DNA of 64,000 nucleotides from Tetracentron sinense. Taxonomy: Eukaryota > Streptophyta > Magnoliopsida > Trochodendrales > Trochodendraceae. The stretch lies in assembly GCA_015143295.1 (NCBI GenBank), contig CM026565.1, forward strand, positions 25,552,052-25,616,051. The letters run 5' to 3'. Of the stretch, positions 1 to 64,000 are shown in pieces. A program made the position numbers and the translations under genes. Position 1 is the first letter of the stretch, and every line of letters begins with the position of its first letter. Under the pieces are notes generated by a model, which saw nothing but the letters and a program-made list of their open reading frames with translations, did no database searches and was not told the DNA's origin.

Positions 1-261
1 GTTTTATGGTTGTTTGAGGGCTATAAATGTTTTTTTTTTGTAAAGAGTTGTTGGAGAAGGCGGGCTAAGCGGGCCATGTCGTGCCCGTGAGACCACCGTG
101 TCGTGTCCGTGCCTGTCTCACGTGTCGTGTTGGTCCATTAGCAAAAAAACAGGGCCCAGGCCCAGGCCCAGCCCACTAGGCGGGTCATGCCGTGCCGACC
201 CACACATTAAACGTATCGGGCTGGGCCGGCCCACGGGCCGCGGGCCATTTTTACACCTCTA
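1..261. mobile_element. Right end of a GC-rich hAT-like MITE
   Basis: The first 261 bases are rich in repeated words built on gggcc, cgtgtcgtg and cgggccat and end in ttacacctcta. Read on the other strand this end begins tagaggtgtaaaaatggccc, the same style of terminus as the hAT-like MITEs at 26982, 35781, 41179 and 43309. The left end lies outside the window, so no target duplication can be tested; the bases after the end are ctaaaaca. There is no reading frame. The assignment rests on the terminus and the composition. Confidence 0.45.
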
Positions 262-489
262 CTAAAACATGAACCTAAAAATTTCTTTAACTAAACTTCA
301 ATTTTAAAATTAATAGGAAACTGAACCTTGACAATCTGAATCATACATCAAGATCGCAAAATCAATAAACTTAACCTAAACATCTACCCAAAATATCTTA
401 TTACAACTCATCAATTTAAAAGTCTAATTAACCAAAACTCAGAAGTATGGATATCTATTCAAATGATTCTCCTCCGCCTGGTACCTTCA

Positions 490-2837
490 TGTCGCGACCC
501 AAAATCCTCCTCGAAGTTATGGGACTTTGGTTCGTGACTTATACTTCAAACTATCCTGCAAGAGCATTTAAAGCAATGCTAAAAAGCGGAAGCTAAATTT
601 TTCTTAACAAATAACACTTAACCGTATTCCAAGCATAAAACAAAATCGAATAAAATAGAAGTTTAAAAAGTAAATCAATCTAACACAATCAAAATCATAG
701 GTGGACATCCCCACCTCAAAGTAACTCCAAGTCTATATACACAGGTCACTCCCTTACCAATAATCCAAATTATGCCACTTGTCAAGGCCTTTGTCTACTC
801 TCAGGTGTTCTTTCTCGACACCCTCTTTAATGTACTCTTCTTCCACCCACGGAGCTGGAGCACAGATATCAAAAGGAGGACCTGTTGACAATAAAGTTCA
901 GCTGAGCATGGAAGGCTCAGCGTATACTAACAACAAAACAATACAGTTATAAAACGATAATAGGATTTCATAAGTAGTTCATATATAATTCAACTTCAGA
1001 AACATAACATTCTTCATGTCAAACATACAGAAATCATAGTTTCGATATTCATGTGCATACTTTTCAAAACTATATACTTTATTTTACTTTCTTCGAAAAT
1101 TACATGCTTTTATCATCTTCTTCATGTCTTTTTACTTTTACTTTTACATCTTTCCTTCTTTCATTTAACTTAGTCAAGTTAATCCACTTTGCTTGGAATA
1201 TCAGATGGTTAGTGTTAGTGTCTGGTCTGACATACACTAAACACCCACCCAATAATATCCTTATTCGTTCTTTTACTTGAGATCAGATGACTAATGTCGG
1301 TACCCGATCTGACGTACATCAGCATCCTCCAAATAGCCTTATCATACTTGGGATATCAGATGGTTAGTGTCGGTGCCTGGTCTGACGTATTCTAAACACC
1401 CATCCAATAACATATTCTTCTTTGTTTTACTTGAGATTAGATGATTAGTGTCGGTGCCTAGTCTAACGTACACTAGCATCCTCCCAATAGCTTATTCTTT
1501 TCTTTTCTTCCTTTTCTTTCTTTCACTTTTTCTTTTCAGATACCCGTACTTATACAAAAATCCCGATCACACATATACAAGTGATCATATAACATTTGTA
1601 AGTGACATATAGGCAATAAAACTTTAACAACGTAGCATATGCATTTCAATTGTCAATTCATAATTCTAAGCATGCTCACATGTCATTTAGGTACACAATT
1701 TCATTCTTAAAGCATATTCTTCATCAATTCAATGTATCATTATTTCTCCTTTTTCATAATTAAACTTCCACACGAGTAATTTAGTCAAAATTTACATAGA
1801 CATTTCATCAAACACTTAATCTTTCTCATTTACTTAAATATATAATTCATACAAATCTTTCAATAGAGCTAAACTATTTCATTTCACTATTTTCATGCTT
1901 CCTTTTTAATTTTTCATGAGGAATTCACAATAAAGAGTATTAATACAAGAAACTCTTCAACAAATCATAGGATAGCATGCATTTCATTAAATTAAAGCTA
2001 AGACATTATAACAATAAGGTTTAGTAGATAGTATCGACCTCACAAAACTGAATCTCTTCAGTCCAAATTTGGAAAAAAGAGTTGAGGAAGATTGAAGGTT
2101 GGATTCCAAACTTAAGGACTGAGCTCCAAGCTTCCTCTTGTTCCTCCAAGGGTTTTCCTTAGAAAACCTAGGGTTTTGCTCATCTCTTTGCCAAATTAGG
2201 TTAGAAGGATTTAGAATATCCTAAAACCCCGTATTAGGTGTCCTATTCATAGTCCAAATGGGTTAAACCCCGAAATTTCGGATTTAGCACAAATTTTTTT
2301 AAAAATTGTTTTAACAACATTCGTTTGAACGAAAGTTATGTTTGTTCGAACGAAAGTTTCAATTGAACAATTATAGGACCCTTAAAATGGCCACGGTTTT
2401 GAATTGTTGCCCATTTTCTGGCTTCGTTCGAACGAAAGTCCCAAACTTTGTTTTTCTTGTTTTTCTTCCAAGTTCACTCCTTATACTTGGGTCCATACCC
2501 ATTTTTAAACATGCTTAAACATTTTTTTTTGGACTTAAACATTATTCTAATCATGTTATTTACCTTGGGTATAACCCACTATTTATTATTGACCATTTTA
2601 CCCTTTTCCACTACCCGGAACCTTTTCCCTCTTTCCCTCGGCTATTTAAGCACTTAGAATGCTTAGGATACCTACCCCTAGTGTCCAACACTCCCATACA
2701 CACACACATGCCCTTGCTAAGGCTCTCATTGACATTTTACCCTACACCACGCACTTAGAGGGCTTTTGGCCTGGTCTAACCCATATAGAAAATACTATTC
2801 ACCACACACTTTTTACTATGTTTTTCGGGGTTCTACA
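490..2837 (-). mobile_element. Solo LTR, 2.35 kb, probably Ty3/gypsy
   Basis: The plus strand reads tgtcgcgaccc at the left end and ggggttctaca at the right end. The LTR therefore runs on the minus strand from tgtagaaccccg to gggtcgcgaca, a TG...CA pair. It is flanked on both sides by the same 5 bp, cttca, at 485-489 and 2838-2842. No gag or pol coding is present, so this is a solo LTR left by recombination between two LTRs. The TGTAGAACCCCG start resembles LTRs of plant Ty3/gypsy elements (family knowledge, not a database match). It contains a tandem array at 1201-1510 and repeated gttcgaacgaaag words near 2340-2440. Confidence 0.85.
1201..1510. repeat. Four-unit tandem repeat inside the solo LTR
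   Basis: Four copies of a unit opening with tcagatggttagtgt or a variant start near 1201, 1283, 1356 and 1437. The spacing is 73-82 bp. Units 1 and 3 share the ggttagtgt and acacccacccaataa forms, while units 2 and 4 share the gacta/gatta and catcctccaaatagc forms. The array is therefore better described as two copies of a roughly 154-bp dimer. Confidence 0.75.
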
Positions 2838-2965
2838 CTTCATGTTCTTCAATTTACTCCTCTTCTATCAAAGGTTCAGCGTTAGTCTCAAAATTTAAAC
2901 TCCCCGACATAAACATTTCAGCTTAGCAATGAAACACTCAGTGGATATACATTCTTAGCTAACAC

Positions 2966-5900
2966 CTAAGAAGCACGGATACTTCAAAAAGGTCTCCGTA
3001 CCCGTGTCGGATACGTATCAGATACGGATATGCCTCCGATACGGCGGGATACATATGGGATATGGCTTAGACGTATCTAATTAATTTAAAACAATTTTTT
3101 ATCATGGATACGGCAAGGATACGTTTGGGATACAGCATGGATACGACACAGTCTTCATATTTATTATGTAAATCATTTAGGGCTCCATTCAGCTGAAACA
3201 AAAAAGAAAGAGAAAGAAAAGGAGGAAGAAGAGGAGAAAGGAGGAAGAACCCTACCTCTTTCGGTCTTTCCCGTCCGAAGCTCAAGCTCAAGCTTCCCGT
3301 TCAGGTCCCTGTTTGCTTCTTCTTTTTTTCTTTGTTCAAGAAATAGTTTGGTCCCTGTTTGCTTCTTTTTTTTATTGTTTGTTTTTTTTTACTATTTGCC
3401 TTTTCTTTTAAAGCTCAAACAACTATTAGTCTGTTACCCTCCCCCCCAAAAAAAAGGTTTCAACTTTCAATTGTCCAAATCAATTGTTTTTTAAAGGCTC
3501 AAATTTTAGTTGACTGTTTTCTCTTGTTTGCTTCCGTTTTTTTTTTTAAGGCTCAAACAAATTCAACTGTCAAATGAATCAAATCAATTATTTTTTTAGA
3601 GTGTTCTCTCTTTCTCTTTTAACATACTTTGATTGTTTACTAAATTCATAATTTTAGGAATATGAGTTCGGGTTCAGGAAGTTTGGGTTCAACGTGTGGA
3701 AGTGGAACTTCCATGATACAAGATGAATCAGATGATCATAATCTGTGGAATTATTTTACTAAAGTAGAAAAAATGGGGGAAGGAGGTGGGAATACCAAAT
3801 TCAAATGCAATTATTGTCAAAATATTTACAACGGGTCATATTTTAGAGTCAAGGCTCATTTGTTGAGACTTTCGGGTCATGGGATTAGAGTGTGCCCAAA
3901 AGTGAATTTCTCGACTCTTTCTAAAATGCAAAAGGTAGTTGAAGATGCTGAAAACCAGTTGAAAATGGTTATGCCTAAAAAGGTTCCTTTGCCACCTTCT
4001 GCTTACCAATCCATGGGTATGGGGTCAAGCAGTACCGGAGCAATTAGACAAGAAGGTTTTGAGCCAAGAAAAAGAAAGGCTTCTGGAAACACTACCTTAG
4101 AGAAGGCATTCAACAATAATGCTTGAGAACAATTGCATTCCGAGATTGCTCGGATGTTTTACTCAAGTGGCTTGCCTTTTCATTTAGCTAGTAACCCACA
4201 TTATGCGAGTTCCTTTTCATTTGCTGTAAACAATTTAATTGTTGGGTATGTACCTCGTGGATATAATTTGTTGAGGACTTCTTTACTCCAAAAGGAAAGG
4301 GCAAATGTAGAAAGGTTGTTGGAGACGACTAAGAAATCATGGAAGGAAAAGGGGTTAAGTATTGCTACAGATGGATGGACTAATTCACAAAGAAGACCTT
4401 TTATCAATTTTATGGCAGCATCAGAATTTGGTGCAATGTTCTTGAAAGCTATTAATTATGAGGGGGAGGTGAAAGACAAGTTTTATTATTTCCAACTTGA
4501 TCAATCAAGTAATTGAAGAAGTTGGACCTCAAAATGTGGTCCAAGTGATTACTGATAATGCTCCTATTTGTAGTTCAGCTGAATTACTCATTCAAGGCAA
4601 GTACTCAAATATCTTTTGGACACCATGTGTGGTGCACACATTAAACCTTGCCCTTAAGAATATATGCGCTGCAAAAAATATTGAGAATAATGCAATTACT
4701 TATGAAAAATGCCATTGGATTACAGGTATTGTTGGGGATGTGATGTTTATAAAAAAACTTTATCATGAATCATTCTATGAGATTGGCTATTTTCAATGAG
4801 TTTGTGCCCTTGAAATTATTTACTGTTGTAGACATGCGCTTTGCATCTTCAATTATTATGCTAAAAAGGTTTAAATTGATAAAGTGTGGCCTCCAAACAA
4901 TGGTTATAAGTGATAAATGGGTTTCGTACAAAGAAGATGATATTGGGAAAGCAACATTTGTGAAGGAAAATGTGTTGAATGATATATTTTGGGATAAGAT
5001 AGATTACATACTCTCTTTCACATTTCCAATTTATGAGATGCCTCGGTTTTGTGACACCGACAAGCCATGTCTTCACTTGGTTTATGAAATGTGGGATGCA
5101 ATGATTGAAAAAGTGATGGTATCCATCTATAAGCATGAAGGGAAGTTAGAACATGAGGAGTCAACCTTCTATTCCGTGGTGCATGAGATACTATTTGAGA
5201 GGTGGGCCAAAAGTAACACACATCTTCATTGTCTTGCACATTCTTTGAATCCCATGTAATAGTTTACTTTTAGACTATTAGTTATTCTTATTTTTTAAGT
5301 TATATCTTTTAATATCAATAGTATAATTTTTTTGATGTTTTGTTTTTTTTTAATTGTAAAATAGGTGTTACAATTCAATGTGGCTTGATGAAAATCCCAA
5401 TCATGTTCCTCCTCACAAGGATGATGAAATTGCAAATATGAGAAACAAGTGCTTCAAGAAATACTTTCCATGTGCAGATGAGAGAAGGGCTGTTAATGTT
5501 GAGTATGCCAAGTTCTCGGGTTGTTTGGACAAATTTGAAGACCATGACTCGAAAAATGATAGAGGAGCAATGGAACCACTTCTTTGGTGGTTTGCACATG
5601 GGTCTTCTGCACCTATGCTCCAATCTTTAGCATTGAAATTACTTGGTCAGCCATGTTCCTCTTCTTGTTGTGAAAGGAATTGGAGTACCTACTCTTTCAT
5701 TCACTCCCTAAAAAGGAACAAAATGACACCACAACATGCTGAAGATTTGGTTTTTGTGCATAACAATCTCCGTCTCTTATCAAGGAGGAGCCGACAATAC
5801 GTGGAAGGAGAGACCAAGCTATGGGACATTGGTGGAGATGGATTTGATTCAATGGAGGGTGCTGGGCCTGCTGGCTTGCTTGAAATTGCTAGTCTTTCAC

Positions 5901-6233
5901 TTGATGAGCCTGATATGGAAGCTATAGTATTCACAGAGGAAGGCGAAGATGATATTAATGAAGTTCCTTAGCTTCATAGGATGACTTTATTTTTTGCTTA
6001 GTGGATGATGAGATGTCTCGTTTGTTTTTGCATGGACATGGTCTTTTTTATACATAAACAGAACTAAACCAATGGTTATTTTGTAATTATAATACAAAAT
6101 ATAGTATTTTTTTTATATATATATAAAAAATACAGACGTATCCTGGCCGTTCCCGTATCCTGTTTTTTTAGGTTCTGCCGTATCGTCCTACCTGTATCGT
6201 ATCGTACCCATATCCCGTATCCGTGCTTCCTAG
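2966..6233 (+). mobile_element. Complete hAT (Ac/Ds superfamily) transposon, 3.27 kb
   Basis: The ends are inverted repeats: ctaagaagcacggatac at 2966-2982 and gtatccgtgcttcctag at 6217-6233, which match at 16 of 17 positions. They are flanked by an 8-bp target duplication, gctaacac at 2958-2965 and gctaatac at 6234-6241, with one mismatch. Eight base pairs is the hAT signature. Both subterminal regions (2975-3150 and 6130-6225) are packed with copies of ggatacg or its complement cgtatcc, the arrangement expected for transposase-binding repeats. Inside is a single transposase gene at 3662-5971 that can no longer be translated through. The element sits inside the old LTR-like sequence and is therefore younger than it. 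Confidence 0.95.
3662..5971 (+). pseudogene. hAT transposase, BED finger to hATC, disabled
   Basis: The reading starts at ATG 3662. Near residues 25-80 is a BED-type zinc finger (FKCNYC, then HLLRLSGHGIRVCP). Downstream follows a DUF659-like transposase core containing IATDGWTN and VITDNAP, two acidic positions of the expected catalytic core, and IFWTPCVVHTLNLALKNIC. At 5378-5971 is an hATC dimerisation region with SSSCCERNWSTYSFIHS. The frame is broken by an in-frame TGA at 4124-4126, a one-base frame change near 4480-4490, and an extra A in the A-run near 4751-4757. A 109-bp intron is likely at 5256-5364 (GT...AG), because removing it joins the last two blocks in frame. The protein would cut and reinsert its own element; this copy cannot make it whole, although the ends remain usable by a related transposase. 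Confidence 0.9.
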
Positions 6234-7166
6234 GCTAATACTATCATAAACATCATAACATACATACTTGTGAGATAGAATTCTATAAATCAGATACTAG
6301 TACCATCGTTTCCTACTTGTATCTACGTGTGAATCAAGTACTAGTATCTTCAATGCTTTAGGTGCAGGTACCTTTAGATCTTGGATTGGTGTTGGTACTC
6401 ATAACTTGTGAAGACTCAATCATGCATTTAGACATACATACTTGTGAGATTTTGTGAGCTTATGAGACTTATGAGCTTGTAAGATATCCTGTGAGTTTTC
6501 ATACTTGTGAGCTTGTGAGCATATCTTGTACGTGATCATATTGTGCTTGTGAACATATCATACTTGTAACTTATCATAGGTGATAACATTTGCTTAAACT
6601 ACACCCTAAATTACAAATCTAGTGTCATTGGAGATCCATCATAGCATCCCATACCACTACGATAAATAACATAAACAACAAGACCGTAATTCAAGGTTTG
6701 TTTACCCGAAATTAATTTACATACCTTACATACACCGTAAATCATGTTTATCGACCCATAGTTATCAAATCGAGTCATATAACTCAATAACATATTCATA
6801 AATTCCCAAAACACATAAACAACATGATCATACTTTATTAATCATTCATAGAATACATAGATAACATATTCATAATGTGTAGAGCATGTAAATACCTTAC
6901 TCATAATTTATAGGACATCTAATTTACCCATTTTTATTCACAAATCCATTATACGTGATTATTTACATCCCAATAATACAAGAATCATATATCTAATAAT
7001 TCTTTATACACTTACGCATCTTGTTCTTATTCAAAATCCATACACAGGCCCTTTTGCAAAATGATATTTTTGACTAAGGGAGGAAAGAGAAAGAGTAAAA
7101 GTGGATTCAAGCTCAGTGAAAATCTGTACTTACATAACCCTTATTCTTAATTTAAAATATTCCTAC

Positions 7167-9402
7167 TGTTAGACATGATGCCCAGAAAAGTCATTTAGAT
7201 TGTTAGACTCTTATTAATTTGATTAATAAAGACTTCTTCTTAATCTATTGTGTATTCATTATGTGTAATTGATCATGATCATGAGATGATCTATACGATA
7301 TGAGATATCAATAAAGGTCCATAGGATATATTGTAGAAAAGTTATGTGATTGGATTATCAAAGGCAAATATAACTTTCTAGTTCCTTATACTTTATATAG
7401 TCACAGCTGTGGGTGAAGCTGGGCACTTCACTTATATGGTTGCCAGAATGCTAAGATGTTCTCAATAATTGAGATGTACTTCTATCTTGAACTATTATAG
7501 TGGAGACTACACATCAGCATATGGGTGCTTAAATGTACACTGACTGATTGCATTCATTGAGAGACCTCTTGCAGAAACATACTGTCAAATAGTTGGTCTC
7601 TCATTCACATTGAACAGTTTCGATGATCCTTAGATCTGATGTGTTCATCTATGACTGAGCAGTGATCTGACTGTTTTGATTCCACCAACGTATTTTTCTA
7701 ACTTAGGGAATACAATACAGTGACAGTTGGATAGTCAGAAAGCTGTTCGAGTCATGATGAATTTCAAACAAGAAATCCATTCTCATTAATTTGAGAGATT
7801 ATCCAAGTTCCGAGTAAGACTGTTGATTAAGTTCAAATCCTGCGCATGTGATTTTAAAATCAAAATAAGTTTTGAAATATACTTTTAATAAAAGATATTA
7901 TACTTATTAAAGGATTTTCTCAAAATATTTTTTTTGAGAAATTGTTTCTCATGGCTTAATCATAAGTCTTGGAAACCCGGATGATGTACAATGGGCTATG
8001 AGTTAGATAATATGTCAATTTCGAAGGCCCATTAGGGATAATGTATTTAGAAGGATAAATTGAATTAAAAAGTTCATGTGGCGGGATCCGTAATAGTTAA
8101 TGTTCATACACTGGGATTCAATTGCAACATGGATATCTCACGTCACTTGCAATTCCAATGTAATTCCTATTTAGGGTCAATGGGATAACATTGGGTAAGC
8201 CGGGGTAAGAATGTCCCAGAGCAATCTGTGGAGATGCTCCCGTAAGAAATACAAGCTCAATAATTGATTAAATCTTAATCAATTATTTAAGTGATTAAAA
8301 GTTAATCATTAATTAAATAGATTAAAAGTTAATCTATGGTTTAAATTAATTGTTAATTTAAATCTAGGGATTATATTAGTAATTATTTAATTAACCTAAT
8401 TAAAGGGGAAATGGGTTTGACCCATATCCATAAACCCATTTAATATGGACCTTTAATATGGGCCCAAACCCATGGATTAAAACCCTAGGGTTGGGCACCC
8501 CTTGGAGTAATCCTAATTGGATTAAGATTAGGTTAATTGAATAATTGTTAAAATATAATTCCTTTTATTATGAAATTAAAATCCAATGGTTGGATTACAA
8601 GAAGGATTAAGAAGAGATGGAATTAGATCCAAACTAGGAGTCCAAAACTCCCCTTTGCTCACGCCCCCCTTGTGCTCACGCCCACCCCTTTGGTTGTGGA
8701 ATCCTAGTTTGACTAGGATTCCTCCCTTTGTTGGTTGTTGATTTATCCCTATTAATTAAGGAATCCTCATTTAATAAGGACTCTTTAATTAGTAGGATTA
8801 CTATAACTAAAGTAGTTATATTTAAACTAAGATTTTATTTAAATTAATAATAAGAGTTATTATTAATAAATAACTTCTTAAGGGATAAGTTATAGTTGGA
8901 GTAGGATATGGATTAGATCCATTCTATAAATACCCCAAGACCAAAAACGTATGGGGTAAGAGAATTGATAATTCTCCAGAATTTTTTCTCTCTCCCACTC
9001 ATCTCTCTCCAAACCGTGAGCCCCTAGGGATATACCCTCGGGATTTTCATGAGCTACTAAGGGTGGTCCATGTTGGGTTTTGCTACTTTAGGTTTTGAAC
9101 CTTAAGGTTGTTGGTGATAGAAGGTCTACACCATTACTCTATCTCCTTCCTCTTGCTTCAACAATTCCAAAAAGAGATTCTAAAGCTTCGTGGGGATAGT
9201 GAAGAACAAGGATCGAGCTTCGAGTATTTCTTTGAGAAATCTCTACAAAGAGTTGACAGTTCAAGTGGATTAAGCTTCACCGGTGAACATCAATCACCAA
9301 GGTGATATGACTAAAACTTTTAGATAAAATTTGATGTTTTCTATGGTGTTAAGATCTAGGGGATCTAGTTTCCGCATAAATTTTTATCGAAATCCCCCTT
9401 CA
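7167..9402 (+). mobile_element. Solo LTR, 2.24 kb, second family
   Basis: It begins tgttagacatgatgcc and ends cccccttca, a TG...CA pair. The same 5 bp, cctac, flank it at 7162-7166 and 9403-9407. A TATAAATA box at 8925-8932 fits a plus-strand LTR promoter, placing U3 at about 7167-8950 and R-U5 after it. The 65-codon open frame at 9108-9305 lies in the R-U5 part and has no recognisable domain. No internal coding region remains, so this is a solo LTR. It interrupts the older LTR-like sequence and has no obvious similarity to the LTR at 490-2837. Confidence 0.85.
8925..8932 (+). promoter_or_regulatory. TATA box of the solo LTR
   Basis: TATAAATA lies in attctataaatacccc, about 470 bp before the LTR 3' end. 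This is the usual place for the LTR core promoter. Any transcript would read out into 9403 and beyond. Confidence 0.5.
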
Positions 9403-10624
9403 CCTACATGATTGCATAACTCTTATTCTTAATTAAATAAACACATTAACCTTTAAAATATCCCTAAATGCTTAAATTCTTACTCTTAAATCAATCTAAC
9501 CATTAAAATTTATGCATCTACTTAAAATCTTAATCTTAATCATGCTTATTCTTAATCTTACTTGAAATCTTAATCCCTTATTCTTAATTACCAATCAATG
9601 ATTACAATATCATTAACTTGCAAACATCCATATAATCCTTGTTTTTAATCATATTCATGCTTCTTCTGAAATCTTACTTTAAATCAAATCATAATACCAT
9701 TAGCTTATGAAAAATATATCACTTCAAAGTCATTCTTGTTCTTATTCTTAATCCACGATTACAACATCATTAACTTAAGAAATTATATCAAACTTTTCTC
9801 GATTGATTCCCTACTATCAAACGCTTGCGAAGGAATCCTTCTAACTCAAATCTGCGAAGAAAACACCCTTTGATTGGATCTCCTTCCCTTTCCAAAGCTT
9901 TCTTCTTCTCTAAGTAAAACTCTTTTCAAAACCCTAAGTTTTCTCCCTCTTCGATGTTCTAAGGCTCTTAGAATGATTAGACACTCTAATCTCATGAATT
10001 AAGACCTATTTATAGGGTTTATCATTGAGATTTTCCAAATTTTCATGAAACTTGGCGTTTTTATGGGTTTCTGCGCGCAGCCGTTCGAACGCCTTAAGTG
10101 GCTATTCGAACGCCTGACCTTCTAATTTTTGGCCGTTAGAATACCCAAACCATATATTCAACGCCCAAGCCTGAATCTCCCTATTTTTCTCTAGTGCACA
10201 CAACAATAACAAACCTTTCTCTACAACACACACATTTAATTACTTTAAGTTTCTAATTAAACATTTTAAAAAATACTTAAAAAATCAAATTCCTAGTAAA
10301 TCAAAATCACATTCTTCAATTTTAGTACAAAAACGAAAATCTTGTCCGTTGTCCAAAAATAGATAATTGATTAAACCACTCCATACATAATATTCAAATC
10401 CCATAAAATAACTTATGTTCATTTAACCTATAAACATCAATTACCGGAGAAAAAAAATTATCTCAAAATTCGATACTTTATTTTTATTTTTGCTATAAAT
10501 CGCTTGTTTTCGACAATTTCTGCAATTCCTATACTTAGTCATTTTTAAATCAACTTAAAATCATTAAAAGAACAAGGCATCACATGTATGCCACAAATAT
10601 CGAGAACTAAAATACAAGTTCTAC

Positions 10625-11012
10625 ACACCATCTCGATTTTGAGGATAAAAATTTGGCGAAATCTCAAAGAGTACTAGTGATTAGCGTACCCCTTGATACT
10701 TCATCTAACGTACCACCATGTCCTCGTGTCCCTTTTAACACCCCTTTAACCTTGGTTAAGCTAACTAAATTAAAGTTAATATTGTTTTCTTCTAAAAACC
10801 AATGTTAGAATGATTAACCCTAGGGGTGAGTAAATATTAACCAAAATTGATGACTTCTAAAATGTGAATGTTATAAAAAAAATAAAAAAATAAAAACATA
10901 ATGGGTTGTGTGTGTGAATGAGTTGTGAGAACAAGCAAAGCTTGTGTGTAGCCCATTTATCCCACATTGACTAGCGATGATAGGATCCTTTTCCTCAAGT
11001 ACTCCTACCCAG
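10625..11012. other. No gene; short MITE relic
   Basis: No coding signal is seen. At about 10690-10870 lies a fold-back relic with cccctttaaccttggttaag followed by a T/A-rich centre and aaccctaggggtgag. It belongs to the small family also seen near 38235-38405 and 26740-26900. Confidence 0.4.
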
Positions 11013-11960
11013 TGTTACCTAGTTCGCTACCTACTAGTGTGAACCGCGAACTGGTTTGAAGTGAACCAGTTTGCGGTCCGGTTCGTTTGGGTTCGTGAAA
11101 ATGAGCGAACCGCTACCCGAACCCAATAGCTTTGGTTCGGCGAACTTTTTGTTTGGGTTCGATGAATTTTTTGTTTGAGTTTAGCGAATTTATACTTTGA
11201 GTTCGACGAATTTGTTTTCTGGGTTTGCGAACCGGCCATAAAACCTATTTTTTTAATGTTTATTTTTAAAATAACCTATTTTTAATGTTTTTTTTCTAAA
11301 TAACTATTTATAATATATTTATTTACATGGTTAATATATATTTATAATATTACTATTATATGAACATACCAAGCTAGTGAACCAAACTAAAAAAGTAAGT
11401 GAACTGAGAAATGAATTGTCTCATCCTATCCCTGGCGAACTTGGTTCACTCTAGAGTGGCGAATTGAGAACCTGAATTCGAATCGAGCTTACCCCTAGCA
11501 AACACAGTTCACTCTAGAGTGACGAATTGTGAACCTGAATTCAAATTGAGCGAATCGATGAACCAGGTAACATTTTTTTTTTTTTGGAACTTAGGGTGTC
11601 CCCAACCCTTTGGGTTAGGACTAATCCCCGAGGGTGCGACGTGAGCTCGCAACCCACCACACCAGGTAAGTCCGGGTAAACCCGTGCGAGACTGGCCCCA
11701 AATGGGGAGTGAGAAATGGAACCTATGACCTCCCACTTGGGGAAAGGCCTAAGAACCGCTGGTCCACTTCGCCAAGGGTAGGCTCGGTTCGAATTCAAGT
11801 TTGCAATTCGCCACTCTAAAGTGAACCCAGTTCAACAAGGATAAGATGAGACAATTTGTTTCTCGGTTTACTTACTTCTTTAGTTTAATTCGCTCATATA
11901 ATATTAATATATATATTAATCGTGTAAATAAATATATTATAAATAGTTATTTACCCCTCT
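11013..11960. repeat. Fold-back repeat with gaac-rich words, interrupted by a SINE
   Basis: The segment 11390-11495 (aagtgaactgagaaatgaa, then ggcgaacttggttcac and cactctagagtggcg) recurs inverted at 11785-11900, giving a large hairpin. Outer ends tgttacctagttcgc near 11012 and its complement gaaccaggtaaca near 11560 suggest inverted termini of one element, now split from its second arm by the SINE at 11571-11782. The segment 11500-11550 is a partial second copy of the inner arm. No reading frame is supported, and the class is unclear. Confidence 0.5.
11571..11782 (-). mobile_element. tRNA-derived SINE
   Basis: On the minus strand the element opens ccttggcgaagtggaccag, a good tRNA-type box A (complement of 11759-11777). 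It continues with ggtcataggttcca, a box B-like sequence (complement of 11717-11730). About 210 bases of body follow, ending in a run of 13 A (T-run at 11573-11585). A tRNA-like head with A and B boxes plus a 3' A tail defines a SINE transcribed by RNA polymerase III. It has no coding capacity, and no convincing target duplication was found. A diverged second SINE lies at 20832-21022. Confidence 0.75.
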
Positions 11961-12675
11961 AAAAAGAGGAGTGTATGGTTATACAAAAAACAAAAAAAAA
12001 AAGGGTCAAGACTCCCTCTCGGTTAAAGCACCAATGAAGCAGCAGCTGGCTAAGAAGGGGAGGAGGTTACACCTTCGAAACAGACATGCCCTATTCTCTT
12101 CACCCGTGCAAGCAGCTCACTCTACTCTTCTTTGTGGCGTGTCTCCATTGAAGTTCAGATGTTGGATCACGTTTTGCTCGCCAAAAATCGCTTCAACTCC
12201 CTCTCTCGGATGATGGATTGCTTTCTTTCCCCCCACCCCCTGCAAGATCTATTTTTTTCGGCCATTAACGACCTCCATTGCAGCTCTTTTTTATACCCTT
12301 TTGGTTTCGGTGCGTAACCCCTTTGATCTTCTTCATTTCAAGCTTTGATTTATCCGTTTCTTCCCTTTAAATTGATTTCGCAATAACATGGGGGTTTATA
12401 TGTAAAATATATAAATAAATGTTTTTTTCCCCGAGAATCTGTTAAATTTTGTATAAGAATTCCTTTATAATACCAGATTTTAGATAAAGGGCCTTCCCCA
12501 TATGGCAATTGCAACCAAATTCTGGAACAAATACTTTCTGAAATTGAAGAGATCATCATAAATCTATATACTGGCATGCAGACAGATACAATTTTTTTCA
12601 CATATTTCCTTCAAATTCACATATAGATGGACAATGTAAGGCATGATACCATTTTACCATCAAATTCACATATAG
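11961..12675. other. No recognisable gene
   Basis: The stretch 12000-12320 is the least AT-biased part and contains an open frame from ATG 12158 to 12317, but nothing in it is familiar and no partner exon was found. The rest is AT-rich without signals. A 20-bp phrase, ttcacatatagatgga(c/t)aatg, occurs twice near 12616 and 12666, a short local duplication. Confidence 0.3.
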
Positions 12676-12906
12676 ATGGATAATGTAGGATGCCAGTCTG
12701 AGAGTAGAGAATACATCCATGCTTTTATAGTTGTATTGTGGTCTCTAACTACAATTATGGGTGCTTATGGAGTGCAAGTATTAATTCTTGAACCTAAGAA
12801 GGGGGCATGGGTGTTGTTGATAGGCAAGATCATGTGGAAGAGCCTCATTGATTCCATTCTTTGGTCTATTTGGGAAGAGTGGGACAACAAAATCTTCAAT
12901 GGATGA
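12676..12906 (+). pseudogene. LINE 3' fragment
   Basis: The frame ends in SILWSIWEEWDNKIFNG, which resembles the WSIWKERN(R)RIF motif of plant L1 LINE C-termini. The rest of the frame is not recognisable. It lies just before the reverse transcriptase relic at 12960 and is probably a separate, older insertion because that motif belongs at the 3' end of a LINE. The ATG is not a real start. Confidence 0.4.
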
Positions 12907-12959
12907 GTATTAGTTTGGCTTGTTTAATTAACAAAATCATCCAAAAAGTTTAGTACAAG

Positions 12960-14463
12960 TATAAAATGCCTTTTGGGTAACAGAGGTCGGAGCCTATCAA
13001 GGAGCTTTTGTTGAAGGAAGAAACCTTGTAATTGGATGCTAGGTACTAGCGAATGTATCATTTCTAGAATTCACAAGGGCACTAAAGGGGATTTGTCATT
13101 CTTTGATTATGTGATGGTGAGAATGGATCTAGGCTAGCATCTTGTCTGCATCCTTATCCTAATTAATGGATCTTCGAAAGGACATTTCAAAAGTTATAGA
13201 GGGCTAAGGCACGATGCCCCTTTTTCCTCTTCTCTTCACCATTCTGGCAGAAACATTAAAAATTTAAAGTTGGGGAGGAAGGTAGGTCCAGTGATATGTT
13301 ATCTCTAGTTTGCTAACAATAGCCTCTTTTTACTTGGCGCTTGTAGATAGCAGATTTCAAATGTACTTCTTAGATGTTCCAAGGTGGGCTTCTTATGTAT
13401 GGGTAAGTGCAAAATATTTTGATTTGAATTGGTGTAGATGAGGAAGGTCTTTTTTATGAAACAATTGATTGTCTTAATTTTTTACTAGCTTTTCCCAATC
13501 TCATGTCTTTGGCTCCCTATTGGGGCACAATCAATACCTAAAAGCATTTGGACTTGTAAGTAGGAAGAGGAGTTTTTTTTTTGTGGCAGGATAATTCTAA
13601 TCAAGAGGGTCTTCACAGTATCTTCGTTTATTACAAGCTAATTTTCAAGTTGTTGGTAGTGGTTGCAAATTGATTCAAGTAGATCCAAAGATACTTCCTT
13701 TGGTATGGGAGAGGGGAAAAGAGGAAGAAACCTTGTTTGTTGTGGGGCTTCCGTCCATCAGCTGCTTCTCATTCGTTGTATGTTCCGTTGTTTCGAGGCA
13801 ATGTTAGGCCTTAGAATAAATTTTTGCCGACAGTCAAATCTTTGTTGTGGGTGAGGTCGCCAACTTTGAAGAGTTTGCTATGTGTCTTGGGTGCAAAATT
13901 GGAACCCTCCCAACCAAGTTCCCTGACCTTCCATTAGGGGTTCCATTCAAAGCCACATCGGTTTGGGAGCTGGTTATTGAGAGATGCCTAAAGAGCAGTG
14001 TAGTCAAGGCGTCGCCTAGGCGATTTTGGGCCTGCGTCGCCTAGGCGGGCGATCCTACTAAAATTTTTTTTTTTATCCAAATTATCTCAATAAATAAATT
14101 TAAAAAAAAAATATGTAATGAAGAAGTAATAAGATTTTAAATCGTTTTTTTCACTAAAAATATCAATTTTTTATTAAAAATATCATTTTCGGCGCAATCT
14201 AGGCCTTTTCGTGCGTCGCAAAGGGGCGCTGCCCCCCCTGCCACCCCCCCGGGCAATCGTAGGGGGGCTCTGCCTAATGTTATACATGGACAGTGACACA
14301 AATTTGGGTATTTGGCTCAGATTTTGAAGTGTTTAATACTCCACTATGTCAACATGTCTTTGGTTATGTGATGAATGATTGTAATAGACTTTTTATTTTA
14401 TATTTTTGTGGAATGTGGGTGTGGAGTTTTGGTCTTTTGAATGTTATATATAATAATATATAT

Positions 14464-14500
<37 letters not shown>

Positions 14501-15987
14501 TAAATTTATCGCCTAGGCAACGCCTCGCCTAGACGCCTTGACTACACTGCTAAAGAGACTAAAAGGCTAGAAAGCTGGTTCTCTCTCAAGAGGGGGGAGA
14601 TTAACCCTCCTCAAAAGCACTTTTAGTAGTCTTCCAACGTATTATCTTTCTCTGTTCGTCGTCCCGTCGTCGGTGGCCACTGGAATTGAAAAGATTCAGC
14701 GGGATTTTCTATAGAATGAGAAGGTTCATACTAAGAAATATCATTTAGTGCGTTGGGGGCTAGTCTGCCGGCCTTAGGAGTCTGGAGACTCAACTTGTGG
14801 CCCCTTAAGGTCGTGAACTAAGCATTATTAGGTAAATGGTTGTGGAGATTTGGGGAGGAACCGGATAGTCTATGGTGTTAGGTAATAGTGGCGCGTTATA
14901 GGGAGTGTAATAGATGGGAACCAAAATGGACGAACTCTCCATATGGGGTCGGTTTGTGGCGAGCGATTCTCAAGTCGAAGGCTTCGTTTGATAGCCATAT
15001 CCGATTTGTCATAAGAGATGGAGAAGAGGTAAAATTCTGGTCAGATTCATGGTGCGGGCCCACTCCGATCCAACAGGACTTTTCTTCGCTTTATCGGTTA
15101 TCCTTAGACCGCCATGGGGTAGTGGCATCCTTTTTTGAGTGGAGGGTTGAGTCGGTCATGTGGGTTCGTCGATTTAGGAGGCCTCTGCAGGATTGGGAGG
15201 TGAGTTTGTTTGTTGACTTATTGAGAAGATTAGAGTCTGTAAAACCAAAACTCAACTCTAGGGATACTCGAGTATGGTCCAGGGACAACAAAGGTCAATT
15301 TACTGTTAGGTCCTTGCGGGCTTGAAGTGATTATCCTCATGTAACATTCCCTAGTAAGGTGGTGTGGCACTTAGGTACACCATCAAAGGTATCCTTTTTT
15401 CTATGGACAACTTTTCTGGACAAAATTTTGACTCTACACCTTCAAATTAGAGGCTAGAATCTTCCAAATCAATGTGTGATGTGCCTTGCAATGGAGGTAA
15501 CTGTAGTTGCACTGTCCTTTTGCACACCTTATATGGAGTCACTTTCTACTTCACTTTGGCGTTGCATGGGTCTTTCCCTATTCCTTGCAGAGTTTCTTAT
15601 CTTGCTAGCATTTGGGCTTGAGGGGCCCGTAACTGGGTCGCATGTGGGCGCTCATCCCAGGGACAGTGACTTGGTCTATTTGGAAGGAGCGGAATAGGCT
15701 CATTTTTTAGGACACTTCTTTATCAGGTGACCGTGTTACCAAGCGGGCTTGCATGCTCTTTAGAGATTGGGCTTCCATCAAGGGGATAGTCTTGGGGAGG
15801 GAGGATGCTGGGCTTCCATCTTAACAAGCTATAATGTAGCTGAAGCCTTTTGCATTTCATCTTTTACTTAAGAGTAGGGATGGTTGTTCTCTTATTTTTG
15901 TTTGTTAGGTTCACTTTTTGTGAATCATTGTATCTTCCTTTTTGCTATTATATATGATGATCTCGATTACCTATCAAAAAAAAAAGA
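12960..15987 (+). pseudogene. L1-type LINE relic A (reverse transcriptase to zinc finger)
   Basis: Pieces of a plant L1 reverse transcriptase appear in the expected order. Near 13200 is RGLRHDAPF, a decayed RGLRQGDP motif. At 13740-13850 is CFEAMLGLRINF, and at 13850-13990 EEFAMCLGCKIGTLPTKF running to VIERCLK. After the MITE the frame resumes with [13 protein letters not shown] near 14580, then VRWGLVCRP, then the open frame 14888-15325 containing VWSRDNKGQFTVRS, and the cysteine-rich terminal region with WSIWKERN near 15680. Several stops and frame changes make it dead. An A-run at 15976-15985, preceded by gattacctatc, marks the 3' end. The 5' part is missing, as is usual for LINEs. Confidence 0.85.
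13996..14549. mobile_element. hAT MITE inside LINE A
   Basis: The termini are cagtgtagtcaaggcgtc at 13996 and its exact complement ending at 14549, an 18-bp inverted repeat that continues imperfectly through gcctaggcg words. Both sides carry the 8-bp target duplication ctaaagag (13988-13995 and 14550-14557), without mismatch. There is no coding sequence; the inside is AT-rich with a long (at)n run near 14469. Removing the 554 bp plus one duplication restores the LINE frame across the junction (ERCLK followed by RLK), which confirms the boundaries. Confidence 0.95.
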
Positions 15988-16005
15988 GGATTACCTTGTT
16001 AGGTG

Positions 16006-16711
16006 TGTTGAAACTGAGGATTCGAAGCTTTACCGAGCTGGAACACTAGATCTTCGTTTGCAAGATTTTACCTTCCAAAAAAAACAAGCTCCTCGATTAT
16101 TTCTGGGTAATCTGCAAGCCTGAAGTAGTTCAGCTCCACTGCATCGGCTGTTCTTCCTTGGGTTTCCTAAAATAGCAAATCAAGAGAGGTAAAAAGAAGA
16201 AATAATGAACTTTATCAGAGGGAGAGTAAAGGGAACAATCAAGAATACATGACGAACTGACATTTTCCATTTGAGAATACTGAAAATCCTCTCTAGACCT
16301 GAAAAACTCTCTTTTCGAAAATGGTTTTCATTGGTAACCAGAGTTTCTTGGAGAAGAAAACTTCTCCTAGAAATATCTTTTCTCTCCTAAAATTCTAATC
16401 CTTTTTCTCTCGAGTTGTTATTGTTGTATTTGTATCTAATCTCATGTAAGCATTCTCTATTTATAGAGAATAATTTAAACTTAGTTAACTTAAATCAAAA
16501 TATTTCAAGGTCGATGTGACATGTAACAAACTCTGACAATTATATTAAGAGGAGCGTATTCGGTTAAAGGGAAGCTGCCAGCTCATCAAACCGTCATAAC
16601 TGACTTATGGTTATAACAAAATCCTTTGGGTTGTTTATGACCTAAACAGTCTTATAAATGTATTCTTCAAAGGTTAAAAGAGTAAACCACTTCTAAGATC
16701 TATTTTAACAA
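16006..16711 (-). repeat. Left arm, main part
   Basis: This is the complement of most of the right arm with many small differences. It includes an outward TATA box (complement of tatttata at 16458-16465). It resumes at about 17809-17852 after LINE B. Confidence 0.75.
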
Positions 16712-17808
16712 AAGAGTAAACCATTTCTAAGATTAATTGTGTTGGGTTCCAAAGGTAGTTAAAGGTTCTCACGAGGTCGGGATGTGGACAGGAATCATGT
16801 CAGTGTCACGTTTCATCATCCCATTTTTCATGTTTGAGGTGGGTGAGGGGTCAGAGGTTAGATTTTGAAAGGATGTGTGGTGTAGTACCATTGGCTTTCA
16901 GGACAAGTTTGGTTCTATATTCCCATAACAATCGATAGGAATGAGTCAGTTCAGGATTACATGGATAGGGGGCGGGATGGGGTAATCTGGTGCCTCAAAT
17001 TAAGGAGAGAATTAAATGATTGGGAGATTGTCGAGCTTGGTAGGCTCTTACTGTGTCTGAGGTCACATCTCTCGCTCTCTCAGGGCAAGGATTGCAGAAA
17101 ATGGTCTAGGGGTAACAAGCGTCGCTTTTCAGTGAGGTCTCTAGGTCAGTCACTTGGGACGGGCCCATCTAGTTCCTTTCCTCACAAGGTTATGTGGAAT
17201 CCTATCATTCGTTCTAAAGTATCTTTCTTTCTATGGAATTCGGTTTTGAATAAAATTCTCACTTGTGATCACTTAAAAAATAGAGGGTGAAGGTTGGCTA
17301 ACCGATTTAAATATTTGTGCTTTTAAGCGGAAGAGTCGATAGATCACCTTCTGTTGCACTGTCCTATAGCACATGGTTTCTTCTTTCTAGGTGGGAGTGG
17401 ATTGGGTATTTCCCTCTTCCTTTCACAACTTCTTGTCTTACTGGGGTGAGGCATCTAGGGATGAAGCTAGGAAGGTCATATGGTAGATCTTGTCGGGAGC
17501 TATAGCTTGGTCCAGAGGGTGTTTGAGGATTTTCTCTCCTCCACTTTCACGTGCGCTCTAGAATCCGTTTGCTGATTTTAGAGTGATGTTCCTCTAAGGC
17601 AAGTTAGGGGTTGGGCATTTTGTTAGCCTGGTCCAGCTTAGCGTCACGGGTTAGCCATCAGAGGCCCCAAGGGTTTGTTTTTACTTTTCTTATCACCTTT
17701 TTGGCCCCTTGGTTCAAGGGCTTGTGAATTGTTGTATGGGCTTTGCCTTTGTATTCTTGATCCTTTCTTATTTATATACTTCTTGATTATCGATAATAGA
17801 AAAAAAAA
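16712..17808 (+). pseudogene. L1-type LINE relic B inserted in the left arm
   Basis: The frame near 16740 reads VVKGSHEVGMW. The open frame 16961-17290 holds the WSRGNKRRFSVRSL motif and SKVSFFLWNSVLNKILTCDHLKNRG, the typical spacer and zinc-finger region at the LINE C-terminus. LLHCPIAHG follows near 17350. Frame changes and stops interrupt it. The 3' end is an A-run near 17800-17810 after gattatcgataatag, close to the 3' ends of LINE A and LINE D. The arm sequence stops before it and continues after it, so LINE B is the later insertion. The first 22 bases repeat a stretch of the arm lying about 35 bp upstream, a feature I cannot explain. Confidence 0.85.
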
Positions 17809-17852
17809 ATTCCTCCTAGCCCTCCAAACCACATCTCATCATCCTTCCCTAG

Positions 17853-18752
17853 ATTCGGGCTTGTGAACTTATCATTGATGATGGAAAATGATAAGTTGAC
17901 ACGTGGGGCTTGTTTCCTAATCAAATTGAAACTTTGGTTAATCGAAGGCCACAGGGAAATGCTCATGATGATCTGAAAGGTTCAATTACCTGAAAATATG
18001 CTACATTCGAGAATAAGATTCGAGTTAAGGGCATATTGATCACTCACTACGCCTTTATGACTTGGGTAGTTCGAGTATTTTACAGATATCATGATCAAAT
18101 GAACAAATTTTGATCAAATAATGTGGTACACTTTCAGATTTTAGTTAAAGAGAAAGCTTAAGGAGGTATACTCCGTAAGGACTAAATTTGCCCCTTTAAG
18201 GATTTCAGTGATTTCAGTGGAATCAAGTCACTGCATATTCTAACGTCATTAAGATTTTTTTTTCTTTAAGACAGGTCTTAAATCAATGTCGTATCGAGCT
18301 TGTGTTGATCCAAAACTTTGAGGAGTTAATACTCCATTGGGATGAAAAGGCGGTTACCAGTTCAGCCTCGTCTTCGTAGGGATTCAGTGGATTCAGATCA
18401 CCATGCACTTTAATGCCTTGTCAAGGGGATTTATGTGTGATTGGTCACTACTCCCCGTGGGAATAGGCGTGCGTGTTCCCCCCATTTCCTATTTCAACAG
18501 TCCGGATTACTCTTGGGCTAATAGTCACGAGAGAATTTGGGATGTATCTTGCCTCATTTCCTTGTGGGTTATTGGAGGAGTGTGCCTCCATAGTCCCATT
18601 CTCATCGTATCAGATGATTGAGGCCTAACAGTGGATATCGCATCTGCCCTGAGAGTGGTGCCTCATCCAACACCTATGATCTCTCTAGGCCAAGGTATTC
18701 CAAAGGCATATGACCCGCCTTTGTCGTTACGTTGATTATATATATATATATA
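17853..18752. other. Spacer between the inverted arms
   Basis: These 900 bp have no domain I recognise and no long open frame. Two stretches resemble each other: 18200-18255 (gatttcagtggaatcaagtcactgcat) and 18375-18425 (ggattcagtggattcagatcaccatgca). This points to an internal diverged duplication. The end is an (at)n run at 18737-18752. Confidence 0.4.
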
Positions 18753-19475
18753 TGGGGAAGGATGATGAGATGTGGTTTAGAGGGCTAGGAGGGAATTTGT
18801 TAAAATAGATTAACGCTCTTAGAAGTGGTCTACTCTTTTAACCTTTGAATAATACATGTAGAAAGTTGTTTAGGTCGTAAACATTCCAAAGGATTTGGTT
18901 ATAACCAAAAGTCGGTTATGACAGTTTGATAAGCTGGCAGCTTCCCTATAAATATAATACACTCCTCTTAACAGAATTATTAGAGTTTGTTACACGTCTC
19001 ATCAACCTTGAGATATTTTGATTTAAGTTAATTGAGTTAAGATTATTCTCTATAAATAGAGGATGCTCACATGGGATTAGATACAACAATAATAATTCGA
19101 GAGAATAAGGAATAGAATTTCTGGAGAGAAAAGATATTTCTAGGATCTTCTTCTCCAAGAAACCCTAGTTTTCAAGAAAACCATCTTCAAAAAGAAAGTT
19201 TTTTAGATCTAAAGAGGATATTTAGTATATTCGAAGGGAAAATGTCCGTTCATCAGGAATTCTTGATTATTCCCTTTACTCTCCCTCTGATCATGCTCAT
19301 CACTCTTTCTTTCTATCTCTCTTGATTTGCTCTTTTGGGAAACCTGAGGAAGAACAGCCGATGTAATGGAGTTGAACTACTTCAGGCTTGCAGATTACAC
19401 AGAAATAATCGAGGAACTTCCAGACAAAGATCTAGTGTTCTAGCTCGGTAAAGCTTTGAATCCTCAATTTCAACA
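18753..19475 (+). repeat. Right arm, LTR-like
   Basis: It runs from tggggaaggatgatgag to cctcaatttcaaca. A TATAAATA box at 19051-19058 is followed by about 420 bp, consistent with U3 then R-U5 of an LTR. Confidence 0.7.
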
Positions 19476-19480
19476 AGGTG

Positions 19481-19798
19481 TGATTAGATTTGTCATTGTA
19501 AGGAATTTGACGGGCTTGGCTCTAAGAGATTGTGGTTCAAGAACAAAGCCCTTCTCGAAAAATGACTTTGGAGATTCAGTAAGGAAGACATAGCTCTCTA
19601 GAGAAGGGTTGTAATGATGAAGTTTGCTGCCACAAATCGGATTTAGGATCCCAGGGCAGTCACTTAGACTTAAGAGGTGGGAGTTTGGCAGGAAATAATG
19701 AGATGTCTATTGTCAGGAGGATTTTGCTCAGCATACCAATTAGTTGTGGCAGGTGACACGAGAGCGTCAAATTTTGGAAAGACAACTTATGTAGGGCG
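19481..19798. other. No recognisable gene
   Basis: This is ordinary non-coding sequence between the inverted-arm element and a MITE pair. The open frame at 19677-19859 runs into the MITE and is not supported. Confidence 0.3.
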
Positions 19799-19799
19799 A

Positions 19800-20018
19800 G
19801 AGAAACTTATCAACAATAGTCATTGTAGCCCAGGGCTACAAACAACCAATGCCCTCTAGACATCTTAGAAAATGTGTCATCTTCAGAGTTGTATTGCAGT
19901 TTTTATATAATTTTCTATCATTATTAAAAGGTTGTAAGTGACACATTTTCTGATGTGTTCAGAAGGCATTGGTTGTTTGTAGCCTTGGGCTACAATGATC
20001 ATTGTTGCTAAGTTTTAT
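19800..20018. mobile_element. Hairpin MITE, first of an adjacent pair
   Basis: The left arm gaaacttatcaacaatagtc plus tgtagcccagggctacaaac is mirrored at the right end by the complement of aaaacttagcaacaatgatc plus tgtagcccaaggctacaaac. Both arms extend about 80 bp, through gaaaatgtgtca, so the element folds almost end to end. A target duplication is not clear and the superfamily is unassigned. Confidence 0.65.
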
Positions 20019-20049
20019 TGGGGCCGGTTGGCTATGTTTTTTGTATGAG

Positions 20050-20243
20050 GGAAACTTAGCAAAAATGGTCTTTGTAGCCCAAGATTATAATGGACCAACA
20101 ATCAGCCGATATTTCAAAAACAAATTGCAGATATTTACTTTTTAATATTTAAATATTAAACCTGACAAATTTTTTGAAGTGTCGTCTGGTTGTTGGTCCT
20201 TTGTAGCCTTAAGCTACAAAGACCATTGCTACGAAGTTTTACT
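20050..20243. mobile_element. Hairpin MITE, second of the pair
   Basis: The left arm gaaacttagcaaaaatggtc and the right arm complement aaaacttcgtagcaatggtc share the style of the element 31 bp upstream, including tttgtagcc and ccaacaa. It is a diverged member of the same family in the next available site. No certain target duplication was found. Confidence 0.6.
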
Positions 20244-20830
20244 CATGTCAGCATTGCCCTTGCCTCGATAGTTTGGTTCATCATAAAGACCTGCAATCCA
20301 AGGAGAGATAGCCCTAAACAAAAAAACTAACAATTGCCCTCTTATCAACCAAGGCTGGACTATCCCTAAAATATGCAGAAAGAGGAAGATAGCAGTAGTT
20401 ACCTATTTGTCCACAACTCCACGGTTCATTCACATGGGTAGAGTGGAGTTTCTTTATGTCCGTATTCAGTTCATATTTCAAATGCTGCAATCTTTTTTTT
20501 TTTTTTTAATGAACAGCTAGTGATTATTTTAATTTTTGAATATGAGCACCCAAAGCAGGTTTGGTGCTTAAAAATATTTTGTGGCTTAAAAAAAGAATTA
20601 TTTTGGGGGGGTGGGGGGAATACAATTTAAGGGAACACATGCAAGCTAGCCATTTATCTTATTTAGCAGTGTAGAGAAAAGGAGATAAAAGTGGAAGTGG
20701 GGCCAGAAGTATTTGTGATTTCAAAGTTAGGTGGAATATTATCATCTAGAAATTCACACTGAGACAACTGAGGGAGTGGATTCTCATGAGGATAGTATGC
20801 ACAATGTAGTGGCACATAGTTCTCTTCTGG
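20244..20830. other. No recognisable gene
   Basis: Non-coding sequence with a T-run near 20491-20506 and a G-run near 20606-20617. Nothing else was recognised. Confidence 0.3.
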
Positions 20831-20831
20831 A

Positions 20832-21022
20832 TTTTATTTTTTTCTTGGTAACAGAGGGTGTCCCAAAGCCTTCGAGCCAAGGGCTAGTCCCTTCGAGTAT
20901 CCACACCGACCCTCTTGGAATTTTCCCTACGGATACCAGGGTAAGTCGAGGAGTGGGAGTTGAACACATGATCACAGGGAGCAAACCCTAGAAGCTAGCC
21001 AACTGCACCAACTCCTGGTGGG
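20832..21022 (-). mobile_element. tRNA-derived SINE, second copy
   Basis: On the minus strand it opens aggagttggtgcagttggct, a box A-like tRNA head, followed by gatcatgtgttcaactcc, a box B-like sequence (complement of 20957-20974). The body ends in an A-rich tail (T-rich 20832-20842). The phrase gggacaccctctg before the tail corresponds to ggggacaccctaag in the SINE at 11571-11782, so the two are related. The flanks tctcttctgga (20821-20831) and tctcttgtcga (21023-21033) agree at 9 of 11 positions and are a plausible target duplication. Confidence 0.7.
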
Positions 21023-21308
21023 TCTCTTGTCGATTCTTACTCTACTGATAGGCTGCAATATATTCTTTTGAGTAACTTTGGTTTCCTTTAATGGCTTTAA
21101 TAAAGTAAATAGCGAGTTTAAACACTCTGGATACTCATCCATTATCGTTGAACCCGCAAGCTATTTAGTAAGGTCATTTGTGGGCTACCACATCTTTCAA
21201 CTAGCCATAAAATTAAAGATGTTTGTTACTTTTTCCTTACTGGTGGTTCAGTATGGAAAGATATCATTTCTTTGCTTCCAGTTGTTGCCAATTCGGCTTC
21301 AATTGTAG

Positions 21309-23594
21309 GTCCCTTTCTGTGTCAAAGAATGACTCTGATGGTGCTCTTGCAACTCTTCTTAAAGTTCTCAAAGAGGTTCACAAAATGTTATTTGACCTGG
21401 TTAGTCACTGGTCCTGTGCATTTATTGATTCAACTTCGTATCATTCACTGTTTAATGCACTCATGTATTTGACTGGGTAGTTTCCTGCTGGAACTTGATG
21501 CCAATCTGACAGGCAGAGAGATGTAGGGCAGGTAACAGTCTCTTGTGGCAACTTGTGAATTCTCTTGCCATGTTACCCAGATAATGCATGAAACCCTAAT
21601 AACTTTGGCAAGACATCAAGCATTGAAGTTAGTCTTGAGTGGATGCTGTGCCCATGTCAGATACTTCTGTATTAAGTGTAATTGATGCATCTGAGCAGTA
21701 TATGGTTACATACTTGGACCCAATATTTCAATTCTACTCTTCATTGTAAAAAAATGGGAAAAAAAAATACAAACCACAAAATTGTAATGGGATGAAATTT
21801 AACCTTGGAAGTATGCCCAACTTATGTCCGGCACACATGATTACATTTACAGTCATGTTAAAGCATGTTGATATGTGTCGAAGTCCTGCCAAAGGTATTG
21901 GCTTCTAGTGCATGTCGGAATTTTATAGGTTTGGGCTGATTGAAATGCAGTATTAATATTTAGTCATGGATTTGCAAAAAATATGTTCTGGTTATGACTG
22001 CTTAGTCTACTTGTTGTACTGGTTTAAGATTGTGGCTGTTAAATTGTTAAGCACTTTCTTTAGAACGATTTCAATCATGAAGCATGTGATTATGACTCTA
22101 TTTTCTTAGACAAATGGGTAAATGTTATCCCAATATACCTTGCTTAGTAAAAAATCATTACATTTTAGGGCTGATAGAGATATAGATTGTAATTATGGCT
22201 TACTAGTTACAAGCAGCATATCTTTAGATTTGGAAGACATGCAGGGAGTGACTTCACTATTTGATGAATCCTCCTCAGAATGCATGTAACCATCCAATCA
22301 TTTGCATTCTCTGGATAGTCAGAAAATTTGGTGAAGGGTTCAGAAGAAAATTCTGTAATTTGGTGCATTCCAATCATTCAAATCAATTAACTTTTGGCAT
22401 AGATCTCCACCCACTGAATGACAGATCTCCCTTGTATGTAGATACCTTATGTACGATATGCAGTTTATATATTTTGGTTTGTAAGACTCGGACAGTCGGA
22501 CCACAGTTCATACATGTTGCCACTGATACTAATCAAAGCTGTCTGATGAATCATATCTTCCATTGTTGATAATCTCTGTAGGTGCTGAAAACAATTTGGC
22601 AGGAAGTTCTTACTAGGTGTAATACTCTTCCAACCATGTATTTCCTATTAAATTCCTGGTTGAGAATCAACAGCTTTTGTAAAAGAGCAGAGCAGTTGGG
22701 AGCTGCATGTTATACAAGTCTTGATCCATCTGATACATGGTCTCAAACTCTCAACCGTCACTGGAGCAGAGAAGGTGCATTGGGCTGTGCAGCGGAGGAA
22801 TTTTCTGGTCCACCCATAGTTACCAAGTCGGGGTTCGAGAACTACAAACTATTCGGTTGGGGAAAAATTCGGAGAAAATCTGGAATATATCAGTAAAGAG
22901 ATTAATAAGATTTTTAATTATGAAAATTTATAAGAAATATATTTCAAATATTAGATATTTATTCAGGAAATTTTCTAAAAGTCAAATAGTTTCATTTAAT
23001 TCGCAAAATTCACGACTTTATGAATAGTTGCAAAATTTTTAAAAATCCGTGAATACTTTGTGCATTAATTGTTCAACGAAAAAGTCGGGGTCGGGGCTTA
23101 TTTGGGACTTTTTGAAAAAATCAGAGGACTTTGTTACTATGGGGTCCACCCACGATAAATAGAAGCAGCCAATTACTTGTGGCAACAGCAACCTGAAGAA
23201 AATTTACGATTCAACGCATTAAGAACTAATGACATACCACTTTCATTCTTTTGCAGCTAACCTTTCTCCTCACTTTTAAGTATTATCCTACCTAGCTTGT
23301 ATGCATATTCTGTTAAGTTTGGCTGCTAAAACTCACCTTTGAAAATCTATAGTCGTAGCCCCTGTTTACCAGCCAAAAATACTGAATTTTACCTTTCAAT
23401 CAACTTACTTTTTACTCTTTTACCATAATACTGGATTATTTGTTATGAAGAAATTACTAGCTATGGATTGTATTATTGAGCAGTGTGTTGAATCTTGTTT
23501 AGAGGATCCTTTGCTACATCCGATTATAGTTCAAAGATTGCACAACGCGATGGAGGATTATATGGGATACCAAAGCCTGGAGCCTGGAGCAAAG
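21309..23594 (+). pseudogene. Exon-like fragments of an unidentified gene
   Basis: Three blocks look like real exons. Block 21309-21476 (from RSLSVSKNDSDG to FNALMYLTG) is bounded by AG and GT. Block 22582-22815 (VLKTIWQEVLTRCNTLP to WSREGALGCAAEE) follows a ctctgtag acceptor and seems to resume after the MITE at 23143, with EAANYLWQQQPEENLRFN readable in another frame near 23163-23220. Block 23451-23594 (KLLAMDCIIEQCVESCLE to YQSLEPGAK) is bounded by AG and GT. The blocks are helix-prone, without signal peptide or membrane segment. The phases of the first two do not match, so at least one exon is missing or they never formed one transcript. I do not recognise the family. The MITE and a frame change in the second block argue for a dead copy. 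Confidence 0.4.
22816..23142. mobile_element. MITE inserted in an exon-like block
   Basis: The termini atagttaccaagtcgggg and the complement of gactttgttactat form an imperfect inverted repeat. The flanking sequence ggtccaccc occurs on both sides, at 22807-22815 and 23143-23151, a 9-bp exact repeat. Exact edges are uncertain by one or two bases, so an 8-bp (hAT) or 9-bp (Mutator) duplication are both possible. The interior is AT-rich and non-coding. Confidence 0.75.
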
Positions 23595-24229
23595 GTTGGC
23601 ATTGAGATTCTGTCATTGCTGTTCTTACTATACTTCCAATTTTCATTAACTGTTTTAGTAGAGCTTTATTTATTCTATATCCTATTGTTTTTTGGTTATA
23701 GTCAGAATTTCATTAACTGACAAAAGGCAGACAGTTAACAAAAAAGGGCCACTAGGGTCCCAGCTTAAGCCACTGTTTTCTTGCACCACTGACCGGGGCT
23801 ATCCGAGGAGCAACACCATTCCCATTCCTTTTGATACTTTCTAAAATCTTGTTGCATATGCTCGCTTGATGAGACCTAGGTTATCACTTTCAAGTTTCAA
23901 CAATTCTGTTCCTCCATTGATGTCTTGATGCAATAGTCAACATTTTCTGGTTGCAATAGCTTCAGCTGTGATGACCAATGATCCTTAATGACAGTTGTTA
24001 TGAGATGCAATGATCTGATCTTCATGGTCACAGGCTACCAACCCGATTGAAACTAGTTATTAAGAAGTGTAGTTGCCCACCCAGGAGGGGGGAATAGGGC
24101 TCTTAGCAGTGTTTGGATAAGATCTAAAGGGGTTCTTTCTTAGTTCTTCAAGTTTCTAGGCTTCAAACAAATCAAAGCAGAACTACTGCATATGTTGAAT
24201 CTTCAGCTTTTGAATGATGATTTTTTGAT
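23595..24229. other. No recognisable gene
   Basis: An AT-rich stretch follows the last exon-like block, with no intact domain and no repeat boundary that I can define. Confidence 0.3.
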
Positions 24230-24650
24230 AGGTTATTTAGACCCTTCCATCATTGTGACTTGCAGTTGTAACAATTAATGGCTCTAGATGACACTCCCCA
24301 AACCAAACCATATGCAACTGGCGTATTCACAATCACCTAGAACATGCAGCATTGTCTCTTGGAACTTCTTGCATACCAAACAATCACTAGATACCTGCAC
24401 CTTTCTTAAATTTGAGAGGCTTCTCCTCATGAAAGATTGTAATTTTCAGGGGCTTGATGATCCAAAGTGGGTGTGGTAAGCTGAATTTTCATTTTTACTG
24501 CAAAATCCCTTTCTTTTGGAATTGGTAGGGATAATTGCCATGGCTTCAGTAGTAGTGAACGTTTCATTCATCACGTCAATATGCCATATGAGGTTATGAC
24601 TATTTGCACCCCGCTGGCCTTGGCAAAATAATCTGAAGGGCTCTAAAGGT
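24230..24650 (-). pseudogene. LINE zinc-finger fragment, minus strand
   Basis: Translated from the complement of about 24270-24430, the sequence reads FMRRSLSNLRKVQVSSDCLV and then CKKFQETMLHVLGDCEYASC followed by IWFG. This is the C-terminal zinc-finger region of a plant non-LTR reverse transcriptase (C-x2-C, x5, LH-x4-C type). It is a short fragment with stops on either side and runs opposite to LINE C. Confidence 0.55.
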
Positions 24651-24884
24651 ATCTGAGCATCTCCCCATATTTAATTGGGCGCCCATTTTCAATTCTCCAT
24701 CTTAAGCCTTTTGATCTATGTAGTCCAAGTTTTTGCAATAACATAATGCTTGCTATTTCAAAACCCTAGACCTATATTTTACGAAGTGACTTTTTTAAGG
24801 TGCATTTCGCAGCCCTTGACCCGCACTTCTTGTTGTAGAAGCTTTATTCAAACTTTTGTCAACCAATAATCTGACCTTGGTGAA

Positions 24885-26730
24885 TTGGGCTTGCAAAGAA
24901 ACTCCAAGGGTGGAAAGAATCCGTTCTCTCTCAAGTTAGAAAAGAAATCATGATTAAAGCTATAGTTCCAGCCTACACAATGCAATGTTTCAGAATTACA
25001 AAGAAGTTATGTGATGAAATAATGACAGCAAGGTTTTGGAGGGGTCAGAAAAAAAAAAAGGAAAATTTATTGGGCTAGTTGGAAAGAGTTGTGCATGAGC
25101 AAAGAGGATGGTGGATTAAGTTTCAGAGATATGCAATCCTTCAATTTAGCTTTGCTATCTAAACAAGGCTGGAGGATCCTAATGAACCCCACATCCATCT
25201 GCAGCAGAATCCTCAAGGGTATCTACTATCCAAATTCTGACTTCTTTAAAGCTAGCAAGGGTTACAAGAGGGTGGAACAGTCTACTAGAAGGAAGGAAAT
25301 TGCTGTTAGAAGGGATGAGATGGGCAATAGGTAATGGTGAATCTATTAAAATATGGACATATCCGTGGATACCGGCTGCTACAAAATTCCGACCCAAGAG
25401 AATTGAACAGAATGTGAATTTGAATTTGAAAGTTGCAGGTCTCATTGACACCACAAAAGGAAGTTGGCAAGAAAAGTTAGTCTTTGATTTGTTAAGCTCT
25501 GATGATGCTTACGAGATCCTCAAGATGGCTTTCAGCATCAAAGGAATGCCTGACACAGGTTAGTATGACATTATACAAAGAATGGAATTTAATCAGTCAA
25601 GTCAGGATATCACACCTGTAGAAAAAATATTAGTTGTGGAAAGGATAATGCTTCGTGCTCTGAATCATCAGTTCCTAAGGAGTTATGGAAAGAAATATGG
25701 AGATTACCTACAATTCATAAGGTTAAACACCTATTATGGATATGTTTGAAAAATTCAGTAGCTGGTAACTACCAACTTGAATCTGGGGGAAAAAAATATA
25801 AAAGAAAATGCAAGATGTCCTATGTGCAAGAGTATGCCTGTATCTGTTCCTCGCCTATTCATTTCATGTGAGTTTGCTAGAAATTTGTGGTACAATCTTA
25901 AGGATAGGGTGAAAATTCCTCCAGATAACCAAATTTTTTAATATATGGTGGGAAGAGGAATGGAGAAGACTGAGATTGGAATCGATGGTCTCAATTCTAT
26001 GGGATGGATGGCTAACATAATTTAGGCTATCTGGATAGCCAGAAATAATTGTGTTCTCTGACAATTTTGAAAGAAACCAATGTAACATTCGGGAAAGCTT
26101 GGAGGCTTAATGAAGAGTATAAAGTTGCTATGGCTGATAAGAAGAATTCTCAGCAGAATTTCATAGCAAAAGAGACCAATTCTCAGTAGAACTTCATAGC
26201 AAAAGAGGGTGTCTCTGTGTCTAGATGGGAGAGTTCAGATTTTGAGTATGTTCTCAAATGTGATGGCTCTGCCCAAGGGGTGGAGATTTTCAACAGGGCA
26301 GGTGATAGATTAACCACTCTAATAGTGGTTCATCAACATTGGCGGAAGCTCAAGTGATTAAAATCAGTATCTCTATCATTCTCCAGCATATATAGGAGAA
26401 TGTCCTAATCCTATCTGATGCAAAGGTGATTCTTGAAGCTATCAAAGTTGAGTCCATAAGCACAATTGCAAGAGGCTCAAACTCTAGTTTTGGATAGCAT
26501 TGATCTTATGAAATCTAGAAGAAGTGTTCAGTTAGCTTTTATTCCTAGAGCTTTGAATGTGGGAGCTCACTTTCTTGCTAAGATGGCTTTGAATAGAAGT
26601 AAAAAAAATTCTGTATTGAGAGAAAAGATGTTGGGGTTTTTGGATCGGAAAAAGATCTGGATCTAAATCAAGCTAGTCATGTAATGTGAGTTTTGATTCA
26701 ATAAAGTGTTTACATTTTAGACCAAAAAAA
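24885..26730 (+). pseudogene. LINE relic C with RNase H-like end
   Basis: The reading GWKESVLSQVRKEIMIKAIV begins near 24905. It is followed by FWRGQKKKRKIYWASWKELC, by GGLSFRDMQSFNLALLSKQG (frame 25089-25334) and by RWAIGNGESIKIWTYPWIP (frame 25300-25563). The zinc-finger region near 25820-25895 contains CPMCKSMP and LFISCEFARNLW. The C-terminal open frame 26466-26666 contains VQLAFIPRALNVGAHFLAKM, typical of the RNase H-type domain fused to many plant LINEs. AATAAA at 26699-26704 and an A-run near 26723 mark the 3' end. Frame shifts and stops occur throughout, so it is dead. It differs in sequence from LINEs A, B and D. Confidence 0.85.
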
Positions 26731-26739
26731 TTTTGGGCT

Positions 26740-26900
26740 TGGTTTTTAGAAATTAGTTTTTTTTATAAGAAAAAAATTAACCTTAAGGTTAAATTTTTTT
26801 AATATTTTTTTTCTAAAAACCAAGGTCTTTTGTTGAATCCTAAAGGTTAGTGAATCTTAACCATGGTTAATAAGGGTTAAAAGGGACACATTGACTTGTG
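26740..26900. repeat. Fold-back MITE relic
   Basis: An A/T-rich centre is followed by aaaaaccaaggtcttttg and cttaaccatggttaat, words shared with the MITEs at 36971 and 45273. Only one clear arm is left. Confidence 0.4.
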
Positions 26901-26981
26901 TGCGCAATTGAACTCTCCTTGAGTTCAATCACAATTGGCTGTGATTTGATCTCGAGATTTCAACACTCACACCCTCATGGG

Positions 26982-27302
26982 TAGGAATGGCAATGGGGCA
27001 GGGCGGGGCGGGACAATTTTCTACCTCCCCGGCCCTACCTCGATTATAAAGTCGCCCTGCCCCGCCCCAGGGCTTATATATGGTAAACCAGCTCCGCCCC
27101 GCTTATAAGATCCCCACCCCGGCCAGCCCCTACTACCTTCATATATATATATATATTAAAGTGGTTCTAGGGCGGGGTATACTAAAACCATCCCCGCCCT
27201 GAAATCGAGTCGGTGCTTGATTTTTAATACTGTCCCCGCTCCACCCCCGATTTATTTGAAAAAAACCAACCCTACAAGGGTGGGGTCATATTGCCATCCC
27301 TA
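26982..27302. mobile_element. GC-rich hAT-like MITE
   Basis: Inverted ends are taggaatggcaatggggc and the complement tagggatggcaatatgacc. An exact 8-bp duplication, ctcatggg, lies at 26974-26981 and 27303-27310. The inside is rich in ccccgcc words on a low-GC background and has an (at)n centre at about 27141-27154. It is non-coding. It belongs to the same terminus class as the elements at 35781, 41179 and 43309. Confidence 0.9.
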
Positions 27303-27310
27303 CTCATGGG

Positions 27311-28377
27311 ACTTGATCCTGGATCTCACCGGTGGTGCAATGCACACACAACTAATAGTGGCAAATATTGCTCCCCCTTCCAAACCCAATTCAAATGATA
27401 CCATACACTAGTGGTTGACTAGGCTGCCACGTGTGCAATCATCTCCACTAATCTACTTCCATTGATTGCTAGTTGGAGTTGAGCCTTACAGCAAATAGTG
27501 GCCATTTTATTAGACTGTCGTCTAAGAATTACAGCCCTGGAACTCCAAATGGCCTGAAACCTATTGGGTATCCGTTTTGTCTTGATTGAACCCTAATGGG
27601 CATCCATTGAATTTCCGTTTATTTTTATTCTTTTTGGATTCCTGCAAGACTGGCACTACTTGTGTTATTAGCGCAGGTGCCGTTTACTTCTTGGAAGGGC
27701 CTATCGTAATCTGGAACAGGACCTCTGGTGTACCATAGTCCCTAAGGATAAGACAACAGCTAAATGATATTTTATTGTCCAACAATTAAAGCTATATGTC
27801 AATATCATTATATAATGGCCCACATCTAGAAAAATTAAGAAAGCTTTGGTTGAAGCTTAAAAGAAAACAAACAAATAGGATTGTACGCCCAACAAAATAA
27901 ATCTTATTAGTGGATTTATAAAGAGAGAGAGTTTTCTAATGGGCCACGTTCGCTAATGGCCCTAGGAAGACGACAAGGCACGTGATAAAAATCAGTACAC
28001 GACCCTAGGAAGAAATAATACAGATCTTAGTTAGTCCGTATTAACTCTCTAAGATTCATTAGACCTACTTAAGTTATAGAATTTCCTAATTTTGTTTGAG
28101 TTTCAATCAGAAGATATAAAAAATAAAAAGTCTGGAAGCATAATACACTTACACGCGCATACCATTCTAAAAGAGAGATATGATTAGTAAAGCTTTTGTG
28201 GCCATGATTACCTAAATATAAAATTTTAAATACAGGGGGATTAAGAGATAATGGCTTCAAAAGGGGGGAATCTTAAACGCATCCAAACCATCATCTACGT
28301 CCACACCAAAATGGGAGGGATGAGTCATGAGTCATGAATGGTGTGCCTAATGATGGAGCTTTTGTTTGATTTGGGTA
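27311..28377. other. No recognisable gene
   Basis: Intergenic sequence. No domain, no repeat edge and no promoter could be supported. Confidence 0.3.
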
Positions 28378-28385
28378 AGTGGCCG

Positions 28386-28623
28386 CAGGGCCGGCCCAAG
28401 CCATTTAGAGGCCTAAAACAAAAATTCTAAATTGGGCTTTTTTTTTCTTTTTTTTTTAATTTTATTAAAAAAATTAACTATAAATGGAGTCTTTTTAATA
28501 TTCTAAATGGGTCTTTTATTTTTTTTAATATTCTAAATGGGGCCTTTTTAATATTATTTTTTTATTTTTTTTAATGGGGCCTAAAGTATAGGCTTTGATG
28601 GCCTAATGGATGGGCCGGCCCTG
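28386..28623. mobile_element. hAT MITE with cagggccggccca ends
   Basis: The left end cagggccggcccaagccatt is mirrored by the complement cagggccggcccatccatta at the right. The 8-bp flanks are agtggccg (28378-28385) and cgtggccg (28624-28631), with one mismatch. The centre is T/A-rich with direct repeats of ttttttaatattctaaatgg. It is non-coding. Confidence 0.9.
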
Positions 28624-28956
28624 CGTGGCCGCGACAATCCCCAAGGCGTCGCCACGAGTCGCAGAGCTCTCACAATCATTGGTGGTTCCATTGATGTAGA
28701 GATGTAGCCTTCTCTTTTTTCTTTTGGGTTGAAGAGATGTAGCCATTGTTCAGGGTGAAGTGGGGAGCAATAGTCCCAGGACCAAGCATCAATAACTCTA
28801 CACGGAGATTTGGTGTCCGGTTCAAGATTATCTTCCCTCCCCCGTTACACGCTAGAGCGACATGTGATCATCAATACTAAATGGTTTGTGAAATGATTGA
28901 TAATATATGGTTTGGAATCTATGATAAGGTCTCCCCAAACCAACCTTGTTTCTATC

Positions 28957-29248
28957 GGCCTCGGAATGTCTCTGGCGAAGCCAGAAAGCTGTCTCGGACA
29001 AACAATGAATATGGGACATGTGGCGATAAAAAGGGAAGAAGTCATTTCATTTTCTCCCCATGATTTTAACTTCTCCTCACTTGATATCTCTCCTCCTTTA
29101 TCTCACCACCTTATCACCATGTGTCATTTAGTGTGCGGAGAAATCAAAATCATAGGGCTCATGATTTTGACTTCTCCTTCACTTATCCTCTATTCTATAG
29201 TTGCCCGAGACAAGGGTTTTCTGGCTTCACCAGAGACAATCCGAGGCC
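28957..29248. mobile_element. MITE with ggcctcgg ends, copy 1
   Basis: The left arm ggcctcggaatgtctctgg and the right arm complement ggcctcggattgtctctggt are inverted repeats that continue for about 70 bp, through gggacatgtgg. A second hairpin sits in the centre around tgattttgacttctcc. Bases just outside the ends do not give a clean duplication. Confidence 0.7.
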
Positions 29249-30151
29249 CCTTCTATAAGTAAAAGGACCTTACTTGTCCGAAAGGATTACTTTGTCAGGC
29301 CAATACTATTGTAATAGTATTCAACTACCCCTTTGTGGTCTTCTTTCTCGTGACTGTAGCTTTAACTTGTGTTGTTGTTACCTTACCAAAAAAAAAAATA
29401 TTCCCCTTTGTTTTAAGGTAACCCCACAAGAAGTGCTAAGAGAAGATAAGATGTTTGGACAAAGATACTATTTACATCCATTTCACCCCACTGGATTGTC
29501 GATTAATTGTTTTCACTTACTATTTTCTCTACTGCTCTGTTTGACGTAAAATAAGGGAAAATAAATCAAATTCATAGAAAATGTTAAGTATGTGTGTTTG
29601 TTGGTACGTAAAATCTTTCATAAGTAAAATATTATACGGAAAAGAAACCACTTTTTCCAGAAAATGACTTATATTTCAAAAACTCGTAAATCATTTTTCC
29701 GTAAAATACTAATATCTTTAAAAATATTTAAAAATTATTAAAATACCCTTATTCATAATTTTTTTTTAATTATTATTTTTATTTTTCAAATTTTTTAATA
29801 TTAATTTAACAATATGCCCTTGAGATTAAATTGGCATGACCAAGTTAATTGTGACCGGAGGTCCTTGATCATCACTTGTGTTTTGTTTATTTTTGTTGAG
29901 AGTTGAATTTGGTGGTCACTCCAGATCTTATCTTAAACAACAAGATAAGGTATCCAGAGTTCCGATGTCGAAATGGAGAGTTTGTAGGGAGAGTATTGAA
30001 GTTAGACAAAGAAAGTGTAATATATATGGAAATAGATTGCTGACAACGCATTCAACTACCTAGCGAAATTTGTGGTCTACAAGCTGCCATGTGTCATTTT
30101 TAATACTCACTATTTGTAGTTAAGATTTACACACTCTTATCGATACGTAAA
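28957..30151. repeat. Tandem duplication, copy 1 (1.195 kb)
   Basis: This unit and the next align along their whole length from ggcctcgga at the start to gatttac(a/t)cactctt at the end. It opens with a MITE (28957-29248), followed by an AT-rich non-coding body containing cagataaggt-like and atatgcccttgagattaa landmarks. The short open frames inside have no recognisable domain. Confidence 0.85.
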
Positions 30152-30428
30152 GGCCTCGGATTGTCTCTGACGAAGCCAAAAAGGCCTCTTGGGCAATCAT
30201 AGAATAGGAGACATGTGGCGTTAAAAAGAGAAGAAGTCATTTCATTTTTCTCTCCATGATTTTGACTTCTCCCCCATTGATCTCAACACCTTATCGCCAT
30301 GTGTCTTATAGTGTGTGGAGAAGTCAAAATCATAGGGACCATGATTTTGACTTCTCCTCCACTTGTCTCCTATTCCATGGTTGCCCGAGACAAGCCCTTT
30401 CTGGCTTTGCCAGAGGCAATCCGAGGCC
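30152..30428. mobile_element. MITE with ggcctcgg ends, copy 2
   Basis: The ends are ggcctcggattgtctctgac and the complement ggcctcggattgcctctggc. The 9-bp flanks atacgtaaa (30143-30151) and acacgcaaa (30429-30437) agree at 7 of 9 positions. That is weak support for a Mutator-type duplication, because the duplication boundary falls at the same base. Confidence 0.7.
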
Positions 30429-31326
30429 ACACGCAAAAGGACCTTACTTGTACAAAAGGATTACTTTGTCAGGCCAATACTATTGTAATAGTATTCAACT
30501 TCTCCTCTGTGGTCTTCTTCTCATGACTTCTTTCTCATGACTAACAAATAAAAAACTTGGTTTTAGGGAACCCACAATAAGTGCTAAGAGAAGATATAGA
30601 TGATTGGACAAAGATACTATTTACATCCTTTTCACCCCCCATTTGATTGTTGATTAATTGTTTTCACTTGCTATTTTCTTTTTGACGTAAAATAAACAAA
30701 AATAAATCAATTTCATAGAAAATGTTAATTATGTGTATTTGTTTGTACGTAAAATCATTTATAAGTAAAATATTATACGGAAAAGAAACCACTTTTTTTT
30801 GAAAATGACTTATATTTCAAAAATTCGTAAATCATTTTCCCGTAAAATACCAATCTCTTTTAAAATATTTAAAAATACTCTTATTCATAATAATTTTTTT
30901 TTTCAATTTATTTAATATTATTTTGACAATATGCCCTTGAGATTAAATTGGCATGACCAAGTTAATTGTAACTAGAGGTCCTTGATCATCACATGTGTGT
31001 TTTGTTTACTTTTGTTGAGAGTTGAATTGGGTGGTCACTCCAGAGCTTATCTTAAACAACAAGATAAGGTATCTAGAGTTACGATGCAGCTCTCTCTCTC
31101 TCTCTCTTCTCTTTTCTCTCTCTATGCACAAGGACGGAAGGATAAAAAACAGAGAATAGAAATGGAGAGCATGTAGGGAGAGTATTGAAGTTAGACGAAG
31201 AAAGTGTAATATATATGAAAATAGATTGCCAACTACGCATTCAGCTACCTACCTAAATTCGTGGTCTACAAGTGTCATTTGTCATTTTTAATACTCACTA
31301 ACTGTAGTTAAGATTTACTCACTCTT
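30152..31326. repeat. Tandem duplication, copy 2
   Basis: The second copy follows at a period of 1195 bp. It differs by many point changes and by an insertion of about 65 bp with (ct)n at 31090-31155. Similarity stops at about 31326. Confidence 0.85.
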
Positions 31327-34300
31327 AAGATTCATTCATTTAACCTTATTTTTCAGGAAAAAATATTAACTTTAAATTGATTAAACTTAACAACAATTAA
31401 AGGGAACAAAATAGGAAGGAATTCAGCTACGTAACCAAATGTAGGGTTGGCTAATTACTGCTTACATATATATGGGAAGGGATTGAGAGACACATGAAAA
31501 AGAACAATGTTCAAACACACACACAGCTATACGAGTGGGAGATCCAATGGCCACCATTAACAACATTTAAATTTGTTTCCTTCATACCTGGAACATTGTT
31601 CTTTGAGTCCGTTTTCTGCCCTAAATTAGGGTATGTGTCATTACGGAATTAATGCTGGTGGAGAGCCCACCAATAGTTACAGGAGAGGATCCCAAATCAT
31701 TAGAAAATGTTCCCATCTTTAATCAGAAATATAGTTGTTGATTTTTCGCTTAGGGTAGGCAATGCCTCCCCAAGTAGGGCTAGCACTCATTATAATAATA
31801 ATAATAATAATTATTATTATTATTATTATTATTAGAGACGTAAAATGTCGCCTCACTAGAGAGGGTATCTGGGTATAATGGCCTTGTGACTTGGGCGTGT
31901 GTGTTGCGTATAGTGTGTGTTTATTGTGGAAACCAAAAAAATGTCACCTCGCTAGACAAACAGACTATTGTTCTGTTGCATGTGTGAACCACCAATTTTA
32001 CCACCCAACTTGTGAAGTCACAAGACCTTAGAAGCCAAACAACATCCAACAGAGTCCAAAATAGATGGTTGGAGGATTCAAGAAAAGTCATTGCTCATCG
32101 GATTTGCTTATCCTTCCCACGTATCTATCAATAAGGTAATTTAAATGACCTATTAGCCTCTCATCGGTTAATTATTAATAAAAGCAAAAGTTAAAATAGT
32201 TTCAATTTTTCCTTCTACAGGACTATTGGGTCAAGAAAATAAGTGAAAACATAAAAAAGAAAAGAAAAAATTGGATTTCAAATATAGCTTTTAGTTGAGT
32301 TTTGTCCAATTTTATATTTTCTTTTTTCACTAACAATTTTCTCGGCAACCAAACATAGCAAACATTTCCCTATTGGGAATTCGTAAACAATATTTTATAG
32401 TAGCACTTGCTTTTACTACCCTCTCCCCTTTTTTAGGATTTTACACTAGTAACGCAAAAATACATCAATTGCTAATTTTAGACAAGATGGAGAGGTATTG
32501 CGTGGCACCATATGTCATGACTTGCAGTCAGTAACGTGGCATGATTCGCCTCGGCGTGGCTTTCATCTTATCTCCAGGCTTCTGGGCACTTGACTTTTTC
32601 CTTATCTCCGCGTGACACCTTATTGCGAAAATTAAAAAGTATCATATCAACAAGGAGTAGTCTCATGGCACGAGCCCACCAAATAAAACGTGCCTAGTGA
32701 CGCACCATAACGGTTGATACGGGTCCTACATTGACAAATCCATGCCATGTGGCCACAGACCAACTGATAATGTAACGTCACTGATTATCCTTGGGTTGCT
32801 TATTTGGAGTATAACAGTGACAACATAATTGGATGATCTGTGAAAAATGGATGGCCTTATTTGGAGTAATCTAGATGTAGATAGAGTATTAGAATGGAAA
32901 GATTCAATGCGATGTCGGGTCACAGGGTATTAACATAATAACATGTCACGTTTCTAATTTCTATCGAAATTGGGAATCTCTCGCGAAGCAACACGTAGCC
33001 ATGGATGACGGTAGTCCCCATCGGCCAAGTGGCGTCAAGGATCTACGTTGTTTATTAGTTCAGATGTATTATTGTCACAATTATAACATCATATAATGGT
33101 GAACTTGACGAACTGATATATCTTAGTAGCTAAACGAAAAGAAAGCAAAAACAATTCCCATACCTATAACCCGCTTATTTTATCCCCACATGGCACACAA
33201 TGAATGGATGCCCGATGCCCCAGCTTCGGGCATGCACCAGAGGTAATCTGTTGCCAACTTAAAACATACATAACTTTTGATTCAAACTTCCCTTTTTAAG
33301 CGTCTCAAAAATACAAATCAAAACAGAACACAGTATTTTGCGTTGTTTAGATTTCTATTTTAAGATTGTTTTGATAGCTTTTAAGAGCAATTTTAGTTTT
33401 GGGGGCATTTTTGTAATATTAACTCTGTATTTTTGTAATTCTTCTTTAGATTTTCTTTTGCATTTTGAAAGTCAATGCTAATGATCTTGGATAGTCCAGA
33501 TGAACCCTAAAATTTAATTTTCTATTAAGGTGCAGTTATAAGCAATTTTGCAATTATTCAGATCTTCTTCTATCTTCTCATTGTGATTTTTAATTTGTCT
33601 ACATTACATTCTCTCTCAAATGGGACAGCATAGATAAGAATCTGTTGCCAATTATTACTTTGTTAGTTGGAAAGTTAGTTATAATAGGTAATCATAGTTT
33701 AAGTTGAACCAGGCAAGCTGGTTCCAAGTTTTGGGTTTGTCTGGAAAAAAAAAAGGTAGGTGAGATGACCATTGTGAATAGACATAGACACACTCCCTTT
33801 TGGATTCCAAACTTGCATGAGAAGTTTTTTTTTTCTTTTGTTCATTTTTTTCTTGTAATTGTTCAAATGGTGTGGTAAATGAGACGGTTACAATCCTTTG
33901 ATTCTGCTTGTACCCACTTAGGGATGGCAACGAGTCCGGTTTGGGTTGGGACCCTCAATAGATCCGGGTCCATTGCAATAGAGAATTTGATGCAAAACAA
34001 GTGGCAGGAGATTTTATAGAGTTATTGGACCGTTAAAAATCTAAACGGAAGACATTAATGTCCTGGAGTTGGAAACATACAAGATGACCCATTCCTAAAT
34101 GAAAACGTCGAAATCTTCAAGATCCATCACTTCGACATTTATTTTTATGTTTAGACCTCAAAAACAATAATTCTGTTATTTTAAAAAAGTTTTGTTTTGT
34201 AATAATAACTATATTTGTAGAAGTCAAAATCACACACCATCAATTCTATCTTGATCTAGGCTTTAGTATTAGTAGTTTCTTTGATTAGTTCAAATTTGCT

Positions 34301-35160
34301 ATTTTTAATTATTTTCGTATTTTGCTATTAATAGGATTGTAAGCCACGTGACAAAGACCATTTGTCAATAATATTGCAGTTTTTTGAAAAGAATTTCTCT
34401 TTTTTCTATTGTTTTGGTATTGCTAAAAATCATCAAGACAATGATCGGTTATCCCTGATATTTTCCTCAAGGAGAATCAACAAGCTTAATAGAAGGTTGT
34501 GTAATCGGTGAAGCCAGAGTCATCTATTAACGCTTGCTGCATTAGAACCCCTCAACCCTAACCTGCCACTAAACAGTCTAAACCCGTTTTAAAATTGAGT
34601 TTAAAGATGTGTCGGAGCTCCGCTTCAAAGTATTTGATAGAACTTTCCGTTTTTCATTGTAAACTGGTAGTTGTTTTATAATTATTGGTGAAATTATGCA
34701 ACAAAATTGCCACTCTTTCCCTGTAGTTTCATAACAGAGTGCAAGTTCTGCTTGTTAGTCAACTATCTAAGTTGAATATCGCACGGTATATCGCATGATA
34801 CTTTGAGATACTTTGAAATATATCTGTTTCTAATTTACAATGCCACGGGTTAAAAAAAAAACAGTACTTAAAGGTAACCATTATATGGGTATGCAATTTT
34901 CTACTTACCTTTTGGTTTTGTAAAATAACTAGTCTACGGGTACTTGCAAGGTATACTCCTAGATATACTCTCAATCCTAACTATTTAACTCAATTTTGAA
35001 GTGGTTAGTATTAAAATTGATGTGGCATTGAAAAGGCAAAATAAGTCAAGTGAAATCATGACCATTAGTGGTTAGAAATAAAATATTAGGATTAGGGAGT
35101 ATATTTGGAAGACCCATAGATGGACTCTTGGTAAAAAGTTATATTTAATTATTTGTTAAA
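31327..35160. other. Long intergenic stretch without a recognisable gene
   Basis: Nothing coding could be supported in these 3.8 kb. Small items are a palindromic trinucleotide run at 31791-31834 and the left end of another hAT-like MITE at about 33918 (tagggatggcaacgagtccg) whose partner end was not found. The sequence between 32450 and 33250 is less AT-rich than its surroundings but has no open frame of note. Confidence 0.35.
31791..31834. repeat. Palindromic (ata)n-(att)n run
   Basis: Seven or so taa units are followed by an equal run of tta units. The whole 44 bp is one near-perfect inverted repeat able to extrude a cruciform. Confidence 0.8.
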
Positions 35161-35164
35161 CTAG

Positions 35165-35260
35165 TTTTTTTTTTTTTTTTGGTATAGCTAGTAGAACACT
35201 AAACGAACACACGATCAAACCTAAGGTAACCGCCAAGCTGACCTTACCCTCTGCTAATTT
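35165..35260 (-). mobile_element. Possible short SINE
   Basis: A long T-run at 35165-35180 precedes a body whose complement opens gtcagcttggcggttacc and contains ggtttgatcgtgtg. These could be box A-like and box B-like elements with a 3' A tail. It is short and the boxes are weak. A random A-run next to AT-rich sequence is the alternative. Confidence 0.3.
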
Positions 35261-35379
35261 GATTCTTTTGTGTTTGTAGTCATTATAGTCTGGGAGGGAG
35301 AGAGAGAGAACAGAAACGGACTTGTGACCCAAAATTGAGTTTCCATTCTATCCAATTGTGATTGAACTCTTTTGAGTTC

Positions 35380-35570
35380 AATTGCACTCATAAATCTTTT
35401 TTAATTGTTCTTTTAACTCTAATTAAGAAATTTTAACTCTTAAGGTTAAGTTTTTTTTTAATTTTTTTTTCTAAAAAAATGAGATTAGGTATTGAATCCC
35501 GAAGGTTAGTATGCCTTGACTATTTTAATAAATAAATAAATTAAAAGAGACACATGCTGTCTTGTGAGCC
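35380..35570. repeat. Fold-back MITE relic
   Basis: It holds ttaactcttaaggttaag, a T/A-rich centre and aatcccgaaggttagtatg. These are words of the same small family as 26740-26900. Confidence 0.35.
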
Positions 35571-35780
35571 TTTTTGTGACTATGATCCCAACTATCCTTA
35601 GATTTGGGTGTTTTATAGGGCAACAGTGCGAAAACGAAATGGGCAGTGGGTGACGCCATGTTCCCCCACTACAATACAGCCTTGTAGTAGGTAAACCATG
35701 TTCAAAATTTGAATAAAAAGACAAAACTAACCCAAAAAAAAAGGAAAAAAGAAATTAAGGATATAAAATTGGGCAGATGG

Positions 35781-36258
35781 TAGGGCTGTAAACCGATGCG
35801 GATATTATCCGTATCTGATTCGTATTCAAATCCATTTGGTCAGATGATTCTCTGAATAGTTATCCAGCGGAGCAGATTCAGATAGTAAAATACTATCCGT
35901 TTATAATCGAATACTTTTATATCCGATTCGATAAATATCTGTTCGATTATATAATATATATAAATAATATATTTTAAATTTATAAAATTAATATAATCTT
36001 TAAAATATATTTTTTAAATAAAAATTTATATATTTTTACATTTTTTAAATATTAATTTATATTTTTTTAATTTTTAAAAATATTAATCGAATAATTCGGA
36101 TACTATCCGAATCCGGATATCTTAATTGGAGTCGGATACAGATATCATATTTCACTATCTACCGGATATTTATTCGGATTCGGAAATCCGAATATATAAT
36201 CATATATGAATTCGGATATACCAATATCCGTTCCGAATCAGCTCTATTTACGGCCCTA
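35781..36258. mobile_element. hAT-like MITE with gatatccg words
   Basis: The ends are tagggctgtaaac and the complement tagggccgtaaat. The 8-bp flanks are gcagatgg (35773-35780) and gcagacag (36259-36266), which agree at 6 of 8. Both halves are filled with variants of ggatatccg and cggatatc around an AT-rich core. It is non-coding and of the same terminus class as 26982-27302. Confidence 0.75.
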
Positions 36259-36961
36259 GCAGACAGTACTAATATCACTTAAATTACCAATGTCTCAATA
36301 CCATGCAAACGATGTGGGATTTCTCATCAATCTTGACTGTACAATTGGTGGACGTCACATAGATACGGATATAGGTATTTTAAAGACATTAAATCAGCTT
36401 ACCAAGTGAATGGTGCTAATGTGGTAATACACTCCAATGAGCCAAGCCAATTTTTGAACCGGCTTGATTCGTCTCAAAATGAGTTGAGCTTGAGTTCGGT
36501 ATTTGAACTCGTTGAACCGAGCCGAATAATTGAACTGGTTTGTTAATCAAGCCGATCAAAAGCAATGAGTGACTCGGCTCAACTCGATTAATTTTACTGT
36601 AAATATCCTAATAATATTAGTCTTCACATATAAGTTAAGAAACTTAAATATAATTTTTTGTTGAGGTAAAACTTAAAAAATAATTTCTTCTTTTCAAAAT
36701 TTATAGATTTTCTATATCATGTTTCTTCAATTTAACTCACGATAATAACTATATTTGATTCTTCTGGTTTTTTTTTTTAGGAAGAATCTAATGAGCATGT
36801 TTAACTTTTAAGATTTTGATTTGATTTTTTTGTTAAAATTTGGATAAATGAGCCTAAAATAATAGTGTCGGTTCGAGCTAGATTATCTAAGACGAGCCGA
36901 GCCGAGCCGAGCCCAAGCTAGCATTCGAGGGCTTGAATTGAACTCCACACAAACTTGAGAC
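36259..36961. other. No gene; repeat with gagccgagcc words
   Basis: The stretch 36440-36960 begins and ends with gagccgagcc- and ttgaactc-type words around an AT-rich centre, which suggests one more MITE. I could not define its ends. Confidence 0.35.
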
Positions 36962-36970
36962 AACATTTAT

Positions 36971-37329
36971 GGCTCAGGATTCTCTCGAGTTGGAACCCCT
37001 AGAGGTCGCCACGTGTCTCCTTTGACACCCCTTAACCATGGGTAAGGTTCACCCACCCCTAGGGTTCACTCACCCATCCTTGGTTTTTTTTTTTAATTAA
37101 TTATTATTTTTTAAATTAAAAAAATATTTTTAATATTAAAAAACTCTAAAAACAGTTTTTTTTATTTAAAAAATAATAATTAATAAAAAAAACCAAGGAT
37201 GGATGAGTGAACCCTAGGGGTGGATGAACCTTACCCATGGTTAAGGGGTGTCAAAGGAGACATGTGGCGACCTCTAGGGGTTCCAACTCAAGAGATTCTC
37301 TCGAGTTGAACTCGAGAGAATCCTGTGCC
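36971..37329. mobile_element. Mutator-type MITE, 359 bp
   Basis: Nearly perfect arms of about 130 bp run from ggctcaggattctctcgag on the left and ggcacaggattctctcgag on the right (complement). They continue through ggaacccctagaggtcgcc and gacaccccttaaccatggg to an A/T loop. The right arm carries an extra 22-bp repeat of the ctctcgagtt word. The 9-bp flanks aacatttat (36962-36970) and aacatatat (37330-37338) agree at 8 of 9, as expected for Mutator-like elements. Confidence 0.9.
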
Positions 37330-37338
37330 AACATATAT

Positions 37339-39944
37339 ATGTCAACACCACACGTTTGCTCAAAAAAGGAAGCCCAAAAGCTGAGAGAATCGTATCAATA
37401 AGTTAGCCCTGCAATGATAGTCTTTAACTCTTTCCAGCAGCTCTGACTGAAATTGAATTATGAGAGAGATACATCCGAGTCTGAGAACCCAAAACTGCCA
37501 AATTACACTCTACCCTAGTCGTTAGTCTGGTCTTTCTCATTGCGTGCTATGCTACAACAGGGCTTGAGCTCGTTTCCAATAAATTTGAGAGGAGTGCTGC
37601 CCCAGGCTCAATAATTCAAAAAATTTGGATGCAACACGTAGTGCTGCAACTTGTTGTTATGATCTTGCATATCTGGAAGAGGACCATATTACTTGCTCTA
37701 TTTGTATTCTGCGGTGTTTGTCCCTTTGTTTGTTTTTTTGGGAAAATAATCACCTCCTGTGATAGGTGATTTATCATCTCGCCCTCTTTTGTGTCATGTC
37801 TCTTTTTTACTTTTTTATTTATTTATTATTATAGTTAAAATTTAATAATCCTTAATATTAAAACATTTTTAGGAGAAGATAAAACTTAATCATAGGAATT
37901 ATAAAACTTGTTAACCTTAATTCAAAGGGGCTTTGTGAGGGCAAGGAGGAATAGTCCCCTCCTTGACCGTCATGGCATTGAAAAGTATATTTCCGCATTT
38001 AGATTGAGTGGTTGGCTAACAAGTTAAAGGAACCACAAGGTCCCCTTCATAGTTGATCAGAGTGTCCTCGTGTCTCTTTTAACCCCTTTTTAATTATGAT
38101 TAAGCTTAATTATATTATGATTTTTAACCACAGTTAGTATGTGTTAAAAAGGAGAAGATGGACGAAGGAGAATGCGCAGTCAGCTTGGAAGATGACTGCG
38201 TGATCTCCCATTTCCCTTATCCATTCCCTTTTTTTGAGTTATGAATGATGTACCCCTCCTTATGTTATCTGTCGTACCACCTTGTCCCTATTAATACCCC
38301 TTTAACCCTGGTTAAACTTTACTAAATTAAAGTTAAATTTTTTTGTTAAAAACCAAAGTTGGATTGTTTAACCCTAAGGGTGAATGGATCTTAACCACAG
38401 TTGAGTATTTTCCTTCTTTTTTTTCTTCAGACGATTACCGAAAAATTAAAATACCCGCTGGCACCTCTAACCATTCATATGAGTAGGCCATGCGATTTTG
38501 GTCTGGCGAGGGCCAAACGAAATCTGATCCCACCATATGCGAACCATATGAGAACGGAAGTACAAATGTAATGTGCAATCGGATTACATTCAATATTTGT
38601 TGTCTACAATTCTCGATTGTTGTTATTTCCCTCACACCACGCTAGGTTTAGCAATCAAGTTAGGCTGGCTTTAATGATGTGGACAATGTAACAATTCAAT
38701 TTAATCATAGTTCAAAAACTCGACTCGACTTGAAAGTTAATTGAGTTGGATAACTAGGAAAACTAAAAAAATAAAATCGACTCCATCCAACTCAGAATAT
38801 ATGTGATACATGTGTGTGTAGAAATTAGGTAATTATCAATTTCTTAGTATTTTATTCAAGATTAAATAAAATATAACTTGAAAAACTTGGATTAAAAGAA
38901 CCTAAAGTAAGTTGATTTTGCAGCATCAAACTTAAAAACTAGGTTTAACAGAACTCATAGTAGGTTGACTTTTGCAGTCCCAAAAATATGATGCAAAAAC
39001 AGTATGACGTTTGAGTTTAAAAATTTTGAAAATGATAAAAATACAATTTCTGTGACTCGATCGACCTAGTGTAACAAGTCGAAAAATCGACCTAACATGA
39101 CCGAGTCACTCAAGTAACTCGCTGAATAGTTTCTCTTTCAAGTTTTGAGGTGACTTGATTTTAAATTCAATCTAATCGAATAACTTGACTGAAGTACTCG
39201 GGTGACTAACCGGATTTTCGAACTATATATTTAATGATATAATATAATTTTTTTTTTGCTGAAGTGAATTCATATATATTTTTATCCTCATAACGTGCAT
39301 TATTTCACTATACACCTTTTAGACCAAAAATATGCTACATGACATTTAAACAACAGTGCATACGCAATACTAACATCAAAGCTCAAACACATGTGGACCC
39401 AATAATTACATAATATAAAATTTTTTAATCTTGATCAATTAGCACGTACTAAATTTTCAGTGTCAACTAAACTACTTAATTTTTAAAAGCATTAGGAAAG
39501 TTGGCGTTTGTTAATACTAATCTAAAAAGAAGTGTTTATTTGAAAATTATGCTTAGTTGGACTTTACTCTACTTTTAAAAGTAGGTCTTACTTTTTAAAA
39601 TAGAGGTTTTTATCCCTAGAATTTCTAAAATATAGACATGTAATTAACCTTTAACTTAATAATCTAAAGTCCAACTAAACATAATTTTCAAATACGCATT
39701 TCTTTTTAGACTAGTGTTAACAATGCCACCTAAGATCTTAAACGGTTCTTTAAATATATGTTCATGGAGGGAATATTCCGCAGGACTTCGGAAATCATGG
39801 GATGAGCGTTACAAACAATCAAGTCCTTTGATTAGAGGGCCATTAATTAAGTCATATTGATGCACTAGTAGCAAAGGGAAGAAAACTTTGAGGCAAACTC
39901 TAAATACTAGATTTAACAAATATATAAGGGTGTGCTTGTGTTTT
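37339..39944. other. Intergenic stretch with MITE relics
   Basis: No gene was found. Fold-back relics lie at about 38040-38160 and 38235-38405, both with cttaaccacagtt or accctggttaa words. The segment 38708-39225 has ends tagttcaaaaactcgac and complement tagttcgaaaatccggt with gactcga words inside, so it is probably another hAT-like MITE, but the flanks do not show a convincing duplication. Confidence 0.4.
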
Positions 39945-40325
39945 ATACGTAGAAAAATGATAAAAATAGATTAAATAGTACTAGTATGCAATTAGTTTGG
40001 CCACATTGAAAATACATACAAATACATTATCATGGTAGGTCGTAACATATGCATATATATATATATATAGAGAAAACGGAGTTCGAATGGGCGGCTCTCA
40101 CTAGAGGTTCTAGAGGGGATGTACTTATTTTTATAAGTAAAAAAATGATAAAAATAGATTAAATAAGGATTAGTAAGTAATTAGTGTTGCCACATTGGAA
40201 ACATGACATACAAATACATGCATTATGGTTGATAATACTTAGTCAATATCATAATATATATATATATAGAGAGGGAGAGAGAGAAAGCGCCAAGTTCCAA
40301 TAGGCGGCCCTCACTAGAGGTTCTA
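39945..40325. repeat. Tandem duplication of about 190 bp
   Basis: Two units share aaaatgataaaaatagatt, ccacattg(a/g)aaa, an (at)n run, and end with ggcggctctcactagaggtt or a close variant (40088-40110 and 40302-40324). It is non-coding. Confidence 0.7.
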
Positions 40326-40955
40326 GTGAATACCCCTCTCAAAACTTAGCATGTGGTATTTTAAAAGAAAATTATAGTTGGGTGTAAAGGTGTGTCTCAT
40401 TGGAGACACGTAGCAATAAATCAATTTGATTGAACATTTTTAGGCAACCTTATTAGACTTTAATTGGTGAGCAACAAAATTTTCAGATTAAGTAGTTATA
40501 TGTTCGTATCCTACTATCATCGTTTCAAGATAACAAAAACATTCACGTTCGCCGATAGGACAACAATGAGGTTAGCGCATCGCCTAATTAGGCGAGCGCT
40601 CTAAGCATACATACCCAAGATGAAAGATGTCTCCCGATTAATTGACTTTTGATTTTGTTAGATCCCATTCGATCCGATAACCTTCTTGTATTTCCCTTAT
40701 TGTTTGTTTATCTGTCTGTTTATTTGTATCTCTTTTAATCATTTTCTTATTGATTAAAAAAAATATATATATATATATATATAGAAACTCGTAATTTTTT
40801 ACGGTAGCTCCTTAATAAGACCACTTGTCATATTAAAATAAAAAAAACATGTAATGTGTTTTTTTCAAAAACAGAAAATGAGGCTGCTCGCTACAAGTTA
40901 GCGCCACCATCCACCAACCCACTAAGGTCACCTATATATATATATATATATATTA
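40326..40955. other. No recognisable gene
   Basis: AT-rich non-coding sequence with two (at)n runs near 40765-40782 and 40934-40952. Confidence 0.3.
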
Positions 40956-41155
40956 TATCAAGAATTGGAATCTGAGGCGTATGTGGAGTATAATATAGAT
41001 TGAGAAGGGGGAGGATGGAGTGAGTATAATATAGATTGAGGGGAAGATGGAGTGAGCATATATACATATAACATATATATATCAAGTATTGGAATCTGAG
41101 ACGTATGTGGAGAGTATAATATAGATTGAGAAGGGGGAGGATGGAGTGGGACCAG
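40956..41155. repeat. Local tandem repeat
   Basis: The words attggaatctgaggcgtatg and gagaagggggaggatggagt occur at 40963-41015 and again at 41089-41147, with a partial third copy at 41018-41055. The reading frames across it are by-products of the repeat. Confidence 0.65.
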
Positions 41156-41178
41156 CAATTGTCAACCAGCCATGCAGG

Positions 41179-41636
41179 TAGGGCGGTCAATGGGTCGGAT
41201 TCGGATCAGATTTGCCTAAATCCGAATCCGATCAGATTAAGAATCTGGTAGATCCGAGATCTGTCGGATCATTAATTAATCAATCTGAATCTGATTATAT
41301 TTATATTATCCGAATCCAATCCGATTCAATCTGATTAAGGTTAACTTTTAAAAAAATCTATTTTAATAATATAAAAATCAAATAGTACCTTAATTAACTC
41401 TAATTATTATTAAAAAAATTTTTAAATTAATACTTTATGCATTGAAAATCTATGTAATATATTTAAAATAATTTTAAAAAGTTATTATAATCAAATCAGA
41501 TTTTAATTGGATCGGATCACCCTATGTCCGGATCCGATCCGATTATAATCGGATTCCACCGATTTGATCCAATGGTTCACATGTAGGGTCCAAAGTCCGG
41601 CTAATCGGATCCGGATCCGATCCATTGACAGCCCTA
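41179..41636. mobile_element. hAT-like MITE with ggatccga words
   Basis: The ends are tagggcggtcaatgggtcgg and the complement tagggctgtcaatggatcgg. The 8-bp flanks are catgcagg (41171-41178) and catgcggg (41637-41644), with one mismatch. Both halves consist of variants of atccgaatccgat around an AT-rich core. It is non-coding. Confidence 0.9.
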
Positions 41637-41716
41637 CATGCGGGGCAGTGGGGTGACATCATATCCGGATCCGACCCATTGACAGCCCTACATGCGAGGC
41701 AGTGGGGTGACATAGA
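41609..41716. repeat. 54-bp tandem duplication spanning the MITE end
   Basis: The unit beginning atccggatccga and ending gtggggtgacat is present twice, at 41609 and 41663. It covers the last bases of the MITE, its target duplication and about 20 bp of flank, so it arose after the insertion. Confidence 0.8.
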
Positions 41717-42737
41717 GCTCAGTCGCCCAGTTGAAAATCTAACAACGCCAAACATCAAGCGAGACCCACCATTTAATACACATGTACCTTGAGCCATTAA
41801 ATTTTCAATGGAGTGGCCCATCTCGCAGCACTAAGTACATATTATCAAGAGTTTTTAAAGGAAAAATAGAAAATGGACTCCAAGGTTAGCTTAAAAGCTG
41901 ACCAGTGATTTCATTGATCTATGCCCCCTTTTTACCACCCATCAATTGTGGTTAGGATTCACTCACTTCTAAGATTAAGCAATCTAGTTCTTAAAAAAAC
42001 AAAAAAAAATTATTAATTTTAATTTAATTAAATTTAATTATGATTAAAGAGATGTTAAAAGGGTCATGGGTGGTCAGCTTAGAAGGACCTCGCAGGACTC
42101 TTTTTTAAGCAGTTGGGGGGCAACGAATAAAATTAAAAGGAAAATGAAAGTGTTACGCGTACCATGATACTTCTATTACCAACGAGTCTTTGTCATACAA
42201 AATTACAAATTATGCCCTGTACTGGAAGGATGCCTGCGATTTTATGGTAACTCGTATTCTTAATCTGACGGTAGAGATTCATAATAGTGCCCAAGTGAAT
42301 GGTTCTATGTGGTGGTCCACGCAAGGGAACTGCACCAGCGCCTTATGCATCATGCATGCAAAAAGAAAACCCCAAAGCTGAAGTTACCTTGTACGGAAAT
42401 GGGAAATATCAACTTTTCCAGTTCTGTTTGAAATTTAATTAGGAAAGTGATTGAATGCACCAAGACAAAGTCCCCTCGAGTAGTTGGACCGTCCAATCCA
42501 GAATCCAACAGTCCAACACATGCATTAAACGGTGTGCTCGCATTAAATGGTGGGCCCAGCCATCAGACATCGGACGGCCCGCACTCGAGATGAGTGGCTG
42601 AAACTTCATGAGATGAGTGGGTGTGTGACTGTGTGTTGTGTCTGCATGCATGCTGTGTGTCCTCCTTTTAATTGCCTAAGTAACACAAGTTGTGGTGTTG
42701 TGATCAACAAAAAAAAAAAAAAATCACTTTGATTGAA

Positions 42738-42773
<36 letters not shown>

Positions 42774-42989
42774 TCTCTCGAGTATGGGGCCTCTTCTCCT
42801 TGAAACCTTCAAGGGGATGCTAGGCTTAAATTTAAGAGCTTGATTGTTCAGCCACACCCACTCTCATATTACAAACGACACGTGGTTATGATATGTCCCA
42901 AAATCCACCCCACTGCGACAACGGATTATCTCCGACAGTAGCTGAGGTTACACCTCCCACCCACTTTGCATGATGCAAGGGTATGTATC
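41717..42989. other. No recognisable gene
   Basis: A fold-back MITE relic lies near 41930-42090 (ttgtggttaggattcactca to aattatgattaaagagatg). A (ga)n microsatellite lies at 42742-42771. The remainder is non-coding as far as I can tell. Confidence 0.35.
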
Positions 42990-43260
42990 TGTCGTTGGGG
43001 CATGAGATTGTCTCTAGAATATGTGAGAAATTTGGTCTTGGGTATCCATGCTTCGTGGGGCATGAGATTGTCTCTAGCATATGTGAGAAATTTGGTCTTG
43101 GGTATCATACTTCTTTTCGACATGTGACGATAAAAAAGAGAAATGTCTCTAAAGAAGTCAAAAACATAGGTGAAAATTAAATAGCTTTTCCTTTTTTTAT
43201 CGTCACATGTCACGTGATGAGTTGATGCATGAGACCAAATTTTTGGTATTTGCTAGAGAC
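42990..43260. mobile_element. Hairpin MITE with duplicated left arm
   Basis: The 60-bp unit gcatgagattgtctctag... is present twice (42997-43056 and 43057-43116), followed by cgacatgtgacgataaaaaa. The complement of the right part (ttttatcgtcacatgtcacg, then accaaatttttggtatttgc and tagagacaatt) pairs with it. A related, more diverged element lies at about 44140-44345 (tcggattgtctatggcatat, then catcacatgtccgatg). Confidence 0.55.
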
Positions 43261-43308
43261 AATTCCATGTTATCGTTAGGTGGTACACACAACTTCATAG
43301 CTCGTCAC

Positions 43309-43706
43309 TAAGGATGCCAACGGGGGGGCTAATCGGGTAACCCCACCTCACCCCACCCCTCTCCTATTGGGATGGGTTTAAGGGAGCATTTAAACGGATT
43401 AGGGGCGATTTTGAGAATTTGATATTAAACTCGAGTCGGGTTTGAGAATTCAATGTCAAATCATTATTTTACCCTTACTTTAATACTAAAATTATCTAAT
43501 TCGTAGTGAATATAGTATAAAATATAGTCTCGGCCTACCCTATTTAGTGCTTAACAGGACGAGTTTAAGACTTGTTTTGAAAATTCTGAAATGACCAGCC
43601 CCGCTCCGGGTTTGGGACGGGTTTGGGGTAGGAGTTATCCATTAGGGTCAGGGTCGGGGTCGGGATGAGGACGCCCCGGCCCAAATCCGTCCCGTTGTCA
43701 TCCCTA
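43309..43706. mobile_element. GC-rich hAT-like MITE
   Basis: The ends are taaggatgccaacggg and the complement tagggatgacaacggg. The 8-bp flanks are ctcgtcac (43301-43308) and ctcatcac (43707-43714), with one mismatch. It is filled with gggtttgg/ccccgcc-type words and is non-coding. It shares terminus style and composition with 26982-27302. Confidence 0.85.
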
Positions 43707-43714
43707 CTCATCAC

Positions 43715-44354
43715 AAGTCTTCTTTGAGATCTATTAATTTTGGTTAAAATTTTGTCATTCCTATGATTAAATAATCTAACCTTAATTTTTAAGCAAAAAT
43801 ATTTTTAAAAATTTAACATTATGTCACTCACTCTTGTGATTAATTTTTTTTCTAAAAACTAAAATTAGATTATTTAATCCTAAGAATAAATGAATGATAC
43901 ACAATTAATGAATGTCAAAATAATTTTTTTTCAAAAAATTAAGATTAAATTATTTAATCCTAATAATAAATGAATGAGACAATCTTTAGAAGGTGCATTT
44001 ACCGCCCAATGATACATGTGCAAGTCTTTCCACACTTCAAGCCAAGAGAGGTGCCCGAGGGTCTGAGATAACCTGTTGACCCCAAATTACACGTCTCTGT
44101 TTGACAAAAGTTGTTCTTTCTATCATCCGTCCCTCCTAGGTATCGGATTGTCTATGGCATATGCCAAAAAAATAAAATTAGTCTTGGGCTCCATGCATCA
44201 TCCGACATGTGGTGAGAACAAGGTAGAGATATCACATGAGAGAAGTCAAAAAATGGGAGGAAATGAAATGTCTTCTCCTCCTTTTATCATCACATGTCCG
44301 ATGATGTGTGGAAGCTTTAAGCCGATTTTCCAGCATATGTCATAATTTCCCTTG
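43715..44354. other. No gene; MITE relics
   Basis: Repeated ttaaatcctaa(g/t)aataaatgaatga stretches at 43870-43980 are remains of fold-back elements. The diverged hairpin at 44140-44345 is noted with the element at 42990. Confidence 0.35.
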
Positions 44355-44357
44355 TAA

Positions 44358-44854
44358 GAGCATTCCTAGCAGCCCCACCAAATTTCACTCACCAAAATTG
44401 CCAAAACTCAAAAAAAGTGATTTTGGTGAGTCACTTTTTTAAAACACTCACAACAGTCTCATTATTTTAACCAAAAAAAGAGGAGAAAGAAATAATATTT
44501 TATCATTTGTGTGGGAAACCAAAAAAGGAAGGAAGAGAGAAACAATATTTTATCATTTGTGTGGGAAACCAAAAAAGGAAAGGAGAGAGAAATATTATTT
44601 TATTGTTTGTGTGGGACCACAAAAAAGAAAGGGAGAGAGAGAAACCTTATTTTATTATTTGTGTGGGCCCAAGGGTGAGAAAGATTTAACTTTGGTGAGT
44701 GTATAGTACTCACCAAACTTGATGAGTACTGTAGACTCACTAAACCGATTTCTTTATTCTGTTGAGGCTGTTGGGACTCATTTTAACATCTTTTTAGTGT
44801 TTTGGCTCACCAAAATAATCAAAAGTTATTTTGGTGAGGCTGTTAGGAATGCTC
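44358..44854. mobile_element. Harbinger/Tourist-type MITE
   Basis: The ends are gagcattcctagcagcc and the complement gagcattcctaacagcc, 16 of 17 identical. They are flanked by taa on both sides (44355-44357 and 44855-44857), the 3-bp duplication of PIF/Harbinger elements. Inner bases repeat ttttggtgag and its complement. The centre carries four copies of a 50-bp unit containing tttgtgtggga. Open frames across that array are by-products. Confidence 0.85.
44480..44672. repeat. Four-copy 50-bp tandem array
   Basis: The unit word tat(c/t)atttgtgtggg or a variant begins at 44501, 44551, 44601 and 44653. Each unit ends in a purine stretch of gga/gaga words. Confidence 0.85.
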
Positions 44855-44944
44855 TAAGGACATATGTTAAATTTATGAGCATCGGATTGTCGTTCCGGTC
44901 TACTTTGTATACACGTATACATGTCGTCTAAGGTAAAACTTTTA

Positions 44945-45235
44945 TAAAAAAAACAAAGGTGATAACCCCTAAGGTTGCCATGTTTTCCTTTTTAACCTTC
45001 CTTAATTGTGCTTAAGATTCATCCACTCATCATTGCTTTTTAAAAAGAAATATTAATTCTTTTTTAATATTAAAAAATTGTTTTTAGGGTATTTTAACAT
45101 TATAATATTTTTAAAAAGAATTAATATTTAAAAAAAAAACCAAGGATGGGATGAGTGGGTGAATCATAACCACAGTTAAGGAGTGTCAAAAAAAGGACAC
45201 ATGGCGACCTCATATATGATAATCAGAATCCAGTT
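44945..45235. mobile_element. Fold-back MITE, aaccaagg family
   Basis: The left arm has gataacccctaaggttgcc and the right arm has ccaaggatggg, accacagttaag and catggcgacctcat. An A/T loop lies between. It is the same family as 45273-45639 but with worn ends, so limits are approximate. Confidence 0.55.
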
Positions 45236-45272
45236 ATTCGGTCTCTTTAAAAAAAAATTTGTGCTTCCTTCT

Positions 45273-45639
45273 AAGCCAAATCCTCTACGGTGATAACCGG
45301 ACTTGGCAAATTCAGTTATCACCCTTTGAGGTCATCACATGTCTCTTTTGACACCTCTTAACTATGATTAAGATTCACTCACCCCTTGGGTTCCCTCACC
45401 TAACCTTGGTTTTTTTTTTAAAATATAATTCTTTTTAAAATTATTTTAACATTAAAAAAACCTTTAAAACAGTTTTTAAATTTTAAAAAAAGAATTAATA
45501 TTTTAAAAAAAAAAACAAGGATGGGTGAGTGAATCTTAACCACAGTTAGAGGTGTTAAAAGGGACACATGGTGACCTCAAGGGGGGATAACGGATTTGCC
45601 CAATCCGATCATCACCGTAGAGGATTTGGAATTGGCTTC
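45273..45639. mobile_element. Mutator-type MITE upstream of the kinase gene
   Basis: Left arm aagccaaatcctctacgg and right arm complement gaagccaattccaaatcctc pair over roughly 130 bp, through cggtgat, gaggtcatcacatgtc and taagattcactcacc, to an A/T loop. Both flanks carry gcttccttct (45263-45272 and 45640-45649), a 9-10 bp exact duplication. It ends 290 bp before the putative TATA box of the CIPK gene and so lies in its promoter. Confidence 0.9.
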
Positions 45640-45929
45640 GCTTCCTTCTGGGTGTTGCGCTCCTGCCAAGTACCCAAAACTAACCTATTCTACTCAATTA
45701 TTACGCGAATATCCCTCCCTAAACAGCATATCATTCACTTTCTTATGGAAACTAATTAATTTACAACCAATAATTCCGCTTGGCTGGGCCGTGGGGCCCA
45801 ATAAAATTACTATTAATATCGAAATCAAATACATGGGTAGAATCGTAATTCGAAACATGACAAGGCGGTTGCAATCTTGGCAGATTCATCCATGGGGGCA
45901 ACATAGTAATTCTGCAATCCAAAATCATG

Positions 45930-45936
45930 TATATAG
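45930..45936 (+). promoter_or_regulatory. Putative TATA box of the CIPK gene
   Basis: TATATAG lies 240 bp before the start codon, in aatcatgtatatagcaag. A start of transcription near 45960-45970 would give a leader of about 200 bases, normal for this family. It is a single motif call without other support. Confidence 0.35.
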
Positions 45937-46014
45937 CAAGAAGCGAGTAACCAAAAACCTAGAAACCTAAAGCACCCTCACAGGCTTTCTTCTCCAAACT
46001 CTTTCTCGCAGGGA

Positions 46015-46123
46015 ATGCGGAAAGATGAGAAGAGCTTCGCGATCAAACCCTAATTTGATTGGGAGGACCAAGAACGGCAACGGCGGAAGAACTTGCCACC
46101 GAAAGCACGTCGAAGACGGGTAG
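46015..46123 (+). promoter_or_regulatory. Two upstream reading frames in the CIPK leader
   Basis: If transcription starts near 45965, the leader holds two short frames. One of 12 codons runs from ATG 46015 to TAA 46053. One of 32 codons runs from ATG 46025 to TAG 46123. They overlap each other and both end before the main ATG at 46170, so they could lower translation. Whether they are conserved is unknown. Confidence 0.4.
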
Positions 46124-46169
46124 ATTTCCTTCTCCGACTCCGGCAAGTTCAGTACTCGAAGCTTCTATA

Positions 46170-47273
46170 ATGGCAGCCAAGAAGGAAGAGAAGCTCTCCT
46201 CAAACGTACTTCACGGAAAGTACGAACTCGGTCGACTTCTCGGCCACGGAACTTTCGCAAAGGTTTATCATGCCAAGAACTTGCAGAATCAAAGAAATGT
46301 AGCCATGAAGGTAGTCGGAAAAGAAAAGGTGATCAAAGTAGGAATGATGGAGCAAGTGAAGCGTGAGATATCGGTGATGAAGATGGTGAAGCATCCAAAC
46401 ATCGTTGTACTCCATGAGGTGATGGCTAGTAAGTCGAAGATCTACTTCGCCATGGAGCTAGTTCGAGGCGGCGAGCTTTTCTCCAAGATCGCCAAAGGTC
46501 GGTTTAGAGAAGACGTCGCTCGGACCTACTTCCAACAACTTATCTCCGCCGTTGATTTCTGCCATAGTCGTGGTGTTTATCACCGTGATCTGAAGCCGGA
46601 GAATCTCCTCCTCGACGACGACGGAAATCTCAAGGTGACGGATTTCGGACTCAGCGCCTTCTCGGAGCACCTGAAACAGGACGGTCTGCTACACACGACG
46701 TGCGGAACTCCGGCGTACGTCGCTCCGGAGGTGATCGGAAAGAGAGGATACGACGGAGCGAAGGCCGATCTGTGGTCCTGCGGCGTTATTCTCTTCGTTC
46801 TTCTTGCAGGATTCTTGCCATTCCAGGACGACAACATAGTGGCCATGTACAAGAAGATCTACAGAGGAGATTTCAAGTTTCCGCCGTGGTTCTCCTCCGA
46901 ATCGCGCCGGCTCATCAACAAACTCCTCGATCCAAACCCTAGCACTCGAATCAGCATGGCGAAGCTCATGGAAACCTCCTGGTTCAAGAAATCGGTACGA
47001 ACGAAGAAAGGAGATTCAGAAATCGAAGGTTATGAAAAAGAGGAGATCGGTCTGAAAGGGAAACTCCCGGAGACGCTGAATGCTTTCCACATAATTTCGT
47101 TATCGGAGGGATTCGATCTGTCGCCGCTGTTTGAAGAGAAGAAGAGGGAGGAGAAGGAGGAGCTGAGATTTGCGACGACGAAGCCGGCCAGTACCGTGAT
47201 ATCGAAACTGGAGGAACTTGCAAATGCGATGAAATTCAGCGTGAAGAAGAGCGAATCGAGAGTGCGATTGTAG
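46170..47273 (+). CDS. CBL-interacting protein kinase, C-terminally truncated
   Basis: A CIPK/SnRK3 serine/threonine kinase; the family is activated by calcium-bound CBL proteins and regulates ion channels and stress responses. The ATG at 46170 has A at -3 and G at +4; an in-frame TTG 37 codons upstream is not a plant start. Residues 25-32 are the glycine loop GHGTFAKV. K47 is the ATP-binding lysine, HRDLKPEN spans 138-145, DFG 158-160 and APE 185-187, so every catalytic motif is present. The activation loop lies between DFG and [22 protein letters not shown] (303-321) is the NAF/FISL motif that binds CBLs. The TAG at 47271-47273 ends the protein at 367 residues, in the phosphatase-interaction region. 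No intron is present, as in the intronless CIPK clade; the C-terminal wording is closest to the CIPK5/CIPK25 group as I remember it. It may be a truncated active kinase or a recent pseudogene. Confidence 0.85.
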
Positions 47274-47471
47274 GGACAGGAGAGAGGAAGAAAAGGGAAG
47301 TTATCGATAGAAGCCGAGTTGTTCGCTGTGACGCCATCGTTCTTGGTGGTGGAGGTGAAGAAGGACGGTGGAGATACGCTGGAGTACAACCAGTTCTGCA
47401 GTAAGGAGCTCCGGCCGGCGCTTAAGGACATTGTTTGGACGTCGCCGGCCGAGAATCCGACGATTGTTTGA
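47274..47471 (+). pseudogene. Untranslated C-terminal tail of the CIPK
   Basis: Directly after the TAG the same frame stays open for 65 codons to TGA at 47469-47471. It includes [35 protein letters not shown] and [11 protein letters not shown], the conserved end of plant CIPKs. The total would be 433 residues, a normal family length. A single C-to-T change (CAG to TAG) explains the break. The tail shows no other damage, so the mutation is young, or it is a sequencing error, or readthrough keeps the tail under selection. Confidence 0.85.
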
Positions 47472-47898
47472 AAAATACAAAGATGAACAAAAAGAAGCAG
47501 AACAGAGACTGTAATTTCTGACATCTCTAGGTGGTTTTGGTTCTTTCTTTTGTTTTTATGACGTTTGTGTTTTGAATTTGAATTTTGATTGTAGGAACTT
47601 TTCGAATTGGGTTTCTGGTTGAAATTTGATTCGAATCAATTTGTCAAATCCATCCATTTCAATCCAATTCCTCTCAGGGTAAGGATATCATTCTTGTTTC
47701 TGTGTAGTAGTATGATGGTGTCTCCTGTCTAGATTCTAGATTGGGTGAATTCAGGCAGGCCATTAAATTATTCTAATTGGCCTGACTCGGCGAGTTTCTT
47801 AAAAACTCATTAAAAAATGTGAGCCGAAGCCCGGCCCATTATCACCCTAGTATAGTCTGTATAGACTTTTGGATTCTTAACGAGTAACGACTCACTTG
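47472..47898. other. 3' flank of the CIPK gene
   Basis: An AT-rich 3' region; no canonical AATAAA is seen close to the stop. Plant polyadenylation signals are loose, so this says little. Confidence 0.3.
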
Positions 47899-47907
47899 AA
47901 AAAAGAT

Positions 47908-49372
47908 TAGAGAAAATGCATTGACACCCCTGAGGTTTGACGAAAATACAAATAAATCCCTCAGGTTTCAAAAAATACACTAGGTACCCTTATTTTTCAA
48001 AATATTGACATTTACACCTCTTTCACCAGCTATGGGATAAAATGTCATGAACTACTAAAAATTACCATTTCTAAAGTTGTTATTTTCCATTTTTCTCATG
48101 TACGAAAATCATCCCTTCATTTTTAAATGAAATCAGGTGACCACGGATCGTTTTTGACACTCCTTATGGTGGCCACGTGTCCTTTTTGACAATCCTTGAG
48201 GTTGCTATGAGTCTTTCTTGACACCCCTTAAGGTAGTCATGTGTCCTTTTTGACACCCCTTGCGGTGGCCACATGTCTTTGACACCCCTTAAATAGGGTT
48301 AAATTCATTCACCCATATGGTCGCCTGCCCATCTTGGTTTTTTTTTCTCAAATATTAATTCTTTTTTTTATTTAATAAATGTTTTTAAGACTTTTTTAAT
48401 ATTAAAATATTTTAAAAAATAATTAATATTTAGAAAAAAAAAAAAAAAAAAAACCAGGATGGGTGGGTGAACCCTAGGGGTGGCCACATGTCTTTTTTGA
48501 TACCACTTAAAGTAGCCACGTGTCCCGCCACGTGTCCCTTTGGACACCCCTTAACTGTGGTTAAGATTCACCCACCCCTAGAGTTCACTCACCCATCCTT
48601 GGTTTTTTTTTAAAATTTAAAAATTATTTTAAAGGTTTTTTTAATATTAAAATATTTTTAAAAAGAATTAATATTAAAAAAAAACCATAGATCGGCAGGT
48701 GAACCCTTGAGGTGGTCACGTGTCCTTTTTTAGACCCTTTGAGGTAGCCACGTGTCCTTTTTGACACCCTTTAAATGAGATTAGATTCACCCATGCCTAG
48801 GGTTCAACTACCCATCCTTGGTTTTTTTTTCTTCTAAATATTAATTATTTTTAAAAATATTTTAATATTAAAAAAGTCTTAAAAACAATTATTAAATTTT
48901 CAAAAAAGAATTAATATTTAGAAAAAAAAAAATCAAGGATGGGCGGGTAAACCATAGGGGTGGGTGAATCTAACCCCATTTAAGGGGTGTCAAAAAGGAC
49001 ACGTCGCTACCTCAAGGGGTGTCAAGAAGGACACGTGGTCACCTAAGGGGTGTCAAGAAGGACATGTGGCCACCACAAGGGGTGTCAAGAAGGACACGTG
49101 GTCACCTCAGAGGATTTGATTTCATTTAAAAATGAAGGGACAGTTTCGTATATGAGAAAAATGGAAAATGACAACTTTAGAGATGGTATTTTTGGTAGTT
49201 CATACCATTTTGTCTCATGACATCATCATTCCATCAGTCGACTAACGGTCAACTGATTGAAGGGGTGTAAGTGTCAATATTTTAAAAATAGGGATACCTA
49301 ATTTATATTTTCGAACCTGAGGGGGTCTATGTGTATTTTCGTCAAATCTCAGGGGTTGTAAATGTATTTTCT
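47908..49372. mobile_element. Mutator-like non-autonomous element, 1.47 kb, with tandem-repeat arms
   Basis: Outer arms of about 220 bp pair end to end: tagagaaaatgcattgacac at the left with the complement gagaaaatacatttacaacc at the right, continuing through tttgacgaaaatac and tcaaaatattgacatttac. The flanks aaaaaagat (47899-47907) and caaaaagat (49373-49381) agree at 8 of 9, a Mutator-size duplication. Inside each arm lies a row of about four units of roughly 38 bp, variants of gacaccccttgaggtggcca plus cgtgtcctttt, at 48140-48290 and inverted at 48985-49100. The centre holds two or three smaller hairpins with aaccatgg/ttaagattcaccc words and A/T loops. There is no coding sequence. Confidence 0.8.
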
Positions 49373-49381
49373 CCAAAAAGA

Positions 49382-50623
49382 TATTATGTGACAACCATGA
49401 TCATTGAACTATGTGTTGAAAAGCTTTTGTCTTTTACTTTTTTCATGCGTGTATTTTGATTTTGGTGTGTATTTGGATTTTGGTGTAAACAAGGATCCGA
49501 ACTAATATTTTTTATACTAAGTTGTTTAAGAATTTAATTAGGCATACTTATGGGATAAGGGGCAGTTGTCCCCTAAAAGAATTATATTATATTATTTAAT
49601 ATAACATAGCTATAAGGCAAGGGGGCAACTGTCTTGGGACTTTTGAAAACAAAATATATATCTTATATAATTTAATTTAATTATTTAATTCAGAGGTAAG
49701 GGAACAGTTGTCCCATATATGAGGAGAAACAATACTAATAAAATATGTACAAAATGTATGGACGAAACGACCTAAGAACTTGGTTACCAAAAAATATTTT
49801 GGGCTCCCCTCAATATCGGTTGTATGAGTTAGGGATATTCCTTATGCTGCACATGGGATTAATTTAGGGTGGGGGTATTCCCTATGTTGCACGCGGGACT
49901 AATCCAAGCAGGGTAGAGTCAGGATTTTCTAGTAGTGGGGTCACCCATGCTTGATTGAAAACAAGAGTAATTGTTGATGAATGGTCTACACCCCGAAATT
50001 TTTTTTTGATAACCAAACTCATAATACCAATTATGTTGTCTTTCCAAACAACCATAAGGGATCTCCACTCCATTAGTCATGCCCCTTAGGAGTGGGTGTG
50101 TGGATCTACCCTTATAACACCTTAGCGTTTTACCATAGGTCAGATTGGGTGTGTGTTATTTATTTTTGTGGGGGTATCATTTACATACAATTAGAGCAAT
50201 GGTTAGTAGTTAGCATTGGGGAGTAGAGCTCCTACAACTCATCAGCCTGGGGGATTAGATCCCCAGACTTGAGAGAGGCCACACCTCACCACTGGCACAA
50301 GAGGCAGGGCATGATAACCTTTAAACCAAAACACACTAAGCATAGAAATACATTATTCATTAATTTACCTAACAAAAAGATGGTTTAGACTGTTTGGTTT
50401 ACACGATAGGAAACGATAGGAATCTTTTTGCTTGGCTTTGGGTCGAAATGCCTCCTCCCACACCCAGCCCAAGTTGGCATAGACTTGGCCAAAAATTTTT
50501 CACCCATGGCCCAGGACCAGGTCCGCCTAAAAATGTTTGACCCGCCGGTTTAACACGTCCGATCCGGGTGAACACAACCCTCTTGATTGCCCGAGTCCGT
50601 GTCCTGATTTCTTGGTGGGATTC
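49382..50623. other. No recognisable gene
   Basis: Intergenic sequence. Variants of ggggcaactgtc or ggacagttgtcc occur three times, near 49559, 49621 and 49690, hinting at a weak local repeat of about 65 bp. Nothing coding is supported. Confidence 0.3.
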
Positions 50624-50786
50624 ATGGACGAAGAAGAAATCAAGAAATTACGAAAGCTGTGATAGCATATCTGAAGAAGAAGGGTTTCAAGCAAACTGAG
50701 TGGGAATTCCAGGAAGAACAGAGCAAGAACTCCTCCGCTTCTCAGACCGATCCCGACATTGCCAGGAATATCCTCTCCTTTTCCGA
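50624..50786 (+). pseudogene. TAF5: TAF5 first exon relic (TFIID subunit 5, LisH region)
   Basis: ATG 50624 opens MDEEEIKK. One base is then missing near 50645-50650, after which the frame reads TKAVIAYLKKKGFKQTEW, FQEEQSKNSS and QTDPDIARNILSFSE, the N-terminal LisH region of plant TAF5. The exon ends at a GTAATT donor (50787). TAF5 is the WD40 subunit of TFIID, the RNA polymerase II general initiation factor in the nucleus. The missing base prevents translation from this ATG. The related WD40 exons lie at 62710-63052, with transposons between them. Confidence 0.65.
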
Positions 50787-51739
50787 GTAATTCCCTCTCT
50801 ACCCATTCTCTCCCTGAATTATGAATTATATAAGCATTATCTGTTGCAGATTTAGATTTCTTGCATATATTTGTAATAAAAATTGTTCTTTAAGTTCTTC
50901 TATTGAATTCATGAGTTGGGTTTCTTAGCGTTTTGGCAATTTGATTTGGACGGAAAATTGAAAGCAGTTCTACTTTAGTACTTACGAGTGCCAAGTTTCG
51001 TCGTAGGAGACAATGTGGTACATGTTTACCTTGTTGGGGCTATTGAGAGAATTGAAAACTAGGGCTTTTGGGGGTTCTTTTTGCAAATGCCTGCAGAAAG
51101 GCCCATGGTTGACTTTTATAAGAATGATTGTTGAGTAGTTCTTTGGATAAGAAAAACAGGCTTCATATAAAATGTATTTTTCCTATTTGTTGTATTGTTA
51201 AATATAGAACAATAGGAAGAGATGTGAGGTCTCAAGTGGGGCAGAGAGAACCTAGGAGCTTAGATCTTGATTACATGTATCAGTGTCTTGATGCTAATTT
51301 GTGTTCCAGTTAATAGGAGATTCTAAGCATGTCGTCAAATAAAAAAATCATAAGGGGTAGGATTGTAATTGAATCAGGATTCAAATCATAAGATGGATAG
51401 GATTCATAAAGGTTTTCCTTAGAAATTGAGAAAAAAAAAAAAAAAATACCATCCAAAAAATCTGAATAATCAGATTTGCCCAAATCATCCATATCCTTTT
51501 ACCTTTATAGAAAAACTAACTTTTTTCTTTGCACCATAAATATAAAATACTAGTGATTCCTATGGGGTTTTAGTGGACACGTTCCATAATTTATTGGACG
51601 AATGACGCAAGTCTATGACAGTTAAATGTCGTGTTGTGAGCTGTGTAGTGATGCTGAATCTCTTTGTAGATGTTGCAGACATCAGCTTTGTTCGTTGGAA
51701 GAGCTCCAAAGCTTTTAACTCCCCAACACTAATTTTCAG
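50787..51739. other. Former intron or intergenic sequence
   Basis: AT-rich sequence after the exon donor with no coding block I recognise. The expected second TAF5 exon was not found here. Confidence 0.35.
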
Positions 51740-53620
51740 CCATGCCCTCAGATTTCGAAAGCTTGTTTCCGTTGTGGAAAGATGGGTCATGTAGCTAGGA
51801 CTTGTCCGTTAGTGAATGCTCCACGTCAACCAGCTTTAGAAGAGAAGAAACCCCATACTCAGGGTAGAGTGTATGCTCTATCTCAGGACACCAGTGCTTC
51901 TAAGGCAGTTGTAGAAGGTATGATTTATATTTTTCAGCATTTAGCAAAAGGGTTATTTGATCCTGGTTCTACACATTCTTTTGTCTCTCCACACTTTGCA
52001 TGCCATTTAGAGGTAGAACATGTAGAACTAGATTACATTATTAGTAGGTACACCGGTTGGAGATTCAATAATTGCAAGCGTGGTGTACAAGTCTTGCGTG
52101 GTCTAGGTAGAGGATAGGGAGTTATTGGTAGATTTGATTCCCTTGAATATGCAGGATTTTGATGTAATCCTAGGCATGGATCGGCTTTCTGCCTACCATG
52201 CTAGTGTAGACTGTTTCAGGAAGAAAGTAGTCTTTCAGATCCCTGGACAACCAGTATTTCATTTTATTGGCACTAAAGAGGCAACACAAATTCATATGAT
52301 TTCTATGGTTTGTGCAAATCGAATGCTGAGGAAGGGCTGCTAGGGTTTTCTAGCCCATGTAATTGAGGTAGAAAAAGAAAAGCCGACTCCAAGGGACATT
52401 CCAATTGTCGAGGAGTTTATAGATGTATTTCCTGATGAGTTGCCTGGTTTGCCACCTTCTCGGGAAGTAGATTTTTCTATTGAATTACTTCCAGAGACAA
52501 CTCCAATATCCAAAGCACCATATAGAATGACGCCTACAGAACTCAAGGAGCTAAAGGAACAATTACAAGAGTTATTGGATAAAGGTTTCATATGACCCAG
52601 TGTATCTCCGTGGGGAGCTCCTATATTATTTGTGAAGAAAAAGGATGGGTCAATGAGGTTATGTATTGACTATCGACAACTTAATAGTGCGACAGTGAAA
52701 AATAAATATCCATTGCCAAGAATTGATGATTTGTTTGATCAATTGAAGGGAGCCCAATTCTTTTTCGAAGATAGATCTTGGATCGGGATACCATCAGTTG
52801 AGGGTCAAGGATGAGGATATTCCAAAGTCGGCCTTTAAAACTCGTTATGGGCATTATGAGTTCTTAGTTATGCCTTTTGGGCTGACCAATGCTCCTGTGG
52901 CATTTATGAATCTAATGAACCAGATTTATCGACCATATCTAGATCAGTTCGTTGTAGTATTTGTGGATGACATTCTAATTTACTCTCAGACTCGAGCAGA
53001 TCACGAGCAGCATTTGAGGATTGCGCTGCAAGTACTGAAAGAAAATCAGTTGTATGCCAAATTCAGCAAATGTGAATTATGGTTAGAAAATGTGTAATTT
53101 TTAGGTCATGTGATACCTAAAGGAGTGTCAGTAGATCCCTCTAAGGTTCAAGCAGTGGTAGATTGGGAGAGGCCTTTTACTATTTCAGAGATCAGGAGTT
53201 TCCTAGGACTAGCAGGATATTATCGGAGGTTTGTTGAAGGATTCTCTCGAATAGCAGCCCCCCTAACTCAGTTGACTCGGAAAGATGTCAAATTCGAGTG
53301 GACTGAGGAATGTGAGCGCAGTTTTCAAGAGTTGAAAAAGCGCTTGACATCAGCACCAGTGTTAACTATTCCATCCAGTGGCGGGGGGTTTGTTGTATAT
53401 AGTGATGTGTCAAATAAGGGCTTAGGATGTGTCTTAATGCAGCATGGTGAGGTAGTGGCATACGCATCAAGGCAACTAAAGAACCATGAGCAGAACTAGC
53501 CTACACATGATCTAGAGCTAGCCGCTGTGGTATTTGCATTAAAAATTTGGAGGCATTAGCTATAAGGAGAGCAATTTGAGATATTTACAGACCATAAAAG
53601 TCTGAAATACCTTTTCTCAC
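51740..53620 (+). pseudogene. Ty3/gypsy retrotransposon relic (gag knuckle to RNase H)
   Basis: In order: a zinc knuckle CFRCGKMGHVARTC near 51758-51800; a retropepsin remnant LFDPGSTHSFVS near 51955-51990; the reverse transcriptase with [20 protein letters not shown] near 52660, [11 protein letters not shown] and [12 protein letters not shown], the catalytic FVDD box, near 52950-52985; and an RNase H-type region ending in IFTDHKSLKYLF at 53582-53615. It is broken by stops near 52104, 52341, 52593, 53094 and 53497, and by one extra T near 52760. Integrase and both LTRs are absent. It ends abruptly against a copia element on the other strand. Confidence 0.9.
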
Positions 53621-56381
53621 AAGAGTACAACCAAACACTCGTGGCTTAATGAGAAAAATAGGAACCTGAGGGCAAAGAAGCTGATTTGGTAAGAGGCCAT
53701 CAAGAATGCGAGAAGGAGCTTGATTGATGAGAAAACATGCAGTGAGAAGAGCTATAGACCAATAAGGCTTAGGCATTTCCATGCCTCGCAACAAAGAATG
53801 AGTGACACCAACTAAATGACGATTCTTGCGCTCAGCAATGCCATTTTATTGAGGCGTGTAAGGACATGTAAGCTGATGGGCAATTCCATGAGTTTGAAAA
53901 AACTGGACAAAAGGTGCAAAGAGATACTCAGCGCCATTATCAGAATGAAGGGCCTTAATAAGACCACCAAACTGGGTAACAATCATAGTATGAAATTCCT
54001 AAAATTTAGAGAACATTTCATCCTTAGACTTAAGAAGGTACACCTAAGTAGCTCGAGTGTAATCATCAATAAAAGTAACATAATAACAAAAGCCATCACT
54101 TGAGGGAACAAGAGATGGTCCCTAAACATCCGAGTAAACTAAATGAAAAATAGGATGACATCTATGCATCTGAGAAGGATAAACAGTACGAACATGTTTA
54201 GTAAGCTCACAAGTATTACATTGAAAAGTAGATGAAGAACAAAGTTTACGAAAAGTAGGAATCAAAGAACATAAAGTCTTAGATCCAATATGCCAAGCTT
54301 GACATGCCATAAACGATAAGTATCAAGAGTAGCATCAACAAAAAAAGGAAAAACAAAAACAAGAGCAGCAGTAGAGGAGACTCGATCATGAGCATAATCA
54401 GTGTCAAGGTAGTAAAGTCTGCCTCTTTCCACTCCTCTACCAACAATCTTCCTCGTAGTCAGGTCCTGAAAAAGACAATGAGAAGGATAAAACATAACAC
54501 AATAGTTAAGTTTGGTAGTAAGACTACTCACTGAAAGAAGGATAGAAGATAAATGAGGAACAAGTAACACATGAGATAAAGAGAAAGATAGAGACACAGG
54601 AATGTGTCCTACTCCTGAGATCGGAGTAAAAGAACCATCAGCCAGGCGAACCTGGACAGTAAGCAATGAATGTGAATAAATGGAATAACCTTGTGACTCA
54701 CTAGTCATATGATCAGTAGCTTCGGTATCAATAACCCAACTAGGAGAAGAAGACGATGTAGTGGCGGCATAGGCCGAGGGAGCATGGATACATGTGGCAG
54801 ATGTAGCAGCAGTATATGGAGAATCACTCTGCAGATGGAACTCAGCTTGGATCATCTCAGCAACCTGGGCTCTCATTGACTCCAGAGCATCACTGGCAAC
54901 AACTGAGGATTGAGGATCAACAGCAGGATTCGAAGTAAAGTGAGTAAAAGGACGAGGCTGGTAACCCTCGAGATAGCCATACAAATGGTAACAATGGTCA
55001 CGATCATGTCCCACTATACCACAGTAACTACAAGGAGTAGTAGGCTTGCCATGACCATGACCGCCATGACTACGATGGCCCTTATCAATCCCCCTACCAC
55101 GGCCAACAACAGGACAAAAATCAGTAGCAAAGGTGGTACAATTCAGAAAGGACATAAGAGAGGTGCTCGAAGATATAATAGCCTGGCGGCATTCCTCACC
55201 AAACACAGTGGAGTACACAAATTGAAGAAATTGCAAAGGAGATGTGGTAAGAATCTGAATGCGTAACTGCTTGAATTCGGCCTGAAGACCTCCCAAGAAA
55301 TCATAAATGCGGTGACAATCAATTCGCTTTGTCATAATCTTGTCAGAAGTAGCAGATAATTCAGAAAGAGACTCAATGTCTCAATTCTTCCCAACGACGC
55401 TGAAGAGCCTCAAAATAATCTGAAATAGACATATCCCCTTATTGAAAGTGAGCAATCTCACGAGTAAGTTGATAAATCCGAACATCATTCTCTACTAGGG
55501 CATAAGTCTGAATAAGAGCCTCCCAAAGTTCATGAAAATCTTTATAAAAAATATAATTCTCGGCAATCTGAGGCTCCATGGAATTGAACAACCAGCTCAA
55601 AATAATGCAATTCTCTGCCTTCAACTTAGCAATTTCGGCAATACCTGTCTCTGGCTGTGGGTCTTACCATCAAGATACCCCATCTTAAAGCGACTCCCAA
55701 TATAAAGCTCAACCGAGCATCGCCACGCAAGAAAATTATCACCATTGAATTTAATATTGGTGATAGAGTGGACAACGGAGTCAGAAAGAGCTGGTGGAGC
55801 AAGAACTTTAGCATTCATAGAAGAAACTCAACGAACAAACACCAATCAATCAAAAATATCAATAACAAAAGATCTAATGGTATTAAGATTACTAAAGAGA
55901 TGACTTAAATTGCTGTTATAAACAAATAAGGTGTAAAATACTTTTTCAGCAAAAAAGGTAGTGAAGTGGGGCTGTAAAATCATCATGACTTCTTCAAATC
56001 TCATTTAAGCGAAGAAAAAACAGATTCAAGATGTTCCTATCAAAAAAAGGGTCTAACCATGACCAATAAACTGCGGAAGCAACAATCCATTCAAGCAGTA
56101 AAAAATCTGAACCAAAACAATATTTTTTTTTTCGAAATTTTATGTAATTTTTCTTCAAATCATCATAACATCATCAATATTTAACCAAATCTCATGAAAT
56201 AAGATTCAAAAATCCTCTAAAATCAAGATCTTTGAAAAATATACATTTGAAGAACCCAAAACCCAAAAATAAGGTCTAGGCCATACGGCTAGAGACAGTC
56301 GTATGATTAAAAATGTAGCAGCTAGCTCCTTCTTTCTTTTGTTGTTACGGTTTTAAACGACGTTCTTCTTCCTTTGATGTA

Positions 56382-56393
56382 GCTCTGATTGGA
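56382..56393 (-). promoter_or_regulatory. Degenerate primer-binding site of copia relic 1
   Basis: On the minus strand the sequence tccaatcagagc follows the LTR. It resembles the initiator-methionine tRNA site tggtatcagagc used by most plant copia elements, with the last seven bases identical. Confidence 0.6.
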
Positions 56394-56557
56394 GGATTTA
56401 GGGTTTGGAGAAGAGAAAAGAGAGAAGAGAGGAAAAGAGAGGTTAGGGTAAATTGTTTAGTTAGGGATTAGAGAACCCTACTAGCATATTATATAAAGAG
56501 AGAACATTACATATATTCCCTTTTACAAGTATACTCCCGAAATTACATATATCAACA
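56394..56557 (-). repeat. 5' LTR of copia relic 1
   Basis: On the minus strand it starts tgttgatatatgtaatttcg and runs about 164 bp to just before the primer-binding site. It carries tttatataatatgc as a TATA region. The final CA is worn. No second copy remains in the window. Confidence 0.6.
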
Positions 56558-58065
56558 CATTATGCTCTTTTCTTTCTTACTTTGTTACTTTATAAAATAT
56601 AACAACATGCAATGTTTATAACTTGAAATACTACTTTACCTAATATGTAAAGGGGTTACTATACTTTACTTACTGAAGTACCACCCTTCGTGGCACGGAC
56701 GACTTACTTAGCACATTATCCGGTGCGACGGCTTACTTCTTGCCCTTAGGTCATTTTGATGGTAATCGGTCCGTGCAAAACTCATCTTACATTAATGCTT
56801 CCGTATACCTTTTTTTTTCTTACTTCCTTACTTTACTTTAGTCTTACTTGTGCTGTTAGTAGTGTTCTATAATTTTCTCTTCATGCTTGTGTCTGTTTTA
56901 CAATCGTGCATGCATGTATAAACAATTGCTTTTAACTCAAGGTCATAAGTCATGTTTTAACAACATAGATAATTTATCTTATCAAATCATTAACATACTT
57001 TCATAACATAATTGCATAAATAATCACACTAACATAAATCCCTAATTCCACCAAAACCCATAACTTTCATTTGAAACATTCATTCCATCCAATTCAACTC
57101 CATAAACACATCCCTTCCTCCACATACATTCACATAACTCCACAATAATTCTCACTTCCCTTGTTCAAGCATAAAATACGATATTCACAGGATTATTCAC
57201 ATCATACTCATGTTATTCACATCCTACCTAGGTTATTCACATCCTACTTAGGTTATTCACATCATACTTTAATAATTAAAGGGAAAAATGAATAAGGGAT
57301 GGTGAAATTACTTAGATATTCTTTTTATTCATGTTCTTCACTTAGATCTCGTTCTTAATTTCCTTCTTTTTAATCAATGATCATGAAATTGAGAACTAGG
57401 GGAAATTGCTTACCTTTCTTGATCGCTTTCCTATGATCTTATGCTTGAGAATGTCTTGGACCTCGATTTCTGGGCATTCCTTCTTCTCCAGTCGAAAGCC
57501 CTTGCAAACCCTAGGTTTTTCCCCTTTTTCGTTCTTCTCAAAAGCCTAAAATATTTTTCTAACCTAAGATTCACGAAATAGAGAGTTTATATAGGTTTTA
57601 GAATTCTAACTCTCTTAAAACTGCTAAAAACGTGACTTTTTTGCGTTTCCGGACGCGACTTGCGATCGATCGTAGCTCATACAAATTTCTGGGAACCTTT
57701 CGGGTTTCCCTACGATCGATCGTTTTGTCAATAGCGATCGATCAATCAGATTGAGATCCTGCGATTGATCATACTAGTGCCCTTCTTTCGACCACTTTTG
57801 GTTATTCATCCGATCGATCGGCAGACGCCTGCAATCGATCGCTACTAGTTTTTTTTTAAAAAACTTTTTTGCTACTTTTTGATATCTTCAATTTCATGCA
57901 GTTTGATCATAAAAATGGCTAATAACGAACGAAATATCTGGATTTCTACATCTAGACATTCTACATTAATTCGCATAGAGGCATATGCATTAAAATGATG
58001 CACATTTTTCTAAGAAATTCATATAAATGACACGAATGCCGATGAATTAAATTCGGGTCTCTACA
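56558..58065 (-). repeat. LTR fragment, tgtagagacccg type
   Basis: On the minus strand it begins tgtagagacccgaatttaat (complement of the 58046-58065 end), the start style of the solo LTR at 490-2837. It carries several gatcgatcg words at 57664-57820 and a four-copy 21-bp array containing ttattcacatcctac at 57180-57260. Its other end is cut off by copia relic 1. It has no coding sequence. Confidence 0.6.
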
Positions 58066-61000
58066 TGCCCATCACACTTGGATTATTGATTTCAGCATGT
58101 CCGAGCATATGACTAGTATGTCCTCCATTTTGTCTTCCTATCACCTCAATTCTGGGTGAGATAAAGTTCATATTGCGGATGGTACCATGTCCTCTATTGC
58201 GGGCACAAGTATCATCCAGGTCTCCTCTTCTCTGCATTTGTCTATTGCCCTTCATGTTCCTAACTTTGCTTCTAACCTTCTATTTGTTAGTAGTATGACT
58301 AAATCACTCAATTGTAGTGTTACCTTTTTCCTTCTCATTGTGTGTTTCAGGACTTGGTGACGAGGAGGATGATTGACAGTGGTCATGAGAAGGATGGTCT
58401 CTATCAGCTAGATCTCTATCCTGTTACATGCTTACCAGTCAACTTTAGGGAGCAATAGTAATTTTGACTAGTTGATGCAATGGCATCTCCGTTTAGGCCA
58501 TCCATCTTTTTTGCTTCTTAAAATGATATTTCCTTAATTAATTCTCTTTATCTAATGTCTCCTTTCAGTAGAAACATGTGAATTATTAAAACATTGTCGG
58601 GTTTCATACCCTCCTAGAACTACTAAAAGTTATTTACCTTTTGAACTTGTTCATTATGATGTTTGGGGTCTTGCACCCACTACTTTTGTTTTTGGTTATA
58701 AGTATTAATTACTTTTGTTGATGACTTTTCTCGTGCTACTTAGGTGTACATATTTTACTGACAATAACCTTGTCTACCAAACCACTTGTGTTCACACTCC
58801 CCAACAAAATGGAGTAGTTAAATGCAAGAACCGACACCTCCTTGAGATTACTCGCCCTCTTCTTGCCATGGATGTTCTCAACTACCTTTGGATAGAAGCC
58901 TTACTTACAGTTACCTTTCTTATGAACCGGACGCCTACACAGATTTTGGAATACAAGCCCTCCTTTGGATATTTTTCCCCTTTTGTTCCTCATTTTTCTA
59001 TACCACCTAAAGTATTTGGGCCTGTTTGCTTTGTTCACACTCCTAAACCTGACAGAACCAAACTTGACCCCTTCGTGCAGTCAAATGTGTCTTCCTTGGG
59101 TATTCACCCATTCCCCCTTCAAAGAGGCGATTTGTTTCTATGGATGTCTCCTTTTTTGAGAACACTCCTTATTTCCCTGCTTCCAAGCCTCCTTTACAAG
59201 GGGAGAAAATTGATCATGTTGCAGGGTTGTCTCCTCTTGTTCCCCTTCCTATTTTGACATTCATGATACTCCTGCTGATATTCATGACTCTCCTGTTGTT
59301 AATGTTGGGAGTAAGAAGGCTCCTTTGGAGGTCTACTCTCGGCGGCCATGACCTATGTCTCATGCTCCGTGCTAAGAGACATTCTTAGATCCTGCTGGCC
59401 CAAGTATGATTCCAAACTTGACTCTGTTCCTACGTCACATATTGATGACTCTGATCTCCCTATTGCTCTTAGAAAGGGAGTTAGATCATGTACTCAACAT
59501 CCCATCTTTAACTTTGTGTCTTATACCTCCCTATGTGCTTCCTATCGTGCTTTTGCCATTTCCTGTCTTTTGTGTCTTTGCCTTGCAGTGTTTTTGATGC
59601 GCTAGGTCATCTTGAGTGGAAGGATGTGATACATAAGGAAATAATGGCTCTTGAAAAAACCAGTACATGGGAGCTTGTTGATCTTCCAAAGGGAAAGAAA
59701 CCAGTTGGATGTAAATGGGAGTTCACAGTCAAACACAAGTCGGATGGGTCCGTGGAAAGATACAAAGCAAGACTGGTGGTCAAGGGATTCACTCAAATGC
59801 ATGGAATTGTTTACAATAGAGATTGTCCTCTCTATCAACTTGACGTGGAAAATGCCTTTTTACATGGAGACATAGAAGAGGAGGTCTACATGACTACCTC
59901 CCCTAGGTTCAAGTTTCCCATTGCTGGGCTTGTTTTGAAAGGTTTAGTGGAGTGATGAAAAGCCAGGGGTACACTCAAAGCCAAGCAAACCATACTTTAT
60001 TCATTAGGCATTATCAGGGAAAGACGACAACTCTTATTGTGCATGTAGATGACATTGTGTTGACAGGGAATGATGAACATGAAGTAAACAAGTTGAAGTC
60101 TCAACTGGCCACAGAGTTTGAGATTAAATACTTGGGAAAATTGAAGTAGTTTCTTGGCATAGGAGTTGCCAAGTCATAGAGAGGTATCTTTATCTCTTAG
60201 AGGAAGTACATCCTAGACCTACTTAAAGAAACAGGACTGTTGAGTTGTAAACCTTTGGATGTTTCTATAGAACAAAACCATAAGCTAGCAGAAGATGGTG
60301 GGGAGTCCCTTGGTGATACAGGAAAGTATTAGCGACTTGTTGGTCGTCTTATCTCTCTTTCTCTCTTACTCGTCTTGATAGAGCCTATGTAGTGAGCGTA
60401 CTGAGCCAGATTATGCATGCCCCAAAACCTCTCACCTAGAGGTAGTCTACAAGATTCTCAAGTATTTGAAATCCTCACCAGGAAAAGAAATTCCAATTAG
60501 TTGTCATGGACACTTGAGAGTAGAAGCCTACACTGATGTAGATTTCGCAGAATCTGTATCTGATAGCAGATCTACCTCCGGGTACTATATGCTTGTTGGG
60601 GGAAACCTTGTAACTTGGAGAAGCAAGAAACAAAGAGTTGTTGCAAGGTCTAGTGTTGAGGCCGAGTTCAGAGCCATGGCTCACGGGATATGTGAACTAC
60701 TCTGGTTGAGGGCTCTCTTAAGGGAATTGAGTTTTTATGTAGATAAGCCGATGAACCCATATTGTGACAACAAAACCGTAATTAGTATTGCTCACAATCC
60801 AATGCAACACGATGAAATAAAACACATTGAGGTTTACCAACACTTCATAAAGGAGACACTCAATTCTTGGGAGATTTAAACTCCCTATGTGAGGACTGGA
60901 GATCAACTTGCGGATATCTTAACTCAGGGGGTCCTTGGCTACCGTTTGCATGGTATTCTTGGCAAGTTGGGCATGTATGACATAAACGCATAGGGGGGTA

Positions 61001-61204
61001 TTGTAAATGTTCTTTTTGGGCCCTTTTATATTTTCTTATCTTATTTCTCCTTGTTGGGCCTTGGGTCCATATATGTAAGTTACTTCCTTTGAATAAGCAG
61101 TCCACTAGAGATGAGAGAGAACAGAGTCTCTCATTATCTCTTTCCCTCTTTTTTCTTCCTCCATCTTATTCTCTCTAACCCTAGGAGTTTCTTTCTCTCT
61201 CGCA
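58066..61204 (+). pseudogene. Ty1/copia retrotransposon relic 2 with 3' LTR
   Basis: It starts abruptly inside the protease region (HMTSM-like words near 58100). The pre-integrase WHLRLGHPSFF lies near 58482, and integrase pieces follow, with FVDDFSRAT near 58710 and HTPQQNGVVKCKNRHLLEIT at about 58790-58850. The reverse transcriptase runs from [20 protein letters not shown] (59618) through [11 protein letters not shown] and [11 protein letters not shown] to TTTLIVHVDDIVLTGND (60028), the VDD catalytic box. RNase H is at 60520-60870 (EAYTDVDFAESVSDSRSTSG, then KHIEVYQHFIKE). Stops and frame changes are frequent. A polypurine tract aggggggt at 60992-60999 precedes the 3' LTR. The 5' LTR and gag are missing. 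Confidence 0.9.
60992..61204 (+). repeat. Polypurine tract and 3' LTR of copia relic 2
   Basis: A-G6 at 60992-60998 is the plus-strand priming tract. The LTR then runs from tattgtaaatgttc (or tgtaaatg at 61002) to ctctctcgca at 61204. The LINE at 61205 follows at once, so no target duplication can be read. Confidence 0.6.
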
Positions 61205-61634
61205 TGGGCGTATCCTGGGTCTTTCCCTTTTCCTTTCAAAACTCCTTATCCTGCTGGGATTTGGCAAGTGGGGAAGGATCTTGGGTATCGATGTGGAAGA
61301 TGTTACCAGGGTTCATAGCTTGGTCTATTTGGGGAGAGAGGAATATGAGAGTTTTTAAGAACTCTTCATCCTCAATTTCTCCCTTGTGTGATAGGGCTAG
61401 GTCATTGGCTTTGGAATGGGGATTAGTAAGGCAGGAGAGGGAGAGTCTAGACTTGTTGTTTGATTGACCTAGTGTGTCGCAGAGTTTATTTGTGGGGTTA
61501 GTTGGGTATTCCTCTGTTTGCTTTTTAGTCTTGTGCATTGGTTCACGATCATGAACTATGCCCTAGACGATTTTATGTACCCTGTGTTTTTGCTCTATTT
61601 ATATTATGCTTGTTTACCGATCGAAAAAAAAAAC
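61205..61634 (+). pseudogene. 5'-truncated LINE D tail
   Basis: The frame 61111-61467 reads GVSWVFPFSFQNSLSCWDLA from about 61206, then MLPGFIAWSIWGERNMRVFK. This is the C-terminal end of the same LINE lineage as A and B. The coding part stops with TGA at 61465, followed by about 160 bases of 3' UTR ending in an A-run at 61624-61634 after ttaccgatcg. Only the last 430 bp are present, typical of incomplete reverse transcription. Confidence 0.8.
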
Positions 61635-62488
61635 AATACCAAAACCCTAACAAGCACAAACCTAGTTGACCAAGGTTATGACTTTTAATGAAATGGAATG
61701 ACTTAATGGGATTCTTGTTACCAACCCCAAATATATGGGATAAGGCATATGATGATGATGATGATGACTGACATTAGGAGTTAATTTCTTTATATAACAC
61801 CACAACACCTTATTTAAAAGAGCTTTATACATAATCTCCATAATTCGCCCAAGCCACCAAATTTCTTAGGCTATCAGAACCAATCTCCAAATAACCATGT
61901 GGTCTTTCTTCTTAAGATCCCATTACCCAATGTTTCTTAGAGCTCTTCTATTCTCCCTCATTTACTCTGAAACCCGAACTCCTTGAATTGTGAAACTTTC
62001 TAGCAAAAATCCTCGATTCCAGGTTGTTCGAATAACTAATCTAACATGGTCAAGGATTATTGCTAGTCATCCCATTCTATTCTCTAAAAATTAAACCCCA
62101 TAATGGCGTGGGCAGGGTACGTAGAAAGCACTCATCAAAGTTTAGATTCGATCAAACCTCTCCCTGGTTTCCTCTTTATTATTTTTTGAAACTTTACAAT
62201 AAAAAACCACTTGTCAACTTACATCCAAATCAGCTATTTTACAACCTCAAATTCTTCAAAATTACTGCCAATCATTTCATCTCGAACTTAATGGAATCAA
62301 ACATGATTTATTCTTGAAGACCTTGCTGTTCCCCTCTTTCAACACCAACCAACGAAATGGTAAGGGAGGGATAAGTGGAAGAACCTGTCAATTGCTATAA
62401 ACACTGGTCATCTGATAGATAAAGTGCAAAAGTGAACATTAGAATGTCTCCCTCTCATTCATGTACATGCACATATACATACGTACAT

Positions 62489-62520
<32 letters not shown>
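61635..62520. other. No recognisable gene
   Basis: AT-rich stretch with a (gatgat)n run near 61751-61767 and a (gt)n(ga)n run at 62489-62520. No TAF5 exon was found here. Confidence 0.35.
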
Positions 62521-62522
<2 letters not shown>

Positions 62523-62709
62523 TGATCATGGTAGACAAATACATTATGAAACAGTGTTGATGTCAGCTATTGTGTGTGTGAGATAATCATGGTAGAGAAC
62601 TTCACTATTAAACAGTGTTGGTGTTGTCTATTGTGTGTGTGTGTGTTGCCAAGATAATCATGGTAAAGAAATTCCTTATCAAACAGTGTTGGTGTCAGCT
62701 ATTGTGCAG
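62521..62709 (+). repeat. Triplicated acceptor region before a TAF5 exon
   Basis: Three copies of a unit opening gat(g/a)atcatggtaga and closing cagtgttggtgtcagctatt plus gtg begin at 62521, 62582 and 62653. Only the last copy ends in gtgcag and leads into the exon. The first two end in (gt)n instead. Confidence 0.85.
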
Positions 62710-63052
62710 GGAGAACATGAATTGCCTCCTAGCGAACTTTTGCTGGGGGCAGAGAATGGGAAAAGATCTTATACTTTGCTCCAGGGTCACTCTGGACCCG
62801 TTTATTCGACTACATTCAGTCCTCTTGGGGATTTTATTCTGTCCTCTTCGTCAGACTCCACCAGTATGTTTTCCTTAGCTGTTTCATTGCACCTATTTGT
62901 TTGCATATTGATTCTAATATAGATTCTTAATGCTGAAGCTACTTGGTAATTAAAAACATTGCATTTCTCTGCTGCAGTTTGATTATGGAGCACGAAGTTG
63001 AATGCAAATCTTTTTTGCTAAGGGTCATAGTTACCCTGTCTGGGATGTTCAG
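62710..63052 (+). pseudogene. TAF5: TAF5 WD40-region exons, disabled
   Basis: Exon 62710-62863 reads GEHELPPSELLLGAENGKRS, then YTLLQGHSGPVYSTTFSPLG and DFILSSSSDST, a plant TAF5 WD40 repeat. It ends at a GTATGT donor. A 114-bp intron (62864-62977) ends in ctgctgcag. The next exon, 62978-63052, encodes LWSTKLNANL and, after a frame change, GHSYPVWDVQ before a GTACAA donor. Two lesions kill it: TGA at 62980-62982 where the family has arginine, and two bases missing near 63018. Later exons do not follow; unrelated sequence begins near 63240. Exon 1 lies 12 kb upstream. Confidence 0.75.
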
Positions 63053-63659
63053 GTACAAATTTAATCCTCTGCAACTTGTCTGAAATGTTTTAGATATGTG
63101 ATGCCTTCCATGCCTTTTGGCAACAAGAAATGCAAACACTTCATGTTAATGAAGCCAGTCATTAATTCCACAGTACTGCTCTGTGCTTGTATTGTAACCT
63201 ATTTGCTGCATGCTATGTTGTGCACATACAAAAACAGGTGTTGGTTTCGTACTCGGATATAGGGTGTCAGACACTGTGAACCCTATAAAAACGATTCGGG
63301 ACAGAAGATGATGTTTTAACTGTTTTTAATTTTAAAAATTATTATACTTTAAATGTTGTATGAATAATAATATATAAGATTGAAAATAAAATAAATTAAA
63401 TACAAATACAAAATTATTGTAAACACCACTAATCATATCACATCGACAAATCGAGCACCATTGACCATTCTAAGACGAAGTTCCTGATTTACGAGCAAAT
63501 GTGAGGAGAGGAAGAAGGCAAGTCCTCAAATACTCTCATGTCCCTCTTTCTAGATCATCCACAAGATAGATCATGACAGGAAATCCCAAATTATTCCCCG
63601 GGCACTATCTTGACTCATCCAGATCCATCACTATCATTTCCTCATATGACTGTTTAGAA
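63053..63659. other. No recognisable gene
   Basis: The start still looks like intron, up to acaaaaacag at 63238. The next TAF5 exon is absent; gtgttggtttcgtactcgg begins other sequence. It is AT-rich after that. Confidence 0.35.
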
Positions 63660-64000
63660 TCCTTGTGTTCCCTTGAAGGTATCTTTCTTCCTTTGGACCG
63701 CACCTCTGGATAAGATTCTCACTTGTGACATTTTGAATTAGAGTGAGTGGAGGAGATGGCAAACTACTGTTTTCTATGCCTTTCGTGCGAAAGAATTTGT
63801 AGATCACTTTCTCTTAAATTGTTTTGTTGCATTGCATATGATATTTTGGGTCATTTTCTCTCTCGACTAGGAGTGGATTGGGTCTTCCCCCCATCCTTTC
63901 AGACCTTTTTATCTTGATGGTCCCAGGTGAGCCTGGATGATGCTTGGGAAATAATTGGGAAATTTGTACCAGGTGTTATCTTGTGGATGATTTGGAAAGA
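63660..64000 (+). pseudogene. LINE E tail, running off the window
   Basis: The frame near 63677 reads LKVSFFLWTAPLDKILTCDI, then KEFVDHFLLNCFVALHMIFW, the zinc-finger spacer region also seen in LINE B at 17215-17290. Stops are present at about 63740 and 63871. Its 3' end lies beyond the window. Confidence 0.7.

Follow-up and report, generated by a model that had tools for sequence, protein, structure and literature searches.

Inverted LTR pieces within one pair of 5-bp repeats in Tetracentron sinense, possibly a palindromic retrotransposon cDNA integrated as a unit

The 64,000-nucleotide stretch of Tetracentron sinense DNA analyzed here (the window) contains, at positions 16001-19480, an unusual assembly of known parts: LTR pieces that point in opposite directions within a single pair of 5-bp repeats. 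We regard it as an aberrant LTR-retrotransposon insertion rather than as a member of an unnamed class. That a single molecule integrated at this site is well supported. With moderate confidence, we propose that this molecule was a palindromic cDNA of a Ty3/gypsy Tat-like element, generated by fold-back of the minus strand during reverse transcription.

Self-alignment and direct reading confirmed the inverted arms inside outer AGGTG repeats that an initial annotation of this DNA had described. One inverted match pairs 16006-16712 with 18796-19475 (82% over 715 aligned columns), and a second pairs 17804-17849 with 18755-18801 (94%). On ungapped sites, the arms are 87% identical (K2P 0.140). A 5-bp match such as that between the AGGTG copies has a chance probability of 0.0013, as calculated from base composition. 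The parts of the element are as follows.

16001-16005, no strand: left 5-bp target-site repeat AGGTG, from direct reading; identical to 19476-19480
16006-16738, minus strand: left arm, the U5-side (3') part of an inverted LTR, with outer end TGTTGAAA (reverse complement of TTTCAACA); 82% identity to the right arm
16458-16465, minus strand: left-arm TATAAATA, facing outward, from a motif scan; weak alone, with 14 in the window
16739-17802, plus strand: 3' fragment of a LINE within the left arm, with zf-RVT and a poly-A tail at about 17799-17809; left boundary approximate
17803-17853, minus strand: inner end of the left arm, which stops at the (TA)n run of the LTR; 94% identity to 18755-18801, compared with other copies
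17854-17872, no strand: junction filler, from comparison with other copies
17873-19475, plus strand: complete LTR of 1603 bp, starting CATTGATGATGG (family TGTTGATGATGG) and ending TTTCAACA; boundaries from genome copies
18752-19475, plus strand: right arm, which makes up the 3' part of the 1603-bp LTR, from self-alignment
19051-19058, plus strand: right-arm TATAAATA, facing outward, from a motif scan
19476-19480, no strand: right target-site repeat AGGTG, from direct reading

The outward TATAAATA boxes to which the initial annotation drew attention do occupy homologous places in the two arms (16458, minus strand, and 19051, plus strand), but the motif also occurs at 18947 (plus) and 17769 (minus), and its 14 occurrences across both strands of the window make it weak evidence by itself.

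Boundaries of the LTR were established from other copies in the 1.16-Gb genome, which was searched by using the left arm, the spacer, the LTR start, the C1 LTR (from the C1 locus described below), and the right arm as queries, with 40 candidates scored for each. The family set comprises 139 rows among the matches listed, corresponding to 106 loci; the left-arm query has at least 60 matches listed in its own genome, itself included. In the fetched copies, the sequence between the arms is continuous with the right arm; as a unit, the two begin with TGTTGATGATGG and end with TTTCAACA. Because copies share these ends and target repeats adjoin them, the unit is a 1.6-kb LTR, present in full at 17873-19475, and the left arm belongs, as an inverted 3' part, to another LTR. 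What had been taken for a spacer of about 900 bp makes up the first (5') half of the LTR on the right, so its interpretation as separate or coding sequence is ruled out; the view that each arm is an entire LTR of about 720 bp is likewise ruled out. The description of the arms as TG...CA-like LTRs holds in that they are LTR pieces whose outer ends are LTR ends, but their inner ends are not. GGGGAAGGA, at the inner ends of the arms, was first taken as polypurine-tract-like, an interpretation given up after the true LTR start had been located.

LTR positions from about 30 to 880 are absent from the left arm, and the missing stretch ends at the (TA)n run, which is a plausible candidate for the site of a deletion. 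This arm, an inverted LTR piece, is interrupted by the 3' end of a LINE, about 1060 bp in length, which had previously gone unnamed. The fragment matches the Pfam domain zf-RVT (E=3.6e-14, with stops read as X) and has a poly-A run at its end. No target duplication was found around it, the best shared word being 7 nt. Related stretches were found by self-alignment at 61216-61325, 63634-63728, and 63870-63915 of the window.

Target repeats of the family were evaluated in eight fetched rows with both ends readable, and five start offsets were allowed. Exact 5-bp repeats flank two of the eight, the solo LTRs L016 (AACAC) and L022 (CTCTT). The near-duplicates L013 and L014 match at four of five positions, as does L018, whose start is uncertain. 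L015 has no target repeat because its right end is eroded; its left flank resembles that of L016. L011 and L012 match at no more than three of five positions, and none is expected of them, since they are 5' LTRs followed by the primer site. A full-length copy on C8 is flanked by AAAGG and AAAGA. A 451-bp stretch read at C432:19200 did not include the LTR end.

Other family members carry direct LTR pairs: among the matches listed, C8, C7, and C432 each have two same-strand LTR starts separated by 12.8-13.2 kb, and the C7 and C432 pairs, which share an identical left flank, are probably a single insertion present twice. The sequence TTGG(C/T)GACTC follows the LTR in L011, L012, L071, and L073 and is a primer site by its position; a G-rich tract followed by CTAAA, which represents the polypurine tract, was recognized by eye before 9 of 38 LTR starts. 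A gag domain (PF03732) is present in L011, and one C8 copy encodes, in order, RVT_1, RT_RNaseH (below the cut-off), RVT_3, and Integrase_H2C2. Direct LTRs around a coding interior, the order of reverse transcriptase, RNase H, and integrase, the primer site and polypurine tract, and the 5-bp target duplication together identify the family, at the level of sequence features, as an ordinary Ty3/gypsy LTR retrotransposon of about 14 kb. The double RNase H of the C8 copy (RT_RNaseH remnant plus RVT_3) presumably points to the Tat group. The family resembles Tat-type elements (Tat/Ogre/Retand) in its gag, its series of reverse transcriptase, RNase H remnant, RVT_3, and integrase zinc finger, its TG..CA LTRs, its primer site and polypurine tract, and its 5-bp target repeats. 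The window locus differs from this type: no interior was found between its LTR pieces, and these are inverted, unlike in a normal provirus. The earlier statement that inverted LTRs are abnormal is supported, and, because copies with direct LTRs around a coding interior exist, the suggestion of an unnamed class of fold-back element can be set aside.

Other known systems share some of these traits. Older retrovirus work described palindromic or snap-back DNA, and FB/Galileo-like fold-back DNA elements have long inverted arms and a short middle. In contrast to the latter, the window arms are parts of LTRs with retrotransposon ends, and they show no sign of spread as fold-back units. A genome-wide fold-back family was rejected, as 102 of the 106 listed loci have no opposite-strand piece within 5 kb. 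To our knowledge, DIRS elements lack target duplications. DIRS-1 has inverted terminal repeats, as does the window element, and carries a tyrosine recombinase in place of a canonical integrase (PMC5633606). The window family differs in its integrase-type pol, the direct LTRs of its normal copies, and its 5-bp target repeats; the integrase zinc finger of the family and the AGGTG repeats in the window speak against a DIRS-1-like element. Passages on IRAP primers and on a copia clone (PMC2151762) have no bearing on the inverted layout. Judged by titles and the beginnings of abstracts, no paper on plant inverted-LTR proviruses within target repeats was found in a literature that mostly left subscription journals uncovered, so absence from print is not implied.

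A genome search for the same inverted arrangement, which the initial annotation had proposed, revealed that it recurs. LTR pieces are present on both strands within 5 kb at 4 of the 106 loci listed (the window and loci on C1, C17, and C20), a share that is rough because the queries were partly drawn from these same loci. When loci were placed at random, the mean number of both-strand cases was 0.026, and three or more occurred in none of 2000 runs. No inverted LTR was found in about 450 bp upstream of any of 38 other LTR starts, where the minus-strand match of L067 is only a (TA)n run. Outer 5-bp repeats are exact at two of the four loci (AGGTG in the window and GTGTG at C1) and match at four of five positions at C17 (GATCC/AATCC). 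In the window, C1, and C17, each outer repeat adjoins the U5 end of an LTR.

The C1 element (C1:13521471-13528678) consists of a reverse-complemented LTR, a reverse-complemented segment X, a 194-bp center, X, and an LTR, with GTGTG on both sides. Segment X is the 3' interior of the family; pieces of it lie directly upstream of LTR starts at six other places (on C8, C7, C432, and C12, and twice on C1, at 36.5 and 36.7 Mb). The left LTR has two inserts, and about 180 bp at the right end (LTR end plus flank) are tandemly duplicated. By eye, an insert in the left arm of this element (L066:2063-2938) resembles the LINE type found in the window arm. The left part of the C17 element (C17:18984645-18999708) contains GATCC, an inverted full LTR, the portion of an LTR from about position 1030 onward, and the primer site. 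Its right part contains an interior that holds a LINE, a 3' LTR detected only over its final 660 bp, and AATCC. The turning points thus differ among the window, C1, and C17. At C20:24026197/24026572, the left arm is about 66-73% identical to reference LTRs and, over 217 columns, 74% identical to the right arm of this locus; no left end was found, and the right LTR is cut short. This opposite-strand LTR pair (L048 with L069 and L070, C20:24024700-24028400) is strongly diverged, and a gap of about 18 bp separates its members at their LTR starts.

One explanation for such loci is that independent solo LTRs were inserted next to or within each other and that AGGTG matches by chance. Solo LTRs exist in the family, and C20, with arms about 74% identical where aligned, may be such a case. 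However, nesting predicts that a piece of the split LTR remains, and self-alignment detected none after 19475; moreover, the inner edges have no target repeats, whereas the outer repeats at the window and C1 are exact. We therefore agree with the earlier view that the whole unit, and not its single arms, carries the target repeat and that two solo LTRs do not fit, and we give this explanation almost no credence. Because the outer ends at the window and C1 are U5 ends in an exact 5-bp repeat, each of these two units is most simply explained by integration of one molecule with two U5 ends. A single integration is sufficient, so the later reinsertion that had been envisaged is superfluous.

Rearrangement after integration is likewise conceivable, by inversion or by inverted duplication (through break repair or recombination of nearby insertions) of a provirus or solo LTR. 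The solo LTRs L016 and L022, as products of LTR-LTR recombination, are in keeping with such events. Nevertheless, a rearrangement must have put a U5 end exactly at the target repeat independently in the window and at C1 (both exact) and at C17 (four of five positions), and the 38 other LTR starts without an inverted LTR upstream also argue against it. Simple inversion fails at C1, where two oppositely oriented copies of an interior stretch lie inside an exact 5-bp repeat. The initial annotation had named, as evidence that would refute its reading, ordinary direct-LTR copies with a coding interior together with an inversion breakpoint at this site; the direct-LTR copies were found, but the doubled interior of C1 disfavors the inversion. 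We consider rearrangement highly improbable.

The C1 structure requires an inverted duplication that includes interior DNA, and fold-back of the minus strand yields such a duplication at once. In our preferred model, the self-priming by fold-back, the joining of two U5 ends by integrase, and the sequence of later losses are inferred, as follows. A nascent minus strand would fold back during reverse transcription and prime on itself, and in the window copy, the turning point would be the U3 start of an LTR or a site close to it. The product would be a cDNA with outward-facing LTRs, both molecular ends of which would be U5 ends (TTTCAACA). Integrase would then join these two ends to the host with its normal 5-bp stagger, producing the AGGTG repeats. 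Later, the left arm would lose LTR bases from about 30 to 880 (alternatively, the polymerase might have jumped there) and gain the LINE fragment. The fold-back hairpin must become a linear duplex before integration, and no intermediate was seen.

Sequences at the junctions bear on the self-priming step. In the window, AACTTATCATT (17866-17876) matches LTR positions 15-25 in reverse complement, and its last four bases are the first bases of the LTR. An 11-bp inverted match was reached by 0.07% of 8643 control windows, which were of 24 nt as compared with 27 nt for the observed one. Four of the 11 bases are LTR bases, and the match amounts to 8 nt when counted up to 17873 and to 9 nt when counted up to 17874, the latter being reached by 0.4% of shuffles. 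At the C17 junction, 8 of 12 positions agree between the inverted LTR end and the bases that precede the join, and 2.4% of 1649 LTR positions reach the same value. Both junctions are compatible with self-priming, although these signs are modest.

Ty1 autointegration is reportedly the subject of work by Garfinkel et al. in 2006, and a related process could be considered here. An integrase-activated U3 end would attack, within an LTR of its own cDNA or of a sister cDNA, position p on the opposite strand, and the resulting molecule with two U5 ends would then integrate. Retroviral and Ty1 autointegration is also a rearrangement at the cDNA stage, and it yields deletion or inversion circles (PMC2644782). 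It would give the same junction, the reverse complement of LTR positions p to the end joined to an LTR, for the window and C17; in both, the inner junction leaves the LTR intact except for at most a few bases at its TG start, as expected of a processed U3 end. However, the circles are described as nonproductive (PMC2644782), whereas the window element is chromosomal and lies inside a target repeat. The filler of about 19 bp in the window is also unfavorable, and C1 turns in the interior, where no integrase-active end is present. Autointegration fits the window and C17 about as well as fold-back does, but it does not fit C1, and we view it as unlikely.

Alternatively, two cDNAs could have been joined head to head outside the chromosome by end joining or template switching, with integration of the dimer and later LTR-LTR trimming. 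C17, with its three LTRs (full inverted, partial 5', and 3'), resembles a trimmed dimer, and the window junction contains filler, which is typical of end joining. Divergence between arms, however, is close to that among the LTRs of the single C17 element: K2P is 0.140 in the window, 0.138 at C1, and 0.113-0.132 among the three LTRs at C17. A tree of 22 LTR rows places the C1 arms as sisters (100/99) and likewise the C17 LTRs (100/100), although two cDNAs from one burst could likewise give similar divergence and sister arms. We rate this explanation as decidedly unlikely. In the same tree, L009 and the two window arms form a group (97/97) in which L009 joins the left arm at 83/70. Constraining the window arms as sisters costs 0.59 lnL (p-AU 0.236), so their sisterhood is neither shown nor rejected. 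Among the matches listed other than self, the left-arm query places L009 first and the right arm second; for the right-arm query, L009 is first and the left arm second.

Several findings count against fold-back as well. The window element is not a full palindrome, so that the model must also assume a deletion or jump of about 850 bp. The sisterhood of its arms is not demonstrated, and the microhomology at C17 is weak. The target repeat at C17 has one mismatch, and an extra LTR-LTR recombination is required on one side of that element. Also, the right end of C1 has its tandem duplication.

If palindromic proviruses within target repeats are genuine, self-primed, aberrant cDNA of LTR retrotransposons can still integrate, with two identical ends. 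They would also be natural long inverted repeats in a plant genome, a structure able to start small-RNA silencing. Annotation based on direct LTR pairs would score them as two solo LTRs. Tentatively, and with considerable doubt, we suggest that fold-back is a regular by-product of reverse transcription in this family and that integrase accepts two U5 ends, so that a few percent of insertions (3 or 4 of the 106 loci listed) would be palindromic proviruses and, if read through, a potential source of hairpin RNA that could help to silence the family. The TATA boxes of the window LTRs are directed outward. Therefore, both promoters, if active, would fire outward, and a hairpin RNA would need read-through from outside, which makes the hairpin idea for this element probably weaker than had initially been stated.

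Other features of the window were also observed. To the right of the element, 19803-20015 and 20045-20246 are adjacent, mutually related, near-palindromic repeats that are MITE-like and about 75% self-complementary. A family of mutually related palindromic repeats, with up to 90% self-complementarity, occurs on both strands at 36978-37298, 45276-45629, and 48472-49376. The region 28957-31327 holds a 1-kb direct repeat (82%) and an adjoining 170-bp repeat (29970-30139 and 31159-31327, 90%). A 404-amino-acid open frame at 46059-47273 (plus strand) contains protein kinase and NAF domains and is presumably of the CIPK type. Finally, remnants of hAT transposases (zf-BED, Dimer_Tnp_hAT) and of a Pol polyprotein (Pol_BBD) are located at 3662-5971 and 54262-55335.
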